Below, piece after piece: positions 1 through 64,000 of a stretch of 64,000 nucleotides of DNA (positions within the stretch are counted from its first letter, which is position 1; every line of letters starts with the position of its first letter). A program made the translations under genes and the position numbers. The stretch lies in assembly GCA_020628095.1 (NCBI GenBank), contig JAHDFP010000003.1:62001-126000 (forward strand), read 5' to 3'. The DNA is from Saprospiraceae bacterium (GTDB lineage Bacteria > Bacteroidota > Bacteroidia > Chitinophagales > Saprospiraceae). Under the pieces are notes generated by a model. It saw only the letters and a list, made by a program, of their open reading frames with translations, was not told the DNA's origin and ran no database searches.

Positions 1-79
1 TAAAGCCGTCAATGGAAAAATGGCAGAATCTAATAGGTCCAAAAATGTATTCGAGTCCATGTCAACAATAGGCGGATGA
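1..79 (+). CDS. moaA: GTP 3',8-cyclase MoaA, C-terminal end only
   Basis: Only the last 25 codons lie in the window, read in the frame that starts at base 2 and stops at TGA 77-79. The tail ends in STIGG, and the C-terminal Gly-Gly tail is a known feature of MoaA, the radical SAM enzyme that starts molybdenum cofactor synthesis from GTP. The stop overlaps the moeA start (ATGA), and moeA, mobA and moaC follow, so the context fits. The bulk of the gene, including its Fe-S cysteine motifs, lies upstream of the window and cannot be checked. Confidence 0.72.
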   Translation, partial: KAVNGKMAESNRSKNVFESMSTIGG

Positions 80-1272
80 TTACCACAGAGGAAGCTTTAA
101 ATCTTATAAGTGAGAATTGTCTGCACTTGGGTAAGGAGAAGGTTTTATTAGAAGATGCCCTAGGACGTACATTGGCCGAGGAGGTCTTGGCTGATCGCCC
201 ATTTCCACCTTATGATAGAGTCACAATGGATGGGATTGCCATTGCTTATAGTCAGTTAGGGAAGGAGGTAAGGACGTTTATCATAGAAAGTACTTCGGCA
301 GCAGGATCACCTCAGACCTCTTTGATAGACAAGTGTAAATGTATAGAAGTAATGACGGGTAGTGTCTTGCCAAAGGGGACGGATACAGTTATGCGTTATG
401 AGGATGTCTCTATAGAGAATGGAGTTGCAACTATAACAGAGACTAATGTTAGAAAGGGACAAAATGTACATGCTCAGGGATCCGATGTAGCCAAGGGTGC
501 AATCTTAATCCATAAAGGGATACCACTTTCTCCAGCCGAAATCTCTATAGCCGCGAGTGTGGGAAAGAGGAAAATCTTATGTGCCTCTCTTCCGAGAACC
601 ATAATAGTTACCACTGGCGACGAATTAATAGATATAGATAAAATACCCTTACCACATCAGATACGAAAGTCTAATGGTCAGACCATAGCGGCTTTGTTAG
701 ATAAGTTTGGAATAGCTCCTTCGCATCATCATCTTACTGATGATAAGCTACTAATGAAAGAGGAGCTAGAAGCATTATTAACCAATAACGAACTTATCAT
801 ATTAAGTGGTGGCGTGTCCAAGGGCAAATTTGATTTTGTTCCTGAGGTAATGGAAGAATTAGGTGTAAAGAAAATCTTTCATCGAGTTAAGCAAAAGCCT
901 GGGAAGCCATTATGGTTTGGTCGTAAGGGTGATTGTGTCCTTTTTGGCTTGCCAGGTAATCCTGTGTCTAGTTTTGTGAGTACACGGAAGTATATATTTT
1001 GGTGGTTATTTAAGTCCTTACAGCAGAAAGAAAAACCAATAAGACATGCGGAGTTAAAATCCGATTTCGAGTTCAAAGCGGACTTGCACTTATTCTTACC
1101 TGTAAAGCTAGAGTATTCTGAAGATGGTAAAGTATTAGCTCTGCCATGTTTTGGAAATGGCTCTGGTGATTTTGTTAACTTAAAGAATACAGATGCCTTT
1201 ATGGAGTTACCCAGAGGTCAGTCTGATTATGAGAAGGGAGAGACTTATCCTATATTGACTTACCGAGATTAG
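76..1272 (+). CDS. moeA: Molybdopterin molybdenumtransferase MoeA
   Basis: A 398-residue protein of normal MoeA length. It inserts molybdate into adenylated molybdopterin in the cytoplasm. Visible signatures are the N-terminal PPYDRVTMDGIA segment, the TGD motif near residue 178, a GGVSKGKFDF motif (canonically GGVSxGxxD) and PGNPVS at residues 293-298. The ATG overlaps the stop of the moaA fragment by four bases, which suggests translational coupling. Its 3' end runs 23 bases into the convergent mobA-type gene. The assignment is secure; only the exact metal specificity (Mo rather than W) is assumed. Confidence 0.95.
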   Translation: MITTEEALNLISENCLHLGKEKVLLEDALGRTLAEEVLADRPFPPYDRVTMDGIAIAYSQLGKEVRTFIIESTSAAGSPQTSLIDKCKCIEVMTGSVLPKGTDTVMRYEDVSIENGVATITETNVRKGQNVHAQGSDVAKGAILIHKGIPLSPAEISIAASVGKRKILCASLPRTIIVTTGDELIDIDKIPLPHQIRKSNGQTIAALLDKFGIAPSHHHLTDDKLLMKEELEALLTNNELIILSGGVSKGKFDFVPEVMEELGVKKIFHRVKQKPGKPLWFGRKGDCVLFGLPGNPVSSFVSTRKYIFWWLFKSLQQKEKPIRHAELKSDFEFKADLHLFLPVKLEYSEDGKVLALPCFGNGSGDFVNLKNTDAFMELPRGQSDYEKGETYPILTYRD

Positions 1273-2398
1273 ATATATAGCTTTTTGCTTCGGCTTGTTC
1301 TATTGGTGTATTGGAGTTTTTTAATTTTTCATTGTTAGTTATTTTGATCATCTCAATATCTGAGTTGATCAGGACTTTGCGAGGGCAAGAATATCCTTGA
1401 CTAAGAAAATCTAATAATATGGCATAAGCTCTTGGCTCCCAGATCGTAATGAGAGGTTCTGGAAAATCAGTTTCTGGATTGTAGAAGCAGGTTGCTAATT
1501 TTTGAGGATTTCTAGAAGATACAAGTTGACTTAACGTTTCTTTATTTAGATAGGGTAGGTCGCAAGCCAGAGTAAGCCAAGCCACATTGGGATCGTATCG
1601 AAAAGCAGAAAGTATGCCACCATAAGGACCTAGACCTAGGAAGGTATCCTTGATCTTAGGATATTCTAGATGTTCTGATTCGTCTGTACTAGATATGAAA
1701 ACTTTGTCACAATATTCAGAGAGTAAGTCAGCTTCATATTCACTTTGAGGTTTTCCGTGGTAGTTTATTTGAGCTTTATTTTCGCCCATTCTCAAGCTTT
1801 TTCCGCCAGCCAAGACAAGGCCGTGTATAGGCGGAACGTTTTTCTTATAATGATTGATTATTATGTTTGCTATTTGAGCGATATCTATTTTCTTTAATAC
1901 AGTAGAATCATTACTAATTCTTTCTTTTATAAAATCAAAGGTCTCGGTATCATTTTCTGCGACTATCTTCACATTGTTCAATCTATCTATTTTTCTGCTG
2001 AGGGACTCTTTCTTTTTTTCGTGGATAATGACGATTTGCTTTTGACCTTTGTAATGGTTCCCATTGACAAAAAGTATATCTATATCTGCAAATAATTTTC
2101 GATAATGGCGCTCATGTATTTTTTTAGCCGTCGACCATTGGATATAAGAAAGCTTATCTTCAAAAATTGTAGATAGGCTAGATTTGTTATCTTCTTCTTG
2201 ATGTAGCATATCCAGATAACCACATCGCAACTCGTCCTTACGCAAAAGTATGGATAGCTTTTCTACCAACTCTTTGATTAGTGAGCAGGGTGCTCCTAGG
2301 ATGGTCCACTCATTTATATGAAATTGTCCTCCGCTAGGCTTTGTGAGTGCCGTATGTTTTGGGTGAGTTCTATGTTCTAGTGTACTCACTTTTGCCAC
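1250..2398 (-). CDS. mobA: MobB-like / MobA molybdenum cofactor nucleotidyltransferase fusion
   Basis: A 382-residue protein with two parts. Residues from about 191 carry the nucleotidyltransferase signature LVLAGGKSLRMGENKA of MobA, which attaches GMP (or CMP in MocA relatives) to molybdopterin, followed by LACDLPYL typical of this fold. Residues 1-185 are not found in ordinary MobA (about 190 residues). They resemble MobB in outline, with a possible degenerate P-loop near residues 32-48 that lacks GKT/GKS and an ADIDILFVNG strand near 104. The start lies inside the end of moaC (29-base overlap), so the two are probably co-transcribed. The MobA part is clear; the MobB relation is inference. 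Confidence 0.85.
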   Translation of the reverse strand: MAKVSTLEHRTHPKHTALTKPSGGQFHINEWTILGAPCSLIKELVEKLSILLRKDELRCGYLDMLHQEEDNKSSLSTIFEDKLSYIQWSTAKKIHERHYRKLFADIDILFVNGNHYKGQKQIVIIHEKKKESLSRKIDRLNNVKIVAENDTETFDFIKERISNDSTVLKKIDIAQIANIIINHYKKNVPPIHGLVLAGGKSLRMGENKAQINYHGKPQSEYEADLLSEYCDKVFISSTDESEHLEYPKIKDTFLGLGPYGGILSAFRYDPNVAWLTLACDLPYLNKETLSQLVSSRNPQKLATCFYNPETDFPEPLITIWEPRAYAILLDFLSQGYSCPRKVLINSDIEMIKITNNEKLKNSNTPIEQAEAKSYISNLGKSI

Positions 2399-2846
2399 CT
2401 GTTTTGTGCATTAATTTTGTATCCTTTATAACTATGTCATGTGAGAAAGCCTTGCACATGTCATATATGGTCAAAGCGGCGACGCTGCATCCTGTAAGAG
2501 CTTCCATTTCTACACCAGTCTTACCATTGACTTTCACCATACAATCTATGACGACTTCATTTTTATCATTGATCTGTATGTCGATTTGACATTTACTTAT
2601 AGGCAAAGGATGGCAGAGTGGAATCAGGTCGCTTGTTTTTTTGACCGCCATCGTGCCGGCAATAATGGCTGTCTGGAAGACTGGTCCTTTTGGAGAATTA
2701 TAATCCGATTTTTTTAATGACTCTATTATATCTTCTGGCAGGCACATAATGGATTGCGCACGCGCAATTCTTTGAGTGATGTCTTTATGAGAGACGTCCA
2801 CCATGTTCGGTTTTCCTGATTCGTCTATATGACTAAACTTTGACAT
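2370..2846 (-). CDS. moaC: Cyclic pyranopterin monophosphate synthase MoaC
   Basis: The 158-residue protein has the usual MoaC length and nearly all family motifs in order: PNMVDVS (14-20), KGPVFQTAIIAGTMA, LIPLCHPLPIS, GVEMEALTGCSVAALTIYDMCKA and the closing KTGGKS. MoaC converts the MoaA product to cyclic pyranopterin monophosphate and acts as a hexamer in the cytoplasm. It is the first gene of a leftward moaC-mobA pair facing the rightward moaA-moeA pair, so the window start is a compact cofactor locus. No clear promoter was seen upstream. Confidence 0.97.
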   Translation of the reverse strand: MSKFSHIDESGKPNMVDVSHKDITQRIARAQSIMCLPEDIIESLKKSDYNSPKGPVFQTAIIAGTMAVKKTSDLIPLCHPLPISKCQIDIQINDKNEVVIDCMVKVNGKTGVEMEALTGCSVAALTIYDMCKAFSHDIVIKDTKLMHKTGGKSEYTRT

Positions 2847-2955
2847 GTCACAAGGATACTAATTTTTGTAGTTATAATATTCTGGAAACTAATAGGAAAG
2901 AATGGATAATTAATCTTATGCTAATATCTCCAGAGATATTTCATATTTTAATATT

Positions 2956-4143
2956 GTGAAATATAATGTCTTAGACTTTTCTAACACTCGCATCGATGCA
3001 CTTGATTTACTTAGAGGGATTGCCATTATAGGGATTCTTATCATGAATATTATCTCTTTCTCCAATGTCGGATTAGGATATGTTAATCCTTATGCCGGGG
3101 CAGGACTGGAAGGATATAATGCTTGGGTTCATGGATTTAGTTTTGTTTTTGCGGATATGCGTTTCATTATTATATTTTCGATTCTATTCGGGGCAGGAAT
3201 GATTATTTTTTCCCGCAATGCAGAGATAAAGAATAGACCTGTCAATAAGCTTCACTATAAGCGCATGTTCTTTCTGGCAATCTTTGGATTCGTGCATGCT
3301 TATCTGATTTGGATGGGGGATATCCTAGTGACTTACGCGCTATGTGGTTGTTTAGTATATCTTATCAGAAAATGGTCTATAAGGACATTGGCTATTCTTT
3401 GTGTCCTTTTATTTTTTATTCCCGTCGTTATGAATTTCATGTTGTACTACATGACACCACAAGATGTATTGCAAGATATGTACAGTTGGTGGACACCAGA
3501 TCAAAGTCGCACTTCTAGCGAAATAAATGCCTATAGAGGTTCTTATCTCGATCAGATGTCGCCGCGTATAATGGGCGCGATAGAATTACAGACGATTATC
3601 TTCATCACCCAAAAGTTGTGGCATGTTTCGGCCATGATGATACTTGGTATGATATTACTGAGAAAGGGTTACCTCAGCGCGTCATGGCCTTTTTCGAAGT
3701 ATAGAAATTATTTTCTTTCATTGTTTGCCATTGGATTGGTGGTGGCTTTTTTCGGTTTGTCAGAATCTTACCGTCTTGATTGGGAAGGTATATGGAGTAT
3801 GAATATCGGCTCTCAGTATGTTTATTTTTCATCACTTTTTATGGCTCTATCATATATAGCCCTTGTCATGATGTGGAGTCAAAAGAAATGGTTATCGGGA
3901 CTTAAACTAAGATTACAGGCCGTAGGAAAGATGGCATTGACTAATTACATCCTTACTTCTGTGCTGTGTACGTTTATATTTTATGGGCACGGTTTGGGTT
4001 TATTTGCTAAGCTCGATCGTCTTCAATGCTGGGGTATTATATTTTTGGTATGGATGATTTTAATATATCTGTCACCGTTAGTATTAAGCAAATACCGACA
4101 AGGTCCTCTGGAAAGCTTATGGCGTCGTCTGACTTACAGTTGA
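2956..4143 (+). CDS. DUF418 family membrane protein (YeiB-like)
   Basis: A 395-residue multi-pass inner membrane protein. It begins with the RIDALDLLRGIAIIGILIMNI segment and FSILFGAGM motif typical of DUF418/YeiB proteins, shows about nine hydrophobic segments, and ends in the family-like sequence GPLESLWRRLTYS. The start is GTG at 2956; the next in-frame Met lies inside the first membrane helix, so GTG is the better choice. DUF418 proteins are thought to move or acylate small molecules, but their substrate is unknown. It stands alone between the moaC promoter region and the BNR protein. Confidence 0.88.
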   Translation: MKYNVLDFSNTRIDALDLLRGIAIIGILIMNIISFSNVGLGYVNPYAGAGLEGYNAWVHGFSFVFADMRFIIIFSILFGAGMIIFSRNAEIKNRPVNKLHYKRMFFLAIFGFVHAYLIWMGDILVTYALCGCLVYLIRKWSIRTLAILCVLLFFIPVVMNFMLYYMTPQDVLQDMYSWWTPDQSRTSSEINAYRGSYLDQMSPRIMGAIELQTIIFITQKLWHVSAMMILGMILLRKGYLSASWPFSKYRNYFLSLFAIGLVVAFFGLSESYRLDWEGIWSMNIGSQYVYFSSLFMALSYIALVMMWSQKKWLSGLKLRLQAVGKMALTNYILTSVLCTFIFYGHGLGLFAKLDRLQCWGIIFLVWMILIYLSPLVLSKYRQGPLESLWRRLTYS

Positions 4144-4264
4144 CCTTGTTATTCTGGATGGGCTACTATACTGTATTAAATAGAGCCTTTTCAGCTCAAT
4201 TGATCTAATATTCACCCTCATTTTCAGATCGTTTCTTTAAATTAAAGCGAAAAATAAACTGACC

Positions 4265-7200
4265 ATGAGAAATACGCTTTTATGCTTCTTCTTGAGCTTG
4301 AGCTTTACGCTTTTATACAGCCCTTCATTTTCACAAAAGAAAAAGAAAAAAGATAAAACGGAGACGAAAGAAAAGAATCCTCTGGATGAGCTGTCGATCT
4401 CTGCATTAAAGTTTAGGAGTATAGGTCCGGCGAATACGTCTGGAAGAATCTCTGATTTAGCGGTCAATCCAGACAACCCTTTTGAGTATTATGTGGCTGT
4501 ATCATCAGGAGGAGTATGGAAAACAGTCAATAATGGTACAACCTATAAGCCGATATTCGACAGTCAAGGTTCGTATTCTATAGGATGCGTCACAATGGAC
4601 CCATCTAACTCACAGACTATATGGGTCGGTACAGGAGAAAACAATAACCAACGTTCTGTGGCTTATGGTGACGGTATATATAAGTCCGTGGACGGTGGAT
4701 CATCATGGAAGCACATGGGACTCAAGGAATCCGAGCATATAGGTAAGATCATCGTACATCCAGAGAATTCTGATATTATCTGGGTCGCTGCCATAGGTCC
4801 ATTATGGAGTAGTGGCGGTGATAGAGGTCTGTATAAATCTACAGATGGTGGAAAAACATGGAATAAGACTTTAGAAATAGATAAATACACGGGTGTAACT
4901 GATTTGATAATAGATCCTCGTAATCCAGACATACTATATGCGGCTTCTTTTCAGAGAGCGCGACATGTATTTACTTATCTAGGTGGTGGACCGGGTTCTT
5001 CGATATATAAGTCAATGGACGGAGGAGAAACCTGGAGTAAAGCAAGCAAAGGGTTACCTAGTGTTGATCTGGGACGTATAGGTCTGGCGGTATCGGCCGA
5101 TCCTGATATTCTTTATGCTATTGTAGAAGCGGCTGAAGGAAAAAGCGGTTTTTATAAATCTACAAATGCTGGATTATCATGGAAAAAGCAAGGTGGTCAC
5201 GTAACGAGCGGTAATTATTATCAGGAAATTGTCGCCGATCCTATTGATGCGGGTACAATTTATTCTATGGATACCTGGCTCAGTGCGAGTCATGATGGAG
5301 GCAAATCATTTAAGCGAGTGGGTGAAGTAACAAAGCACGTGGATAATCATTGCATGTGGATCAATCCTCAGAATAATCAGCACTGGCTTGTGGGTTGTGA
5401 TGGCGGTATCTACGAAACATTTGACGCAGCGAAAACCTGGAATTTCAAGGCGAATCTCCCTGTGACACAGTTTTATAAAGTTGCTGTGGATAATGATGAA
5501 CCCTTTTATAATATATATGGTGGTACACAAGATAACTTTAGTATGGGTGGACCATCTCGCACCAATACAGCACATGGTATAGTTAATTCTGACTGGTACA
5601 TTACTCATGGCGGAGATGGATTCGAGTCACAGATAGATCCTGACAATCCAGATATCGTCTACGCACAATCTCAGTATGGTGTGCTGGTAAGATATGATCG
5701 GAAGAGTGGAGAAGAAGTCGGTATACAACCCAAAGAGAGAAAAGATGAAAATGGTTACAGGTGGAATTGGGACGCTCCATTGCAAGTAAGCCATCATAAG
5801 TCTGGCAGACTATATTTTGCGGCTAATAAAGTGTTCCGCTCTGATGACTACGGCAATAACTGGGAGGTCATCAGCGAAGATTTGACTCGTCAACTTAATC
5901 GCAACGAACTGAAGATAATGGATCGCGTATGGGGTATAGATGCGGTAGCTAAAAACAGATCGACATCTCCTTATGGTACTATTGTGGCATTTTCTGAATC
6001 GCCGCTAGATGAGAGTCTCTTGGTAGTCGGGACGGATGATGGATTGTTACAGATAAGTTCTGATGGTGGCGGGTCTTGGAAAAAAATAGACAACATTATC
6101 GGCGTACCAAAGCGTACTTATGTCAATAGCGTCTATTGTTCACAGCATGATGAGAATGTGATTTATGCGGCATTTAACCATCACAAGTATGGTGACTTTA
6201 AGCCCTACATTTTCAAAAGTATAGACAAAGGAATGACATGGAAGAATATCAGCAATAACCTTCCAGATCGAGGTAGTGTCTATGCTATAGAAGAAGATCA
6301 CGAAAATGATCAATTGATATTTTGTGGAACTGAGTTTGGTGTATTTTTTAGTGCTAATGGAGGCGGACGATGGAAACAAATTAAAGCTGGCGTTCCTACG
6401 GTTGCGGTTCGTGATTTGGCAATTCAGCGCAGAGAGAATGATTTGGTGTTAGGGACTTTTGGCAGGGGATTTTATGTATTGGATGATTATTCAGCACTTA
6501 GGCATGTTGGAACGGGTAAGATGGGTGATGACCCTAAACTGTTAGCAGTCAGAGATGCTTATGTATACGAACCAGCGAAACCTTTAGGACTAAATGGTAA
6601 GTCCTTCCAAGGGGATAGCTATTATTCTGGAGATAATCTGGGCTGTGTGGCGATGATAGATTATTACATCAGCAAAGGTTTTAAGTCGAAGAAAGATGAG
6701 AGACAAAAAAAGGCTAAAAAAGAAGCAAAGAACAAAAAGGATAACCCTTATCCGACCTACGAGGAATTGCTAGCGGAATCAGAAGAAGTTGCTCCGCAGC
6801 TGATGTTCGTGATCAAGGACAACGATGGAGAAGTGGTAAGAAAACTATACAGAAAACCATCTAAAGGGATCAGTAGGATAAAATGGGATCTAAGATATCC
6901 GTCTAAGAATGCGATCAATCTTAGAAAATCTTCCTTTTATAATCCTTTTGCTGGCGAATCAAATGGAACTATGGTTGCCCCTGGCAAATATTCTGTGACA
7001 ATGTACAAGATAAAGGGAGGAGAGACTACACAGATAGCGGACCCCTTAGAATTCAATGTAAATTCTCTTAATAATCAAGTCATGCCCGCGGATAATATGT
7101 CTGAGAAGATAGCTTTCCAAAAAGAGGTGACAGAGTTATCTAGAAGAATAGAAGGTGCGGGTAGGGTGCTTAGCGAGATAGATAATAAGCTGAGACATAT

Positions 7201-7567
7201 AAAAGAAGCCATCAAGATGGTGGACTCACCTGGTACTGAACTTACTGAACAATATTACGCAGTGACAGCTAAGATCAAAGAAATAAGACGAGGTCTATAT
7301 GGTGATAATATCAAAACGCGATTAGATATAGATCAGCCACCATCACCATCGGGTAGAGTAGGTTGGATTAATTATGAACAAAAAAATACCACCTCTGCAC
7401 CGACTGGTACGCATCGAATGAGTCTGGCAATAGCCAAAGAAGAGGCAGAGCCTATTATAAGTCAGATCAAGGAAATTGCCACTAAGGACATAGAAGAATT
7501 AGAACGTATTTTGGAGGATATGGGTGCGCCATATACCCCAGGCCGAGCTATTAAGATGATTGACTAA
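4265..7567 (+). CDS. Secreted BNR/Asp-box repeat (sortilin-like) beta-propeller protein
   Basis: An 1100-residue exported protein. A signal peptide (about residues 1-23) is followed by a short lysine-rich stretch and then two beta-propeller-like regions holding about ten Asp-box motifs (SxDGGxxW type, for example YKSVDGGSSW, YKSTDGGKTW, YKSMDGGETW, FRSDDYGNNW, QISSDGGGSW). Such motifs occur in sialidases, VPS10/sortilin domains and xyloglucanases. Residues from about 850 form a charged, alpha-helical C-terminal domain. This architecture is common in Bacteroidota, often annotated as glycosyl hydrolase, without proven activity. No T9SS sorting domain is visible, so a periplasmic or outer-membrane location is likely. 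Confidence 0.85.
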   Translation: MRNTLLCFFLSLSFTLLYSPSFSQKKKKKDKTETKEKNPLDELSISALKFRSIGPANTSGRISDLAVNPDNPFEYYVAVSSGGVWKTVNNGTTYKPIFDSQGSYSIGCVTMDPSNSQTIWVGTGENNNQRSVAYGDGIYKSVDGGSSWKHMGLKESEHIGKIIVHPENSDIIWVAAIGPLWSSGGDRGLYKSTDGGKTWNKTLEIDKYTGVTDLIIDPRNPDILYAASFQRARHVFTYLGGGPGSSIYKSMDGGETWSKASKGLPSVDLGRIGLAVSADPDILYAIVEAAEGKSGFYKSTNAGLSWKKQGGHVTSGNYYQEIVADPIDAGTIYSMDTWLSASHDGGKSFKRVGEVTKHVDNHCMWINPQNNQHWLVGCDGGIYETFDAAKTWNFKANLPVTQFYKVAVDNDEPFYNIYGGTQDNFSMGGPSRTNTAHGIVNSDWYITHGGDGFESQIDPDNPDIVYAQSQYGVLVRYDRKSGEEVGIQPKERKDENGYRWNWDAPLQVSHHKSGRLYFAANKVFRSDDYGNNWEVISEDLTRQLNRNELKIMDRVWGIDAVAKNRSTSPYGTIVAFSESPLDESLLVVGTDDGLLQISSDGGGSWKKIDNIIGVPKRTYVNSVYCSQHDENVIYAAFNHHKYGDFKPYIFKSIDKGMTWKNISNNLPDRGSVYAIEEDHENDQLIFCGTEFGVFFSANGGGRWKQIKAGVPTVAVRDLAIQRRENDLVLGTFGRGFYVLDDYSALRHVGTGKMGDDPKLLAVRDAYVYEPAKPLGLNGKSFQGDSYYSGDNLGCVAMIDYYISKGFKSKKDERQKKAKKEAKNKKDNPYPTYEELLAESEEVAPQLMFVIKDNDGEVVRKLYRKPSKGISRIKWDLRYPSKNAINLRKSSFYNPFAGESNGTMVAPGKYSVTMYKIKGGETTQIADPLEFNVNSLNNQVMPADNMSEKIAFQKEVTELSRRIEGAGRVLSEIDNKLRHIKEAIKMVDSPGTELTEQYYAVTAKIKEIRRGLYGDNIKTRLDIDQPPSPSGRVGWINYEQKNTTSAPTGTHRMSLAIAKEEAEPIISQIKEIATKDIEELERILEDMGAPYTPGRAIKMID

Positions 7568-7737
7568 CCATAAATATTGATTAACTTTAGAAGTAATTTC
7601 CCTTAATAAGCCTATAGGACTCAATAAACTTAGTTAAAATCTAATTTTTGTGAAGGATTGGAATATGTGTCTTATGGATCAGCACCATAGGATAAGCAAT
7701 GATATTCCTATGACCTTCTTTATGTTAACCTACTAGT
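7568..7737. other. Intergenic stretch with inverted repeat
   Basis: A non-coding 170-base gap between two rightward secreted-protein genes. It contains the inverted repeat CATAGGA (7686-7692) and TCCTATG (7706-7712), able to form a 7-bp hairpin with a 13-base loop. There is no long T-run after it, so it is a weak terminator candidate or possibly a regulatory element for the protease gene 26 bases downstream. Confidence 0.3.
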
Positions 7738-10503
7738 ATGCATCTTAAGTTATCTACATTGCTCTTTGCAATATTTATCAGTTTTCCAGTTTGTACCCAA
7801 GTTGTTTTTGAAGAAGGTACACCACCATCATTACATAATGATATGAGATCGGAGTTGGCGGTAATCGAAGTGCCAGCATTGGATTACGAACAATTGGATA
7901 AAGAAGATCAGCAGGATGACGAAGCTGGTATACCTTACCGTTTCGGATATGTCCACGATGTAGTGATTGATATTAATGAAGAAGGAACTTGGGAGACATT
8001 AGCTAATGGTGATCGAGTATGGCGTTATAAAATAATTGCACCAGACGCAACATCCATTAATCTTAATTATAATCTATTTGATATTCCGGTAGGCACAGAA
8101 CTTTATGTCTACGGACTTTCTTACAGTAATGGATATTTAGGCCCATTCACATATAAAAATGTAAAGGAGAACAAAGAGTTTGCAACGGGATTAGTGAATG
8201 ATTCCATTTGCATAGTAGAGGTAATAGAACCAAGGGATAAGATAGGACAGAGTAAGATTGAGATTAGTGGTATTGTCCATGGTTATAGATCATTTGATCG
8301 TCAGGCCCGATCTATGATTAAGCGCTTTCAGGATGCTGGGTCTTGTAATTATGATGTCGGCTGTCCTATAGCTGCAGGATGGGAAGATCAGATTAAATCA
8401 GTCGCAATGATCTTAACAAGTGGCAATAATAGAATCTGTACGGGCGCACTTATCAATAATACGAATCAAAATTGTCAGGCTTATTTTCTGACGGCAGAGC
8501 ATTGCTTTTCTAATAGAAATCCAGGCGATGTACTCAATAATATTTTCATGTTTAACTATGACAGTCCTACTCCGGCTTGTCCAGGAATTCCATCTACAGA
8601 TGGGCCTGTCAACGAAACCGTACAGGGCGGAACTGTAATAGCGGAAGGAGTGGATTCTGATTTTTTTCTAATAGAATTAACCAGTAATCCTATCGACTTT
8701 TATGATGTCTATTATTCTGGATGGAATCGGCAGAACTCAGGAGTCACTGATACCCGAGCCATTCATCATCCAAGTGGTGATGTCAAAAAGTTCTCTGAAG
8801 ATGTCAATCCAGCTAATCCTAATGGTAATTGGGGCGGATCTCCAGCGGGTACTCATTGGATCGTGGTATGGGATAGTGGCACGACAGAGGGCGGATCATC
8901 TGGATCTCCTTTATATGATCAGAACAAAAGAATTATAGGAGATCTCACAGGTGGGGGCGCATCTTGCAATAACCCGAATGCTCCTGATTACTATGGCTCG
9001 GTATGGTATTCTTGGGATCAGAATGGTAATAACTCGGCTAATCAATTGCAGCCTTGGCTCGACCCCAGTAATGGAGGAGCTATGTTTATAGACGGAACGG
9101 ATTGCAGTGTGCCAGATAACTATACTTGTGATAATGCAGAACTTATTACGTCTTGTGGTATACATACGGCATTAGCTCCTGATCAAGGTAATGGAGCCAA
9201 TAATGGTGATGCGACTAACTCGGTGTGGTATCAGTTTTTTCCTAACCATAACGGAACGGTTACCGTTCGCTCTTGTGATCAAGGAGTGAATACGAGACTC
9301 TGGGTTTATTCTGGCAGCTGTAGTAGTTTGACTTTGTTAGGAAGTAGCGATGATGACTGTCAGGCTGCGCCAGGAGATAATCTGGCATCAGAGGTATTGA
9401 GCGTTCCAGTTAGTTCTGGTGTACCTATCTATATAGAGTGGGATGATCGCTGGTCTAACCAAGGATTTGATTTTGAGATAATCTGCGAAGCGAATTATAC
9501 TTGTGCTACGGCAGAAGTTATTACCACCTGTGGCACTTATACGGCCCTGCCACCTACGCAGGGAAGTGGAGCAAATCAGGGAGGCGCAACCCATGCTGTG
9601 TGGTATGAGTTCATTCCTAATTTTTCAGGTCCAGTAGATATTCGCTCTTGTGGTGCTGGTGTCAATACAAGATTATGGGTGTACACAGGTACTTGTGGTA
9701 ACCTTAATTTGGTGGCTAGTAGTGACGATGATTGTTCGGCATCTCCAGGTGACAATCTGGCTTCTATAGTATCTAATTTTTCTGTGACGGCTGGTGTGCC
9801 AGTATATCTGGAATGGGATGATCGCTGGTCTAGCCAAGGATTTGACTTTACCATAGCATGTCCTAATAATTATACCTGTGTCACGGCTACAGTATTACCG
9901 AGTTGCGGCACGTATGCAGCGACTCCTCCTAATCAGGGAGGCGGTGCGAGTCAGGCTGGTGCCAATAACGCAGCATGGTATGCATATATCCCGACTATGA
10001 CAGGTACGGTTAACATATACTCTTGCAACGGTGGCACCAATACCAGACTATGGGTGTATAGTGGTAATTGTTCTAATCTTACTTTGATAGCGAGTAGCGA
10101 TAACGATTGTGCTGCATCTCCTGGAGATAATCTGGCATCTCAAGTTTCTAATGTACCTGTCACAGCTGGAGTGCCTATATATTTTGAGTGGGATGATAGA
10201 TGGTCTAATCTAGGTTTTAATTTTACTTTGGATTGTGGTGGTACACCGCCACCATGTCCGCCTGATTATGCTGGACCTAATGCACTATCAGGAATTCAGA
10301 ATACCAACGAAGATTTTGAGACTGACGGTATACTACAATCTACTCAACAAATCAATGCGGATGTAGACTATGACTCTGGTACTCATATAGATTTGTTACA
10401 AGGTTTTGAGGTCTTTTTGGGTCAGACTTTTAATGCCTTTATAGACGGTTGTGGAAATCTATTTATAGATAAGAAGGATGAAGAAGTGAAAAAGAAAAAA
10501 TGA
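7738..10503 (+). CDS. Secreted trypsin-like (lysyl-endopeptidase-type) serine protease with three tandem domains
   Basis: A 921-residue exported protease. Residues 1-20 form a signal peptide and residues 20-190 look like a propeptide. The trypsin-fold domain shows the triad His255 (LTAEHCF), Asp308 (SDFFLIEL) and Ser388 (GGSSGSP), as in Achromobacter-type lysyl endopeptidases. Three repeats of exactly 125 residues follow (461-585, 586-710, 711-835), each ending in a WDDRWS motif and resembling pre-peptidase or PPC-like beta domains. The last 80 residues contain the Bacteroidota end module with DFETDGILQSTQQI and GFEV, called a 3-coathanger stack in some annotations, then a lysine-rich tail. 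Cleavage specificity for Lys is inference. Confidence 0.9.
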   Translation: MHLKLSTLLFAIFISFPVCTQVVFEEGTPPSLHNDMRSELAVIEVPALDYEQLDKEDQQDDEAGIPYRFGYVHDVVIDINEEGTWETLANGDRVWRYKIIAPDATSINLNYNLFDIPVGTELYVYGLSYSNGYLGPFTYKNVKENKEFATGLVNDSICIVEVIEPRDKIGQSKIEISGIVHGYRSFDRQARSMIKRFQDAGSCNYDVGCPIAAGWEDQIKSVAMILTSGNNRICTGALINNTNQNCQAYFLTAEHCFSNRNPGDVLNNIFMFNYDSPTPACPGIPSTDGPVNETVQGGTVIAEGVDSDFFLIELTSNPIDFYDVYYSGWNRQNSGVTDTRAIHHPSGDVKKFSEDVNPANPNGNWGGSPAGTHWIVVWDSGTTEGGSSGSPLYDQNKRIIGDLTGGGASCNNPNAPDYYGSVWYSWDQNGNNSANQLQPWLDPSNGGAMFIDGTDCSVPDNYTCDNAELITSCGIHTALAPDQGNGANNGDATNSVWYQFFPNHNGTVTVRSCDQGVNTRLWVYSGSCSSLTLLGSSDDDCQAAPGDNLASEVLSVPVSSGVPIYIEWDDRWSNQGFDFEIICEANYTCATAEVITTCGTYTALPPTQGSGANQGGATHAVWYEFIPNFSGPVDIRSCGAGVNTRLWVYTGTCGNLNLVASSDDDCSASPGDNLASIVSNFSVTAGVPVYLEWDDRWSSQGFDFTIACPNNYTCVTATVLPSCGTYAATPPNQGGGASQAGANNAAWYAYIPTMTGTVNIYSCNGGTNTRLWVYSGNCSNLTLIASSDNDCAASPGDNLASQVSNVPVTAGVPIYFEWDDRWSNLGFNFTLDCGGTPPPCPPDYAGPNALSGIQNTNEDFETDGILQSTQQINADVDYDSGTHIDLLQGFEVFLGQTFNAFIDGCGNLFIDKKDEEVKKKK
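9118..10242 (+). repeat. Three tandem 375-bp coding repeats
   Basis: Repeat units begin at 9118, 9493 and 9868, each at an Asn-Tyr-Thr-Cys codon run, giving a period of exactly 375 bp (125 codons) twice. The units share SCG, NTRLWVYSG, SSDDDC, SPGDNLAS and EWDDRWS motifs but differ at many synonymous and non-synonymous positions, so the duplication is not recent. They encode the tandem adhesion-like domains of the protease. Confidence 0.92.
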
Positions 10504-10510
10504 CTTCTTC
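10480..10510 (+). terminator. Probable terminator at the end of the protease gene
   Basis: GAAGAAGT (10480-10487) and ACTTCTTC (10503-10510) form a perfect 8-bp stem around the stop codon, followed by TTTC. It lies between two convergent genes and would end the rightward transcript. The stem is AT-rich and the T tract short, so strength is uncertain. Confidence 0.4.
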
Positions 10511-10553
10511 TTTCATGTGATCATTACATAATACTAAGTAGTGAGATGTTCTT

Positions 10554-11219
10554 TTATCTCAGCTTTTTCATCAGAGACTTGAGCTCTGGATGATCCTTAT
10601 AGTCATGAGAGGAATCATTCATTATTTTTAGTAATATGTCTTTTGCCTTTTCCTTTTCGTTGATTTGGGCATAGACGACGGCGAGATTCCATTCTGCCCG
10701 ATGCTTGATTCTAATATATGAAGATTGTGCGATGAGTTGTTTTAGGACGGGGATGGCTTCAATCCATTCTTCTTTTTCTAGTAGCTCCTTAGCGGTAGTC
10801 ACAATCTCACTTATTGGAGTTGTAGAATTATCGGTCCCCCTCGTAGAATCTAACTCTTTAAAGTGATGAATGTACTCTGATATTTGCGAGAATTCTGATT
10901 TGCCTATTTCCTTAGAAGGCCATAATAAATATGCTGTCAAAAGAAATAAGGTCGAAGCGGCAAGAGAAATCCACTTTTTACTACTAGCTCTTGCAATGCC
11001 ATTCGCATTATTATTTGATAATTTCTTTTGTTCTATATTATCAATAACCCCTAGGACGTCCTGCTCTAGCAGAATATCAAAACTATGTTGTAAGTTTTTG
11101 TGCAGCACAAAGTCTTCTTTGAAGTCAGGGTTAGACTTTAGTTTGGACTCAAAAGAATTTACTTCTTCTGGGGTCAATTTTTTCCCTAGATATGCTTCAA
11201 ATAATTCAAATTGTTTCAT
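10554..11219 (-). CDS. Membrane-anchored anti-sigma-like protein with TPR-type C-terminus
   Basis: A 221-residue protein. The first 55 residues have the FEAYLGKKLTPEEVNSFE-type pattern seen at the cytoplasmic end of Bacteroidota anti-sigma factors and TPR proteins. A single membrane helix spans about residues 83-100. The outer part (about 120-221) is helical with TPR-like spacing (AEWNLAVVYAQINEKEKAKDILL). The gene overlaps the upstream ECF sigma gene by four bases. By analogy it would hold the sigma factor at the membrane and release it on an envelope signal. No zinc-binding anti-sigma motif is present, so the anti-sigma role is inferred from context. Confidence 0.65.
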   Translation of the reverse strand: MKQFELFEAYLGKKLTPEEVNSFESKLKSNPDFKEDFVLHKNLQHSFDILLEQDVLGVIDNIEQKKLSNNNANGIARASSKKWISLAASTLFLLTAYLLWPSKEIGKSEFSQISEYIHHFKELDSTRGTDNSTTPISEIVTTAKELLEKEEWIEAIPVLKQLIAQSSYIRIKHRAEWNLAVVYAQINEKEKAKDILLKIMNDSSHDYKDHPELKSLMKKLR

Positions 11220-11791
11220 CCTTTTCCGTTAAATAGGTTACGCAATTTTTTTATACACTCATGCTTCTTCTTCCTTGCCATTCCATCTGATTTATATTCC
11301 ATCCTGATTGCAATCTCTCTCATTTTATGACTTGTCGACCATAAGGTCAGCACGTCTTTGCACTTTTGATCTAATTGGCTCAGCGCAATCGAAAGTTTTT
11401 CTTTCTTTTCTTTATCTATTAGTATCTGTTCTATGTTTATATCATTACTTAACTCTTTTCTGTGCTCTTCGTCTACGATTTGTACGTTATTTTTGCTTAA
11501 TCGCATCCATTCGTATTTAGCCACAGAAAAGATATAGGCATTTATATCCTTCCTTAGCTCAAATTGGTGTCTGAAGCATTGCTTTATAAAAGTCAAGATT
11601 GCAAATACGAATACATCATTTGCACTGTGGGATTCTCCACCATTCTTAGTTATAAATGATACAATAGAAGATTTCAGTTTCTCGTTATTGTATATATTCT
11701 CGATTATTTGATTCCGAGAATGTATGTCTTTTCTTACATCATTTACTAATTTCTCATTATCGTTCAAGGGTAAAGAGTATTGTTTTGTCAA
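11216..11791 (-). CDS. ECF-type sigma-70 family RNA polymerase sigma factor
   Basis: A 191-residue protein with sigma region 2 (about residues 70-105, DINAYIFSVAKYEWMR) and region 4 (about 133-185), where LSQLDQKCKDVLTLW and a helix-turn-helix ending ARKKKHECIKKL are typical for this Bacteroidota ECF group. It would direct RNA polymerase to a small regulon. It starts 42 bases from the divergent thioredoxin-like gene and overlaps the downstream membrane partner by four bases (ATGA). The adjacent CHAT and subtilisin-like protease genes are plausible regulon members or regulators, but no promoter match was established. Confidence 0.88.
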   Translation of the reverse strand: MTKQYSLPLNDNEKLVNDVRKDIHSRNQIIENIYNNEKLKSSIVSFITKNGGESHSANDVFVFAILTFIKQCFRHQFELRKDINAYIFSVAKYEWMRLSKNNVQIVDEEHRKELSNDINIEQILIDKEKKEKLSIALSQLDQKCKDVLTLWSTSHKMREIAIRMEYKSDGMARKKKHECIKKLRNLFNGKG

Positions 11792-11833
11792 TGTGTTACC
11801 CCGAAAATACTCATTTTATAAATTTTTTCTCTA

Positions 11834-12829
11834 ATGCCTAGGTCTACTGTTTTTGGGAGTGTAATTGTCTTATTGTCAGTTTTTTATATCCGTGTCCCTC
11901 TGGTTTCGCAAAATAATATTGCAGAGAAGTCCATAGAGTTAGGAGAGGTTAAGTGGCATAGAAGCTTAGAGAATGCTCTCAAGCAATCAGAAAAATCTGG
12001 CAAACCCGCTTTAGTATTATTCCAAGAAGTACCAGGATGTTCTACGTGTACAACTTTCGGATCAAAAGTGTTAAGTCATCCTTTCGTCGTAGAACTTATA
12101 GAAACGGAATTTCACCCAGTAGTAATCTATAATAACAAGGGCGGATATGACAGAAAGATACTGAATCGTTACGAGGAGCCTAGCTGGAATAATCCCGTAG
12201 TAAGAATACTTAATCATAAAGGAGAAGATATTATCCAAAGACATGCAGGAGATTACTCTGTTATCGGTCTTTCTCTAGCTATCAAGTCGGCGCTAATGCA
12301 AATTGGAAAGAATACACCTCTCTATTTTGATTTATTTTTAGAGGAGTTATCGCTAAATGATAAGAACCGCTCAGAGAATTATTATAGTATGTATTGCTTT
12401 TGGACGGGAGAAGGCATTTTGGGTGGCATTGACGGTGTTGTATGTACCGAGGCTGCTTTTGCTAGGGGTAAGGAAGTAGTGAAAGTAACTTATGATGGCA
12501 ATAGAATTACCTCCAAAGAAATCTCGGATACGGTAAAAGACCATGACTTTCAACTAATGAAGAATCCCAAAAATTACAGAAGAGACAAGGACCCACAATA
12601 CTACCTGAAGAAAAGTGATTTTGCCTATTTGCCCTTGACGTTGTCTCAGAGAACTAAAATAAATGCTGCTATCTATGACAAAGACAATCCTATACAGTAC
12701 CTAAGTCCACAACAGAAAGAACTTCTCAAATCAATTATGGAACGAAAAAGAAATGGAGATCAATCATTGGAGAAAATATATCATTTACCATTTGTAAAAG
12801 CATGGAAAAAAAGTATCATCCAGTTATGA
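11834..12829 (+). CDS. Thioredoxin-like protein (VPGC motif) fused to a degenerate MsrA-like domain
   Basis: A 331-residue protein, probably exported (hydrophobic residues 8-25). Residues 40-160 form a thioredoxin-like domain with VPGCSTCTTFG, placing cysteines at 69 and 72. This resembles the family some databases call VPGUxxT thioredoxin-like (seleno)protein, here with Cys instead of selenocysteine. Residues from about 182 resemble peptide methionine sulfoxide reductase MsrA: YCFWTGE around Cys188 mirrors GCFWG/E, and DPQYYLKKSDFAYLP mirrors the MsrA DVGTQYRSAIF region. A redox repair or sensing role in the envelope is likely. It is divergent from the sigma factor and meets the CHAT gene end-to-end with a 4-base gap. 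Confidence 0.7.
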   Translation: MPRSTVFGSVIVLLSVFYIRVPLVSQNNIAEKSIELGEVKWHRSLENALKQSEKSGKPALVLFQEVPGCSTCTTFGSKVLSHPFVVELIETEFHPVVIYNNKGGYDRKILNRYEEPSWNNPVVRILNHKGEDIIQRHAGDYSVIGLSLAIKSALMQIGKNTPLYFDLFLEELSLNDKNRSENYYSMYCFWTGEGILGGIDGVVCTEAAFARGKEVVKVTYDGNRITSKEISDTVKDHDFQLMKNPKNYRRDKDPQYYLKKSDFAYLPLTLSQRTKINAAIYDKDNPIQYLSPQQKELLKSIMERKRNGDQSLEKIYHLPFVKAWKKSIIQL

Positions 12830-12833
12830 TCTA

Positions 12834-15638
12834 TTATGCTACTGACTTTTTCTGTTGCATCCAGTAAAAGCCAAAAAATATAAGTGCGCCTACTCCTAAT
12901 AAGTAGTAGTATTTCTTATAAGAGGGAGTGACTAATGCCCTGGTATCTCCTGTAACTATAACTCCCGCCCAGTAATATGGCTCATTATCTCCTGGCCCTC
13001 TGGCTTCAGCTATATAATCTAATTTGGCTTGACGCAAAGCGGCATCTTTTTCATATCCCTCGGACAGATAACTATAAAAAGAAGCCATTATATGCGATGT
13101 CGTACCATCGTCCACACTCCAAAGTGTACTTACCACTGATTGTGCACCTGCATAAGCAAACCCCCTTGCAAAACTTAGAATACCCTCACCTGATAAATTT
13201 TTGCCGAGCGAAGTCTCACATGCACTAAGAGTTACCATCTGGGCCGATATCTTCAGCCCATAGACTTCGTTAAGGTCTAAGACATAATCTGGGCTAGAAC
13301 TGAAGTATAAATAATTATCAATTCCTTTGTAATCAGATGTGGCATGTCCTGCAATGTGAAGTATACCTGCTTCTTCTGCTTGTTCCACAAAGTTTTGTTT
13401 TGTCGCCTCTTCTCTCAAAAATAATCTGGTATCGCTAAAGTTAGATTCCACACCCAGCACTTCCTCTATATTATTTTTTAGGCTTTTTAACTCTTGACCA
13501 GATCTTATAGAATCAAAATATGTAACTGTCCTTGTCGAATTGACACCGCTTGAGTTATAACTTGGAGCAAATCCTATAAAGTGGCTATGCTTTTTTTGTG
13601 ATTTTAGTAATTCTTTGAGATGAGACAAAGAAAAGGAATAGGATATCTGACTATGATGAATAAGGTATTTTCCTTTGTAGTCCAATACATCAAAAGGAAT
13701 GTAAGCTAAAATATTATCAGGTATCACTAAAAATTCTGTAGGAACGCTCTCCGGTAATAGTTTTGTAGAAAGAGTACTTATATCTACCTGAATACGTTTT
13801 TCTGTTTTTTCTGCACTATACAGATCATATATCTGATTAATCTCTTTATGGTCAAGATGAAAAGTATCAAATTTTAATTCATCATCAAAATTGTGAATAC
13901 GATAAAATAGATGGTCGTCTGCTAGCGAACCGTGATAACTAATAAAATTCCTGGACCTATCAGTGATTACATCAGTGTTATCAGAAACATAATCTGGAAT
14001 GGAGCTAGACTTATAAAGCTGCCTTAGTTGTCTGAGTTGTCGACATACCACTAATGATTCTTCTAATCGCTGACTTAAGGGAAGCATTTCGTCCTTCAAT
14101 ATCTGACGTCCCATGATTATTGAATCCTTCAGCTTTTCTGCGTACTCGATGTCAGAGTATTCATCTTTGTTGATATTTTTAGCTGCATTAAAAAGTAAGA
14201 TGAGGGATTTAGATTTTTCCATCAGCCCAAGCGCCTCTTCATTATAGCGAGAATCGTTGGTTCTAGTATGCAGCAGATAACACAACTCTATTCCTCGGCT
14301 AATTAGCTTTCTTCTATCCTCTATGCTGTGTATTAATGCTTCGTGATCCGTATAGGTGTTAATTAAGGAATCTGATTCTTCGACATAATATTTGATGTAA
14401 TCATAGGCTTCTTCTAGTAATTTATTATTGTCAGATTTGTCACCCACAAATTCTACTATAAACTTTGTAATAATTCCTATGTTTTTAATATTTCTAAAAG
14501 AGTGAGAATTTCTTATGTCTCTTTCATGGCAATCTTCTTTCCATTTTTCATAAAGCTCATAGCCCAAGCCTAAGTTCTGATTTTTACGAGAATAGGATAT
14601 AGAGTTTATGTAGGCCGTATTAAGATCTTCTTCTATATCATTCTTCCTTGCTAATTCAATAGCCTGTTTTAATTTATTTATTGCAAGATCATAATCTTTT
14701 TTTGCCAGTATTCTTGATTGATTAATTAAGAAGGATACTTTGTTAGCTGTTGTAGAGGAGATTGACCCATATATATCTAAGAACTTCTTGGCTGAATCGA
14801 AGTCTTTGTTGGAGAAATGTAGTTTGTATAATAGATTGGAAAAATCTTTTTTTAAGTCATTCTTGGTTTTTGGATTATAGAGAATTTTTTCGTGAGGGAG
14901 GACCGCTTGTAAACCTTCTGGATATTCTTCTAAGAAAAATTTGTTGTTGGCGAACTCTATAGCCGGAATAATGAGGTTGGACTTCTTAAACGTATCTGAA
15001 ATTATTTTGTATAAATCGTAATATGAGTCTGATAGAAAGCCGTCTCCTTTCTTAGAGTAACAAGTAGAAAGCTCTTCGTAAAATCTGGATTTTTTTGCCA
15101 CTATTGTATCATAACCATACAGATATAATGCAGTGTCGATATAGTTAATGGCAAAGTCATTGTCACCTTTTCTAGCGTATGTTTCACCTACATTATAGTA
15201 TATTTTTCTGAACTCTTCATCTCCTTCATCAAATACTTTATTACTATACTTTTTTGCAAGATCAAAATTGGTGAATGCTTCAGTAAAATTATTTTGTATT
15301 TTATGATAATAGGCCAAAGAGGTATATAACCTCGTCAATATTGAGTCATGCCTAGAGGTCTTTGCTCTGGTATTATCAATGACGAGATTATACAACTCAA
15401 TAATTTGATCTCTTGAAAGATTGTTTCTTCTAAGAAATTGTAATGATCTTTCGACACAGATAGAATCTAATTCGTTGTATTCCAAAAGCAGATTTGCAAA
15501 TGTGCTCTTAAATTTGTCGAATTTGAGATTATAATTTTTTTTTGAATAGGTTAATAATTCGCATTCTTGTCCATATGCATTGATAGTAAAGGTTGCTGAA
15601 CTAATTAAAGAGAAAAAGAAAATTATTAACCGCTTCAT
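12834..15638 (-). CDS. TPR-CHAT (caspase-like) protease, exported and membrane-anchored
   Basis: A 934-residue protein. Residues 1-23 form a signal peptide; about 60-600 are helical with TPR-like repeats; the CHAT domain follows (about 600-900) with the catalytic dyad His765 (IAGHATSDYKG) and Cys807 (LSACETSLG) and the hallmark GEGILSFARGFAYAGA and VSTLWSVDD. A membrane helix (about 912-926) and short charged tail close it. CHAT proteins are caspase/separase-like cysteine proteases. The TPR array would sense a partner or ligand. Its start is 2 bases after the stop of the subtilisin-like protease, so the two proteases are almost certainly one operon. Substrate unknown. Confidence 0.92.
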   Translation of the reverse strand: MKRLIIFFFSLISSATFTINAYGQECELLTYSKKNYNLKFDKFKSTFANLLLEYNELDSICVERSLQFLRRNNLSRDQIIELYNLVIDNTRAKTSRHDSILTRLYTSLAYYHKIQNNFTEAFTNFDLAKKYSNKVFDEGDEEFRKIYYNVGETYARKGDNDFAINYIDTALYLYGYDTIVAKKSRFYEELSTCYSKKGDGFLSDSYYDLYKIISDTFKKSNLIIPAIEFANNKFFLEEYPEGLQAVLPHEKILYNPKTKNDLKKDFSNLLYKLHFSNKDFDSAKKFLDIYGSISSTTANKVSFLINQSRILAKKDYDLAINKLKQAIELARKNDIEEDLNTAYINSISYSRKNQNLGLGYELYEKWKEDCHERDIRNSHSFRNIKNIGIITKFIVEFVGDKSDNNKLLEEAYDYIKYYVEESDSLINTYTDHEALIHSIEDRRKLISRGIELCYLLHTRTNDSRYNEEALGLMEKSKSLILLFNAAKNINKDEYSDIEYAEKLKDSIIMGRQILKDEMLPLSQRLEESLVVCRQLRQLRQLYKSSSIPDYVSDNTDVITDRSRNFISYHGSLADDHLFYRIHNFDDELKFDTFHLDHKEINQIYDLYSAEKTEKRIQVDISTLSTKLLPESVPTEFLVIPDNILAYIPFDVLDYKGKYLIHHSQISYSFSLSHLKELLKSQKKHSHFIGFAPSYNSSGVNSTRTVTYFDSIRSGQELKSLKNNIEEVLGVESNFSDTRLFLREEATKQNFVEQAEEAGILHIAGHATSDYKGIDNYLYFSSSPDYVLDLNEVYGLKISAQMVTLSACETSLGKNLSGEGILSFARGFAYAGAQSVVSTLWSVDDGTTSHIMASFYSYLSEGYEKDAALRQAKLDYIAEARGPGDNEPYYWAGVIVTGDTRALVTPSYKKYYYLLGVGALIFFGFYWMQQKKSVA

Positions 15639-15640
15639 AG

Positions 15641-16918
15641 TTATACCGTAGTTCTTGGAAGGTACTTAGCATTTTGATATTTGAGAACATTATTAGAATA
15701 TACATGCCCATCTACCATAAAATTAAGATACTCAAATATTTTCTCTTTATCGAAGCCATTTGCATTCATAAAAGTGCTCTTATTATACTCAGAAAATAAT
15801 CTTGCAACTATTCCAGAAATAAAGGCTGTAGAGAATGAAGTACCATAGCCATATTTTGCTCGTTGCTCTGTAGTATGATGATGATTGTTGTCATTATGAT
15901 GATTGTCTACTAGATTTACATTACTGGGATAAAGATATGCTCCATTACAAAAGGCATCTACTGTTCTTTTACCATAGTTTGCGTATCGAGTTTTTTCAAA
16001 ATCTCTACCTTCTGGCTTGTACTTACTGGACGATATAGAAATCACATTGTGGTGTACTTGAGCAAAGTTAGAGGGCCAATGACATACTATATCATTATCG
16101 CTGTCACTATTTCCTGCTGAGCAAACAATTAGTATCCCCGATTGTCCTGCCAGCTGAATGTATCGACTTAAGATTTTGTTTTCAGTTTTAGAATAATGAC
16201 CTAAACTAATATTTAATATGTCCATTTTTTCTTTTATCCCGCGAGCTATCTGGCAACATATTGCTGAGATGGTCGCAACGGGATGACTATTAATTGTACT
16301 GTAATCATGAGTTTGAATAAGGTCCGATTGATCTTCAATTATTGATTTAAGGGTTTCTGTATGTGGATCGCCCCAACCGAAGTCTATAATACCAATCTGT
16401 ATTTTGTTTGGATCATGAGGTTTAACGCTATTTAGTAATTCATTACAGCTTTTAGGTCTCCACACAGATTTTTTTCTTTTATATTTAATACCAGTTGATT
16501 CCTCTTTTACCATTTCATTGGAATTAGAGCCTCCTTCTTGATTATCACCTTCTGCGGGACCATGATTATCACCGTACTTTAATTCATTATAGCTTGACAT
16601 AAAGGGCAAAGTCTCTTGACCTTTGAAAGTGTCTATGGCACTTTTATAATCTTGAAGATCAGATACAATCAAAAGTTTTTTATCCCAGCAACATCGTTTG
16701 ATTTGTTCTTTAGAAATACTGTATCCCATGTCATTTAGTAGTCTTACTAGTGCGGGCTTTTCCAGTACATTTTCGGTCCTTAGAAGAATTTCATTTTTAA
16801 TAACGAATCTATCATCGTCGATTAATTCCATAGGTACATCTTTTGGGCTTTCGTTTCTGCTCCTTGATAAAAGATGCTTGAATTTGTCTTTAGTCCGATA
16901 AGGGTATGAGTTTGACAT
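15641..16918 (-). CDS. Subtilisin-like (S8) serine protease without signal peptide
   Basis: A 425-residue protein. Residues 30-90 (DDRFVIKNEILLRT...) look like a short I9-type propeptide; residues 110-155 are a low-complexity acidic/basic linker. The S8 domain carries Asp179 (IGIIDFGWG), His212 (SHPVATIS), Asn270 (CSAGN) and Ser361 (YGTSFSTAFISG), so the triad and oxyanion residue are intact although the HG(T) motif is altered to HPVAT. A His/Asn-rich insert lies at 335-350. No signal peptide is seen, so it may be cytoplasmic, whereas its operon partner CHAT protein is exported. Neighbouring sigma/anti-sigma genes suggest regulated proteolysis. Confidence 0.88.
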   Translation of the reverse strand: MSNSYPYRTKDKFKHLLSRSRNESPKDVPMELIDDDRFVIKNEILLRTENVLEKPALVRLLNDMGYSISKEQIKRCCWDKKLLIVSDLQDYKSAIDTFKGQETLPFMSSYNELKYGDNHGPAEGDNQEGGSNSNEMVKEESTGIKYKRKKSVWRPKSCNELLNSVKPHDPNKIQIGIIDFGWGDPHTETLKSIIEDQSDLIQTHDYSTINSHPVATISAICCQIARGIKEKMDILNISLGHYSKTENKILSRYIQLAGQSGILIVCSAGNSDSDNDIVCHWPSNFAQVHHNVISISSSKYKPEGRDFEKTRYANYGKRTVDAFCNGAYLYPSNVNLVDNHHNDNNHHHTTEQRAKYGYGTSFSTAFISGIVARLFSEYNKSTFMNANGFDKEKIFEYLNFMVDGHVYSNNVLKYQNAKYLPRTTV

Positions 16919-17382
16919 AAGTTGTTGGTTTAAGTTTTAGTAAAAGAATAAGTTGTTTGTTTTATATCTATGTAGAGTGCGTATCCAGATATACGTTACC
17001 TCTGATATTTCATTTTTTTGCTTTGAGAATATGAGTAAGGAGGGTCTGGCGAAAAAATATAAGATATAGGGGTAACGGTTTTCTTCTGTATGACTCTATA
17101 AGAATACATACAGCAAATTATCATTAGCCGATTGTTATAGAAATTTTTTATTTATGTCATCTTATCCAATGATCATTACACTTAACACTTCTGTTCATTT
17201 CATGTAATTCTTTTAGAATTACTTCAATAGAAATCGATTTTAATACCAAGTGATAAAAGTGATCGTGGAGCTAATATATTTTTTTGTTGTGTGTTACTTT
17301 TTGGAAAAGGTTTCCACATGGGAGACCTTTTCTTTTGCTCTACTGTCGGATATATAAGTTTAATTATTAATATATTCGTAGC
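16919..17382. other. Long intergenic region, possible unannotated RNA
   Basis: 464 bases without a convincing ORF between the divergent S8 protease and ruvB. It contains a 7-bp hairpin GTAATTC/GAATTAC (17204-17222) and a strong hairpin at 17305-17331 followed by TCTTTTG. No protein-coding gene lies upstream of that hairpin on the plus strand, so a small RNA could end there. No known RNA family was recognised. Confidence 0.35.
17305..17331 (+). terminator. Orphan terminator-like hairpin upstream of ruvB
   Basis: AAAAGGTTTCC and GGGAGACCTTTT form an 11-bp stem (one G-U pair) with a short loop, followed by a T-rich stretch. On the minus strand the following bases are CCAAAAAG, which does not fit a terminator, so plus-strand termination is more likely. 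What it ends is unknown. Confidence 0.5.
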
Positions 17383-18408
17383 ATGAGTAATCCGATCTTA
17401 GATCCTTCAGAAGATCGATTATCATCAGATGATCGACAGCTAGAGAAAGCCCTGAGGCCCAAGACCTTAGATGATTTTTCGGGTCAGCCTAAGATTGTCG
17501 AAAACCTTAAAGTATTCATAGCGGCTACTAAGCTGAGAGAGGAGGCCTTAGATCATGTGTTGCTCCATGGGCCACCAGGATTGGGCAAGACTACATTGTC
17601 TCATATTATCTCTAATGAGCTAGGTTCTAGCCTCAAGCTAACTTCTGGCCCCGTACTAGAAAAGCCAGGAGATCTCGCCGGCTTACTGTCCAATCTATCT
17701 GAGGGAGATGTGTTATTCATAGATGAGATACATCGGCTCAACAATGTCGTAGAAGAATATCTATACTCAGCGATGGAAGACTACAGAATAGATATTATGA
17801 TCGACTCAGGTCCTGCCGCCCGAAGTATACAGATAGAACTTAACCCATTTACGCTAATAGGGGCGACAACACGTATGGGATTACTGACATCACCGTTAAG
17901 AGCTAGATTTGGTATTACCTGTCATCTGGATTACTATGACCAGAGGACGCTGGAGAAAATCATTGTCAGAAGTGCTAATATACTTAATATAGAGATAGAA
18001 CAACGTGGTGTCGAAGAAATCGCTAGTCGTAGTCGAGGGACTCCTCGTATCGCTAATGCACTGCTAAGGAGAATCAGAGACTTCGCTCAGATCAAAGGCA
18101 ATGGCATCATAGATCATGCAATAGCGGAGTATGGCTTAGATGCGCTCAATGTGGATAGTGGTGGTTTGGACGAGATGGATAACCGCATCTTATCATCCAT
18201 CATTAATAAATTCAAAGGTGGACCAGTCGGTATTACAACTATTGCTACTGCTGTGGGTGAAGAAGCGGGCACTATAGAAGAGGTCCATGAGCCATTCCTT
18301 ATCATGGAAGGCTACATCCAACGCACACCGCGCGGTAGAGAAGCTACACAAAAGGCTTATGAGCATCTCGGTGTTGTTCCACCTTCTCAGGCGGGATCGT
18401 TATTCTGA
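17383..18408 (+). CDS. ruvB: Holliday junction branch migration helicase RuvB
   Basis: A 341-residue AAA+ ATPase of normal length. Walker A is GPPGLGKTT (about residues 65-73), Walker [10 protein letters not shown], sensor 1 GATTRMGLL, arginine finger region RARFG, and the C-terminal winged helix with [15 protein letters not shown]. RuvB forms hexameric rings that, with RuvA, drive branch migration during recombination. No ruvA or ruvC is adjacent. A TATATTCG sequence ends four bases before the ATG; it resembles the Bacteroidota -7 box but sits very close to the start. Confidence 0.98.
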
Positions 18409-18490
18409 TTCACCGACAGAAGTAGCGCATTCACCGATATTAGTTTCTTTGCGTTAAGTCAGGGCTAATATTTGAAGAAAAATAATTGAT

Positions 18491-19270
18491 ATGAAAAAGA
18501 ACTTATTCTTTCTCACGGTATTAGTCTTATTCTCAGGCTGCCTACTTCCTTCTTTACATCCATTATACACCGAAAAAACTATTTTAGTCAATGATGATAT
18601 TATAGGTGTTTGGATAGATAATGATATTCAAGATTACGAAAAAAGCAAGGGCTTTTTTAGCACTGAGAGATGGGAGTTTGAAAGATTTGCCGAGCAGGAA
18701 TTTCGCTACAAGGGGAGTAAACAATATAATTTAGTAGTGAACAATTTTATGAGGGATACTTCAATAATTAATAGCCTTAATTACGAACTATATAATTCTC
18801 AAGAAAAGAACTTCTACGCTTTAAAATATTTTTCTGGTGGTATGGGGAAAGGCTTATTTAGACGTCCGTCAGAGAAAATGATTATGCATTTAACCGAAAT
18901 AGGGGGTAACCTTTATGCCAACTTTTATCCTTGGATTCCAGATGATAATAATCCTTACGAAGGCATAGCTCCTTCAAGTCATAGATTCCCAAATCTCATG
19001 TTTGGTTACGAAAGATTTCAATCTAATTTTGTAAAAGCTCATTCTTTTATGAAGCTAAAACTAGAGAATGGTCAACTTCAAATGTACTTGTTCGATGAAG
19101 AAAAAATTGAAAACTTGATCAAAAAAAACCGTGTGAGATTGAAGCATGAAATTGTCAATGATGAATTGGTCATTACAGCGTCGACGGAAGAGTTGAGGCG
19201 TTTTGTTAAAAAATTTGGTAACAATGATGACTTATTTGTGGAGGGACCATTGCTTAAGCTAACACGATGA
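18491..19270 (+). CDS. Lipoprotein of unknown function in a two-component operon
   Basis: A 259-residue protein whose signal sequence ends in the lipobox LFSGC (Cys17). The mature part begins LLPSLHPLYTEKT, a start seen in several Bacteroidota lipoproteins, and reads as a mostly beta domain with no recognised enzyme motif. Its stop overlaps the start of the LytS-like kinase gene (ATGA), so the three genes 18491-20941 form one operon. It may be the envelope signal receptor or a target of the system; this is inferred from position only. Confidence 0.8.
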   Translation: MKKNLFFLTVLVLFSGCLLPSLHPLYTEKTILVNDDIIGVWIDNDIQDYEKSKGFFSTERWEFERFAEQEFRYKGSKQYNLVVNNFMRDTSIINSLNYELYNSQEKNFYALKYFSGGMGKGLFRRPSEKMIMHLTEIGGNLYANFYPWIPDDNNPYEGIAPSSHRFPNLMFGYERFQSNFVKAHSFMKLKLENGQLQMYLFDEEKIENLIKKNRVRLKHEIVNDELVITASTEELRRFVKKFGNNDDLFVEGPLLKLTR

Positions 19271-20265
19271 GGAATATTCCGAATGTTCGATTCCATTGTA
19301 TATTTTGGATTTCTTCTTTTGTTATTCTTTATAGACTGTTTACAGTTGATTATAGTAACGGTTTTGTTGATATACTTTACACTGCGGTTTTTCATATACC
19401 ATTGGTTATTATTGTTCTAATCAATTATCGGATCATTGACTTATACTTTCTGACTTCGAGGTATTTAGTATACGCTATTTTTTTAGTCTTTTTAACAATT
19501 ATTGGTATTGCCTTACACTATGCAATATTTGTTTATTTGGTCGATTATATATTGCCTGGTTTTTATTTTATACCCTTAGGAAGTGTGTTAGAGGTCGCAC
19601 AATATAATTTTGTCTACCTGATTGTTTCCTTGCTTTTAAAGATTTCATTTAAATGGTTTCAGCTTAAAGAAAATCAGATCCAACTAGAACAAGAAAATCA
19701 CAGAAATCAGATGGCTGTGCTCAAAGCACAGCTCAATCCACATTTCTTATTTAATAGTCTTAATAATATCTATGCGATGACATCTACCGATGTCAGTAAG
19801 GGGAGAGAGAACATCGTTAAGTTGTCAGATGCCTTGAGATATATGTTATATAAAACGGATTCCCATAGAGTAGAACTTAACAGTGAGTTAGAATATCTAA
19901 ATAATTATATAGAACTGGAAAAGCTGAGATTGGAGTCTTCTGATTCTATTATAATCGACTTGCCTAATGAAGAAAACGATCGAAAAATTGCACCGTTAAT
20001 TTTACTACCATTTATAGAAAATTGCTTCAAACATTGTAGTAGAAGCAACCCTGAGATAAACATCAGAATAGAGACTAGCGAAAGTCAGCTAAAGTTGCAC
20101 TGTAAGAATAATAAGAGAGATAGTGAAGATTATCAAAGTGGAGGAATCGGACTGACTAATGCCAAGAGAAGATTAGATTTAATTTATGAAAGCAATTATG
20201 ATCTGAATCTAACGGATGGCAACCATTATTATATATGTGATCTAACTATTAATCTAAATGTCTAA
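19267..20265 (+). CDS. LytS-type sensor histidine kinase
   Basis: A 332-residue kinase. Four hydrophobic segments occupy residues 10-128, then a short coiled coil (about 132-150) leads into the His_kinase domain with QLNPHFLFNSLNNIYAM, His159 being the predicted phosphorylation site. The ATPase part contains FIENCFKH (N box) and GGIGLTNAKRRL (G box). It overlaps both neighbours, by four bases upstream and eight downstream, and pairs with the LytTR regulator. The sensing part is only the membrane domain, so the signal is probably membrane-derived. Confidence 0.92.
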   Translation: MRNIPNVRFHCIFWISSFVILYRLFTVDYSNGFVDILYTAVFHIPLVIIVLINYRIIDLYFLTSRYLVYAIFLVFLTIIGIALHYAIFVYLVDYILPGFYFIPLGSVLEVAQYNFVYLIVSLLLKISFKWFQLKENQIQLEQENHRNQMAVLKAQLNPHFLFNSLNNIYAMTSTDVSKGRENIVKLSDALRYMLYKTDSHRVELNSELEYLNNYIELEKLRLESSDSIIIDLPNEENDRKIAPLILLPFIENCFKHCSRSNPEINIRIETSESQLKLHCKNNKRDSEDYQSGGIGLTNAKRRLDLIYESNYDLNLTDGNHYYICDLTINLNV

Positions 20266-20941
20266 TTACAAATGTATCATAGTAGATGATGAGCCGCTAG
20301 CCCGTAAACTTATAGCAGAGCATATTAATGAATTGAAGGAATTAGATCTGGTCGGAGAATTCCGGTCTGCTATAGAAGCCAAAAACTTTGCTAGCGAAAA
20401 TCAGGTGGACATAATATTCCTCGATATCAATATGCCCAAACTATCAGGCATGGATTATCTTAAAAATCACCATAATGATGGACTCGTCATATTTACGACC
20501 GCGTATCCAGAGTTTGCTGTCGAAGCGTTCGAGCAGAATGCCTTTGATTATTTACTTAAGCCAATTTCCTTTGATAGATTTCTGAAGTCTATCAATAAGG
20601 TCAAAACTCACCTTGATGGTCAAGTATCTGATAAGTCACAGAGCATAACCATCAAAGAAAATAAGAGGTTATATAAGCTCCCGCTTGATCATATTCTATA
20701 CATCGAAGCCTACGGAGACTATATCAAAATCCACACAGCCGATAAGGTCTACACGATCAAAGAAACCTTATCCCATTATGAGAAAGTCCTCGATCAAGAC
20801 TTCCGAAGAATCCATCGATCTTTTATTATCCGTATGGACAAAATAAAATTTGTCGAAGGAAACCAGTTAAGCATTAACAATACTAAAATTCCGATATCAA
20901 GTGGCTATAAAGAGAGCTTCATGTCTCGATATCAACAATAA
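20258..20941 (+). CDS. LytTR-family response regulator
   Basis: A 227-residue protein with a receiver domain (IIVDDEPLAR at the start, Asp56 in FLDINMP as the phosphoacceptor, TAYPEFAVEAF, LLKPISFDRF) and a C-terminal LytTR DNA-binding domain (about 125-227) with YIEAYGDYIKIHTADK and FRRIHRSFIIRMDKI. It acts as the transcriptional output of the LytS-type kinase whose gene it overlaps. LytTR proteins bind direct repeats near promoters; its targets are not apparent here. Confidence 0.95.
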   Translation: MSNYKCIIVDDEPLARKLIAEHINELKELDLVGEFRSAIEAKNFASENQVDIIFLDINMPKLSGMDYLKNHHNDGLVIFTTAYPEFAVEAFEQNAFDYLLKPISFDRFLKSINKVKTHLDGQVSDKSQSITIKENKRLYKLPLDHILYIEAYGDYIKIHTADKVYTIKETLSHYEKVLDQDFRRIHRSFIIRMDKIKFVEGNQLSINNTKIPISSGYKESFMSRYQQ

Positions 20942-20942
20942 T

Positions 20943-21257
20943 TTACGCCTGAGCCGTAGGTGTAAAGTTGAGCGGATAATTGATGGTTTGTTGGCTACCT
21001 TCCTGGATAGGACCAAACTGCTTTTCAAACTTGACCACATTATCGTTGAGTGCTTTGAGCAACCTCTTGGCATGTTGTGGTGTGATGATGACCCTCGACT
21101 TAACCTTTGCTTTAGGTACATTAGGTACCATCCTTATAAAATCTACAACAAACTCGGACTGAGAATGCGATATAATTGCTAGATTAGAGTATACACCATC
21201 TGCGATTTCTTCAGGTAATTCTATGTTCATAGAATTTTTCTTTTTTTCCTCTGCCAT
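20943..21257 (-). CDS. DUF3467 family protein
   Basis: A 104-residue cytoplasmic protein matching the DUF3467 pattern: IELPEEIADGVYSNLAIISH, SEFVVDFIRMVPNVPKAKVKSRVI and TPQHAKRLLKAL. The family is common and conserved in Bacteroidota, with no established function. It is convergent with the LytTR gene, their stops being adjacent, and divergent from the methyltransferase. Confidence 0.93.
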   Translation of the reverse strand: MAEEKKKNSMNIELPEEIADGVYSNLAIISHSQSEFVVDFIRMVPNVPKAKVKSRVIITPQHAKRLLKALNDNVVKFEKQFGPIQEGSQQTINYPLNFTPTAQA

Positions 21258-21289
21258 TTTCTATTATTATAGATCAAAGTTAAGTGCTA

Positions 21290-22093
21290 ATGAAAGAATA
21301 TCAAGACTATTTCGATTCTAATCAAAGATTATGGGATAAGAAAACAGATATCCACGTCAAAAGTGAATTCTATGATATGGAAACATTTTTGAAAGGTGAA
21401 AGTTCTCTCAGAAAAATCGAATTGGCAGCCTTGCCTGACCTGAGAGGTAAATCGCTGCTGCATCTACAATGCCATTTTGGTCAGGATACGCTTTCCTTGG
21501 AGCGATTAGGGGCGGAATGTACTGCCATAGATTTGTCAGAGAATGGAATACGAAAAGCCAAGGAAATAAGAGATAGCTTGGGTATGCATTCGGAGTTTGT
21601 GCAGGGCAATGTGCTGGAGACGGATAAATATATTAGTGCGCTTTTCGATGTGGTATACACGAGTTATGGGGTCATTGTATGGCTTCCTGATTTATCATTG
21701 TGGGCGGCACAAGTTGCCAAGAGACTCAAAAAAGGCGGCCTCTTTTTTATGGCCGAATTTCATTCCACCATGTACTTATTTGATTGGGATAAGAACCAGG
21801 TGGCTTATAATTATTTTAATAACGGCCAGCCTTATGTGGAAGAGACTGATGGCACTTACGCAAATCCAGAGGCAGACATCAAAATGAAGGAACATTTTTG
21901 GCAACATCCGCTTTCTGATGTATTGCAGAGTCTTATAGATGAGGGCTTGGAGATCATAGAATTTAAGGAGTATGATTATTCGCCATATAAGCTGTCTGAT
22001 TGCTTTGAGCAGCGTACAGAGCAAGAATACGTCTATAAGATTAAAGGTATTGCTTTACCCTCAGTATTTATGCTGAAAGCTATAAAGAAGTAG
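21290..22093 (+). CDS. Class I SAM-dependent methyltransferase
   Basis: A 267-residue protein when started at ATG 21290; an upstream GTG at 21284 is possible but less likely. Motif I reads LLHLQCHFGQDTLSLERLG, a variant typical of one Bacteroidota/Firmicutes subfamily, followed by the acidic strand end AIDLSENGIRKAKEI and DVVYTSYGVIVWLPDL. The substrate is not evident. It shares a 30-base divergent region with the DUF3467 gene. Confidence 0.88.
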   Translation: MKEYQDYFDSNQRLWDKKTDIHVKSEFYDMETFLKGESSLRKIELAALPDLRGKSLLHLQCHFGQDTLSLERLGAECTAIDLSENGIRKAKEIRDSLGMHSEFVQGNVLETDKYISALFDVVYTSYGVIVWLPDLSLWAAQVAKRLKKGGLFFMAEFHSTMYLFDWDKNQVAYNYFNNGQPYVEETDGTYANPEADIKMKEHFWQHPLSDVLQSLIDEGLEIIEFKEYDYSPYKLSDCFEQRTEQEYVYKIKGIALPSVFMLKAIKK

Positions 22094-22122
22094 TTAATAC
22101 ACTTTTATTCATTAATTTATAC

Positions 22123-22153
22123 ATTATAAAATTTTATAATATGAATATATTTG
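22123..22153 (+). promoter_or_regulatory. Perfect palindrome plus -7 box upstream of the 85-aa gene
   Basis: ATTATAAAATTTTATAAT (22123-22140) is a perfect 18-bp palindrome. Five bases later comes TATATTTG (22146-22153), an exact match to the Bacteroidota -7 element TAnnTTTG, 26 bases before the ATG at 22180. The palindrome occupies the expected spacer/-33 area, so a dimeric repressor or activator could bind there. AT-rich palindromes also arise by chance, so function is inferred. Confidence 0.45.
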
Positions 22154-22179
22154 GATAGCTTTGATATCTAAATAGCGAC

Positions 22180-22437
22180 ATGATGTTCCCAAACACTGAT
22201 GAGGCGCTCCATCTTAAGTATGAGAGCCCAGAACCCTATACTATTCTCCTAGGCGTAAAGGAATTTTCTCTTCTATCCATAATCTTTTTCTTTGGCTTTT
22301 GTGGTTTTTCACTTTGCTCAGAAATTGTCAATATGGACCAGTTACCAGCTGAGGAGATAGATAATATACTCATACATGATATGCCGTTGTCATCTGTCAC
22401 TTATGATTCTCATCATAGCTATCACTTGATAGAGTAG
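22180..22437 (+). CDS. Small membrane protein of unknown function
   Basis: An 85-residue product with one hydrophobic helix (about residues 28-47, FSLLSIIFFFGFCGFSLCSEI) and polar ends. I recognise no family. It is preceded by an exact TAnnTTTG box and a palindrome, and followed by the PspC-like and TerB-like genes on the same strand, which supports it being real. Two ATGs in a row (22180, 22183) are possible starts. Confidence 0.5.
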   Translation: MMFPNTDEALHLKYESPEPYTILLGVKEFSLLSIIFFFGFCGFSLCSEIVNMDQLPAEEIDNILIHDMPLSSVTYDSHHSYHLIE

Positions 22438-22484
22438 TCCTTACCCATATTATAATTTAAGATTTTCCATTACCTTTATAAGTA

Positions 22485-22700
22485 GTGGAATCCTTAAGAA
22501 ATATTGTAGAAAAATCCGTTTTTGGTGTATGCACAGCGATAGCGCGTTATATCGGAATACATACATCCAGAGTTAGACTATATTTCATCTATACTTCTTT
22601 TGTGACTATGGGATCTCCTGTTATCATTTATCTGATTATGGCTTTCTGGATTAACATAAAGAAGTATATCAGAAATAATTCTCGTTTCGTTATAGATTAA
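22485..22700 (+). CDS. PspC-domain small membrane protein
   Basis: A 71-residue protein resembling the PspC domain: KSVFGVCTAIARYIGIHTSRVRLYFIYTSF followed by a hydrophobic helix (about 40-58) and a basic end. PspC proteins take part in envelope stress sensing in other bacteria. The start is GTG 22485. It lies just before a TerB-like gene and an alpha/beta hydrolase, likely one transcript. The match is by pattern only but quite characteristic. Confidence 0.75.
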   Translation: MESLRNIVEKSVFGVCTAIARYIGIHTSRVRLYFIYTSFVTMGSPVIIYLIMAFWINIKKYIRNNSRFVID

Positions 22701-22710
22701 TACATCAGTG

Positions 22711-23106
22711 ATGCAGGCTCAAGAGTTGCTTTCTATCCTAGTTAAGTTATCCAAAATAGATGATTATTTTGACGAATTTGAGTTGAGTTATTTGCTCAAG
22801 GCGGGTAGTCATTTGGGGATAGAAGATTCTCAGGTCGAGTATTTAGTAAAGAACCCATTGGATGTACCTTTCGTTCCTCCTCAGAAAGAGCAGGATAGGA
22901 TGGAAATAATATATTACATGTTATTTCTTATGAAAATAGACAATATCATCTCTGATCAGGAGGTGGATATGGTACATCATTATGGATTTAAGCTGGGCTT
23001 TTCTAAGCACATGATAGATGACTTTGTTCAGATTATGAAAAAGCATAAGCACAAAACGGTGCCTACCAGTCTGATGCTGGATGTAATCAGAAAATATCAG
23101 AACTAA
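22711..23106 (+). CDS. TerB-like helical protein
   Basis: A 131-residue, entirely helical cytoplasmic protein. The paired repeats LLSILVKLSKIDDYFDEFEL and MLFLMKIDNIISDQEVDMV follow the TerB/TerB-like metal-binding fold, where acidic residues after an A/KxDG-type turn bind metal. ATG 22711 is preferred over GTG 22708. Such proteins are frequent next to small membrane proteins in Bacteroidota; function unknown. Confidence 0.7.
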   Translation: MQAQELLSILVKLSKIDDYFDEFELSYLLKAGSHLGIEDSQVEYLVKNPLDVPFVPPQKEQDRMEIIYYMLFLMKIDNIISDQEVDMVHHYGFKLGFSKHMIDDFVQIMKKHKHKTVPTSLMLDVIRKYQN

Positions 23107-23123
23107 AATCTGAATCCTTATCT

Positions 23124-23897
23124 GTGAAGTGGTTTCTTAAGTTTATCCTATTTCTCTATCTCCTCATTTGTCTTATCGCTTATCTGATACAGGGCAAGAT
23201 CATACTCTATCCGCACCAAGTTCCGGACTCTACATCTTATCGTATAGGTCAAGAAGTGGAGATACCTATAGATGATAACTTATCCATGAATTGTCTACAC
23301 ATAGATAAGGGCAGCGATAAGGTTGTTCTCTATTTTCATGGAAATAAAGGAAATATAGGTAGAGCAATCTACCAGACCAGATCTGTGCATGGTCAGGATA
23401 TAGATGTTTTTATCCCAGATTATAGAGGATATGGAAAAACGGAAGGGAGTCTGTGGTCAGATAATCAATTATTGGATGACGCCGATAAGGCTTACCAATA
23501 TCTAAAACAAAATTATGAGGAGTCTCAGATAGTAGTCATGGGTTATTCTTTGGGTTCAGGCATGGCGAGTTATGTGGCTTCTATACATAAGCCTTCTCAT
23601 CTTATATTGGTTGCTCCTTTTACCTCGTTATCGGATATAAAGGATGATTATGTTCCTTTTTTGCCTGATTTCTTGATGCGATTTGATCTGCCCAATATTG
23701 AATTTATAGAAAGTGTTACTTGTCCTATAAGCATAGTACATGGAACAAAGGATAATGTTGTACGTTATAAATTCTCTAAGGCCTTGAAAGAAAAATTTGG
23801 AGACAAAGTGAAATTGATTACGTCAGAAGGCCAAAACCACAGAGGGATAATCTTTGATAGATTGCTGACGGAGGAATTGGACCGCGTGTTTAATTAA
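23124..23897 (+). CDS. Alpha/beta hydrolase, membrane-anchored (BEM46/YfhR-like)
   Basis: A 257-residue protein started at GTG 23124. One N-terminal hydrophobic helix (about 4-23) anchors it, then an alpha/beta hydrolase domain with oxyanion region YFHGNKGNIG, nucleophile Ser142 in MGYSLGSG, acid Asp210 (HGTKDNVV) and His239 (QNHRG). The family hydrolyses acyl esters or thioesters; BEM46/ABHD13-like proteins are closest by pattern. Substrate unknown. Confidence 0.88.
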   Translation: MKWFLKFILFLYLLICLIAYLIQGKIILYPHQVPDSTSYRIGQEVEIPIDDNLSMNCLHIDKGSDKVVLYFHGNKGNIGRAIYQTRSVHGQDIDVFIPDYRGYGKTEGSLWSDNQLLDDADKAYQYLKQNYEESQIVVMGYSLGSGMASYVASIHKPSHLILVAPFTSLSDIKDDYVPFLPDFLMRFDLPNIEFIESVTCPISIVHGTKDNVVRYKFSKALKEKFGDKVKLITSEGQNHRGIIFDRLLTEELDRVFN

Positions 23898-23908
23898 AAT
23901 GAAAATAA

Positions 23909-24562
23909 ATGAAGAACTTTCTTATTACCCTTGTATTTATCAGTATTTGCTCTTGTTCTTCCGATTGCGAAGATGTAAGGACAGGTAGTATTGATCCGCC
24001 TATGGAGTACTTTGACTATGCTGTATACGAGGCCGGAGAAACTGTCAATTTTGAAAATGAGAATGGAGAGTTAGTATCGCTAATCGTAGATACTACCAGA
24101 TGGGAAGGCAGAGTACTGGATAGAGAAATAGGCGTCAACACAGATTTCCAAAATGGTGATCAACCCTGTTATGAATATCGCTCTACACTCTGGCTCATTA
24201 CACAACTTATCTCTGAGGACGACCTGACTAATCTGGAGGTAACAGTCATACCTTTTAACCAGAAAGAAGAAGATCTGGAATATGTCGCTGAGATCAAATC
24301 CTCATGGGCTGTAGAAGATTCCTCTGGCTTACAGACTGGTTTCGTACAGGCTTTTTATAATATTACGCAGGACAGGTTTACTCCAGAGCTGGGTTCTGGT
24401 GGGGTTGATTTTGAGAGGTTGATGACATGGGAAGCTAACGGGCAATCATTTGATGATGTGATGAAGTTTAAGAGTAATGAGGCTGAAATCTACTTTGTTA
24501 AGGAAAAAGGAATTGTTGGCTTTTCCAGATTGGGGGCTGAAATTTTTACTCTTATGGAATAA
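23909..24562 (+). CDS. Lipoprotein of unknown function
   Basis: A 217-residue protein with a short signal sequence ending in a lipobox (ICSCS, Cys16). The mature domain is acidic, has several aromatic/beta-strand patterns, four extra cysteines near residues 18, 20 and 87, and no recognised motif. It starts 11 bases after the hydrolase gene and ends 18 bases before the transporter gene, so an operon is likely. Confidence 0.72.
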   Translation: MKNFLITLVFISICSCSSDCEDVRTGSIDPPMEYFDYAVYEAGETVNFENENGELVSLIVDTTRWEGRVLDREIGVNTDFQNGDQPCYEYRSTLWLITQLISEDDLTNLEVTVIPFNQKEEDLEYVAEIKSSWAVEDSSGLQTGFVQAFYNITQDRFTPELGSGGVDFERLMTWEANGQSFDDVMKFKSNEAEIYFVKEKGIVGFSRLGAEIFTLME

Positions 24563-24580
24563 TACCAAACGATAGCCCTC

Positions 24581-25432
24581 ATGCCAAGAAAAGGAATCTT
24601 ATTTATACTCATAGCCACTCTTTCCTTTGCGGTCATGAATGTACTTGCTAAGTCTCTTTCAGATTTTCATTTCAGTCAAGTTGTTTTTTTGAGGGCTATA
24701 GGTACATTGATTCTTGTATTACCTTTTATGTTATATAAGGGAGTTTCGCTCGTCGGCAATAATCCATCCTTATTAATGTTGAGAGCTTTTACAGGAATGA
24801 TATCGTTAGCGACTTTTTTCATGGCGATTCAGATTATTCCGTTAGGTTCGGCTATATCTATTAGATATCTTGGTCCTTTATTTTCGGCCATATTAGCGAC
24901 TATATTTTTAAAGGAACTTGTACATAGAGCCCAATGGTTATGTTTTGCGTTAGCTTTTGTTGGCGTAGCCATTGTTAAGGGATTCGATGTACGTGTCAGT
25001 ATAATTGGCTTAGTACTTTCGCTTATTTCGGCTTTTTTCTTAGGATTTGTATTCGTAGTCATAAGGTTCTTAGCAACGCGCGAGCATTATATGACGATCA
25101 TTTTTTACTTCGTTGCGACCTGTGCTATATGCAGTTTGTTTTTTATCCAACATTGGCGTTTACCTATTGCTGGAGAGTGGTATGCGGCAATATTTATTGG
25201 CATCGTGGGATTTGTCGGGCAGGTATTTATGACCTTGGCTTTTTCGCTGGAGGAGGCGTCTGTCCTAGCACCATTTAAGTATATGGAGATCGTCTATGCG
25301 CTGATTATGGGATTAGTTTTTTTCGGAGAATCATATACTATGATTGCCGCCTTAGGGATGGGTCTCATTATAGTTGGTATGATTATGAATGTAATCATTA
25401 AGTCCAGACTCTCATCTAAACTGACCACATAA
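24581..25432 (+). CDS. EamA/DMT superfamily permease
   Basis: A 283-residue protein with about ten membrane helices and two EamA halves. The first half contains SFAVMNVLAKSL and IRYLGPLFSAILATIFLKE, the second LAFSLEEASVLAPFKYMEIVYALIMGLVFFGE, both typical drug/metabolite exporter patterns. It would export small metabolites across the inner membrane; substrate not predictable. Confidence 0.93.
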   Translation: MPRKGILFILIATLSFAVMNVLAKSLSDFHFSQVVFLRAIGTLILVLPFMLYKGVSLVGNNPSLLMLRAFTGMISLATFFMAIQIIPLGSAISIRYLGPLFSAILATIFLKELVHRAQWLCFALAFVGVAIVKGFDVRVSIIGLVLSLISAFFLGFVFVVIRFLATREHYMTIIFYFVATCAICSLFFIQHWRLPIAGEWYAAIFIGIVGFVGQVFMTLAFSLEEASVLAPFKYMEIVYALIMGLVFFGESYTMIAALGMGLIIVGMIMNVIIKSRLSSKLTT

Positions 25433-25454
25433 AGTAATCTTGGCTCACTAATAG

Positions 25455-26117
25455 TTACTCACCCTCAAAGGCAAACTGCACAATGTTGGCTCCCATGCGA
25501 AGTGCTTTTAGTCGGACTTCTTCTGGATCTTTATGCACTGCAAAATCTTCCCATCCATCGCCGAGGTCACTTTCGTAACTATAAAAGCAAACCAAACGAC
25601 CTTCCCATATCAATCCAAAGCCTTGAGCTGGCTTATCATCATGCTTATGAATCTTAGGCAAGCCGCTATCGAAATTATATTTTTGGTGATATATAGGGTG
25701 ATCAAAAGGTAACTCTATAAACTCTAACTCAGGAAATACTTTTTTCATGGATACTCTGACAAAAGGGTCCATTCCATAGTTATCATCTATATGTAAAAAA
25801 CCTCCAGCAATGAGATACTGTCTAAGGTTATCTGCATCGGCATCGCTAAAGACAACATTACCATGTCCTGTCATGTGAAGAAATGGAAAATTAAAAAGCT
25901 CCAAACTACCCACCTCGACGGTCGCATAATTAGGATCAATATTAGTTCCTATCTGTGTATTGCAAAATCGACTCAGATTAGGTAATGCCGTCGGGTTAGC
26001 GTACCAGTCTCCACCACCGCTATACTTAAGTAGGGCCAGTTTGATGGTTGGTTCCAATGTATAACTGGATAATCCTATTGCAGTTATAATGACTATGATG
26101 ATATTTCTAATATTCAT
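25455..26117 (-). CDS. DUF4159 domain protein, exported
   Basis: A 220-residue product when started at ATG 26117, giving a normal signal peptide (MNIRNIIIVIITAIGLSSYT); a longer frame reaches into the upstream gene. The mature part has DUF4159 features: KYSGGGDWYANPTALPNL, FPFLHMTGHGNVVFSD, LIAGGFLHIDDNYGMD and FVRVSMKKVFPE. The fold resembles glutamine amidotransferase-like domains. The gene follows the dihydroorotase-like gene by 7 bases and the BatA-type gene, an arrangement common in Bacteroidota. Function unknown. Confidence 0.88.
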   Translation of the reverse strand: MNIRNIIIVIITAIGLSSYTLEPTIKLALLKYSGGGDWYANPTALPNLSRFCNTQIGTNIDPNYATVEVGSLELFNFPFLHMTGHGNVVFSDADADNLRQYLIAGGFLHIDDNYGMDPFVRVSMKKVFPELEFIELPFDHPIYHQKYNFDSGLPKIHKHDDKPAQGFGLIWEGRLVCFYSYESDLGDGWEDFAVHKDPEEVRLKALRMGANIVQFAFEGE

Positions 26118-26124
26118 GTTTCTC

Positions 26125-27387
26125 TTAGTATGTGTTAAAATAATGATTGTCACCATTCACCACACCGATGACTTTTCCAGACAGCGTCTTATTCCAAAAT
26201 GGAGAGTTCCTTGATTTAGACTGGTTGGTATCTTCGTTGAATGTCCAAGAAGCCTGCGGATCAAAAATCGTCAACTCCGCTTTTTCTCCTTCCGCAATTT
26301 GGGGTATATCTAGGCTTAATAACTTCCGTGGATTTATCGCCATGCAATTGACCATTCTATTGAGACTGATCTTATTATTATGCGTAATCAATCCAGCAAA
26401 GCTTGTTTGTAAGCCAATAGTGCCCGGTTCTGCATAGACAATTTCTTTCTTTTTGGCTTCTTCTTCCAGTGGTATATGATTAGAAGTAATAATCTGCACT
26501 TTACCATTATTTACACCCTTCGTCAAAGCCTGTCTATCATCTTCTGATCTCAGCGGCGGCGATACCTTGTAATTGCTATCGAAGGATTGCAAGGCATCAT
26601 CTGTAAGACATAGGTTAAGATAACTGACAGAGGCTGTAATATTTTTATCTATCTGAGAGGCAATTTTTTCGACACTTTCTTTAGCGGATATATTATGTAC
26701 AAGGAGTTTAGATTGGGCATATTTGGATAATAGTATATCTCTTTCCAGAGTTAGTACCTCAGAGAGGCTGGGGCTGCCTTTCAGACCTAATTGGGTACTA
26801 ATGATTCCTTCGTGTATATTGTTACCGTTAGAGGTGCTAGGGTCATTGGGATTGTGCATAATCACAGATTCGTCACCTTTGGCATATTGGAGTGCCCTGA
26901 GCAGTAATCCGTTAGATGTAATGTTAGCCGTGCCATCAGAATATGCTATGGCTCCATGTTTTTTCAGATCCATCATTTCTGTCAACTCTTTGCCAGCACA
27001 ATCTTTGGAGATGGATGCGATAGGATAGTAATCTACAAGATGGTCTTCAGTCTCATTCAGCACAAATCTGATCGATGACTTGTTATCTATGATAGGGTCC
27101 GTATTAGGGAAAATGGCTAATCCTGTGTATCCTCCTGCCGCAGCTGTAGAGGACAATGACTCTAATGTTTCTCTGTGTTCGTATCCAGGCTCCCCAGATA
27201 CAGCTCCTATGTCGAGCCATCCTATGGATACATGGAGATTTTTGCTGTTTATACTTTTGGCTTTGGGTGATGATATCTTAGAGGCTATCTTTTTGATGAT
27301 ACCATCTTCTATGAGTATATCTTTTTTGGAATTATGATACTTAGATTGGGGCGCTATGATGTTTGCATTTTTTATAAGTATCAACAT
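26125..27387 (-). CDS. Dihydroorotase-like protein lacking the metal-binding HxH motif
   Basis: A 420-residue amidohydrolase of the PyrC/allantoinase type. In active enzymes a DxHxHxREPG motif binds zinc; here the segment reads WLDIGAVSGEPGYEHRE, with Gly61 and Val63 in place of the two histidines. The later TDHAPH motif is also changed (SNHIPLEEEAKKKE). The protein is therefore probably a non-catalytic PyrX-like homologue, though it could stabilise another protein. It sits between the BatA-type and DUF4159 genes. Overall fold assignment is secure; lack of activity is inference from residues. Confidence 0.9.
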   Translation of the reverse strand: MLILIKNANIIAPQSKYHNSKKDILIEDGIIKKIASKISSPKAKSINSKNLHVSIGWLDIGAVSGEPGYEHRETLESLSSTAAAGGYTGLAIFPNTDPIIDNKSSIRFVLNETEDHLVDYYPIASISKDCAGKELTEMMDLKKHGAIAYSDGTANITSNGLLLRALQYAKGDESVIMHNPNDPSTSNGNNIHEGIISTQLGLKGSPSLSEVLTLERDILLSKYAQSKLLVHNISAKESVEKIASQIDKNITASVSYLNLCLTDDALQSFDSNYKVSPPLRSEDDRQALTKGVNNGKVQIITSNHIPLEEEAKKKEIVYAEPGTIGLQTSFAGLITHNNKISLNRMVNCMAINPRKLLSLDIPQIAEGEKAELTIFDPQASWTFNEDTNQSKSRNSPFWNKTLSGKVIGVVNGDNHYFNTY

Positions 27388-27400
27388 AACTATGATGAGA

Positions 27401-29419
27401 TTATATTTTCCAAAATCTAAGCAACAGAGTTTCTATAGCCAAAAATATCAAAGCCAAGATAAGACACCACTTCCAAAATCTAATGCCTTGATCTTTTTCT
27501 TTTATAATAGTGCCGAGGTCGGCATTGGCTATGTTATTAATGACGTTAGCATTAGAGCCGTATTTGTCGGTTAATTCGTCGATGCTCATGTAGTCTAGAT
27601 TAGACTCAATACGATCATAGTTGAACGCCAATCCTTTGACCAGATTATCTTCTAAATTAAGATTATAGAATCCTGCTTCCTTGATCATATTATTAAAATC
27701 AATCAGTGTGCTATTACCAAGATTAGTCTGGCCTGGAATAAATTCTTCTTCACCTTTTATTTTGTAGATGATCTCATTAGACTCAGATGTATTAGCTACG
27801 TCGATGTAGTTGTCTCTTCCTATGATGATACTGATCTTATCATTTTGTGTGGCAGAAAAGGCGAGTTTGTATAACATGGGTACGAATATCTCCGCATTGA
27901 TAACAAGATCACTGTATTCCTTATCCATAGGACTCGCACAGACATATAGCTTGCCTTTTTCTCTATTATACTTAGATAGAAAATTGCTGCCGTTACGGTA
28001 GGTTAGTAGTGATTCTGCACCGCTGGCACTATAGCTCGTCATCTTATAATGTCCGGAGGTCGAGGGCAGCTTGAGGTTGCTACCTGTGGAAGTATAAACA
28101 TTCTCGAAGACGAACTCTGATGTGTTGATTTTGTGTACGACAGATTCTTCTTCTATCCATTGTTCTATTTTATTCGCATTGAGCGCACTTAAGAATCTAT
28201 TGAATGATTCTATGTTGACATTTCTACCTGGAAAGACGAGAAGGTTGCCGCCATTATTGACATAAGACTTAAGAGAGCTACTTAGTCCTGTGGATATCTC
28301 GCTTAGGTCGGATAGGATAATTAGATCGTTATCTTTCAGCTTGTCATATTGGATATTAGATTGTTCTTCGTTACGGAGCTGGAACTGGTTCAGTCCTTGA
28401 AACAATGCCGTCAGATAGCGATTGGATCTATTATTATAGATGGATAATACATTGATTTTGGACTTGATATTAAAATTGATATAGTAGCTATCGTCAAACT
28501 GGATAGGGTAGTCGTCTATATTTATTTCCATCTCTTGCCATCCAGACTCTGTGATGAGGATATTTATCGTATCTATCTTGCTGCTATTGGCTGGTATATC
28601 GAGTGTTCCTTCTGGTCTGTTTTGTCCATTGTGCCTTACACTGACGCGGATACCTTCTTTATTTTCGGAGGAGTGATTTTGTACTTTTAAGAAAAGCTTA
28701 TTGGACTGATTGATAGAAGGCACCACTGACTCAAACCATGCGCTATCTATAGAAACATTCCCTTCTTTAATCGATTGCATAGGGATGAGGTTGACTTCCA
28801 TCGTGGAATCTTGCTCTATCTCAAAGTCCGTTATGGACTTTTGAAAATCAGAAAGATAATATATGATATGATTACCATCAGCTGGTGCGGTTTGCTTTTG
28901 GCTATTGAGCACCAAAGATAACATATTGACCTCTGGGGAGAGGTCTATTTCTTCTAGAGCCGCCAGCGTATTTTCCTTACTAATCCATCTTTGCTCTGCG
29001 CCAGTCAGGTTATGTGTTAGTATCTGAAACTGGTCGGTTTCTTTATAGGCATTGATAATATCTTCGACCTTTTTCTTGGACTTGTCCAGTAAGGGGACAT
29101 CCTCACTACTTGCCATCATACTGTAAGAATTATCGACAAAGAGGCTAACATAGTTTTTGCCTGATTTGACAGAATCATCCTTAGCGATAAATGGCTGCGC
29201 AAAGGCGAATACAAGAAATGCAAAGGCCAATAATCGAGATAAGAGCACCAAGAGATTTCTGACTTTATTTCTCGTGGCTTTTTCCTCTTTGATTTCTTTG
29301 AGCAGTCTTACATTAGTAAAGTAGACTTTCTTGAATCTTCTGAAATGGAAAAGGTGAATAATGATAGGAATAGCTAATGCTAATAGCCCCCAGAGTATTT
29401 GCGGATATACGAATGCCAT
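27401..29419 (-). CDS. BatA-type membrane protein with von Willebrand A domain
   Basis: A 672-residue protein. The N-terminus (FVYPQILWGLLALAIPIIIHLFHFRRFKKVYFTNVRLLKEI) is the BatA/aerotolerance N-terminal domain; a second helix lies at 55-75. A VWA-like domain follows with FVDNSYSM as a MIDAS-type motif. The middle is beta-rich, and a C-terminal helix (about 648-670) anchors it. It leads an operon with the dihydroorotase-like and DUF4159 genes. A role in envelope protein-complex assembly is usually proposed, without proof. Confidence 0.9.
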   Translation of the reverse strand: MAFVYPQILWGLLALAIPIIIHLFHFRRFKKVYFTNVRLLKEIKEEKATRNKVRNLLVLLSRLLAFAFLVFAFAQPFIAKDDSVKSGKNYVSLFVDNSYSMMASSEDVPLLDKSKKKVEDIINAYKETDQFQILTHNLTGAEQRWISKENTLAALEEIDLSPEVNMLSLVLNSQKQTAPADGNHIIYYLSDFQKSITDFEIEQDSTMEVNLIPMQSIKEGNVSIDSAWFESVVPSINQSNKLFLKVQNHSSENKEGIRVSVRHNGQNRPEGTLDIPANSSKIDTINILITESGWQEMEINIDDYPIQFDDSYYINFNIKSKINVLSIYNNRSNRYLTALFQGLNQFQLRNEEQSNIQYDKLKDNDLIILSDLSEISTGLSSSLKSYVNNGGNLLVFPGRNVNIESFNRFLSALNANKIEQWIEEESVVHKINTSEFVFENVYTSTGSNLKLPSTSGHYKMTSYSASGAESLLTYRNGSNFLSKYNREKGKLYVCASPMDKEYSDLVINAEIFVPMLYKLAFSATQNDKISIIIGRDNYIDVANTSESNEIIYKIKGEEEFIPGQTNLGNSTLIDFNNMIKEAGFYNLNLEDNLVKGLAFNYDRIESNLDYMSIDELTDKYGSNANVINNIANADLGTIIKEKDQGIRFWKWCLILALIFLAIETLLLRFWKI

Positions 29420-29506
29420 ACGGGGCGTAAAATTAAAAAATCATCAGTCAAGATGCTCTTAAATCCTTGTTATTGTCCAGTATGATGAGTAATAAAGCCC
29501 GACTTA

Positions 29507-29809
29507 TTAATTGTTGTGCAATGTAGAGGATGTTTTCCAGTATTTTCTTCCATCTATTGTCCGAGCCAGCATTTTATGACCTATCAGAAAACGCCTGAGA
29601 GAAGCCGAATCTTCAAAGCTGTGATGTTCGTCCAGGATGGTATTTACTTCTTTTTCGGAATATGTCCTTTCGGTATCAAATTGCTCCGATAAATACTCTA
29701 TCATGAGGCTTTGTAGTTTCTTTTGCCTCTTACCAGGCATCAACTGAAATCTTCCATCCTGACCTTGATAATTTCTGAGTGGGCTGTATTTTTCGATTAA
29801 TGACCTCAT
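29507..29809 (-). CDS. DUF2087 family protein
   Basis: A 100-residue protein fitting DUF2087: LMPGKRQKKLQSLMIEYL, FDTERTYSEKEVNTILDEHH, FEDSASLRRFLIGHKML and RTIDGRKYWK. The domain is a small winged-helix-like fold often found fused to HTH or acetyltransferase domains; here it stands alone. Function unknown. It ends 87 bases upstream of the BatA gene start and follows pntB by 30 bases. Confidence 0.88.
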   Translation of the reverse strand: MRSLIEKYSPLRNYQGQDGRFQLMPGKRQKKLQSLMIEYLSEQFDTERTYSEKEVNTILDEHHSFEDSASLRRFLIGHKMLARTIDGRKYWKTSSTLHNN

Positions 29810-29839
29810 ATTTTGATTCTACTCTTGTTGCTTATCAAA

Positions 29840-31228
29840 TTAAAGATAATTATTGATTTTCACCACACTATCCTTGGCGTCACCATAGAGCATATTAGTG
29901 TTTTCTTTGAAAAATAATGGATTTTGCACGCCAGCATACCCTGTCGCCATGGATCGTTTCATAACAATAACATTTTTGGCTTTCCAGACTTCTATTACAG
30001 GCATCCCATATATAGGACTCGCGGGATCATCTTGAGCACCAGGATTGACGATGTCATTAGCTCCTATCACTAAGACCACATCAGTTTCTGGCATATCATC
30101 ATTGATTTCCTCCATCTCCAGTACGATATCATAAGGTACATTGGCTTCGGCTAGTAATACATTCATGTGTCCTGGAAGGCGACCAGCGACTGGATGTATA
30201 CCAAATCTTACTTCTTTTCCCTGCTTTCTGAGATGCTCGACCATCTGGTAGATAGGGAACTGGGCTTTGGCAACAGCCATACCATATCCCGGTACGATAA
30301 CGATGGATTGCGCTTGATCCAGCAAACTTGCAACTTCTTCGTGATTGAGGGCTGTCACTTCTCCTGAGATTTCTTTTCCACTACCCGTCGGCGTCGAACC
30401 AAATCCTCCAAATATCACCGACCAAAAAGACCTATTCATGGCTTCGCACATAATGATAGAGAGTATGGCGCCCGAGCTTCCGACTAGTGCACCGGTAACA
30501 ATCAGTAGATCATTACCGAGCATAAATCCAGCCGCAGCAGCAGCCCAGCCAGAATAAGAGTTGAGCATGGATACTACGACAGGCATATCTGCGCCTCCGA
30601 TGGCCATGACCAGCATAATGCCTATAAAAGAAGCTATGGCGGTCATAATATAGATATATATCATCCCGTCTGTCCCAGAGGCTTTGGCGAACATTACGCC
30701 GAGCACGATACAGATAATGACAAGAAGAATATTGACCAAATGACGACCTGGATATAATAAAGGTTTGCTTCTTATTTTTCCATCTAGTTTCCCCCAGGCC
30801 ACTATAGAACCCGTAAACGTAATCGCCCCGATGAATACTCCGATAAATATCTCTACAAGATGAATGGTGTGACTTGCGCCTGTCAAGGCTTGTGTATCTG
30901 GATCTAAATAAGACCCAAAACCAACCAACACAGCAGCTAGTCCTACAAAGCTGTGCAGGATGGCAACCAACTGCGGCATAGAGGTCATCTCTACTTTACG
31001 AGCAACAAGAATACCTATGACCGATGCAACAGCAATGGCTGCAATGATATAAATATGCCCCTCGACACCTTGACCTAATATGGTGGATACCATGGCGATA
31101 ATCATACCGACTATACCGAAGAAAACACCGCGCTTGGCAGATTCCTGAGATGATAGTCCGCCCAAACTAAGTATAAAAAGAATACTTGCAAATAGGTATG
31201 AGGCAAGTTGTATTTGGCTTGAAATCAT
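29840..31228 (-). CDS. pntB: NAD(P) transhydrogenase subunit beta
   Basis: A 462-residue membrane protein: about nine helices, then the soluble NADP(H)-binding domain III (from about 285) with [53 protein letters not shown] and [17 protein letters not shown]. With PntA it couples hydride transfer between NADH and NADP+ to proton flow. It begins 3 bases after pntA. Confidence 0.98.
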
Positions 31229-31231
31229 AAT

Positions 31232-32773
31232 TTACTTTCTAAACATTTTCAGCATACGATGTGTAACAACAAATCCTCCCACGATATTAATACTCGCCAC
31301 AAGAATCGCTACGAATGCCAAAATGGTTATGGGATCAGAAATACTCTGCGTCGTCAGTAATAATCCTCCTATTACAATAATGCCGCTTATCGCATTGGTC
31401 ACTGCCATCAGAGGGGTATGTAGTGCATGGCTAACATTCCAGATTACTTGCCACCCTATAAATACGGACAGGACAAAAACTGTCAGATGTTGCATAAAAT
31501 CAGAAGGGGCAACCATGCCTAAGAGATAGAGCAATCCACCGACTATAGCCAATGTTATGATTGTCTTAGTGGTTCTTTTTTTGGATAAAGTGGCTTCGTC
31601 TGGGGGTGGAGCGATTTCTATATCTGCCTTGGATTTTGGTTTCTGAGGACTTACAGGCAAAGGTGCTGGTGGCCAATTGACTTTTCCATTATAAGTAACC
31701 ATGGCACGGGATATGACATCATCCTCCATGTCTATTCTAAAGTTCTCCGCTTTACCCATATCATCCAGCAAGTGACATAGATTGTTCCCATATAACTGGC
31801 TGGCCTGAGCGGGTAATTGGCTAACCTTGCCTATAATCGTGACGCCGTTATCTGTAGTGTATATTTCGCCAGACTTGGTAAGCTGGCAATTTCCTCCAGT
31901 CGGTGCAGCCAGATCGACGATGACGGACCCTGGTTTCATCAGGTCTACATGATAGTCCATCCATAGGACGGGTGCTTTTCGACCCGGTATCTGCGCTGTC
32001 GTGATGACGATGTCTATGTCTTTGGCTTCTTGGCGGAATAATTCCATCTCGGCATCTATAAAGGCCTGGCTCATGACCTTAGAATAACCAGAATCCGTAG
32101 AACCATCTTCGTCTATGTTGACAGTAAGAAAACTCGCACCCATACTTTCGATCTGCTCTGAGACTTCTTTTCTTGTATCGAATGCTCTCACTATAGCACC
32201 TAAAGATTTGGCTGTGCCGATTGCTGCGAGTCCAGCCACACCTGCCCCGATGACTAGCACTTTAGCTGGATCGACTTTTCCAGCGGCTGTTATCTGACCA
32301 TTGAGAAATCTGCCAAAGTGATGAGCGGCTTCTACTACAGACCTATAGCCTGCAATGTTAGCCATAGAAGAAAGAACATCCATTTTTTGTGCCCTCGATA
32401 TACGGGGGATCGCATCCATAGCGATAGCGTTGACGCCTTTCGCTGAGAGCTTAGATAGCAGTTCTCCGTTTTGACCTGGTGATAGATAACTGAGCATAAC
32501 CTGATCCTTTTGTAAGAGGTTAATTTCTGCATCGGTGACGGCTCTTACTTTCAAGATGATGTCAGAGGATTGGTACAGTTCTGCACTGGTTGCTATTATG
32601 GATGCACCAGCTTGCTCGTACTCCGTATCACTGATGTTAGCACGCTGACCAGCGCCAGTTTCTATTTGTACATCAAAGCCTTGTTTGAGTAGTCTTTTGA
32701 CAGTTTTGGGAGTGGCGCCTACACGGGATTCTTCTTCATTGACCTCTTTAGGAATTCCTACTTTCATATTCAT
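31232..32773 (-). CDS. pntA: NAD(P) transhydrogenase subunit alpha
   Basis: A 513-residue single-chain alpha subunit (E. coli type, not split into alpha1/alpha2). The NAD-binding domain I contains [26 protein letters not shown] and the RQEA-containing loop; residues from about 400 hold four membrane helices with [18 protein letters not shown]. It starts with [17 protein letters not shown] as in other alpha subunits. It forms an operon with pntB and is divergent from the NlpC/P60 gene, with 75 bases between them. Confidence 0.98.
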
Positions 32774-32848
32774 AATTATACAAATATTATATTAAAAGAG
32801 ATGCACATATATGTTGTATTCTAGGCTATAAAGTGAAAACTTTATAAG

Positions 32849-33349
32849 ATGATATTCTTTATAAGTCAATCATACAAAAGCAATGGAATACTTAATCTTT
32901 CTTTAAGTATTCTCATGTTAATAGTTAGCGGATGCAAAAGCACAGAAAACGGAATCAGCCTCTTGCAAAGCAAAGAGGACAAAGTGGTCTCATTGGCTAA
33001 TAATCTGCTTGGGTCTAAATATAAATATGGGGGAGAGTCTCCTAAGGGTTTTGATTGTTCTGGGTTGACTTACTATGTCTATGATGAAGTAGTGGATATG
33101 CAATTACCGCGTCGATCCAGAGACCAATATGATATCGGAAAAAAGATCAAATACAAGAATGCCGAAGCTGGAGACCTCATATTTTTTAAAGAAAAAAAAC
33201 GAATATATCACGTCGGTATTGTCGTATCTAATGATGCAGATGGTATTACCATGATACACTCCACTCAGTCCAATGGCGTCAACGTGACTAATGTGGATCA
33301 ATCATCCTACTGGAGTAAACGCGTCGCAGGCGTCAAACGAATTTTATAG
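32849..33349 (+). CDS. NlpC/P60 cell-wall peptidase, lipoprotein
   Basis: A 166-residue protein with a signal sequence ending in the lipobox IVSGC (Cys29). The NlpC/P60 domain (about 43-166) has catalytic Cys70 in KGFDCSGL, His121 in IYHVGIV and the third polar residue His137 in MIHSTQS. Such enzymes cut the gamma-D-Glu to diamino acid bond in murein peptides. Length and motifs fit Spr/MepS-like lipoproteins. It is monocistronic by appearance. Confidence 0.94.
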   Translation: MIFFISQSYKSNGILNLSLSILMLIVSGCKSTENGISLLQSKEDKVVSLANNLLGSKYKYGGESPKGFDCSGLTYYVYDEVVDMQLPRRSRDQYDIGKKIKYKNAEAGDLIFFKEKKRIYHVGIVVSNDADGITMIHSTQSNGVNVTNVDQSSYWSKRVAGVKRIL

Positions 33350-33375
33350 ATTAAGACCTTATAAAAACTTTCTTT

Positions 33376-34263
33376 TTATTCGACTATAATATGCTGTACG
33401 GATGATACAGCAGCGACATTAAATGCTCCCAAGACCTCATCGTCACCATTGACATGCTCGATGTTGCCGACTGTATTATATAGTGGTTCAGCGAATATGC
33501 CATTGAGACTATTAATGAGTTGATCTCTGAGTGTCTCCATATAATTAAATGTCGGGATAGACATAGAGTGGACCTCTACATAAATCGTATCCTGCACTTC
33601 CCACGGCTCAAATAAAAGGTCATCAGTCAGTGGATTAATGGCTTCTCTTATCGGAGTAATGAAAATAAAACCATCAACCATGCTGCCACCATCAAAGCCT
33701 GCATCATAGGCAATGTTAATCTCTGCTGGACGGTTAAGATATTGGTCGTTTTTCCAGGTTTTGATCCAGTAGGTATCTCCCAGACCGATAAAGTCACGGC
33801 TCATCAGCTCGCAGTAATAGCCATCATCACCGAATAATTCGTTTTCCCTATACTCTTGCCTAATACTATCTATTGGAGGGACTCTATTCATAACCGTCGT
33901 GGACGTATACTCATCTGATTCTACCTTTATAGATAAGGTAAATGTATCACCTACTGCACCGATGGGATTCGCGACATCTTGGTAATGATAACTTCCACTT
34001 TCTTCTTCTGTAAAGGCGTAGGTTTTTCCTTGAGAAATGTTGGTCAATTCTACGACGGCATTGCTAACTCTTTCTGTAAATGTGTTCTGTAGATAATTTT
34101 GACTACGAGAAAGAATAATTATTTGGTCTTGGTCTGTCATATTATTAAGCCATGCATCCACAACTAGCTGTGGCGGTGCCTCTGCAAGTTCTACATCTAT
34201 GGGGTCTTCGCAAGCCGTAACCACGATTACTAAACCGAGTAAAAATATATTTAGCTTTTTCAT
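33376..34263 (-). CDS. DUF4249 lipoprotein
   Basis: A 295-residue lipoprotein (lipobox VVTAC, Cys18) with the DUF4249 beginning CEDPIDVELAEAPPQLVVDAWL, which usually pairs with a TonB-dependent receptor. It lies 37 bases downstream of such a receptor gene, in the same direction. By analogy it may be the surface-exposed partner of the receptor; the ligand is unknown. Confidence 0.9.
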   Translation of the reverse strand: MKKLNIFLLGLVIVVTACEDPIDVELAEAPPQLVVDAWLNNMTDQDQIIILSRSQNYLQNTFTERVSNAVVELTNISQGKTYAFTEEESGSYHYQDVANPIGAVGDTFTLSIKVESDEYTSTTVMNRVPPIDSIRQEYRENELFGDDGYYCELMSRDFIGLGDTYWIKTWKNDQYLNRPAEINIAYDAGFDGGSMVDGFIFITPIREAINPLTDDLLFEPWEVQDTIYVEVHSMSIPTFNYMETLRDQLINSLNGIFAEPLYNTVGNIEHVNGDDEVLGAFNVAAVSSVQHIIVE

Positions 34264-34300
34264 TTATCTTTTTTTAGAATGGATAGTTACAATAATTGTC

Positions 34301-36673
34301 TTAGTTGAATTTGAAGTTGTAAGATACTGATGGAATGAAGCTACCTATGACACTGAGCTTGATCGCTTCGGTATTGATAGGTTGCGAAGTGGAAGGACGT
34401 TCGCTTCCCTCGGGTCTGAAGAAAATTGCAAAAGGGTTTCTTCTATTGTAAAGGTTATATACTGAGAAGACCCACTCGCCATACCATTTTTTATCTGGTT
34501 TTTCTTTGCCTTTCAGTATTGCACCTATGTCTAATCTATGATATGCGGGTACACGCACGTTATTTCGGGTGTCAAAGGAGTTGTGCGGTACAACATATCC
34601 CTGTTGCTCGTATCTGGATGTAGGGAAGGTAATAGGCGTCCCTGTAATATAGGTAAAGGTAGAGCTAAGACTCCATCTCTTTCCAATATCATAAAAGGCA
34701 GAAACACTAAGATTATGAGTTTGGTCAAATCTCGATGGATACCAGTCGCTAGCATTGATGCCTTCTATTTTTCTTTCTGTACGAGCGAGGGTATAACTCA
34801 GCCATCCTGTGAGTTTCCCTTTTTTCTTCTCTGTCAATATCTCTAATCCATAGGCTCTCCCTTCTCCTTCTATTAATTCAGCTTCTATAAATTCGTTAAG
34901 TATAAGTTCTGCGCCATCTACATAATCTACTATGCGGTCTAATTTTTTATAATATACCTCTGTAGAAATTTCGATAGAGTTGTCATTAAGATTCTTGAAA
35001 TAACCCAAGGCTACCTGATCAGCGATCTGAGGTCTTATATTGTTAGTTGCAGGAGTCCATACGTCTACGGGTGTACTAGCGGTTGTGTTACTAACCAGTT
35101 GTATATATTGAGCCATTCTGTTATAACTCAGTTTCAAAGAGCTTGAAGGGTTGAGCTGATATTTGAGGGCAAATCTAGGTTCTAAGTTATTATAAGTCTG
35201 AATAGATTCCCACTGGTCAAAAGATTGGCTTCCTGTCAATACTTTTGCATCACCAGCCGTTTCTGGCTCATCGTAGAAGTAGGCATTTCCTTTTCCTGTG
35301 AAATTGAAAAAAGACCATCTCAGTCCATAGTTTAACTTAAGTCTCGGTGTTACATCCTGTTCGTTTTCGACGAATATTCCACTCTCAATAGCATAACGGA
35401 ACGGCAGCGAAATATCATTAATCTCACCCTCACTGACACCGACAGCGTTGCTTGGTTCAAATTTGTAGATGATGGCTTGTCCACCAAACTTGATTAAGTT
35501 TTTTGGATTAAGGAAAAAGGTGAATTCTGGTTTAGCACTATAATTGACGACACTAGCATTCCAATCGAATCTGTTGATAGTATCATCCCCAAATTGAATT
35601 TTGTAATCATAATCACTGAAGTATAGCGTCAGATTAGAAAACAAGCGCTCACTGAAAAGGTGATTCCATCTAAATGATACCGTCGAGTTACCCCAGCTAA
35701 ATCCAGCCTGTGCTCCAAAAACGAAATTGTCACGACCGAAATAAGAAGATAAAAATAATCTGTCCTTGCTACTGATTTTATAATTCGTTTTGAATGTCAG
35801 ATCATAAAAATTAAGACCTGAGTCTCTTTGTTCTTCAGGCAAAAAAGGTTTGGAAAGAATGTCAATATAAGATCGTCTACCAGCGAGGATAAAGGAGGCT
35901 TTGTCTTTGACAATAGGAGCTTCTATAGATAATCTACTGAATATGGCGCCGATGCCGCCATTGATGGTTAGTTTTTTATTGTTGCCTTCTTTCATCCTGA
36001 CGTCAAGGATGGACGATAATCGTCCGCCATACCTCGCGGGAATACCACCTTTATAAAGTTTTACATCTTTGACAGCATCGGGGTTGAATACTGAGAAAAA
36101 ACCAAATAAGTGAGAAGAGTTAAATATTGGCGCTTCGTCTAGAAGTATAAGATTCTGATCTATGCTGCCACCTCTTACATTGAATCCCGAGGCACCCTCT
36201 CCTACAGATGTGACACCAGGTAATAGTTGTAAGCTCCTTATGATTTCTATTTCGCCCAGTAGAGCAGGCATTTTTTTGATAACGCCTATATCGAGCTTGT
36301 TGACGCTCATCTCTATGTTAGTGACTTTTTCGTCTTCAGCTTCTGCAGTGATGACGACTTCTTCTACCTCGATGGATTCTTCTGAGAGCTCGACGTCGAT
36401 GGACTGTGACGCCGATATGGTTACCGATCTGACGACGGTATTATATCCCAGATATGAGTATTCTATGTTATAACTGCCAGCTTCTAGTTTTATTGCATAA
36501 TAGCCATATTCGTTAGTGGTTGTGCCTAGGCCGAGTTCTGTGACGTAGACCGTTGCGCCTATAAGGGTCTCACCATTTTGGCTATCCTTGATGTAGCCGT
36601 TGACGGTTGTTTTTTCTTGAGCAAGTAACGATATGCTAAGGCATAGCGGTAGGATTGTCCAGATTACTTTCAT
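34301..36673 (-). CDS. TonB-dependent receptor with N-terminal carboxypeptidase-regulatory-like domain
   Basis: A 790-residue outer-membrane protein. After the signal peptide (about 1-18) comes a CarboxypepD_reg-like domain (VNGYIKDSQNGETLIGATVYV), a plug domain (LLPGVTSVGEGASGFNVRGGSIDQNLILLDEAPIFN) and a beta-barrel ending in SYNFKFN with a terminal aromatic residue. Together with the DUF4249 lipoprotein it forms a nutrient- or peptide-uptake pair at the outer membrane. Ligand not predictable; no sigma/anti-sigma pair is directly adjacent. Confidence 0.95.
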   Translation of the reverse strand: MKVIWTILPLCLSISLLAQEKTTVNGYIKDSQNGETLIGATVYVTELGLGTTTNEYGYYAIKLEAGSYNIEYSYLGYNTVVRSVTISASQSIDVELSEESIEVEEVVITAEAEDEKVTNIEMSVNKLDIGVIKKMPALLGEIEIIRSLQLLPGVTSVGEGASGFNVRGGSIDQNLILLDEAPIFNSSHLFGFFSVFNPDAVKDVKLYKGGIPARYGGRLSSILDVRMKEGNNKKLTINGGIGAIFSRLSIEAPIVKDKASFILAGRRSYIDILSKPFLPEEQRDSGLNFYDLTFKTNYKISSKDRLFLSSYFGRDNFVFGAQAGFSWGNSTVSFRWNHLFSERLFSNLTLYFSDYDYKIQFGDDTINRFDWNASVVNYSAKPEFTFFLNPKNLIKFGGQAIIYKFEPSNAVGVSEGEINDISLPFRYAIESGIFVENEQDVTPRLKLNYGLRWSFFNFTGKGNAYFYDEPETAGDAKVLTGSQSFDQWESIQTYNNLEPRFALKYQLNPSSSLKLSYNRMAQYIQLVSNTTASTPVDVWTPATNNIRPQIADQVALGYFKNLNDNSIEISTEVYYKKLDRIVDYVDGAELILNEFIEAELIEGEGRAYGLEILTEKKKGKLTGWLSYTLARTERKIEGINASDWYPSRFDQTHNLSVSAFYDIGKRWSLSSTFTYITGTPITFPTSRYEQQGYVVPHNSFDTRNNVRVPAYHRLDIGAILKGKEKPDKKWYGEWVFSVYNLYNRRNPFAIFFRPEGSERPSTSQPINTEAIKLSVIGSFIPSVSYNFKFN

Positions 36674-36807
36674 ACAATGAATGATTAAGTCTAATAAAAC
36701 CCAAAGGGGGCTTTTTGTTCATTGCAAAAGTACTTCTTGTAGAAGCCGAGTTTAAATTTTTTCTGTTATCTAAAACTTAAATTCGACCAGAGGTCAATTA
36801 AACCTTA

Positions 36808-37395
36808 TTAGTTGTGATATTCTTGATTATGGACCAGTGTCTTTCCGCAAGATGCACAAGCTATAGCTGAGCCAGCACCCCCTGCACAACCATCAGAACA
36901 AGTGTAGTGCCACACACCTTTGAGATTTTGTGCGGGTTCTGGTGTTTTGTTCGGAGGAGTTGTAACTGGTCTTGCCACATTAGGCGTACCTAATGCTTCT
37001 ATAGCAGATCCTTCGCCTAGGCTAAATGTCTGAGAACCATCCTGAGGTAGGGTAGGTATATTGCCTGGGTTAGAGTTGACATTAGTCGCAGTATTACCTG
37101 TATTGGCATGATAAGCGGCATTGTGTGTTAACGTAGTTCCGCACTTTCCACACGGCGTAGCTGATCCAGCACCGCCTTCGCAACCATTAGGGCAAGTGTA
37201 GTGCCATACGCCCTGAGCATTTTGTGCAGGCTCTGTAGTAGCTGGGGGTGGCGTGGTTGTGGATGCCGTCGTACCTTGTACTGGAGTAGGTTGATAGTTT
37301 TCGTCCAGTATAGCTTCTCCTCTTTGTGGTGTATTTCCACATGAGAAAAGAAAAAGTAGAATAGAGCTAATAAAAAGAGTCTTAATTACAGGCAT
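36808..37395 (-). CDS. Lipoprotein with two Cys/His zinc-ribbon-like modules
   Basis: A 195-residue protein when started at ATG 37395 (a TTG 18 bases upstream is also in frame). The signal sequence ends in LFSCG. The rest is low-complexity, Pro/Thr/Asn-rich linker carrying two copies of a 35-residue module, each with GVWHYTC, GCxGGAGSA, a CxxCG pair and a final LxHNxxYH. Four cysteines and two to three histidines per module suggest metal binding. I do not recognise a named family. It is upstream of the TonB receptor, 134 bases away. Confidence 0.8.
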   Translation of the reverse strand: MPVIKTLFISSILLFLFSCGNTPQRGEAILDENYQPTPVQGTTASTTTPPPATTEPAQNAQGVWHYTCPNGCEGGAGSATPCGKCGTTLTHNAAYHANTGNTATNVNSNPGNIPTLPQDGSQTFSLGEGSAIEALGTPNVARPVTTPPNKTPEPAQNLKGVWHYTCSDGCAGGAGSAIACASCGKTLVHNQEYHN

Positions 37396-37443
37396 AATGT
37401 GCTTTTTTTCCAATTTGCCCGCAAGATATTACAAAAAATCCAA

Positions 37444-38466
37444 TCATACCATCTCAGACCACTCCATGACCACTTTACCTATAGAAGCACGTGACTCCAA
37501 AAAATCATGTGCTTCATCAATCTCTTCCGCACTAAATTTTTTAGCCAATTTCGGTCTTATGATTCCTTTTTTTACATAATCCATGACACCATCGAAAATT
37601 TGCTCGAATAGCTTAGGTTTATGATCGGCAATCCGTAACATATTGACGGCGATCAGTGATTTGCTCGCCATAAGTAATTGGATAGGGGAGAATATACCAA
37701 AGTTAGCCGCTACACCAAGAGCTTTCAATTTATTACTTCCTATTTGGTCGGCTGCTCCAAAATTAACCATCGTTCCTCCTGGTATGAGTAATTTGTAGCC
37801 TTTCTTAAAAGATTTTCCTCCGATACTATCGAAGACATAATCTAGCTCATGCTCGCCGTTTTTTATATAATTATAAAAATCTACGGATCGGTAATCAATA
37901 GGATAGTCAACACCATTTTCCTTGAGGAAATCTAACTTCTGAGGTGATGCTGTGCCAAAGATCTTACAGCCGTGGTGTTTGGCAATTTGTGTAATAATGG
38001 AACCGACGCCTCCAGCTGCCGCCTGTACCAAGATTTTATCTCCTTCTTTGAGTTGCACGCAATGTGCAGCGCAGTAGTATGCTGTACAGGCTTGTGTTGC
38101 GAGTGCTGTGGATAGACCTATGTCTACATTATCTGGAATCTTTGCGACACCTTCTTGGATCGTCACAGCATACTCCGCATATCCACCAAATCTCGTGAGT
38201 GCCGTGACTTTATCTCCTTTTTTGAATTTGGTTACAGCTTTTCCCACTTTGGTGATAGTGCCTGCCACATCATAACCCAGAACAGCAGGATTTTTAGGTG
38301 CATCAGGATAGAGTCCCCTTCTTGCGACGACATCCGCAAAGTTGAGCCCGAAACTATGGACTTTGATCTGTACTTGTCCATCATCAGGTTCTGGAATAGG
38401 AACCTCTCTCATCTCAAATGCACCCTGACTCTTACCATATTTTATAAGATGGATGGCTTTCATCAT
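37444..38466 (-). CDS. Quinone-oxidoreductase-like MDR protein (zinc-independent)
   Basis: A 340-residue medium-chain dehydrogenase/reductase. The N-terminal GroES-like part has [32 protein letters not shown]; the Rossmann part has [26 protein letters not shown]. The zinc-ligand cysteines of alcohol dehydrogenases are missing, so an NADPH-dependent quinone or enone reductase (VAT1/QOR-like) is expected. Start ATG overlaps the stop of the upstream VOC gene by four bases. Confidence 0.92.
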
Positions 38467-38885
38467 GTGGCGAACATTTGGCTTATATCTTTAAAGGCTT
38501 TAAACTCTAAGGCATTACCACAGGGATCTAGAAAAAACATCGTGGCTTGCTCACCAGGCTGCCCTTCAAATCGGATGTAAGGCTCTATAACGAAGTCAAT
38601 ATTATGTGCTTTCAGTTTTTCTGCCAGGATTTCCCAATCTTCCCACTCCAGTACGACGCCATAATGAGGGACGGGTACTTGATGACCGTCTACAGCATTG
38701 GTATGAGTTTGTTCCTCAGATTTGGGTTTGTAATGGATGACAAATTGATGTCCATATAGATCAAAATCTACCCACTGCGTATCAGACCTACCTTCTGGAC
38801 AACCCAATACATCACGATAAAAGGTACGAGCAAGTTGTACATCATGTACAGGTATCGCTACATGAAATGGTGGTATTTTACCCAT
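38463..38885 (-). CDS. VOC (glyoxalase/bleomycin-resistance fold) family protein
   Basis: A 140-residue protein with the paired beta-alpha-beta-beta-beta modules of the VOC superfamily. His8 (FHVAIPV), His84-region ([10 protein letters not shown]) and Glu near residue 127 ([10 protein letters not shown]) fit metal-ligand positions. The [24 protein letters not shown] segment is typical of a subgroup of uncharacterised VOC enzymes. It is translationally coupled to the MDR gene. Confidence 0.92.
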
Positions 38886-38886
38886 A

Positions 38887-40521
38887 CTAATCTTTTAGAG
38901 TTTTTGTGGGACGTTTAAATTCCGAGGACTCATTCCACTTAGGCCAGTCTCTGTTGTTAGCTAGATCATGACCGATATTATAATATAGCTGCGCGTCTTG
39001 TACGCCACCATCTATATTCCATGTGCCGGCATCATATTCGTCTGATGGCGCATGGTATCGACTTTCTACATAGTCTTTTTTGAAAGTCTCGGCGTACTCT
39101 TTTCCTTTCTCGGCATGCTCTAGGCTGCCATCACCATATAAGGCAGGCACTCCGAATTTGGCAAAATTAAAATGGTCGGACCTGAAGAAATATCCTTTTT
39201 CTGGTTCTGCTTCTTGTACTATATATCTTCCTTGGGCTTTGGCATGTTTTTCGGCATAGTTGTCCATCTGTGAGTGCCCCATACCTGTGATGGAGAAATC
39301 TTTCATAGCGCCCATCGGATTGAGGCCGTCCATATTAAGATTGCATACTGTTTTTGCTAATGGGAAGATCGGTTTCTTGACATAGTACTCAGAACCTAAA
39401 AGTCCCTGTTCTTCTGCCGTTACAAAAAGAAATACAACTGATCTCTCTGGAGGCGTCTCCGCTGTGGCAAAAGCTTCTGCAATGGACAATACGGCTGCTG
39501 TACCACTCGCATTATCTAGGGCACCGTTATATATAGAATCTCCTTCTACAACTTTGCCGACGCCGATGTGATCCCAATGTGCCGTATACACAATATACTC
39601 ATCAGGATACTTTGTTCCCTTCTGGTAGGCGATGACATTTTTGGATATGCACTCTTTAGTCTCATTAGTAAGAGAGGCCGAGACCTTGGCATCCATAGAG
39701 AATGGCTTGAATTCTTTTGTTCTCGCTTTTTTGATCTCAGTGGTAAAATCATAACCGCAATTAGTAAATAGTTCTTGCGCTTTTTGCAGTGATATCCAGC
39801 CTTTGATACCGCAATCTTGAGACCTATCTATACCTGATAAACCCTGCTGAGGTCCTTGCCAAGAACTCTGAACAACAAACCACGGATACCCTGCCGAACT
39901 AGTTTCATGTATGATGAGCAATCCTTCTGCACCTTGTCTATCGGCTTCTTCGTACTTATAGGTCCATCGTCCATAGTAGGTCATGATATCACCCTTAAAA
40001 AAATCAGGGTCATCGCCACCATAACCTGGGTCATTGACCAAGACGACGGCGGTTTTTCCTTTCATATCTATATCTGCATAATCATTCCATCCTAATTTTT
40101 CGTCTACTATCCCATACCCACAAAAAACTAATTCTGATTCCTCTAAGATAAGCTGAGATGAGTTTCTCTGCGTATGTATGACAAAGTCAGTTCCCTTTTT
40201 CCAAGACTCTTTTCCCTCTTTAGTCTCTACGATCATCTCATCTGATATACTACCGTCTATGGTCAGCAACGGGACATCCTGTGTATATGATCCATTATTT
40301 CCTGGCTCTAGTCCTAAGGACTTTAACTCATTAGTGAGATAATCTATCGTTAGTGGTTCACCAGCCATGCAAGGCATTCGACCTAGATATTTGTCTTGAG
40401 ATAATTCTTCGAGATGTTTGAGTATGGTGTTGGCTTGTATTTCTGATGGTTCGTTGGTTGATGTTTTTTCTTGACAACCAAGGAATGCCAAAATCGATAC
40501 CGTTAGATATAAATATTTCAT
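38887..40521 (-). CDS. M28 family metallopeptidase, lipoprotein
   Basis: A 544-residue exported protein (lipobox LGCQ near residue 16). It contains a PA-like insert (about 130-260) and an M28 zinc-peptidase core: [10 protein letters not shown] (His ligand), [13 protein letters not shown] (bridging Asp), [12 protein letters not shown] (catalytic Glu-Glu) and [15 protein letters not shown] (His ligand). It probably acts as an aminopeptidase or glutamine cyclotransferase-like enzyme in the periplasm. The stop lies next to the VOC gene start. Confidence 0.95.
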
Positions 40522-40594
40522 ACCAGAAATATAACATCTACAGACTTAATAAGAGAATGGAGAGATAAGGAAAATGGAGAATACTAGATAAAGA

Positions 40595-40626
40595 AAAGCC
40601 ACTGAACGGAGACGTGCAGTGGCTTT
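40595..40626 (-). terminator. Strong rho-independent terminator after the VCBS/ASPIC gene
   Basis: AAAGCCACTG (40595-40604) and CAGTGGCTTT (40617-40626) form a perfect 10-bp stem; the loop contains a further ACG/CGT pairing with a GAGA tetraloop. On the minus strand it lies 32 bases after the stop at 40658 and is followed by TTTTCTTTAT, a good T tract. Confidence 0.88.
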
Positions 40627-40657
40627 AGGTATATTATTTTATTATCCGAATATCAGC

Positions 40658-43531
40658 CTAGTGTTTGATCAGTTTATGAGTGACCTGATAATCATCTCCT
40701 GATAAGGAAATAATGTATGATCCTGATTCTAACTGTGACATATCCATAGACAAAGATTTTTCATTAGTACTCTTGCTAATGACTAGCTCCCCGAGAATAC
40801 TTACAACTTCTACTGATTTTATGACCTTTTCACTTTTAATATTTAGGACATCCTCGAATGGATTTGGATATATCTCTATATTCTGACTATAAATATCATC
40901 TACGGATACCATAGAGTCATAATCTACAGGATAAGTAAGTACGCCCGTACGACATGCATCAATGGGTTCCGAAATCTCTAAGTCAAAGAAATAACTGTAG
41001 TGCGTTCTTCCGAATAAAGCATCGGATAATCGAGCAATATTAGAAATAACATAAGGATAGTTGAAATCACCTCTGATACCATCTAGCTCTGGAGATATTG
41101 CACCGAAAGTTTCTTGATTAAACTCTCTATTAGTATTAATCAAGTAATTACCCCGTGGTAGAAAGAAATCAAGCTCTACCCTTTGTATACCAGCACCGAC
41201 TAAAATCTCTTTGGAATGTATTGTATCCGAACTTGTTCTGCTAATAACCTGAAAGATTCGAGGTCCAGCCAATTTGGAATTAACCATAAATGACTTAAGT
41301 ACACAATCGGTATTGGTGACTAAGTACATGCCTCCAGAGGTATTGGAACTTGGGAATTCTGAACTTTCTTGAGTCATTTCGATAGGTAATCCACCGATGT
41401 AACAAGGTGGCTCTTGTCCTATCTCATAGCTATAGTAAAAGGTACTATCCGTTTCCATTTCGTCCGTGATATATGCTGGACCAAAACCCAATGTATCTAA
41501 TCCATTAGGATCAGAAAACCAGACTACATTCTCTTCTTGTATATTGAGGACCAGTTGCCTCTTCCTTCCATACCTTAACGTATCCTGTACAGGAATATCG
41601 CTTTCGTCTATAAACGTTAACTCGATCGGATCAGAAAATAATGTGTCACAATCGTTTTGGTTGATGGCGAAATAATTTCCGTTTTCTGTTACAGATATTT
41701 GTGATTCGATTTCATCCGTTGACCATATCATTTCTCCTTCTTCTCTAAGCCCTATATCGACCCGACTTCCAGCACAGAGCACCACATCATTAACGATATT
41801 AAGACGTGGGGCGGCTAGTTCTTCTGGTCCTCTGACGATAATGGTCTGACCTGGTGAGGTGCAGCCGTTAGAGTCTTCCACCTTTACACAATATATACCA
41901 GGTTCTGTTACTGTAATTAAGTTATCTGTCTCTCCTGTACTCCATTGTGCGCTTAGATTCGTATCAGCAATCTCTAAGGTCGTAGAAGACACATTACAAT
42001 CAAGGCGGCTATCTGACGTCGTTACGTGCGCAATGGGGGTGATGCAATTTCCTTCTTCTATAACGTAATGCGTATTGATATCTAATCCACTATAGTTATC
42101 CACTTGTCCTGATGGCCACGTCACTGTAATGGACTCTATTTCTTCTGACTGACCAAGTCCGAAACGGGCATTGAGAGAGTGCGTTACACCGTAACCTTGC
42201 CCTGATTTGATAATTCTAGTTTGTACACCCCAGTCACCGTAGATTTGGATTTTAGCCCCGACTCCCGGTCTGTTAGAGTCCGTACCGACCAAAGTAAAGG
42301 TTGCATAATTATTTCCATTAGGTACGGCTATATATAGTCTATCACGATCACCTGTTTCTCCAGAACCAAGACCTCTATATGATGCGATTATATCTGTAAA
42401 TCCATCCGCATTGGCATCGCCAAGTGCAAAAGACTGTGTCAAGGTTGTACCTATAGGTGCTCCTTGTGCTTTGAAAGTATTGTCTTTGTTATTAATGAAA
42501 ATACGATCTCCTCCACCGACTATGAGTATATCCAGAAAACCGTCACGATTAAAATCTTCAAAAGCCGACTGATATATCTGACTATTAATCGTATCACCGC
42601 TATCCAAAAAAGGATTAATCTCTACAAATCTTTCGTTATCGATATTTTCGAATAATTGTGATCTGTATTCGTGATTAGCAACGAACAGATCCTGATCTCC
42701 ATCATTATCTATATCTCCAAAATTAGCTGTCCATGACTGGGCACTTATATTGACGCCCCAATCCTCAGATACCTCTTCGAAGACTCCATTGTTATTAATG
42801 AACATCATATTTATTCTTCTTGGATCTTTCACACCAGTAGATACTCCGGCGGTATCTAAGATGTACTCATCGACACCGAGTCTACACTTTGCTATATAAA
42901 GATCTAAGTCATCGTCTCCATCTATATCTGTAAATACAGAACCATAGTTACCTGAGTTGTCAGAAGCTGGCGTTGTTCTCATATCTATGTACCCAGTATC
43001 ACGCACAAATCCCATGTTGCCATCATTGAGATAGATCTCGCTATGCCCGTCATCATCACAAATAAAGTAGTCTAAGAACCCATCATTATTAAGGTCGACA
43101 GCATTAGAGGCCTGGGCGAAATATTCGTTCCCTGGTGTATTGAATACCTTTTGTACATCAGATGGTTTTTGTTGACCCTGATAGACTTTCATACCATTAT
43201 AATTGCCAGAAGACATAATGTCATTAATGCCATCATTGTTAATATCGGCAATGGAAACAGTCCAGGAGTCGCCATCAATGGTGTCAATGGCAAAAGTTTG
43301 GAAAAATTCACCATTATTAGATTGAAGGTCAATAACTAACTTGTCGCCATTAAAAAAACGTGAAATGTCATCTCTAAAGTCACCGTTGACATCGGCAAAA
43401 CCCTTGTTTATTGGACTACCAATATCATTGCGTGTAATTAGTGTGGACTGATCTTGGAATGCAATAAAATCCTGTGCACTAACAATTCCAAAATAACCTG
43501 CTAGCAATACGCTAAGTAGAATTTGTTTCAT
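40658..43531 (-). CDS. Secreted VCBS/FG-GAP and ASPIC repeat protein, T9SS type A cargo
   Basis: A 957-residue exported protein. After a signal peptide (about 1-19), residues 20-430 hold FG-GAP/VCBS beta-propeller repeats (VDLNNDGFLDYFICDDDG, DIDGDDDLDLYIAKC, GDIDNDGDQDLFVANHE and others) that bind calcium-like ions. An ASPIC/UnbV segment follows (GVGAKIQIYGDWGVQ, RFGLGQSEEIESITVTWPSGQVD). Middle beta domains lead to a C-terminal T9SS type A sorting domain (IYPNPFEDVLNIKSE). It is thus likely secreted and attached to the cell surface. Specific function unknown. Confidence 0.93.
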   Translation of the reverse strand: MKQILLSVLLAGYFGIVSAQDFIAFQDQSTLITRNDIGSPINKGFADVNGDFRDDISRFFNGDKLVIDLQSNNGEFFQTFAIDTIDGDSWTVSIADINNDGINDIMSSGNYNGMKVYQGQQKPSDVQKVFNTPGNEYFAQASNAVDLNNDGFLDYFICDDDGHSEIYLNDGNMGFVRDTGYIDMRTTPASDNSGNYGSVFTDIDGDDDLDLYIAKCRLGVDEYILDTAGVSTGVKDPRRINMMFINNNGVFEEVSEDWGVNISAQSWTANFGDIDNDGDQDLFVANHEYRSQLFENIDNERFVEINPFLDSGDTINSQIYQSAFEDFNRDGFLDILIVGGGDRIFINNKDNTFKAQGAPIGTTLTQSFALGDANADGFTDIIASYRGLGSGETGDRDRLYIAVPNGNNYATFTLVGTDSNRPGVGAKIQIYGDWGVQTRIIKSGQGYGVTHSLNARFGLGQSEEIESITVTWPSGQVDNYSGLDINTHYVIEEGNCITPIAHVTTSDSRLDCNVSSTTLEIADTNLSAQWSTGETDNLITVTEPGIYCVKVEDSNGCTSPGQTIIVRGPEELAAPRLNIVNDVVLCAGSRVDIGLREEGEMIWSTDEIESQISVTENGNYFAINQNDCDTLFSDPIELTFIDESDIPVQDTLRYGRKRQLVLNIQEENVVWFSDPNGLDTLGFGPAYITDEMETDSTFYYSYEIGQEPPCYIGGLPIEMTQESSEFPSSNTSGGMYLVTNTDCVLKSFMVNSKLAGPRIFQVISRTSSDTIHSKEILVGAGIQRVELDFFLPRGNYLINTNREFNQETFGAISPELDGIRGDFNYPYVISNIARLSDALFGRTHYSYFFDLEISEPIDACRTGVLTYPVDYDSMVSVDDIYSQNIEIYPNPFEDVLNIKSEKVIKSVEVVSILGELVISKSTNEKSLSMDMSQLESGSYIISLSGDDYQVTHKLIKH

Positions 43532-43816
43532 TTTTTATTCTCGTTATCATTATGCAATTATCCTCCAGACAGATATTTGCTGAAAAAATTGATTAGCTAA
43601 AAAATAGTAGGGGTGTCGATTTAAAGGATATTCTCGTAAGGAGTACAATAATAAGACCAAATTTCTGTCTATTCCTTTACAGAATCAAATATTTGGAGTA
43701 TATATTTTTTGACAGTAATGGTCTTTTTTGTAACCAAGTGTGATGACTAGGTAATTGAATTCTGAAGTAAGACTGGATTTATCTTTTTGCTTCAATTGTA
43801 TATAATAACTATTTCT

Positions 43817-45616
43817 TTATTTGATAATCACCTTTTCTACGAAGGTTACTTGGTTAAATTTGTCTTCTATTTTTAAAAAATATATTCCTGCGTCCAATCC
43901 TTGTACATTAATAGTATTTCTTTCAGACGGTTCTATAATGACAGAACCATTAGTCGAAAATAGAGTCGTAATATACTGTGCATTGTTACCAGAGTTTATG
44001 GTTATGATGTCTTGGCTAGGGTTTGGAAATACCTCAATGGTGTGAGATATTGGATCTTCTGCGCTTGTCATAATACCCTGATTAGCACAGATGCCAAATG
44101 TTCCCTGCTCACCAAACTTTCCTATCAGCCGAATGTATAAAATCTCTCCTGGCGGATAATCTTCTAATAAGATTCTGGAGTGGAAATCTTCGTTTTCTTT
44201 GTCGTCATTACAGTCTAATATGGATAGCTTATTACAAGGTCCTGCGTACACTTGTATGATAACGTCTCTCATTTGGTCTGGATCTCCACTCTCTATGGTT
44301 TCTATAATTAGCTCACCGCTCATTGGGGCGTCACACTGGAACCAAACATCTTTTAGTGGGCGTTCTCCCTCTGTGCCACAGATATAATCGGGCTCTATGA
44401 TTGACTCTGTGGCTAGGTAATTATCATAATATGAAATATTACAATTCTCTCCGACTTCCAGATGTATGGCGTCTATACAATCGTCATTGACTACGGGGTT
44501 ATCACCTATAGGAAGAACCTCAAAGTACTGTAAATGTTTTTCGTCCAGAGTTTCTACCTCAAAAGTCCAGGTGCCAGCAGGCGCATTAGATGGAAGTGAT
44601 CGGCTATTATACCACCAGAATAAGGTATAGTGACCATCCGCGGTGCTTTGGTCATAAGATTGATTCCACGATTCCCATACCGTTCCATTAGGGCGAGTAA
44701 TGGTCATGTATCTTTCTGCACCGACTAGTAAATCTTTGTGGAATTGAGTAAAGAAAATAGTTTCCCCTGGATAGAAAAAAGTTTTCTGGTTAGGTCTATC
44801 AGGTGGACAATCGTTGGCTTGCGGTACGTCATCACCAGTATATAATTCTAAGATCTTATGTTGCCTGTATTCTTGCTGTTCCTTCCATAATGATTCTCCA
44901 CTCGTATCATTGCAAGCTCCTACATAAGGATCTATTACATTCTCATCAGCATCCCGTACTTCAAAGTGTAAGTGAGGACCAGTCGAATAACCTGAACTGG
45001 CAACAATACCTAAATATTCTCCCCGCTCTACATAGTCGCCTATTTCTTTGTTGACAACGCTACCTTCTTTGAGATGCCAATAATAGGAGAGGCTGCCATC
45101 CTCATGTCTTAATATGACAGAGTTGGCCGATTTGTTCTCGTCCAGACGACATTCTTCGTCAAATTCGCCATCTTTTAATCTCACTATGTTTCCTGCTGCT
45201 GCCGCTACTACTTCTACAGAACTATTATTTTTTAATAGCCATGTGAATGGTTGTATTGAGATATCCGTGCCTCTATGACCGTTGTAAGTTCTCTGACCAC
45301 AATTGTAATCTTGAAGGAGTTCTGTATTATTGTGGTCTACATAGTTACTTATGACGTAGTAATTATGTTGGTTAAATCCATCTGTTCTCCTGAGGGGCCA
45401 ATCGAATATCGGTAGATTTTTGCTTGGAGGCTTTATACGACCTTGTGCTTCAAGGTATTTTATATTGTCATGAATAATTTTGCTGACTAACGCTCTTTCT
45501 TCACTTGAGATACACTCGTGTTTTTTAGTATGAAAATTATCATGTCCTCCCCACCCATCTTGAGCATAACTTAGTTGAGTCAAGGAAACAAACAAAAACA
45601 GAATGTGCATTCTCAT
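43817..45616 (-). CDS. M23 peptidase (LytM-like) with T9SS type A sorting domain
   Basis: A 599-residue protein from ATG 45616, chosen because it gives a standard signal peptide (MRMHILFLFVSLTQLSYA) and lies 13 bases after a preceding small gene; a longer frame would run through that gene. The M23 domain includes HRGTDIS, VILRHEDGSLSYYWHL and TGPHLHFEVRDADENVIDP, with the His/Asp zinc ligands intact. A PPC-like domain (about 390-510) and a T9SS type A tail (VFPNPSQDIITIN) follow. It is a secreted cell-wall or protein endopeptidase. Confidence 0.93.
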   Translation of the reverse strand: MRMHILFLFVSLTQLSYAQDGWGGHDNFHTKKHECISSEERALVSKIIHDNIKYLEAQGRIKPPSKNLPIFDWPLRRTDGFNQHNYYVISNYVDHNNTELLQDYNCGQRTYNGHRGTDISIQPFTWLLKNNSSVEVVAAAAGNIVRLKDGEFDEECRLDENKSANSVILRHEDGSLSYYWHLKEGSVVNKEIGDYVERGEYLGIVASSGYSTGPHLHFEVRDADENVIDPYVGACNDTSGESLWKEQQEYRQHKILELYTGDDVPQANDCPPDRPNQKTFFYPGETIFFTQFHKDLLVGAERYMTITRPNGTVWESWNQSYDQSTADGHYTLFWWYNSRSLPSNAPAGTWTFEVETLDEKHLQYFEVLPIGDNPVVNDDCIDAIHLEVGENCNISYYDNYLATESIIEPDYICGTEGERPLKDVWFQCDAPMSGELIIETIESGDPDQMRDVIIQVYAGPCNKLSILDCNDDKENEDFHSRILLEDYPPGEILYIRLIGKFGEQGTFGICANQGIMTSAEDPISHTIEVFPNPSQDIITINSGNNAQYITTLFSTNGSVIIEPSERNTINVQGLDAGIYFLKIEDKFNQVTFVEKVIIK

Positions 45617-45629
45617 AGCGTACGATTTT

Positions 45630-45758
45630 TTAGCAAGCTTTAAATAAGCCAAAGAATATAGCGATCCATACCAGACCTTTAATAAAGAAAAACAAGAAGA
45701 CACCGACACCGATTCTTTTGATCCAGCTCTTCTGTGGTTGTGTTTCTTTTTCTTCCAT
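45630..45758 (-). CDS. 42-residue single-pass membrane protein
   Basis: A short gene translating to a polar, charged start (MEEKETQPQKSWIKRI) and one hydrophobic helix (about residues 17-38), ending KAC. Its ATG shares one base with the TAA stop of the upstream TolB-like gene (TAATG), and its stop is 13 bases before the M23 start, which supports translation. Similar tiny membrane proteins occur in Bacteroidota; no function is known. Confidence 0.68.
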   Translation of the reverse strand: MEEKETQPQKSWIKRIGVGVFLFFFIKGLVWIAIFFGLFKAC

Positions 45759-46993
45759 TATTCAGACCAGTCCGCTATAAATAAGTTCGTATCCCTTGTG
45801 CCTCCGTTGTTCCTATTGGATGCGAAGACCAATTTTTTTCCATCAAAAGAAAACATAGGAAAAGAATCAAAAGTATTATCAAAAGTTATTTGCTCCAGAC
45901 CAGTTCCATCGAGATTCACCATAAATAGGTTAAATGGAAAACCTCGTTTAGAATTATGATTGGATGAGAAAATAACTTTTTCGCCAGATGGGTGAAAGAA
46001 TGGTGCCCAGTTGGCGTTGCCTAGGTCTGTTATTTTTTTGAGGTTGCTGCCATCGACATCACAGACATACAGTTCCATTTCTGTCGGTTGCACTAGACCT
46101 TGTTGTAATAGGTCTTTGTAGGTCTTAATGTCCTCATCGGTTTTTGGTCTTGATGATCGGAAGATGAGTTTTGTGCCATCAGGAGAAAAGAAAGCACCAC
46201 CATCATACCCGAGACCAGATGTTACCTGCTTTACATCAGAGCCATCCAGCTTCATAGTGAATAATTCTAAGTCTCCAGTTCTTATAGAGGTGAACACGAT
46301 CAAGTCGCCTTTAGGGCTCACAGTGGGCTCAGCATCATACCCTGGTGTATCTGTAAGCTGATTTACAAGATTTCCTTCTAAGTCTGCTGTGAAAATATCA
46401 AAGTCAGAATAGATAGGCCACACATACTTACCTCCTTCTCTTGGCGGAACATGCGGACAAGCCTTATCTCCTTTGTGAGTAGAAGCATAGATAATCTGTT
46501 GATTGCCTGGCATAAAATAACTACAAGTTGTTCTTCCATTTCCAGTGCTAATCATTTTGGCCTGATCTTCTTTCGTTTTTGGGGTAAAGGGGTTCATGGT
46601 ATAAATCTGATCACATTCTACACCCCAATCTTTATTGGTCGATTGGAAAACAAGTTGCTTGTCATCGAAGCTCCAGTACGCCTCTGCATTATCGCCCCCA
46701 AAGGTGAGTTGCCTAACATTTTTAAGGTGGACTTCCTCTGGATATGTTAAGGTTTCTGGATTGAGTTTTCTTTTTTCGCTTGTGCCGTGAGAATGACCAT
46801 GATGCGCATCTGTATCAGAACCATGTGCATGATGATCATGACCCTCTGACCCGTGCTCTTGTCCATGATGATCGTGTGAGCTATGGGGGTTTTCGATTTT
46901 TTCTTTTGCTTCTGCTGTCTTAGCCTGTTCGTTTTTGCAATTGTAAAATGACATGCTTATGACAAGGAGAATTATGAGATTGACTAACTTCAT
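45758..46993 (-). CDS. TolB-like beta-propeller lipoprotein with His-rich linker
   Basis: A 411-residue protein from ATG 46993 (47011 also possible). The signal sequence ends in SFYNC. Residues about 32-68 form a His/Asp/Gly/Ser-rich stretch with over a dozen histidines. The rest is a six-bladed PD40/TolB-type propeller with repeated motifs such as YWSFDDKQLVFQS, TVSPKGDLIVFTS, FFSPDGTKLIFRS, FFHPSGEKVIFSS and FSFDGKKLVFAS. The His-rich part may bind or buffer Zn, Ni or Cu. Start lies only 26 bases from the divergent M28 gene. Confidence 0.88.
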   Translation of the reverse strand: MKLVNLIILLVISMSFYNCKNEQAKTAEAKEKIENPHSSHDHHGQEHGSEGHDHHAHGSDTDAHHGHSHGTSEKRKLNPETLTYPEEVHLKNVRQLTFGGDNAEAYWSFDDKQLVFQSTNKDWGVECDQIYTMNPFTPKTKEDQAKMISTGNGRTTCSYFMPGNQQIIYASTHKGDKACPHVPPREGGKYVWPIYSDFDIFTADLEGNLVNQLTDTPGYDAEPTVSPKGDLIVFTSIRTGDLELFTMKLDGSDVKQVTSGLGYDGGAFFSPDGTKLIFRSSRPKTDEDIKTYKDLLQQGLVQPTEMELYVCDVDGSNLKKITDLGNANWAPFFHPSGEKVIFSSNHNSKRGFPFNLFMVNLDGTGLEQITFDNTFDSFPMFSFDGKKLVFASNRNNGGTRDTNLFIADWSE

Positions 46994-47019
46994 ATTAGAA
47001 TTGATATTCATAAAATTAA

Positions 47020-48288
47020 ATGATGATAAACTTATCAAAATTAATTGTTATAACACTGATCCTCGGATTATGTGCATGTAAAACAAGCAAAAATGTTATC
47101 CAAATAAAATCTGCTGACATCACGACCATGGATCAGGTCAAGGCGGATATTAGATTTCTGGCTTCGGATGAGTTAGAAGGAAGAGAAGTGGGGACGGAAG
47201 GCGAAAGAAAGGCCGCTTCTTATATAGCGCAAAGATTGACGGATCTGGGTATACCTGGGGCAACTCTGAGTGATAACCCATATTATCAATATTTCGAAAA
47301 AAGGGTAAAAAGCAACCCCCATGCCCTCGAAGCAAGTCCTGATGATAAGGTGGTGTCCGGAAGAAATGTAGTCGCCTTTGATGATAATGGATCTAAGTAT
47401 ACCATTGCTATAGGTGCACATTATGATCACCTCGGCTATGGGGCGGAGGGTTCTCTTTATACAGGTCCTCCGGCTCTACATAATGGCGCCGATGATAATG
47501 CCTCTGGTGTCTCTGCCATGCTGGCGATCGCCGAATATCTCAAGGATTTACCTCTCAATAGTAATTTGTTATTCATAGCATTCTCGGGTGAGGAAAAAGG
47601 CTTATGGGGATCTAACTATTTCGTCGATCACTCTCCGACTAAGCTAGAGGATTACAACTTTATGATCAATATGGACATGATAGGTCGACTCAACGAAGAC
47701 CGCCAATTGGCAATCTATGGGACAGGAACCTCACCTGTATGGGATAACATGATAGAATCTATTAAGCAGCCCTATTTTAAGTTTAAAAAAGAGGCATCGG
47801 GTGTAGGACCGTCAGATCATACTTCTTTTTATCTAGAGGATATTCCTGTATTACAATTTTTTACAGGACAACACGAAGACTATCATCGACCGACAGATGA
47901 CCACGAAAAGCTTAACTATGAGGGCCTCGAAGATGTCATAGAATATATCACAACCCTTATCATCAAGACGGATAATACTGGAAAAATAAAATTTACCAAG
48001 ACCGTGGATGAATCACAGGAAGTTCCAGACTTTAAGGTGACTCTGGGCGTTATACCTGATTATCTTTTTGATGGGAGAGGTATGCGTATAGATGGTGTCA
48101 GAGAAAATCGCCCTGCGGCCAATGCTGGATTAGAAAAGGGTGATGTTGTGATACAAATGGGTGATCTCGAGATAGTCGATATGATGAGTTATATGAAAGC
48201 CTTAGGTGCTTTCGAGAAAGGGCAGACGATCAAAATAAAGGTGAAAAGAGATGATGACAAAGTGGTAGAGAAAGATCTGACTTTCTAA
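47020..48288 (+). CDS. M28 family metallopeptidase with C-terminal PDZ domain, lipoprotein
   Basis: A 422-residue lipoprotein (LGLCAC lipobox, about Cys18). The M28 core has GAHYDHLGYG, NGADDNASGVSAMLAIAE, FSGEEKGLWGSNYF, NMDMIGRL and GPSDHTSFYLEDIPVLQFFTG, so all zinc ligands are present. A PDZ domain (about 335-422, ENRPAANAGLEKGDVVIQMGD) follows and may select C-terminal peptide ends. It is divergent from the TolB-like gene with a very short shared promoter region. Confidence 0.95.
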   Translation: MMINLSKLIVITLILGLCACKTSKNVIQIKSADITTMDQVKADIRFLASDELEGREVGTEGERKAASYIAQRLTDLGIPGATLSDNPYYQYFEKRVKSNPHALEASPDDKVVSGRNVVAFDDNGSKYTIAIGAHYDHLGYGAEGSLYTGPPALHNGADDNASGVSAMLAIAEYLKDLPLNSNLLFIAFSGEEKGLWGSNYFVDHSPTKLEDYNFMINMDMIGRLNEDRQLAIYGTGTSPVWDNMIESIKQPYFKFKKEASGVGPSDHTSFYLEDIPVLQFFTGQHEDYHRPTDDHEKLNYEGLEDVIEYITTLIIKTDNTGKIKFTKTVDESQEVPDFKVTLGVIPDYLFDGRGMRIDGVRENRPAANAGLEKGDVVIQMGDLEIVDMMSYMKALGAFEKGQTIKIKVKRDDDKVVEKDLTF

Positions 48289-48294
48289 GTCAGA

Positions 48295-48753
48295 CTACTT
48301 TTTCTTTACATTTTTCTCATATAACTCTATCCAACTATCGGCGGTAAACTTAGTACACAGTTCGCCTATAAGGTCATAAGGAATATCATCTAGTTTCTTA
48401 AAGCGGATACAACTCTTGCCCATGTCCAGCTTATGAGATGTATGCTCAGGATATTCTTTGACGAACCATTTGTGTGTCGGTTCGTGTGCATATATGCCTG
48501 AGTGATATAGGGCCACATAGTTTTTCTGCGAGGCTAGATTCATAAATGGTAAGGGTAGTTTGGGATCGCAATGGTATCCGTCTGGGTACTTGCTGTGCGG
48601 TACGACGTAGCCTATCATTCCATAACTCATACATTCCTTGAATCCTTTAGGTATATTCTTTCTTATAACTGCTCTTATTTTCTTGATGACCTTTTGTCTA
48701 TCTTCTGGTAATTCTTTGATATAGTCAGGTACTGACGTGGCCTTGGATTGCAT
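48295..48753 (-). CDS. DUF1801 (YdhG/YjhX-like) family protein
   Basis: A 152-residue cytoplasmic protein matching DUF1801: VPDYIKELPEDRQKVIKKIRAVI near the start, GFKECMSYGMIGYVVPHSKYPDGYHCDPKLPLPF and ASQKNYVALYHSGIYA. The fold is known from structural genomics; function is not established. It is convergent with the M28-PDZ gene, with six bases between stops. Confidence 0.93.
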   Translation of the reverse strand: MQSKATSVPDYIKELPEDRQKVIKKIRAVIRKNIPKGFKECMSYGMIGYVVPHSKYPDGYHCDPKLPLPFMNLASQKNYVALYHSGIYAHEPTHKWFVKEYPEHTSHKLDMGKSCIRFKKLDDIPYDLIGELCTKFTADSWIELYEKNVKKK

Positions 48754-48922
48754 GTATTATTTTTTACAATTATAAATCAAATACTTCCTTATTCCAAAAT
48801 AAGCTCTTTGCTTCACATGACTTACCTTTAATAAGTGGAAGAACACAACTGAAAAGTCTGAGAAATTGCTAAGAACTTTTTGAGAATATTTGTTAACGGT
48901 ACGTATTTAATATCAAATCAGC

Positions 48923-50140
48923 TTAATCAACTACTGTAATTGTGCCCGTTATAATCTTGCTTTCTTGATCTGTATTATTTTCAAAATTCACTTGAATTAT
49001 ATATACGTATACACCAGTTACTACTGACTTGTTTTCACTTCTCCCATCCCAATTGAATAAATTTGAGGATTGGTAAACTACGTTACCCCATCGGTCATAA
49101 ATAGAAGCAGAATTTATTTCATAGTTACAATTTGAAGAAATCGAAACTTGATTATTTGGACTTTGATTTGATCGTGAAATCACATTTGGTACGTAAAATT
49201 GACAATTAGATTCCGTCATACATTCCTCTACTTCTAAAAAAAAGTCTTCTTGAAAAAAACAATCTCTATAAGTACCTCTTAAGGTATGATTACCTCTTTC
49301 ATAAATATCAAGAGAATCAACTAGCAAATTATCATCAATTGAAATCTCATCAAATGGAAAATCTGATTTATACAATTTTAGAGAACTTCCGCAAGGAATA
49401 ATTGTATCGGAAAAATTAAAAGATAATTTTTCGACAATAACGTTATCTATTAAGACATAGGAAAGATTGTATTGTACATCATCATTATTAGGAATATTAG
49501 TCCTATCCTTCCATAATATCTCTAATTCTTCTTCACCCCAAGCTAAAAAATTACCTATAACAAATTGTTTCTCTTTGCCGCTTGCTAGGTAACAACCTTC
49601 TATTAAAACATAATTTTCCACATCATATAAAATACCGTTTTCATTATTGATATCTGATTCTATATTGAGTATGTAATCGTACTTATCTTCTCTTATTGGA
49701 AGGTTTCGTGAATCTTCTATAAAAGCCAAAGAAACTTGATCTGTTGTCATTCCATACCATGGTTTATCCCATGGGTGACTTGGTTTTGCTTGGAAACTAA
49801 CTTTATAACTTTCTCCTTCAACTAGCTCTTCTGTTAGAGTACCGATTAGATGTTCTCTATAAGGAAAGGAATCGACTGACGGATTCCAACCAACTCCCCC
49901 ATTTGAAAGACCAAAGCATCCATTTCCTTCAAATGCTGTTACATAATTTTTATTATTCCAAACCTGGCAACTGTCATGAATGTAATCCACACTTCCATAC
50001 CTCTTCCAACCCGTCCAAGAATCTTCGGAAATATTACATTTATCTTCTTCCATATTTCCATTTATTACTAAGTTTTGTGAGTTACATGGAAACTGAAGTG
50101 AAAATATAAGTATAATGATTTGGATATATTTCATTGGCAA
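48923..50140 (-). CDS. Secreted protein with T9SS type B sorting domain, paralogue 1
   Basis: A 405-residue protein; ATG 50134 is an alternative start giving a cleaner signal peptide (MKYIQIIILIFSLQFPCNS). The body begins NLVINGNMEEDKC and resembles a carbohydrate-binding-like jelly roll shared with the next gene. The last 95 residues are a CHU_C/type B sorting domain (FYVPNVISRSNQSPNN, SIYDRWGNVVYQSSNLFNWDGR, GVYVYIIQV). It would be exported by T9SS and is often linked with gliding motility or SprB-like surface proteins. Ligand unknown. Confidence 0.9.
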   Translation of the reverse strand: MPMKYIQIIILIFSLQFPCNSQNLVINGNMEEDKCNISEDSWTGWKRYGSVDYIHDSCQVWNNKNYVTAFEGNGCFGLSNGGVGWNPSVDSFPYREHLIGTLTEELVEGESYKVSFQAKPSHPWDKPWYGMTTDQVSLAFIEDSRNLPIREDKYDYILNIESDINNENGILYDVENYVLIEGCYLASGKEKQFVIGNFLAWGEEELEILWKDRTNIPNNDDVQYNLSYVLIDNVIVEKLSFNFSDTIIPCGSSLKLYKSDFPFDEISIDDNLLVDSLDIYERGNHTLRGTYRDCFFQEDFFLEVEECMTESNCQFYVPNVISRSNQSPNNQVSISSNCNYEINSASIYDRWGNVVYQSSNLFNWDGRSENKSVVTGVYVYIIQVNFENNTDQESKIITGTITVVD

Positions 50141-50513
50141 TAATTCTTATTATATCATCATTTATGCTCTGTTGATATTTGATAGCTACCCATAAGAAAA
50201 GAAGATACGATTTATACAAACTTCTTTTAATTAACTATTGTTATCGAACCCGAAATAATTTTACTTTCACGATCTGTAGTGCTATTATCAATGCTCACTT
50301 CAATCATAAACACGTATACACCCGTTACTACAGACTTGTTTTCACTTCTGCCATCCCAATTAAATAAATTTGAGGATTGGTAAACTACGTTACCCCATCG
50401 ATCATAAATAGAAGCAGATTTTATTTCATAGTTACAATTTGAGGAAATCGAAACTTGATTATTTGGACTTTGATTTGATCGCGAAATCACATTTGGTACG
50501 TAAAATTGACAGT
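48926..50513 (-). repeat. Near-identical 3' modules of two tandem T9SS type-B genes
   Basis: The last about 280 bp of the two genes (48926-49202 and 50230-50512) match closely. Over a 195-base comparison I count about eight mismatches (near 96 percent identity), whereas the protein bodies just upstream are clearly diverged. The change is abrupt at the Cys-Gln-Phe-Tyr codons. This suggests recent gene conversion or module exchange of the sorting domain. Confidence 0.85.
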
Positions 50514-51444
50514 CTGAACATGAACGAAGATCAACTCTAAAAATTTTATCCTTAATACATGTACCTCTATATGCTGTGATTGTATAATCACCTTCTTGTT
50601 TGATAGTAATATTATCCTTCTCTATTCCATCAAGATACCATCTATCATAACCTAAGGAATCTTTACGGAGACTCAAGCTGTCGCCAATGCATATAATAGT
50701 ATCATTAATAGCTATATCTGGCACATGAATAACCTCAACATTGTCAACTAGAACATAGGATTTATTACTAAACCAAGAAAGTTCTGATTGTGAAGCATTT
50801 TCTCTATCATTTCTTAGCGTATCAAGTTTCGTAGCTCCTAATTCGAGGAAATTACCTAGCATAAAACCAGTTTCCTTTCCAGTAGCTTCATAACATGATT
50901 CTATCTGTTTATATTCTTGATAATTATACAAAATACCATCATGATTAACTATGTCAGGGTCAAAAAATAGAAATTCAATATAATTACCATTTTCGTCACG
51001 AGTTCTAAATTGCAAAGAATCTTGGCGAAAGACCAATGATATCTGATCTGATGTCATATAGTTCCAAATGTTATCTGCGTATGCCGAGGGTTTCACCCAG
51101 TAACTTACACTATATGATTGACCTTGCTTAAGGGTATCCGATAAAGAAGCTATTGCATATTCCCTTGCATAAAAAGTATCTTGATTAACTATATCATAGC
51201 CTCCTGTATACAATCCTATAGCTCCTCGTCCTTTAAACGGAATCCAATATTTAGTTCGTTCATTAATATAGCTACAACTATAATGAATATGGTCTGCTGT
51301 ATTATGTCTTTCCCAACCCTTGATCTCCTCGGTTCTCCAATAAGGACGACAACTATCAATTTCAATATTGCCGTTTACAACTAGATTTTGACCTAATATA
51401 TATGTCGAAACAAAGTGAAACAATATGAATTGATAAAATCTCAT
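50227..51444 (-). CDS. Secreted protein with T9SS type B sorting domain, paralogue 2
   Basis: A 405-residue paralogue of the downstream gene. It shares the NLVVNGNIEIDSC beginning, TADHIHYSCSYIN, SDQISLVFRQDS and YVLVDNVEV features at moderate identity, and an almost identical C-terminal sorting domain. Signal peptide about residues 1-18. The jelly-roll-like body is of the kind seen in glycan-binding or adhesin proteins. The gap between the two genes is 86 bases. Confidence 0.9.
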   Translation of the reverse strand: MRFYQFILFHFVSTYILGQNLVVNGNIEIDSCRPYWRTEEIKGWERHNTADHIHYSCSYINERTKYWIPFKGRGAIGLYTGGYDIVNQDTFYAREYAIASLSDTLKQGQSYSVSYWVKPSAYADNIWNYMTSDQISLVFRQDSLQFRTRDENGNYIEFLFFDPDIVNHDGILYNYQEYKQIESCYEATGKETGFMLGNFLELGATKLDTLRNDRENASQSELSWFSNKSYVLVDNVEVIHVPDIAINDTIICIGDSLSLRKDSLGYDRWYLDGIEKDNITIKQEGDYTITAYRGTCIKDKIFRVDLRSCSDCQFYVPNVISRSNQSPNNQVSISSNCNYEIKSASIYDRWGNVVYQSSNLFNWDGRSENKSVVTGVYVFMIEVSIDNSTTDRESKIISGSITIVN

Positions 51445-51756
51445 ATAAAAAACAGCGAAAAAATTGCCCGCTTTTGAAGATAATTTATCTAGTCTACTTA
51501 TTCTATTATTACATTGTGTGTTGCAGACATTTGGGTTGTTTGATCAATTATCGAAAACATAAAAGTCCTTTCTCAAGAAAATCGCTAGATAATTTAAAGC
51601 TACCTATCAAAGAGGAATTGCTATAAACCAATTCTACCAGCAGATATAAACTTTTAAATCATGATCGTCACTAATCTATGCTTTCTATTCCTGTATTTAC
51701 CGTATAGTTAACATTCCTACTTCTTTTTCATGGATGTCGTAAATATGCGAAAACTC
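51445..51756. other. Intergenic region, nothing coding seen
   Basis: About 310 AT-rich bases between divergent genes. No convincing ORF, RNA gene or repeat was seen. It must hold the promoter of the leftward T9SS type-B genes, but no exact TAnnTTTG box was found on that strand. Confidence 0.4.
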
Positions 51757-51764
51757 TATATTTG
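51757..51764 (+). promoter_or_regulatory. -7 promoter box of the GlsB-like gene
   Basis: TATATTTG matches the Bacteroidota consensus TAnnTTTG exactly and lies 16 bases before the ATG at 51781, giving a very short leader. No clear TTG at -33 was seen. Confidence 0.5.
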
Positions 51765-51780
51765 TGAAAAATTGTAAATA

Positions 51781-52110
51781 ATGGATGTAGCGACTGGAGA
51801 TGTTCTTAACTGGATAGTCATGATAATCGTAGGTGGTATAGCTGGGGCTATCGCGGCGAGAGTTATTAAAGGGGATTCTTTTGGATTATTGATTAATACA
51901 CTTCTGGGAATCGCAGGAGGTGTTGTCGGTGGATTTCTTTTTGGCTTACTCAATATAAATGCAGGATCGGGAATAGTAAAAATAGTCGAAGAGCAGTTTT
52001 CTGTAACCCTACCAGAGAATATCATAGGTATGATTATATCTGCGACGGTCGGCGCGATTATTATACTGTTCGTCGCAAAAACATTGGGGCTCGGTCGAAT
52101 GCGTCGATAG
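51781..52110 (+). CDS. GlsB/YeaQ/YmgE-like stress membrane protein
   Basis: A 109-residue protein with three hydrophobic helices and the family pattern IVGGIAGAIAARVIKGDSFGLLINTLLGIAGGVVGGFLFG, here with a longer C-terminal helix (IGMIISATVGAIIILFVAKTL). Members are small inner membrane proteins often linked with envelope stress; they are named transglycosylase-associated proteins without proof of activity. Confidence 0.88.
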   Translation: MDVATGDVLNWIVMIIVGGIAGAIAARVIKGDSFGLLINTLLGIAGGVVGGFLFGLLNINAGSGIVKIVEEQFSVTLPENIIGMIISATVGAIIILFVAKTLGLGRMRR

Positions 52111-52161
52111 GCGAGGAATTATTAGGGTCCTAATGATATTGGTTATAAAAAAAGCAATATC

Positions 52162-52415
52162 ATGGGATTCGCTCAAAACATGAGAGCCAGCCTTCAGTAT
52201 AATGCTGGACAAAGAAGAAAAGCTGGTGGATATAATAAGCAGACTTCACCACACTTATCCAAAGAAGGTTACGGATTAATTCATCTATCCGTAGTCCAAT
52301 AGAAAACCTTTCTCATAAGCAGACTAAGTCAGATAAGGTTTTTCGCCTTCTCGTAATAATAGCCATATTACTTTTGGTGGGGATGCTTTTATATGTTACA
52401 ACTTATAATTTATAA
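52162..52415 (+). pseudogene. Small membrane protein gene broken by a -1 frameshift
   Basis: ATG 52162 opens a frame of 46 codons (MGFAQNMRASLQYNAGQRRK..., stop 52300). In the frame one base back, codons from about 52275 to the TAA at 52413 read as a polar segment and a clean membrane helix (VFRLLVIIAILLLVGMLLY). The MGFAQNMR start and C-terminal helix match the layout of a small Bacteroidota membrane protein, so the two halves seem to be one gene of about 84 codons missing one base near 52270-52280. This may be a true mutation, a sequencing error or programmed shifting; no slippery heptamer was seen. Confidence 0.6.
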
Positions 52416-52590
52416 GATTAAAAAGATGGCTTCACCCAGAGGATAAAAAAATCTTTAGGTAGGTTTCAAAGGTCGTAATTAGTAATGTCTTGATAGTCAA
52501 TCAAATGTAAATTGGGTTGATTTTTCATCGAAGAAAATTGATAATTTTTTTACCTGATTGAGCAACTTTTATTACATCTTGTACGTCATA

Positions 52591-54051
52591 ATGCGACTAA
52601 ATATAAATGGCGTTGTGACTAAAAAGAAGCTTATTCTTCCAGATCAGTTTGAGCCCTCTGAACACTGGTATCCTAAAGCACTCAATGCGACAATCCATCC
52701 CATGATTAATTTCTTTCTTAATCTATCACAAGAAAGGGTGATCACTCGATATTGCCACATGCATCCGACAGTGGATAAGGTCAAGTTAAGAGAAGTCCTT
52801 AATCATCGGTCTAAGTATTTTTTATGGGCTGGCGCGGACTTACTGAATGTGACCTCGGCATCTGGCAAAAGGCAAATGGTAGTCATAGAGAATAACTCCT
52901 GCCCGTCTGGTCAGAAGTCGATGCCTCTATTAAATGATAATCAAGAACAGGGTAGTTACAGACTAATGGTGGAAAGGACTTTTAAGCCAAGCCTAAAAAA
53001 TTTAAGAAACAAAATCCAAGGGGGGTTAGCGGTGCTGTATGATAAGAACCCTATGGAAGTATCTGGTTATGCAGAAGTAATAGCCGATGTTATGCAGGAA
53101 CCTGTACATTATGTTAGTTATTACAAAAACGAAAGCAATCCAGAAGCAAAATTTATCGACGGGATATTACATGTGAAGGAAGCTCAAGAATGGCTCCCCA
53201 TAAGGGCGGCATTCCGATATGTAACCCAAAAACCATGGAATAGAATTCCAGTCAATTCTAAAACCAAAATTTTAAATCCAACGATCGCGTGTCTGGCTGG
53301 AGGAAGAAATAAAATGGTGGCCGCAAAAGCCTATGACATATTTAATGCAGAACTACAAAGCTATGGTCTTAAGATTAATATTCCTGAGACAATATGGGAT
53401 GTAAGCAAAAATGAAATTCCATTGTGGGTAAAGAAGTTGGGAGGTCATGCTGTAATCAAAGTGCCTTATAGTAATGCTGGTCAAGGCGTCTATACTATAG
53501 TCAACGAAGCAGAACTAGATGCATTTATGAACTTAGAATTTGATTACGATTTGTTTATTGTCCAGAGCCTTATAGGAAATTCTAATTGGAGTAGTACTAC
53601 TTCTTCGGGTAAATTGTATCACGTAGGTACCATACCAGATAATAAGAACCAAACCTATGTTGCTGATATAAGAATGATGGTCAGTTCCACTCAGAACGGT
53701 ATTAAACCATTATGCACTTATGCGCGTCGTGCCGCAAAACCGTTGATAGATAATATTACTAATGGGACTGATAGCTGGTCCATGCTAGGGACAAACCTAT
53801 CTATTAAGAAACCTGATGGCACCTGGGATAGTGATACTAATAGATTAGTCCTTATGGACAGACGAGATTTCAACAAATTAGGTGTGGGCTTAGATGACCT
53901 TATAGAAGCCTACATACAGACTGTTTTGTCAATGGTGGCCATTGATAAAATGGCACATACTCTTGTCAATAAACAGGGGAAATTCAGAATTAAATTATTC
54001 AAAAGTCTCAACGATGACCAGAGTCTACTGGATGAGATAATGGTTGATTAG
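52591..54051 (+). CDS. Circularly permuted ATP-grasp amide ligase-like protein
   Basis: A 486-residue protein started at ATG 52591 (a TTG 33 bases upstream is less likely). The segment VVIENNSCPSGQKSM (residues 97-111) corresponds to the VLEDNxRxPSGxSY motif of circularly permuted ATP-grasp proteins. NPTIACLAGGRNKMVAAKAY (229-248) matches their NxxGxGxxDDKAxY region, and HAVIKVPYSNAGQGV (286-300), with Lys290, matches the ATP-binding lysine and glycine-rich loop. Such proteins are predicted to form amide bonds using ATP. It heads the polyamine cluster, 104 bases before the arginine decarboxylase. The family call is from motif order and is not a database result; the substrate is unknown. Confidence 0.72.
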   Translation: MRLNINGVVTKKKLILPDQFEPSEHWYPKALNATIHPMINFFLNLSQERVITRYCHMHPTVDKVKLREVLNHRSKYFLWAGADLLNVTSASGKRQMVVIENNSCPSGQKSMPLLNDNQEQGSYRLMVERTFKPSLKNLRNKIQGGLAVLYDKNPMEVSGYAEVIADVMQEPVHYVSYYKNESNPEAKFIDGILHVKEAQEWLPIRAAFRYVTQKPWNRIPVNSKTKILNPTIACLAGGRNKMVAAKAYDIFNAELQSYGLKINIPETIWDVSKNEIPLWVKKLGGHAVIKVPYSNAGQGVYTIVNEAELDAFMNLEFDYDLFIVQSLIGNSNWSSTTSSGKLYHVGTIPDNKNQTYVADIRMMVSSTQNGIKPLCTYARRAAKPLIDNITNGTDSWSMLGTNLSIKKPDGTWDSDTNRLVLMDRRDFNKLGVGLDDLIEAYIQTVLSMVAIDKMAHTLVNKQGKFRIKLFKSLNDDQSLLDEIMVD

Positions 54052-54072
54052 AGAGAATAAAATAAAAGTTAT

Positions 54073-54156
54073 ATGTACGGAAAAGTCTTTTATGAACGGA
54101 TGAATGGTAAACCTTTTACAAGGATTTTAAAAAGTAAAAAGGAGAATTATTACTGA
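54073..54156 (+). CDS. Possible 27-codon minigene before speA
   Basis: ATG 54073 opens a 27-codon frame (MYGKVFYERMNGKPFTRILK, then SKKENYY) whose TGA shares a base with the speA ATG (TGATG). The peptide is basic and aromatic. The tight coupling suggests it is translated, either as a leader affecting speA or as a small peptide product. No family is known and a chance ORF remains possible. Confidence 0.4.
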   Translation: MYGKVFYERMNGKPFTRILKSKKENYY

Positions 54157-55583
54157 TGAAAAAAACATACTTTGACCTAATAGAACAGAGTTACTACTTT
54201 CCTCAAGAAGGCTTCGATCTTACTAACGGTTATCTCACATTTCATGGTATTTCTCTTAAGTACCTCATAGAGAAATACGGAACTCCATTGAAACTTACAT
54301 ATCTACCTCGTATTGGAGAACAAATACGAAAAGCAAGAAACTTATTTAATAGAGCTATTAAAAAAAGCCAGTACAATGGTAATTATCATTATTGTTATTG
54401 TACCAAATGTTGTCACTTTTCTCACGTTTTGAAATCTGCTCTTAAAGAAAAGGTTCATCTGGAAACCTCCTCTTCGTTTGACATAGATATAATCTTTAAT
54501 CTTTTACAAGAAGGACACTTAGACAAAAGCTGTGTAGTGGTACATAACGGTTATAAGACTGATGAGTATCTACAGAAGATTATACAATTGAATAAGATTG
54601 GATTTAAGAATTCGATTGTTGTTTTGGATTCAATAACGGAGGTTTCGAGGATAAAGGAGTATGCAAAAAGCCATAACATTCGTCTTAAAGTAGGCATACG
54701 CATAGCAATAGATGAAGAGCCACAATCTGCATATTATACTTCTCGATTAGGTATCAGACCTTCAGAAATTATTCCATTATATAATGAGCAAATTAAGGAT
54801 GATGATTATGTAACACTTAAAATGATTCACTTTTTTATTGATTCTGGAATAAAGGATAACGTTTATTACTGGGGTGAGTTTCATAAGTCTTTAAGATACT
54901 ATGTAGAACTAAAAAAGCTATGTCCTGACCTCAAAGCATTGAATCTGGGAGGTGGATTTCCTATTAGAAATAACCTAGGTTTTGAGTATGATTACGAATA
55001 TATCATTAATGAAATCATACGCAACATTAAAGAGTGTTGTGAAGAATTTGGTATAAAGGAGCCGGATATTTTTACTGAGTTTGGAAAGTATACAGTAGGA
55101 GAGAGTGGCGCTATCATCTTTGAGGTCATAGAGCAAAAACAACAAAATGATAGAGAGGTCTGGTATATGGTCAATAATAGTCTGATGAATACCATACCTG
55201 ATGCTTGGTCTATTCTAGAAAAGTTTATCCTTTTGCCTATCAACAAATGGCAAAATGAATATACCAAAGTGAATATAGGAGGAATCAGCTGTGATCATTC
55301 GGATTACTATAATTCCGAAGATTTTAACCAACAATTATTTCTTCCCAAGTATGAGGATCGGGATACTGAGCCACTATATATTGGTTTTTTTCATACAGGA
55401 GCTTACCAAGATTCTATAAGTGGTTATGGAGGTATTAAGCATTGTCTTATACCTGCTCCCAAGTTAATTATCATAGACAGAGACGAAACAGGAAACTTTG
55501 TAGATTATGTATATCGCAATGAACAGACTGTAGACGAAATGCTATCCATTTTAGGTTATAGGACACAACAATCTGCCTTATGA
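54156..55583 (+). CDS. speA: Biosynthetic arginine decarboxylase (PLP type III fold)
   Basis: A 475-residue enzyme of the alanine-racemase-fold decarboxylases, in the short Bacteroidota version of SpeA. It starts with LIEQSYYFPQEGF; the PLP lysine is Lys84 in YCYCTKCCHF (SSHF is more usual); RLGI, HFFIDSGIKDN, LNLGGGFPIRNN (phosphate-binding glycines) and EFGKYTVGESG follow. GGISCDHSDYY, near residue 377, includes the catalytic Cys-Asp pair, and GAYQDS closes the site. It makes agmatine from arginine. The next gene, agmatinase, overlaps by four bases. Confidence 0.94.
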   Translation: MKKTYFDLIEQSYYFPQEGFDLTNGYLTFHGISLKYLIEKYGTPLKLTYLPRIGEQIRKARNLFNRAIKKSQYNGNYHYCYCTKCCHFSHVLKSALKEKVHLETSSSFDIDIIFNLLQEGHLDKSCVVVHNGYKTDEYLQKIIQLNKIGFKNSIVVLDSITEVSRIKEYAKSHNIRLKVGIRIAIDEEPQSAYYTSRLGIRPSEIIPLYNEQIKDDDYVTLKMIHFFIDSGIKDNVYYWGEFHKSLRYYVELKKLCPDLKALNLGGGFPIRNNLGFEYDYEYIINEIIRNIKECCEEFGIKEPDIFTEFGKYTVGESGAIIFEVIEQKQQNDREVWYMVNNSLMNTIPDAWSILEKFILLPINKWQNEYTKVNIGGISCDHSDYYNSEDFNQQLFLPKYEDRDTEPLYIGFFHTGAYQDSISGYGGIKHCLIPAPKLIIIDRDETGNFVDYVYRNEQTVDEMLSILGYRTQQSAL

Positions 55584-56422
55584 AAACATTTGCCGGAATA
55601 TCCCAAATGTACTCTACTCTGAGTACCTCTCAGATAATTTTACAGTCCATACCTTTTGATCAAACAAGTACTTGGGGTAAAGGTGCGGATAAGGGTTTTA
55701 ATGCTTTCCTGGAGGCTTCTATGAATATGGAATTATATGATATAGAAACCAACTCAGAGGTCTATCGTAAAGGAATCTACATGCCAGAGCGATGGGATGG
55801 TTTTGAAAACCCAGAGGATATGTATAAAAGCGTATACCGTAGAACCAAAGAGTTACTCGAAACAGATAAGTTTTTGACTTTCTTCGGCGGAGAGCATTCC
55901 ATTAGCATAGGTATTATAAAGGCTTTTTACGAAAAATTCCAAAATCTTACTGTGCTGCAATTGGATGCTCACGCTGATTTAAGACCATCTTATCATGGGT
56001 CTCCATATAACCACGCATGTGCCCTACATGACGCTAGTCAAAACTGTAACCTTATACAAGTAGGCATAAGGAGTATGGATATTTCTGAGCGTCAATATGC
56101 AGATATGTATAAGACATATTTGGCTGAGGAAATTATCAAAGTGGATGATTGGATTATTTCCTCGATAGACCAGATGACTGATGATATATATATAACCTTA
56201 GACTTGGATGTATTAGATCCATCAATTATGCCTGCGACAGGGACACCAGAGCCTGGTGGCCTGGATTGGTACACTTTAATTAATTATTTATTCATTGTTT
56301 TTGATAAGAAGAATGTTGTTGGTTTTGATATAGTAGAGTTGGCGCCTATAGCCAACCTTCATTCACCACAATATCTTGCTGCAAAACTTTATTACAAAAT
56401 GCTTTCATACAAATTCTTTTGA
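55580..56422 (+). CDS. speB: Agmatinase (ureohydrolase)
   Basis: A 280-residue arginase-family enzyme with the Mn-binding motifs GGEHSISIG (His106), LDAHADLR (Asp129, His131, Asp133) and DLDVLDPSIMPATGTPEPGG. It would split agmatine into putrescine and urea. The ATG overlaps the speA stop (ATGA), so the two are co-translated. Clear enzyme class; agmatine preference comes from context. Confidence 0.94.
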   Translation: MKTFAGISQMYSTLSTSQIILQSIPFDQTSTWGKGADKGFNAFLEASMNMELYDIETNSEVYRKGIYMPERWDGFENPEDMYKSVYRRTKELLETDKFLTFFGGEHSISIGIIKAFYEKFQNLTVLQLDAHADLRPSYHGSPYNHACALHDASQNCNLIQVGIRSMDISERQYADMYKTYLAEEIIKVDDWIISSIDQMTDDIYITLDLDVLDPSIMPATGTPEPGGLDWYTLINYLFIVFDKKNVVGFDIVELAPIANLHSPQYLAAKLYYKMLSYKFF

Positions 56423-56424
56423 AA

Positions 56425-57399
56425 ATGCAAAGAGGAAACGTTTCACAATTTTTAATAAACCATTACAAACATTTTAATGCAGCTGCACTTGTAGATGCTG
56501 CTATGGGTTACGAAGAACAATTGCAAAAGGGAAATAAAATGATGGTCACGCTGGCCGGTGCCATGAGTACCGCAGAATTAGGAAAATCTTTAGCGGAAAT
56601 GATACGTCAGGATAAAGTGCATATCATAACATGTACTGGAGCTAATCTAGAAGAGGATGTTTTTAATCTAGTGGCACATAATCACTATAAGCGTATCCCT
56701 AACTATCGAGATTTGTCGCCAAATCAAGAAATGGAATTGTTAGAATTGCAATATAATCGAGTAACGGATACTTGTATCCCAGAGGCTCAAGCTATGCGAG
56801 TGATAGAAAAGCACCTATATGATGTTTGGGCCAGAGCCGATGATAGTGGAGAAAGGTATTTTCCGCACGAATATTTTTATCAAATAATTCGTGAAAAAAG
56901 ATTAGAGAACCTTTATCAAATAGATGCAAAAAATAGTTGGATTCTGGCCGCAGCGGATAAAAACATTCCCATAATCGTTCCGGGATGGGAAGATTCTACA
57001 TGTGGAAATTTCTTTGCATCATACTGCATAGAGAATGACTTAATGCCAACTACTGTGAAGTCAGGTATAGAATATATGATGTATTTAGCCAAGTGGTATA
57101 TACGCAATACCAAAAATAGTGAAGTTGGATTTTTTCAGATTGGGGGTGGAATTGCAGGAGATTTCCCTATATGTGTTGTGCCTATGCTTCATCAGGATCT
57201 TCAGCTAGACGACATTCCAGCATGGTCATACTTCTGTCAGATAAGTGATAGTACAACCAGCTATGGTTCTTATTCCGGAGCTGTTCCTAATGAAAAAATA
57301 ACTTGGGGTAAACTCTTGCCAGATACACCTAAATACATCATAGAATCGGATGCTACAATAGTTGCGCCTCTGGTCTTTGCATATTTGCTCAATTGGTGA
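56425..57399 (+). CDS. Deoxyhypusine-synthase-like protein (probable homospermidine synthase)
   Basis: A 324-residue protein from ATG 56425, two bases after the agmatinase stop (TTG 56419 would add two residues). NAAALVDAAMGYEEQL, MMVTLAGAMSTAELGKSLAEMIRQ, IITCTGANLEED and VGFFQIGGGIAGDFPICVVPML are typical of the deoxyhypusine synthase family; Lys296 in TWGK aligns with the catalytic lysine of the eukaryotic enzyme. Bacteria lack eIF5A, and several bacterial homologues make homospermidine by moving an aminobutyl group from a polyamine to putrescine. Product here is inferred from the speA-speB context. Confidence 0.88.
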   Translation: MQRGNVSQFLINHYKHFNAAALVDAAMGYEEQLQKGNKMMVTLAGAMSTAELGKSLAEMIRQDKVHIITCTGANLEEDVFNLVAHNHYKRIPNYRDLSPNQEMELLELQYNRVTDTCIPEAQAMRVIEKHLYDVWARADDSGERYFPHEYFYQIIREKRLENLYQIDAKNSWILAAADKNIPIIVPGWEDSTCGNFFASYCIENDLMPTTVKSGIEYMMYLAKWYIRNTKNSEVGFFQIGGGIAGDFPICVVPMLHQDLQLDDIPAWSYFCQISDSTTSYGSYSGAVPNEKITWGKLLPDTPKYIIESDATIVAPLVFAYLLNW

Positions 57400-57427
57400 T
57401 GAGATTACAGATAAAATCTATTGAGCT

Positions 57428-57571
57428 ATGAAAAATTTGAAAATGTATATAGAACGGTTAACAGAACCCGAATACGGAAAAAAAGTCAAAAGAAAAAATC
57501 CAAAGTTTCCTAAAAGGATCGAAGCCGAAAAGAAACCAAACGAAAAACGCCCTGATAAAAATAAACGATGA
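57428..57571 (+). CDS. Possible 47-residue highly basic peptide
   Basis: ATG 57428 opens a 47-codon frame (MKNLKMYIERLTEPEYGKKV, then a Lys/Arg/Pro-rich tail ending PDKNKR). More than a third of residues are Lys or Arg. The TGA overlaps the next gene's ATG (ATGA), and the frame fills the gap between two same-strand genes, so it is likely translated. I recognise no family. It could be a nucleic-acid or polyamine-related small protein. Confidence 0.55.
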   Translation: MKNLKMYIERLTEPEYGKKVKRKNPKFPKRIEAEKKPNEKRPDKNKR

Positions 57572-57984
57572 TGAAAGGGCTTAAGAAAACACAGAATAGG
57601 AAAACTTTGAAAGTACTAAAGTCTAATATTTCAAAAGTGAGTACAGTAAGACAACTTAAGCGAAAATACAACGATCTCCCTTTGTCTTATCTGTTTGGAA
57701 TAATAGATGAGATAGACTATCAATGTCCAAGAATAGATTCATATATAGATGAAGTACTTGCCTGTAAATCATCTTTAATCAAAGCTCGAAGAGCAAGGAA
57801 GTTGGATTCTAAAAATGCGCATCTTCTAGAGGCAATGTACAAAATCGATCAACTTGACGAAAAACTTGATAGAGATGTCAGGGATAGCTTTATCAAGTTA
57901 AGAGAATACGCTGATCAATGGAAACGTCTTGCATTATTAGCCATTAACGATTCTAAGAATCCTGAGAAATATTTAAAAAAATGA
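57568..57984 (+). CDS. Uncharacterised helical protein of the polyamine/ATP-grasp cluster
   Basis: A 138-residue, Lys-rich, almost wholly helical protein. The start (GLKKTQNRKTLKVLKSNISKV) is very basic, the middle has YLFGIIDEIDYQCPRIDSYIDEV, and the end is coiled-coil-like. No membrane segment, signal peptide or known domain is visible. It overlaps its neighbours on both sides by four bases, so it belongs to the operon. Confidence 0.75.
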   Translation: MMKGLKKTQNRKTLKVLKSNISKVSTVRQLKRKYNDLPLSYLFGIIDEIDYQCPRIDSYIDEVLACKSSLIKARRARKLDSKNAHLLEAMYKIDQLDEKLDRDVRDSFIKLREYADQWKRLALLAINDSKNPEKYLKK

Positions 57985-58286
57985 ATAAGCCCAGAATAAT
58001 TAAGGATTACGAAAAACTATCAGAAGAGATAGTCGCCAAAATTAAACTCCAATATCCTCATGGATTTGAGAAGAAACTGATATTATTTAAAAATAGTAAG
58101 GGTCAGCTAATTAGCGCCTTACCTTTTGAGACAACAGATTATTATTATCTCATTAGAATGACAAGGAAAGAAGCATCTGAGATTATAGAACAGGATGAAG
58201 ATTATACAGACGAAGGATATTTAAGTATTGATGCTCAAGAAAGATTATCTGAACAAATATCGGAATCAACGGATGATTATGAATAA
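57981..58286 (+). CDS. Conserved small acidic protein (Bacteroidota hypothetical)
   Basis: A 101-residue protein beginning IIKDYEKLSEEIVAKIKLQYPHGFEKKLILFKN, with SALPFETTDYYYLIRMTRKEAS and an acidic end. This pattern recalls a widespread Bacteroidota protein of unknown function; I know of no role. Overlaps upstream (four bases) and downstream (eight bases) indicate translation as part of the cluster. Confidence 0.78.
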   Translation: MNKPRIIKDYEKLSEEIVAKIKLQYPHGFEKKLILFKNSKGQLISALPFETTDYYYLIRMTRKEASEIIEQDEDYTDEGYLSIDAQERLSEQISESTDDYE

Positions 58287-59274
58287 CTTAAAGGTTCTCA
58301 TCCTAACGGATCACTCTAATCATACTTCCGAAAACTCTTTATATGCTCTGTCCAAAGTATTATTTGGTCATGACCAAGTGAGTACAGTCCATATTGCTAG
58401 TCGCAATTATTATGGTAACCATTCTTTTTTTCTCGGATACAAAAAGAAATTTTTATGGGTAAATGAGATAGATAATACTTTTGAATACAGTGAGTTAAAT
58501 CATCCTTTAGAAACAAATCTGATTCAGATAGAGGTAGATGATTATGATTTTATATGGCTTAGATTACCCCCACCGCTTTCAGAAGATTTTCTTATCTATT
58601 TGAGCGATGTATTTGATGAGAAAATTATAATTAATGATCCATTATCTATATACGAAACTGGTTCTAAGGCATTCTTGTTCAACTTTCAACAGTTTTGTCC
58701 TCCTATGAGATTATGTCGATGTGTAGAAGAAATAAGGGAATTCAGTAACAACCACCCAATAGTACTCAAGCCATTAAGAGAATATGGTGGAAAAGGTATT
58801 ATAAAGATTGGCGGAGATTGGATTTATGATGGTAGGGATAAATCCTCCTTGGAAAGCTTTTTGATTCATTATGACAAACAACCACTGGAATATTTGGCAG
58901 TCAAGTACTTAGATAATGTACATCAAGGCGATAAGAGGATTATCGTTATAGATGGTCAGGTGATGGGTGCTTCTCTGCGGTTACCTGCTGAGAATTCATG
59001 GATTTGTAATGTTGCTATGGGAGGTACCTCTCATCATACCGACATTAGTAAAGAAGAATTGGATATCGTCGAAGCTATTAATCCATTGCTTAATGCTAAA
59101 GGAATTATTATGTATGGACTGGATACATTAGTAGGCGATGATGGAAAAAGAGTATTATCAGAAATAAATACGACAAGTATCGGAGGGCTGCCACAAATAG
59201 CCAGACTGACTAAAAAACCTTTAGTAAAGAATGGCATGGATCTTATGGTCAACTATGTACTAAAAAGAATATAA
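58279..59274 (+). CDS. Glutathione-synthetase-like ATP-grasp ligase
   Basis: A 331-residue protein from ATG 58279; longer frames start inside the preceding gene. The order of motifs follows bacterial GshB: WLRLPPPLSEDFLIYL (mRxdPP region), IINDPLSIYETGSKAFLF, VLKPLREYGGKGI (ATP lysine Lys164 and glycine loop 170-173), DKRIIVIDGQVMGASLR, LDTLVG and SEINTTSIGGLPQI (Glu295, Asn297 metal ligands). It should join a carboxylate to an amine with ATP. No gamma-glutamylcysteine synthetase gene is near, and the polyamine neighbours suggest a different substrate. Confidence 0.85.
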   Translation: MNNLKVLILTDHSNHTSENSLYALSKVLFGHDQVSTVHIASRNYYGNHSFFLGYKKKFLWVNEIDNTFEYSELNHPLETNLIQIEVDDYDFIWLRLPPPLSEDFLIYLSDVFDEKIIINDPLSIYETGSKAFLFNFQQFCPPMRLCRCVEEIREFSNNHPIVLKPLREYGGKGIIKIGGDWIYDGRDKSSLESFLIHYDKQPLEYLAVKYLDNVHQGDKRIIVIDGQVMGASLRLPAENSWICNVAMGGTSHHTDISKEELDIVEAINPLLNAKGIIMYGLDTLVGDDGKRVLSEINTTSIGGLPQIARLTKKPLVKNGMDLMVNYVLKRI

Positions 59275-60236
59275 TGATAGAATCTGTCAAGACGATCAGT
59301 GCTTTGGATTTTACTTCTATACCGAGAGGTGTTATTAGTCGATATTATTTAAAGTTGGTGGAGGATGGCATGGGTGTGCCTATTCAGATTCCTTTAATGG
59401 TTGCGAGAGGAAACGAAGACGGACCTACTTTTGGCCTAACAGCTGCAGTCCATGGTAATGAACTTAACGGTATACCCGTTATCCAGAGATTATTTAAAGA
59501 AATAGACCCTCTTAGATTAAGCGGCACAGTAATAGGCGTACCTATACTCAATGTGCCTTCTTATCTCAGGAAGAAAAGAAGATTTCTAGACGGAGTTGAT
59601 CTCAACCATATTATGCCAGGTAAGAAGGATGGGACAGTTAGTCAGGTATATGCTTGGAGAGTTGTAGAAAAGTTGGTCAAGCATTTTGATTATCTACTGG
59701 ATTTACACACGGCAAGTAATGGAAGAATAAACTCATATTATATAAGGGCCGATATGAGCGACGAAACCGTCAGAAAAATGGCCTTACTACAAAATGCTCA
59801 AATCATCGTGCATAATCCACCTAGTGATGGGACACTAAGAGGTACAGCGGGGGAGCTAGAAATACCAGCAATCACATTAGAGGTTGGTAATCCTAATTTG
59901 TTTCAGAAAGGTATGATCAGAGATGGCCTTACGGGCATACATAATTTGCTAAGCCATCTAAGGATGACGGATTCGGAAATGGAAGAAATCTCTGATGAAA
60001 CTGTTATTTGTAAAAGATCATTTTGGATGTATAGTGACTCTGGCGGCCTCATAACCGTACATCCCAATGTGACAGACTTAGTCAATAAAGGAGATCGAAT
60101 TGCCACTCTTCGAAATATTTTTGGAGATATCATAAAAGAATATGAAGCACCTTGTGATGGAATTGTTATCGGTAAAAGCGTTAGTCCGGTCAATCAGACG
60201 GGAGGACGTATTTTACATCTAGGTATAGTAAAATAA
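59274..60236 (+). CDS. Succinylglutamate desuccinylase/aspartoacylase family hydrolase
   Basis: A 320-residue zinc hydrolase. The metal site is His60 and Glu63 (AVHGNELNG) with His145 (LLDLHTAS); Arg103 in RRFLDGVDLNH binds substrate in relatives; Glu203 (ITLEVGN) fits the catalytic acid. The C-terminal part (about 240-320) is the beta-rich lipoyl-like domain usual in this group. It would cleave an N-acyl amide bond. The ATG overlaps the stop of the GshB-like gene (TAATG), so ligase and hydrolase are made together and could form and break the same bond. Confidence 0.9.
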   Translation: MIESVKTISALDFTSIPRGVISRYYLKLVEDGMGVPIQIPLMVARGNEDGPTFGLTAAVHGNELNGIPVIQRLFKEIDPLRLSGTVIGVPILNVPSYLRKKRRFLDGVDLNHIMPGKKDGTVSQVYAWRVVEKLVKHFDYLLDLHTASNGRINSYYIRADMSDETVRKMALLQNAQIIVHNPPSDGTLRGTAGELEIPAITLEVGNPNLFQKGMIRDGLTGIHNLLSHLRMTDSEMEEISDETVICKRSFWMYSDSGGLITVHPNVTDLVNKGDRIATLRNIFGDIIKEYEAPCDGIVIGKSVSPVNQTGGRILHLGIVK

Positions 60237-60266
60237 GTTTTTGTTTTGACGGTGTGCTTTTACTGT

Positions 60267-60286
60267 AGCATAAGATATATTATGCT
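60267..60286 (+). terminator. Probable terminator of the polyamine/ATP-grasp cluster
   Basis: AGCATAA (60267-60273) and TTATGCT (60280-60286) form a perfect 7-bp stem with a 6-base loop, 30 bases after the last stop, followed by TTCG. The T tract is poor, so the call is moderate. Confidence 0.45.
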
Positions 60287-60428
60287 TTCGCAGAATCTAT
60301 TTTCCTATCTCCAGTGCATGCTTTTTTACGATGCTTTTGGAATTAATTTCTTCTCCTTATCGAGATATCACTTTTGGTAGGGAGATCTTCGACGTTTTAT
60401 GGAATTGATTCCAGTTTGTCCCGAGTAA

Positions 60429-61343
60429 TTAGTTACTGATAAACTCTTTGAAATTTTCTAAGATGTCTCGGTCCTTTTCATCTGAGAGGTAAAGGAATTG
60501 TCCATTTTTACCTATTATTTCATATCTCGGTACATTATATATTTGATAAGGTTCTCTGACCTCACTATGCGGCACAAGCGCATGCATGCCAGTTGGTTGA
60601 TGTTTCTCTATAGCCGCTTTCCATTCTTCGGCATCTTTATCTATTGAGACGTTAAGAAGTATAACGCCTAGGTCTTCCATATTTTTCCGTATTTCTCGGT
60701 AGTTATTAAATCCCTTGATACATGGCCCACACCAACTCGCCCAAAAGCTAACATAGACGACCTGCCCCTTGAAGTCACTCAACTTCTTTTTGCTTCCATC
60801 TTCCATAGTCATCTCAAAATCTGGCGCAAATTCTCTGACAATTTCTTCCACAACTATATTAGTTGGACTACTTAGATCATTGAGTTCACTTTTATCGCTT
60901 TCACTTGGTAGTCTAAATACGATAGGCACTGTATAGAGCACTTTGACTAATTTTCCTTCTTCTTTACCTGGAATCCAAATCGGCATGCCTTCTATAACAG
61001 AGAGAATAGAGGCCTCGAAATATCCATTTATATCTCTAAGAACTTTTCCGTTTTTAACCTCGCCTGATTCATCAACTACAAACTGAATGACCACGGCTCC
61101 CTCCACTTTATTCTTCTTAGCCGCTTCGGGATACTCCAAGTTTGAATGAATAAATTCCAATAATTTTTGATTTGTACAAGTCCTGAATTCAGTTTCAGAA
61201 GACTCTGTGTTTTTACATTCTGGAAAACGAGGCATCTGATCGACTTCTGTAAAAATTTGATTATCGTTTTGCCCGAATGCGTCACAGACCAAGAGTAAAC
61301 TCATTAAGCTGATAAATGGTACTAATATTCTTGAAATTTCCAT
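60429..61343 (-). CDS. TonB C-terminal domain fused to a thioredoxin-like (TlpA) domain
   Basis: A 304-residue exported protein from ATG 61343 (a GTG 27 bases upstream is less likely). A signal peptide or anchor (about 1-25) leads to a TonB C-terminal-type domain (FIHSNLEYPEAAKKNKVEGAVVIQFVVDESG, GMPIWIPGKEEGKLVKVLYTVPIVFRL) and then a TlpA/ResA thioredoxin domain with FWASWCGPC as its active site. No proline-rich spacer or ExbB-type helix is seen, so it is not a classic TonB. A role in envelope thiol reduction with peptide binding through the TonB-like domain is inference. Confidence 0.88.
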   Translation of the reverse strand: MEISRILVPFISLMSLLLVCDAFGQNDNQIFTEVDQMPRFPECKNTESSETEFRTCTNQKLLEFIHSNLEYPEAAKKNKVEGAVVIQFVVDESGEVKNGKVLRDINGYFEASILSVIEGMPIWIPGKEEGKLVKVLYTVPIVFRLPSESDKSELNDLSSPTNIVVEEIVREFAPDFEMTMEDGSKKKLSDFKGQVVYVSFWASWCGPCIKGFNNYREIRKNMEDLGVILLNVSIDKDAEEWKAAIEKHQPTGMHALVPHSEVREPYQIYNVPRYEIIGKNGQFLYLSDEKDRDILENFKEFISN

Positions 61344-61907
61344 AGTTTGATTTATTAATCCAGAGTACACGAAATTGATATTTCGGTAGCCTAAATATAT
61401 AGTGAAATTTAGTCACAAAATTGAATCATTCATGCGTCTTTTAGAAAATAAGAATTTCAAACCAAGCAGCGTTATGAGTATACCGTCGTTATGTAAGACT
61501 CATCTATTTTTTGCACCACTTATGTATGCTTTGTGTTAATAAAATTTAACACAATTTTTTACGCTGCTTTTGCTTTCGGATTTAATTATTGAGCCTGTCG
61601 TAATTTCTTTCTCAGCCCAATGAAATAAGGACTTTTAGCTAAAATTAATTTTTTCAAAAAAAGGACATTTTTTTCAGGCTTCTCAAGACGTCTTCATTTT
61701 CGATTTTTTCTTGCAAAGGGTTGGACGCCTATTTCTATACAGAGACGTATAGGCAATTGTAAAGTGCAACTGATCAATTCTGTGAGTTCGTTTAAAAGGT
61801 TGTTTTTGACAATTTTTTTTCGCTCTCCGAAATATCTCGACTAGAGAGATTCCAAACAATGGAGACTGCACTTTTCAATTAAATGAAGACAACCAAAAAT
61901 TATAGTC
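61344..61907. other. Long intergenic region with orphan terminator and possible small RNA
   Basis: 564 AT-rich bases without a convincing ORF between divergent genes. It holds the pairing ATGAGT/ACTCAT (61474-61503), a perfect terminator at 61531-61560, and the pairing GCCTAT/ATAGGC near 61730-61755 inside the probable leader of the HYR gene. No known RNA family was recognised. Confidence 0.4.
61531..61560 (+). terminator. Perfect rho-independent terminator with no gene upstream
   Basis: TTGTGTTAA (61531-61539) and TTAACACAA (61546-61554) form a perfect 9-bp stem with a 6-base loop, followed directly by TTTTTT. On the minus strand no T run follows, so it works for the plus strand. The only same-strand gene is downstream, implying an RNA of up to about 190 nt or attenuation of the HYR gene. 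Confidence 0.7.
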
Positions 61908-64000
61908 ATGAAAAATGTTTTTACTAAATCGATTTTGTTTTGCTGCCTGAGCTTACTTCTATCGAGTAATGCTATAAGAGCAGAACATATATCTAATGAA
62001 GAGTTCTGCTTCAATGGAGATTTTCCAGAGGCACAAATGAACTTTGGCGGAATGTGTCTAACGGCACCTGTGCTATTTTGTCCACCGACATATCTGGGAT
62101 GTATCGGTGACAATATAGATACAAGTGTGACAGGTGTACCTATGGCTTTGCCTGGCGAAGATGCGTGCCCTGATCCCGTTGTATCTTTTACAGATATACT
62201 TGCAGTGGATGAAAGCTGCCGACAGATTATACACAGAATGTGGACGGCAACGTATCCTCCAGGATCTGCCTCTATCAAGCTTATATCCAGCTGTCAGCAG
62301 ACCATCTATCTAGAAGATACACAAGCACCGACACTCACTAATTGTCCTGCTAATATTACGATAGATCTTTCGGCACAGTGCGATAGCACAGCCGTCTGGT
62401 CCAATCCTAATGTAGATGATGATTGTACTATAGCCAGCTTCACCGTATCGCATTCTAATGGGTCGGCTTTTCCTTCGGGAAATACCACCGTTACTTATAC
62501 AGCAACGGATGATTGTGGTAGATCATCACAGTGTAGTTTTGTGGTATCTGTGGTAGGGTCTTGTTGTACAGAGCCTAATATTACTTGCCCTAATGATGCA
62601 CAGGTTTGTCCGGTAAGCGGAGATATCAGTCCAGATAATTTAGGTTATGCTACCGCAATGGCTTCTAATGCCAGTTGTGGCGAACCAGTTATAACATATA
62701 GCGATGCCATCATAAGCAGTGGCCCTTGTACGGAGCAAAGAGAAATCGTCAGAACGTGGACAGCTACAGAACCTACGGATAATACTTACTCTTCTACATG
62801 TACTCAAAATATATCTGTAGCCGATAACCAAAACCCTATCATACTAAATGTTCCAGCGGATATTACTATCAATGGCTCTGGAGCTAATTGCGCATTGCCA
62901 GTTAATTGGATAGTACCTACCGCCAGTGATAATTGTGATATTGCCAGTTTTACTTCTAACTATTCTTCTGGTGCGTCATTCTCAGAGGGAACAACGACTG
63001 TCGTTTATACAGCTATAGATAATTGTGGTAACTCCATTTCTTCATCTTTTACGGTGACGATAAATTGTCTGTGCAATACCAATCCAGTTATTACTTGTCC
63101 AGATGATTATTTGGCTTGTCCAGATGGTGCGTATCCTGATCCATCGGTTACTGGTAGTGCTATAGCGGTAGCGGGTGATACTAATTGCGCTACACCTAAT
63201 CTGACATATACAGACATCGTCCTTAGTTCTGGACCATGTGTTGGTGGAAATGACTTAACCAGAACATGGATAGCGACTGACCCGAATAATCCAGGATTGC
63301 AGGTGAGCTGCGATCAAAGAATAACTCTCCAAGATGATGGCCCTCCCACTATTACAAATATTCCGACCGATATAACTTTATTCAAAAAAGGAACACATTG
63401 CTCTATGCCAGTGACATGGGCGGAACCTACGATAACAGATGATTGTGGCGTTGCTTCGGTTACGACTAGTCATCCTAATGGGGGAGACTTTGATGGAGGA
63501 ACGACAACAGTGACTTATTCCGTAACCGATGCCTGTGGATACCTTACAACAGCATCTTTTAATATTACTATAGAATGTAACACATGTAACACAGCACCGA
63601 CCTTATCATGTCCTGCGGATTATCAGGTGTGTGTCGGAGGGACGATTCCACTCCCTATAGAATCTGGTGAAGCTACAGCAACAGCTGCTGGCGGTACTTG
63701 CGGATTGCCTATTGTTTACTATACTGATGGTATTGGAGGATTTGGAAATTGTGCGGGAGCCATAACGATTAATAGAACTTGGATTGCTTTTGATACTTAT
63801 AATCCTAACTTGACGACTTCATGTGTACAAGTGATAGATATAAATGATAGTGCAGCACCTGTTATCACTAATATTCCGACAGATATTACGCTTAATGGAA
63901 GTGGAAATTCTTGTCAAGTACCAGCAATTTGGACGGAGCCTACTGTGACGGATGATTGTGGTGTGCAGAGTTTAGAATCTTCTGTTCTTTCTGGTAGCTT
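61908..64000 (+). CDS. Large secreted HYR-repeat protein, 5' part
   Basis: An open frame from ATG 61908 to the window end (697 codons, no stop). Signal peptide about residues 1-25. The rest alternates two module types with a period near 510 bp: HYR immunoglobulin-like domains, each starting with a xxPxITNxPxDITx line and ending in TVTYTATDxCGN (starts near 62326, 62832, 63343, 63854), and Cys-rich modules with CPxDYxxCP and RTWIATDP motifs. HYR proteins of this size in Bacteroidota are surface adhesins or T9SS cargo; the sorting domain would lie beyond the window. Confidence 0.93.
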   Translation, partial: MKNVFTKSILFCCLSLLLSSNAIRAEHISNEEFCFNGDFPEAQMNFGGMCLTAPVLFCPPTYLGCIGDNIDTSVTGVPMALPGEDACPDPVVSFTDILAVDESCRQIIHRMWTATYPPGSASIKLISSCQQTIYLEDTQAPTLTNCPANITIDLSAQCDSTAVWSNPNVDDDCTIASFTVSHSNGSAFPSGNTTVTYTATDDCGRSSQCSFVVSVVGSCCTEPNITCPNDAQVCPVSGDISPDNLGYATAMASNASCGEPVITYSDAIISSGPCTEQREIVRTWTATEPTDNTYSSTCTQNISVADNQNPIILNVPADITINGSGANCALPVNWIVPTASDNCDIASFTSNYSSGASFSEGTTTVVYTAIDNCGNSISSSFTVTINCLCNTNPVITCPDDYLACPDGAYPDPSVTGSAIAVAGDTNCATPNLTYTDIVLSSGPCVGGNDLTRTWIATDPNNPGLQVSCDQRITLQDDGPPTITNIPTDITLFKKGTHCSMPVTWAEPTITDDCGVASVTTSHPNGGDFDGGTTTVTYSVTDACGYLTTASFNITIECNTCNTAPTLSCPADYQVCVGGTIPLPIESGEATATAAGGTCGLPIVYYTDGIGGFGNCAGAITINRTWIAFDTYNPNLTTSCVQVIDINDSAAPVITNIPTDITLNGSGNSCQVPAIWTEPTVTDDCGVQSLESSVLSGS

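Follow-up and report, generated by a model that had tools for sequence, protein, structure and literature searches.

The genes at positions 52591 to 60236 of the DNA analysed here (a 64,000-nucleotide stretch of a Saprospiraceae contig, hereafter the window) form a single tightly packed set on the forward strand, in which successive junctions measure 21, -3, -4, 2, 28, -4, -4, -8 and -1 nt, six of the nine being overlaps. The first, gene 1 (52591–54051), encodes an ATP-grasp ligase of an unnamed family with orthologues elsewhere in the order. It is followed by a 27-aa mini-ORF (54073–54158), the stop of which overlaps the start of a speA-like gene (54156–55583) for a PLP-dependent arginine decarboxylase of a short form (475 aa; PRK05354 at 6e-56, with 190 bits where the cut-off is 369). 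Next come speB, encoding agmatinase (55580–56422; TIGR01230, above cut-off), and a gene for a deoxyhypusine synthase (DHS)-like protein of the SpeY type (56425–57399; PF01916 at 2.8e-41). A lysine-rich, hardly conserved ORF of 47 aa (57428–57571), smA, encoding a small protein without known family (57568–57984; relatives in 5/80 loci), and smB, for a small protein with an acidic tail (57981–58286), separate these from a GshB-like ATP-grasp ligase gene (58279–59274; PF02955 at 1.2e-32, and 1gsa at 2e-18 by phmmer) and a gene for an AstE/AspA-like zinc amidohydrolase, in which DLNH replaces the NR motif (59274–60236; PF24827 at 8.4e-32). All the genes named in the original prediction are present where it placed them, and coordinates and family matches bear out its SpeA, SpeB, DHS-like, GshB-like and AstE/AspA-like proteins, as well as its two small proteins and two tiny ORFs.

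The product of gene 1 had been described as a circularly permuted ATP-grasp protein, a description that finds no support at the level of sequence: it matches no Pfam or NCBIfam family, including CP_ATPgrasp_1/2 and GSP_synth, hhalign against Gss of Escherichia coli returned nothing, a profile search of the PDB gave no known permuted ATP-grasp, and PF14403 was not found in 20 relatives. The hhalign, PDB profile and Pfam searches thus gave no sequence-level tie to the known permuted ATP-grasps. The AlphaFold model (pLDDT 87, pTM 0.90) does agree with the description, in that its best PDB matches by Foldseek are 3n6x, a putative glutathionylspermidine synthase (E 1.2e-8), and 1m0w, a eukaryotic glutathione synthetase (E 8.5e-8), both with probability 1.00; the TM-scores to these matches are low (0.37–0.40), and unpermuted ATP-grasps (5i47 and others) match the model too, with E values from 8e-7. 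The order of motifs would be that of a permuted protein: E100 and N102, which we take to be the acidic ExN motif, precede K290 and residues 295–299, presumably the glycine-rich loop, in the reverse of the order of their counterparts in the GshB-like protein of the window (YGG at about 168, SEIN at about 293). The model supports a fold for gene 1 resembling that of glutathione-synthetase-type, circularly permuted ATP-grasp ligases.

Among 149 genomes of the order, 27 have a gene 1 orthologue. An AstE orthologue is present in all 27, against 1/122 of the genomes without gene 1, and a GshB orthologue in 23/27 against 0/122. The stable unit in relatives is therefore a co-inherited trio of the gene 1 ligase, the GshB-like ligase and the AstE/AspA-like hydrolase. 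Polyamine genes are its commonest companions: when the genes around 80 loci (sampled from 360 relatives) were clustered without reference to labels, speA (32 loci), speB (25) and DHS (23) ranked directly after the trio, and a polyamine gene of some kind lay near the trio in 33/80. Of the 22 loci with at least 9 kb of flank on both sides, 11 carry a polyamine gene no more than about 10 kb from the trio and the other 11 do not; chance would give about 0.1 such loci for one randomly placed gene (20 kb of 4.2 Mb). The order-level sample, which is less selected, shows linkage at 4/27 loci (the window included), 23/27 being unlinked. The polyamine genes take up five types of placement relative to the trio. 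In the finished 70-row tree, the linked and unlinked states require 16 changes, nine of them forced by well-supported branches, and the full set of placement labels requires 21 (an earlier quick tree gave 13 for the unlinked label and 19 for all labels). Since linked loci entered this tree with flanks of any length, and unlinked ones had to have 4 kb upstream and 6 kb downstream, the figures 11/22 and 4/27 are the less biased guide to linkage. The data come nearly all from one family and largely from metagenome bins, and five loci (L030–L034) are copies of others (L056, L064, L114, L107 and L109), which were dropped from the typing of placements and from the hydrolase tree discussed below, and retained in the order-level linkage counts and in the GshB motif and hydrolase rows. 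Linkage of the trio to polyamine genes also occurs outside the order, in another order and another class (L145–L147), and in Kordia (L135). Cultured carriers of the trio include Flavilitoribacter nigricans and Kordia jejudonensis. L148 holds the most distant relative of gene 1 that was retrieved (47%), with no trio partner or polyamine gene next to it.

The best PDB chain for the DHS-like protein of the window is 8put (1.3e-11), and its TWGK motif, the lysine of which we take to be the catalytic one, sits in the stretch that aligns with solved DHS chains. It falls below the cut-offs of all the NCBIfam models for homospermidine proteins and DHS; from its sequence, it is probably a homospermidine synthase. 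DHS-family genes occur in 81/122 genomes that lack gene 1 (six of them only 27–30% identical), a larger share than the 10/27 that have it, and the NspC (carboxyspermidine-type) route is present instead in 10 of the 17 trio genomes lacking DHS. In the 18 trio genomes that are at least 90% complete, speA was found in all 18, DHS in seven and NspC in nine (one of these split and below cut-off), with both in none and neither in two; NspC-family genes lie near the trio at three loci (L083, L092 and L096). Thus speA, speB and DHS are not obligatory partners of the trio, and homospermidine in particular is not needed, because DHS is absent from 17/27 genomes with gene 1 and the trio is unlinked at half of the well-flanked loci and at most loci of the order-level sample. 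The original prediction, of a cluster that makes and recycles a polyamine conjugate, is supported in part: the co-inheritance of the ligases and hydrolase, the prominence of polyamine genes in several gene orders and the altered hydrolase motif (see below) speak for it, but about half of what it had named as telling against it, polyamine genes without the ligases and ligases with other neighbours, is indeed what the genomes contain.

The ligase motifs of the GshB-like protein are conserved across 93 rows. It scores below the NCBIfam cut-offs for glutathione synthase (TIGR01380, 134.6 against 299 bits; PRK05246, 152.7 against 272 bits), and the two gamma-glutamylcysteine ligase families searched, PF04107 and PF04262, have no match in the window's genome. 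For this reason a glutathione-type route seems unlikely there, and classical synthesis of glutathione or glutathionylspermidine was rejected as an explanation of the cluster. Matches to PF04107 in 8/18 trio genomes are weak and partial, in ORFs of about 630–680 aa.

The zinc ligands and catalytic glutamate of the hydrolase (H60, E63, H145 and E203, with correspondence to ASPA residues made by motif) are kept in 95/95 rows, a set that includes the window twice and the five copies. The arginine of the NR motif, present in the solved homologues 3cdx, 3na6, 6twl and 2qj8, is replaced by histidine (position 112) in 92/95, the window among them. The 90 histidine rows with GshB reduce to 85 distinct loci when copies are removed, so that histidine is found in 85/85 distinct readable loci with GshB, while arginine is found in 6/8 without it; the two others, L131 and L133, carry histidine although they lack GshB. 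The motif could not be read at L081, L099 and L111, and second AstE copies at L086, L106 and L120 (42–49% identity, with arginine; at L106 the sole copy on its contig) were left out of the count. The altered substrate motif therefore goes with the presence of the second ligase, through just two changes on a quick tree using 51 of 93 rows, for which a sign test fails (p 0.5).

In comparison with known systems, the cluster would be like Gss of E. coli (b2988) in combining a ligase and an amidase for one polyamine conjugate (according to the Gss annotation), and the best structural match of gene 1 is a putative enzyme of that kind; it differs in having three separate proteins, a zinc hydrolase of the AstE/AspA family, no profile match, and a genome lacking matches to the two gamma-glutamylcysteine ligase families. 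Clusters of hss and gss are reported from beta-proteobacteria, with a potential for making glutathionylhomospermidine (PMC9992855). In the fungal biosynthesis of E-64, a polyamine-supplying decarboxylase is likewise clustered with two amide-forming enzymes, Cp1B and Cp1D, the former an ATP-grasp enzyme with the three-domain architecture seen in, for example, human glutathione synthetase; but there the second enzyme is an adenylating amide synthetase, the product is a fungal natural product, and the relevant parts of the report describe no deconjugating hydrolase (PMC12568646). The hydrolase of the window shares zinc ligands and catalytic glutamate with aspartoacylase, succinylglutamate desuccinylase and DoeB, but has histidine in place of the NR-motif arginine, which in human ASPA is R71 and interacts with substrate (PMC10998430). 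As in the SpeY and CdmS routes to homospermidine, a DHS-like enzyme would follow arginine decarboxylation; putrescine is converted to homospermidine by SpeY (PMC9992855), whereas CdmS couples two agmatines (PMC10981699), and the portions of those reports considered here describe no ligase partners of the present kind.

The repeated occurrence of the trio next to polyamine genes suggests an undescribed way of attaching molecules to polyamines and removing them again. The speA, speB and DHS-like products would convert arginine to agmatine, putrescine and then, probably, homospermidine; the gene 1 ligase would activate a carboxylic acid by forming its acyl phosphate, then couple it to an amine to give the basic conjugate, to which, in the window's lineage, the GshB-like ligase would add another unit; and the zinc hydrolase would cleave the amide, so that the free polyamine pool could be restored. 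We infer the polyamine as the amine, and the order of the steps. The reading that the trio builds a polyamine amide and breaks it down again, with polyamine synthesis joined to it in the cluster, seems to us to have an even chance of being right. Going further, and more tentatively, one can imagine an undescribed Bacteroidota polyamine-conjugate system in which an ancestral ligase and zinc deconjugase beside speA, speB and DHS later recruited the GshB-like ligase, with extension of the conjugate and change of the NR arginine to histidine, and which works with whichever triamine, homospermidine or spermidine, the organism makes; this fuller history falls somewhat short of being probable.

Might the amide contain no polyamine at all? 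The trio could make and recycle a small peptide or amino-acid amide, such as a compatible solute, sharing regulation or neighbourhood with polyamine genes because both respond to growth state or to salt. DoeB, an N-acetyl-diaminobutyrate deacetylase, is among the nearest solved hydrolases, and in a first sample genes of a mechanosensitive-channel (MscS) family lay near the trio at 6/26 loci. Three of these six were checked against Pfam. The six take in three of the four loci without a recognised GshB-like gene beside the trio, and one locus (L043) has a universal stress protein and an Na/H exchanger besides. The MscS link did not replicate well, since a second, larger sample has it at 3/80 loci, against 33/80 for a polyamine gene, and it was set aside as a sign of osmolytes; moreover, loss of the NR arginine would fit a free amino-acid product poorly. 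We regard this explanation as rather unlikely. The window's genome also has a RimK gene adjoining a distant AstE (30% identical; L150), and the trio may conceivably be a relative of that pair with an unrelated role in cell-wall or peptide tailoring, its closeness to polyamine genes reflecting a gene order passed down by descent and no common function. The lack of linkage at half of the well-flanked loci would accord with this, but gene order is not conserved (five placement types and many changes on the tree) and linkage is found again in another order and in another class, and we consider this explanation improbable. The same RimK–AstE pair might instead point to modification of a protein, the ligases putting polyamines or amino acids on a small acidic protein (smB, for example), at its side chains or C-terminus, and the hydrolase taking them off, as in RimK-type systems; smB does have an acidic tail, and 13/80 loci have it near the trio, but it is present in only 10/27 trio genomes and in 15/122 without gene 1, and its C-terminus is not conserved, which makes this very improbable. 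If the polyamine-amide reading is true, a conserved ligase–ligase–hydrolase module tied to polyamine synthesis would indicate a metabolite not known before, in a bacterial family most of whose members are uncultured. It would also provide a function for a ligase family that no Pfam or NCBIfam model matched, as well as enzymes for forming polyamine amides; through the repeated linkage, what was a guess becomes a biochemical claim that can be tested directly.

Finally, we draw attention to the small reading frames. With its variable C-terminus, a distribution that does not follow the trio and no PDB fold match with E of 0.001 or below, smB was rejected as a LysW-like carrier or graspetide precursor. 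The 47-aa ORF gave weak matches only, the best at L093 (E 0.13). A further 20 regions upstream of speA were considered, in 13 of which the speA start could be located. The 27-aa ORF, a candidate leader peptide, ends in ENYY at nine of the ten loci that carry it, and in ENCY at the tenth.

The original description of the genes at 52591-60236 is accurate: there are ten ORFs (simple longest-ORF calls), all on the plus strand and spaced, in gene order, by 21, -3, -4, 2, 28, -4, -4, -8 and -1 nt, and family searches agree with it. Gene 1 (52591-54051), encoding an ATP-grasp-like ligase, is followed by an arginine-decarboxylase-like gene (speA; PRK05354 at 6e-56, yet at 190 bits against a cut-off of 369), an agmatinase gene (speB) scoring above cut-off, a DHS-family gene, two small proteins for which family searches found no family, a GshB-like ligase (58279-59274) and a protein with an AstE/AspA catalytic domain (59274-60236). 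The genome comprises 4.2 Mb in 33 contigs. One of the small proteins (smB, 57981-58286) has an acidic tail, no clear fold match in the PDB and a second copy in the genome (G000:C7:152778-153068). At 48923-51444, on the minus strand, are two tandem 405-aa proteins that by eye are alike, mostly in the C-terminal third.

Gene 1 gave nothing above cut-off in family searches, and no sequence method (family, profile, PDB profile or Gss comparison) tied it to a named family; its proposed identity as a circularly permuted ATP-grasp enzyme is favoured instead by predicted fold. Eighteen aligned orthologues share a mean identity of 70%. For the predicted model (pLDDT 87, pTM 0.90), Foldseek ranked 3n6x, a putative glutathionylspermidine synthase, and the eukaryotic glutathione synthetase highest in the PDB, at TM-scores of only about 0.3-0.5; further matches were Escherichia coli YjfC and ATP-grasps without a permutation, for example the RimK-type 5i47. 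An invariant E-x-N (100-102) precedes a glycine-rich K290...NAGQG stretch, whereas the window's GshB-like protein has the opposite order (YGG near 168, SEIN near 293); if these motifs correspond, the order in gene 1 would be that expected from circular permutation.

In the co-occurrence check suggested originally, the two ligases and the hydrolase proved to be co-inherited, but DHS did not follow them. Gene 1 is present in 27 of 149 genomes of the order Chitinophagales; AstE orthologues (at least 53% identity) are in all 27 versus one of the 122 that lack gene 1 (G085, where the match is partial and sits at the edge of a contig), and GshB orthologues (at least 41% identity) in 23 of 27 versus none of 122. 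DHS, in contrast, is found in 10 of the 27 versus 81 of the 122 (six of the 81 at only 27-30% identity). In 22 of 26 fetched relatives gene 1 is adjoined by GshB-like and then AstE-like genes; three (L045, L051 and L055) have AstE without GshB, and in L050 neither partner was recognised beside gene 1, the genome (G111) having an AstE orthologue on another contig. Across a phylum sample gene 1 is rare (9/395). Scanning GTDB contigs turned up 360 relatives, the best 80 of which were used for locus comparison; nearly all loci are metagenome bins from one family, and their genes were likewise called simply as the longest ORFs. A 47% relative (L148) stands alone, with no trio partners or polyamine genes nearby. 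By Pfam, the window's genome also has a separate pair of RimK ligase and AstE-like genes (L150, contig 30, 6631-8481), and distant AstE and RimK-like matches lie side by side in several other genomes of the order.

When genes around the best 80 of the 360 relatives were clustered without labels, GshB and AstE ranked highest, followed by speA (32), speB (25) and DHS (23). Among 22 loci with both flanks of at least 9 kb, GshB and AstE were present in all and a polyamine gene in 11; against a link, only 4 of 27 loci in the order-level sample are linked to polyamine genes (window, L043, L044, L046), some of the others being on short contigs. Where the polyamine genes sit varies: after gene 1 and ahead of GshB, which is the window's arrangement, or else upstream or downstream on either strand. 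On the finished 70-row tree, the linked/unlinked label requires 16 changes (well-supported branches force nine of them), and at least 2-5 forced changes are needed for every one of the five placements; the arrangement is thus no single frozen order of genes. Kordia jejudonensis (L135) has speA, speB, DHS, smB and the trio inside 13 kb, L146 and L147, from a different order within the class, read speA-speB-DHS-smB-x-VOC-gene1-AstE, and L145 (another class) reads gene1-AstE...speA-speB. Such closeness is linkage, not function.

Other neighbours recur. Of 26 loci, six (L040, L043, L045, L046, L050, L055) have a mechanosensitive-channel (MscS) gene close to the trio, including three of the four without a recognised GshB beside gene 1; among the best 80 of 360, only three do. 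A GNAT-acetyltransferase/carbon-nitrogen-hydrolase fusion (about 510 aa) is near gene 1 in 8 of those 80 (L082, L085, L096, L097, L122, L127, L134, L135); in L082 and L097 it separates speB from speA, and in L085 it adjoins speA. In two distantly related loci, speB is followed by a protein of the DUF155/RMND1 family (L043, 10773-11555; L145, 15243-15746).

As DHS is missing from 17 of the 27 gene 1 genomes and present in 81 of the 122 others, homospermidine as such is not required. NspC (carboxynorspermidine decarboxylase) is found in 10 of these 17 (in G028 it is split and under cut-off). All 18 gene 1 genomes that are at least 90% complete have speA; seven have DHS, nine NspC, none both and two neither (G065, G128). 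In L092 and L096, some 5-10 kb separate gene 1 from speA, an agmatinase gene, an NspC-family gene and a carboxynorspermidine-synthase-like gene (families checked on L092 proteins), and L083 has agmatinase and NspC near gene 1. The module can thus accompany either of the two triamine routes.

In the hydrolase, H60, E63, H145 and E203, invariant in 95 AstE-like rows, line up by motif with the zinc-binding residues of ASPA and its catalytic Glu. Solved homologues (3cdx, 3na6, 6twl/6twm, 2qj8) have NR where the window's family has NH; in human ASPA, according to PMC10998430, N70 and R71 interact with the substrate and R71 adds to a positive entry channel. Of the 95 rows, 92 have His at position 112; the remaining three, L045, L051 and L055, which lack GshB, have Arg. 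Counted by distinct loci, those with GshB have 85 His and no Arg, and those without have two His (L131/L133, whose contigs end about 1 kb after gene 1) and six Arg (including L145-L147), three second AstE copies (42-49% identity, Arg) being excluded. A quick tree, built from 51 of the 93 rows, gave only two changes between Arg and His; both coincide with a change in GshB, and the sign test cannot reach significance. We infer that the substrate of the hydrolase is what the two ligases make together, and that it would not have the free carboxylate or negative charge normally met by Arg, as expected of a polyamine amide.

In the scheme that we propose by analogy with the systems cited next, gene 1 would form a basic amide, the GshB-like ligase would add a further unit in the lineage of the window, and the AstE-like hydrolase would reverse the process. 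According to PMC12568646, enzymes of the ATP-grasp type condense a carboxylic acid with an amine after phosphorylating the acid, and the E-64 cluster combines a polyamine-supplying decarboxylase with two amide-forming enzymes, the first built from domains arranged as in human glutathione synthetase, to give acid-amino-acid-polyamine amides. PMC9992855 describes homospermidine formation by the DHS-like SpeY, and homospermidine synthase clustered with Gss, with potential for glutathionylhomospermidine. A homospermidine route via agmatine coupling, shown in PMC10981699, suggests that the window's DHS-like enzyme might use agmatine in place of putrescine. The window genome is unlikely to follow the classical glutathione route, since profile searches gave no match to PF04107 or PF04262. 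We put the chance of a polyamine-amide role for the trio at about even. Systems that pair a ligase with a hydrolase and work on polyamine amides are a known kind, and the components come from known superfamilies; a literature search, with subscription papers mostly outside it, found no description of such a ligase-hydrolase-polyamine module.

Finally, a mini-ORF (54073-54158) directly abuts speA, its stop TGA overlapping the ATG. It occurs in ten loci (window, L057, L058, L059, L060, L066, L067, L074, L093, L102); the start varies, but the C-terminus is conserved, with ENYY as its last residues (ENCY in L067) and synonymous third-position changes. In the 1.8 Mb fetched, the exact DNA motif is confined to these loci, two extra hits being window copies. 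The mini-ORF is a candidate leader peptide for arginine decarboxylase, although selection on the ribosome-binding site alone may account for the conservation.
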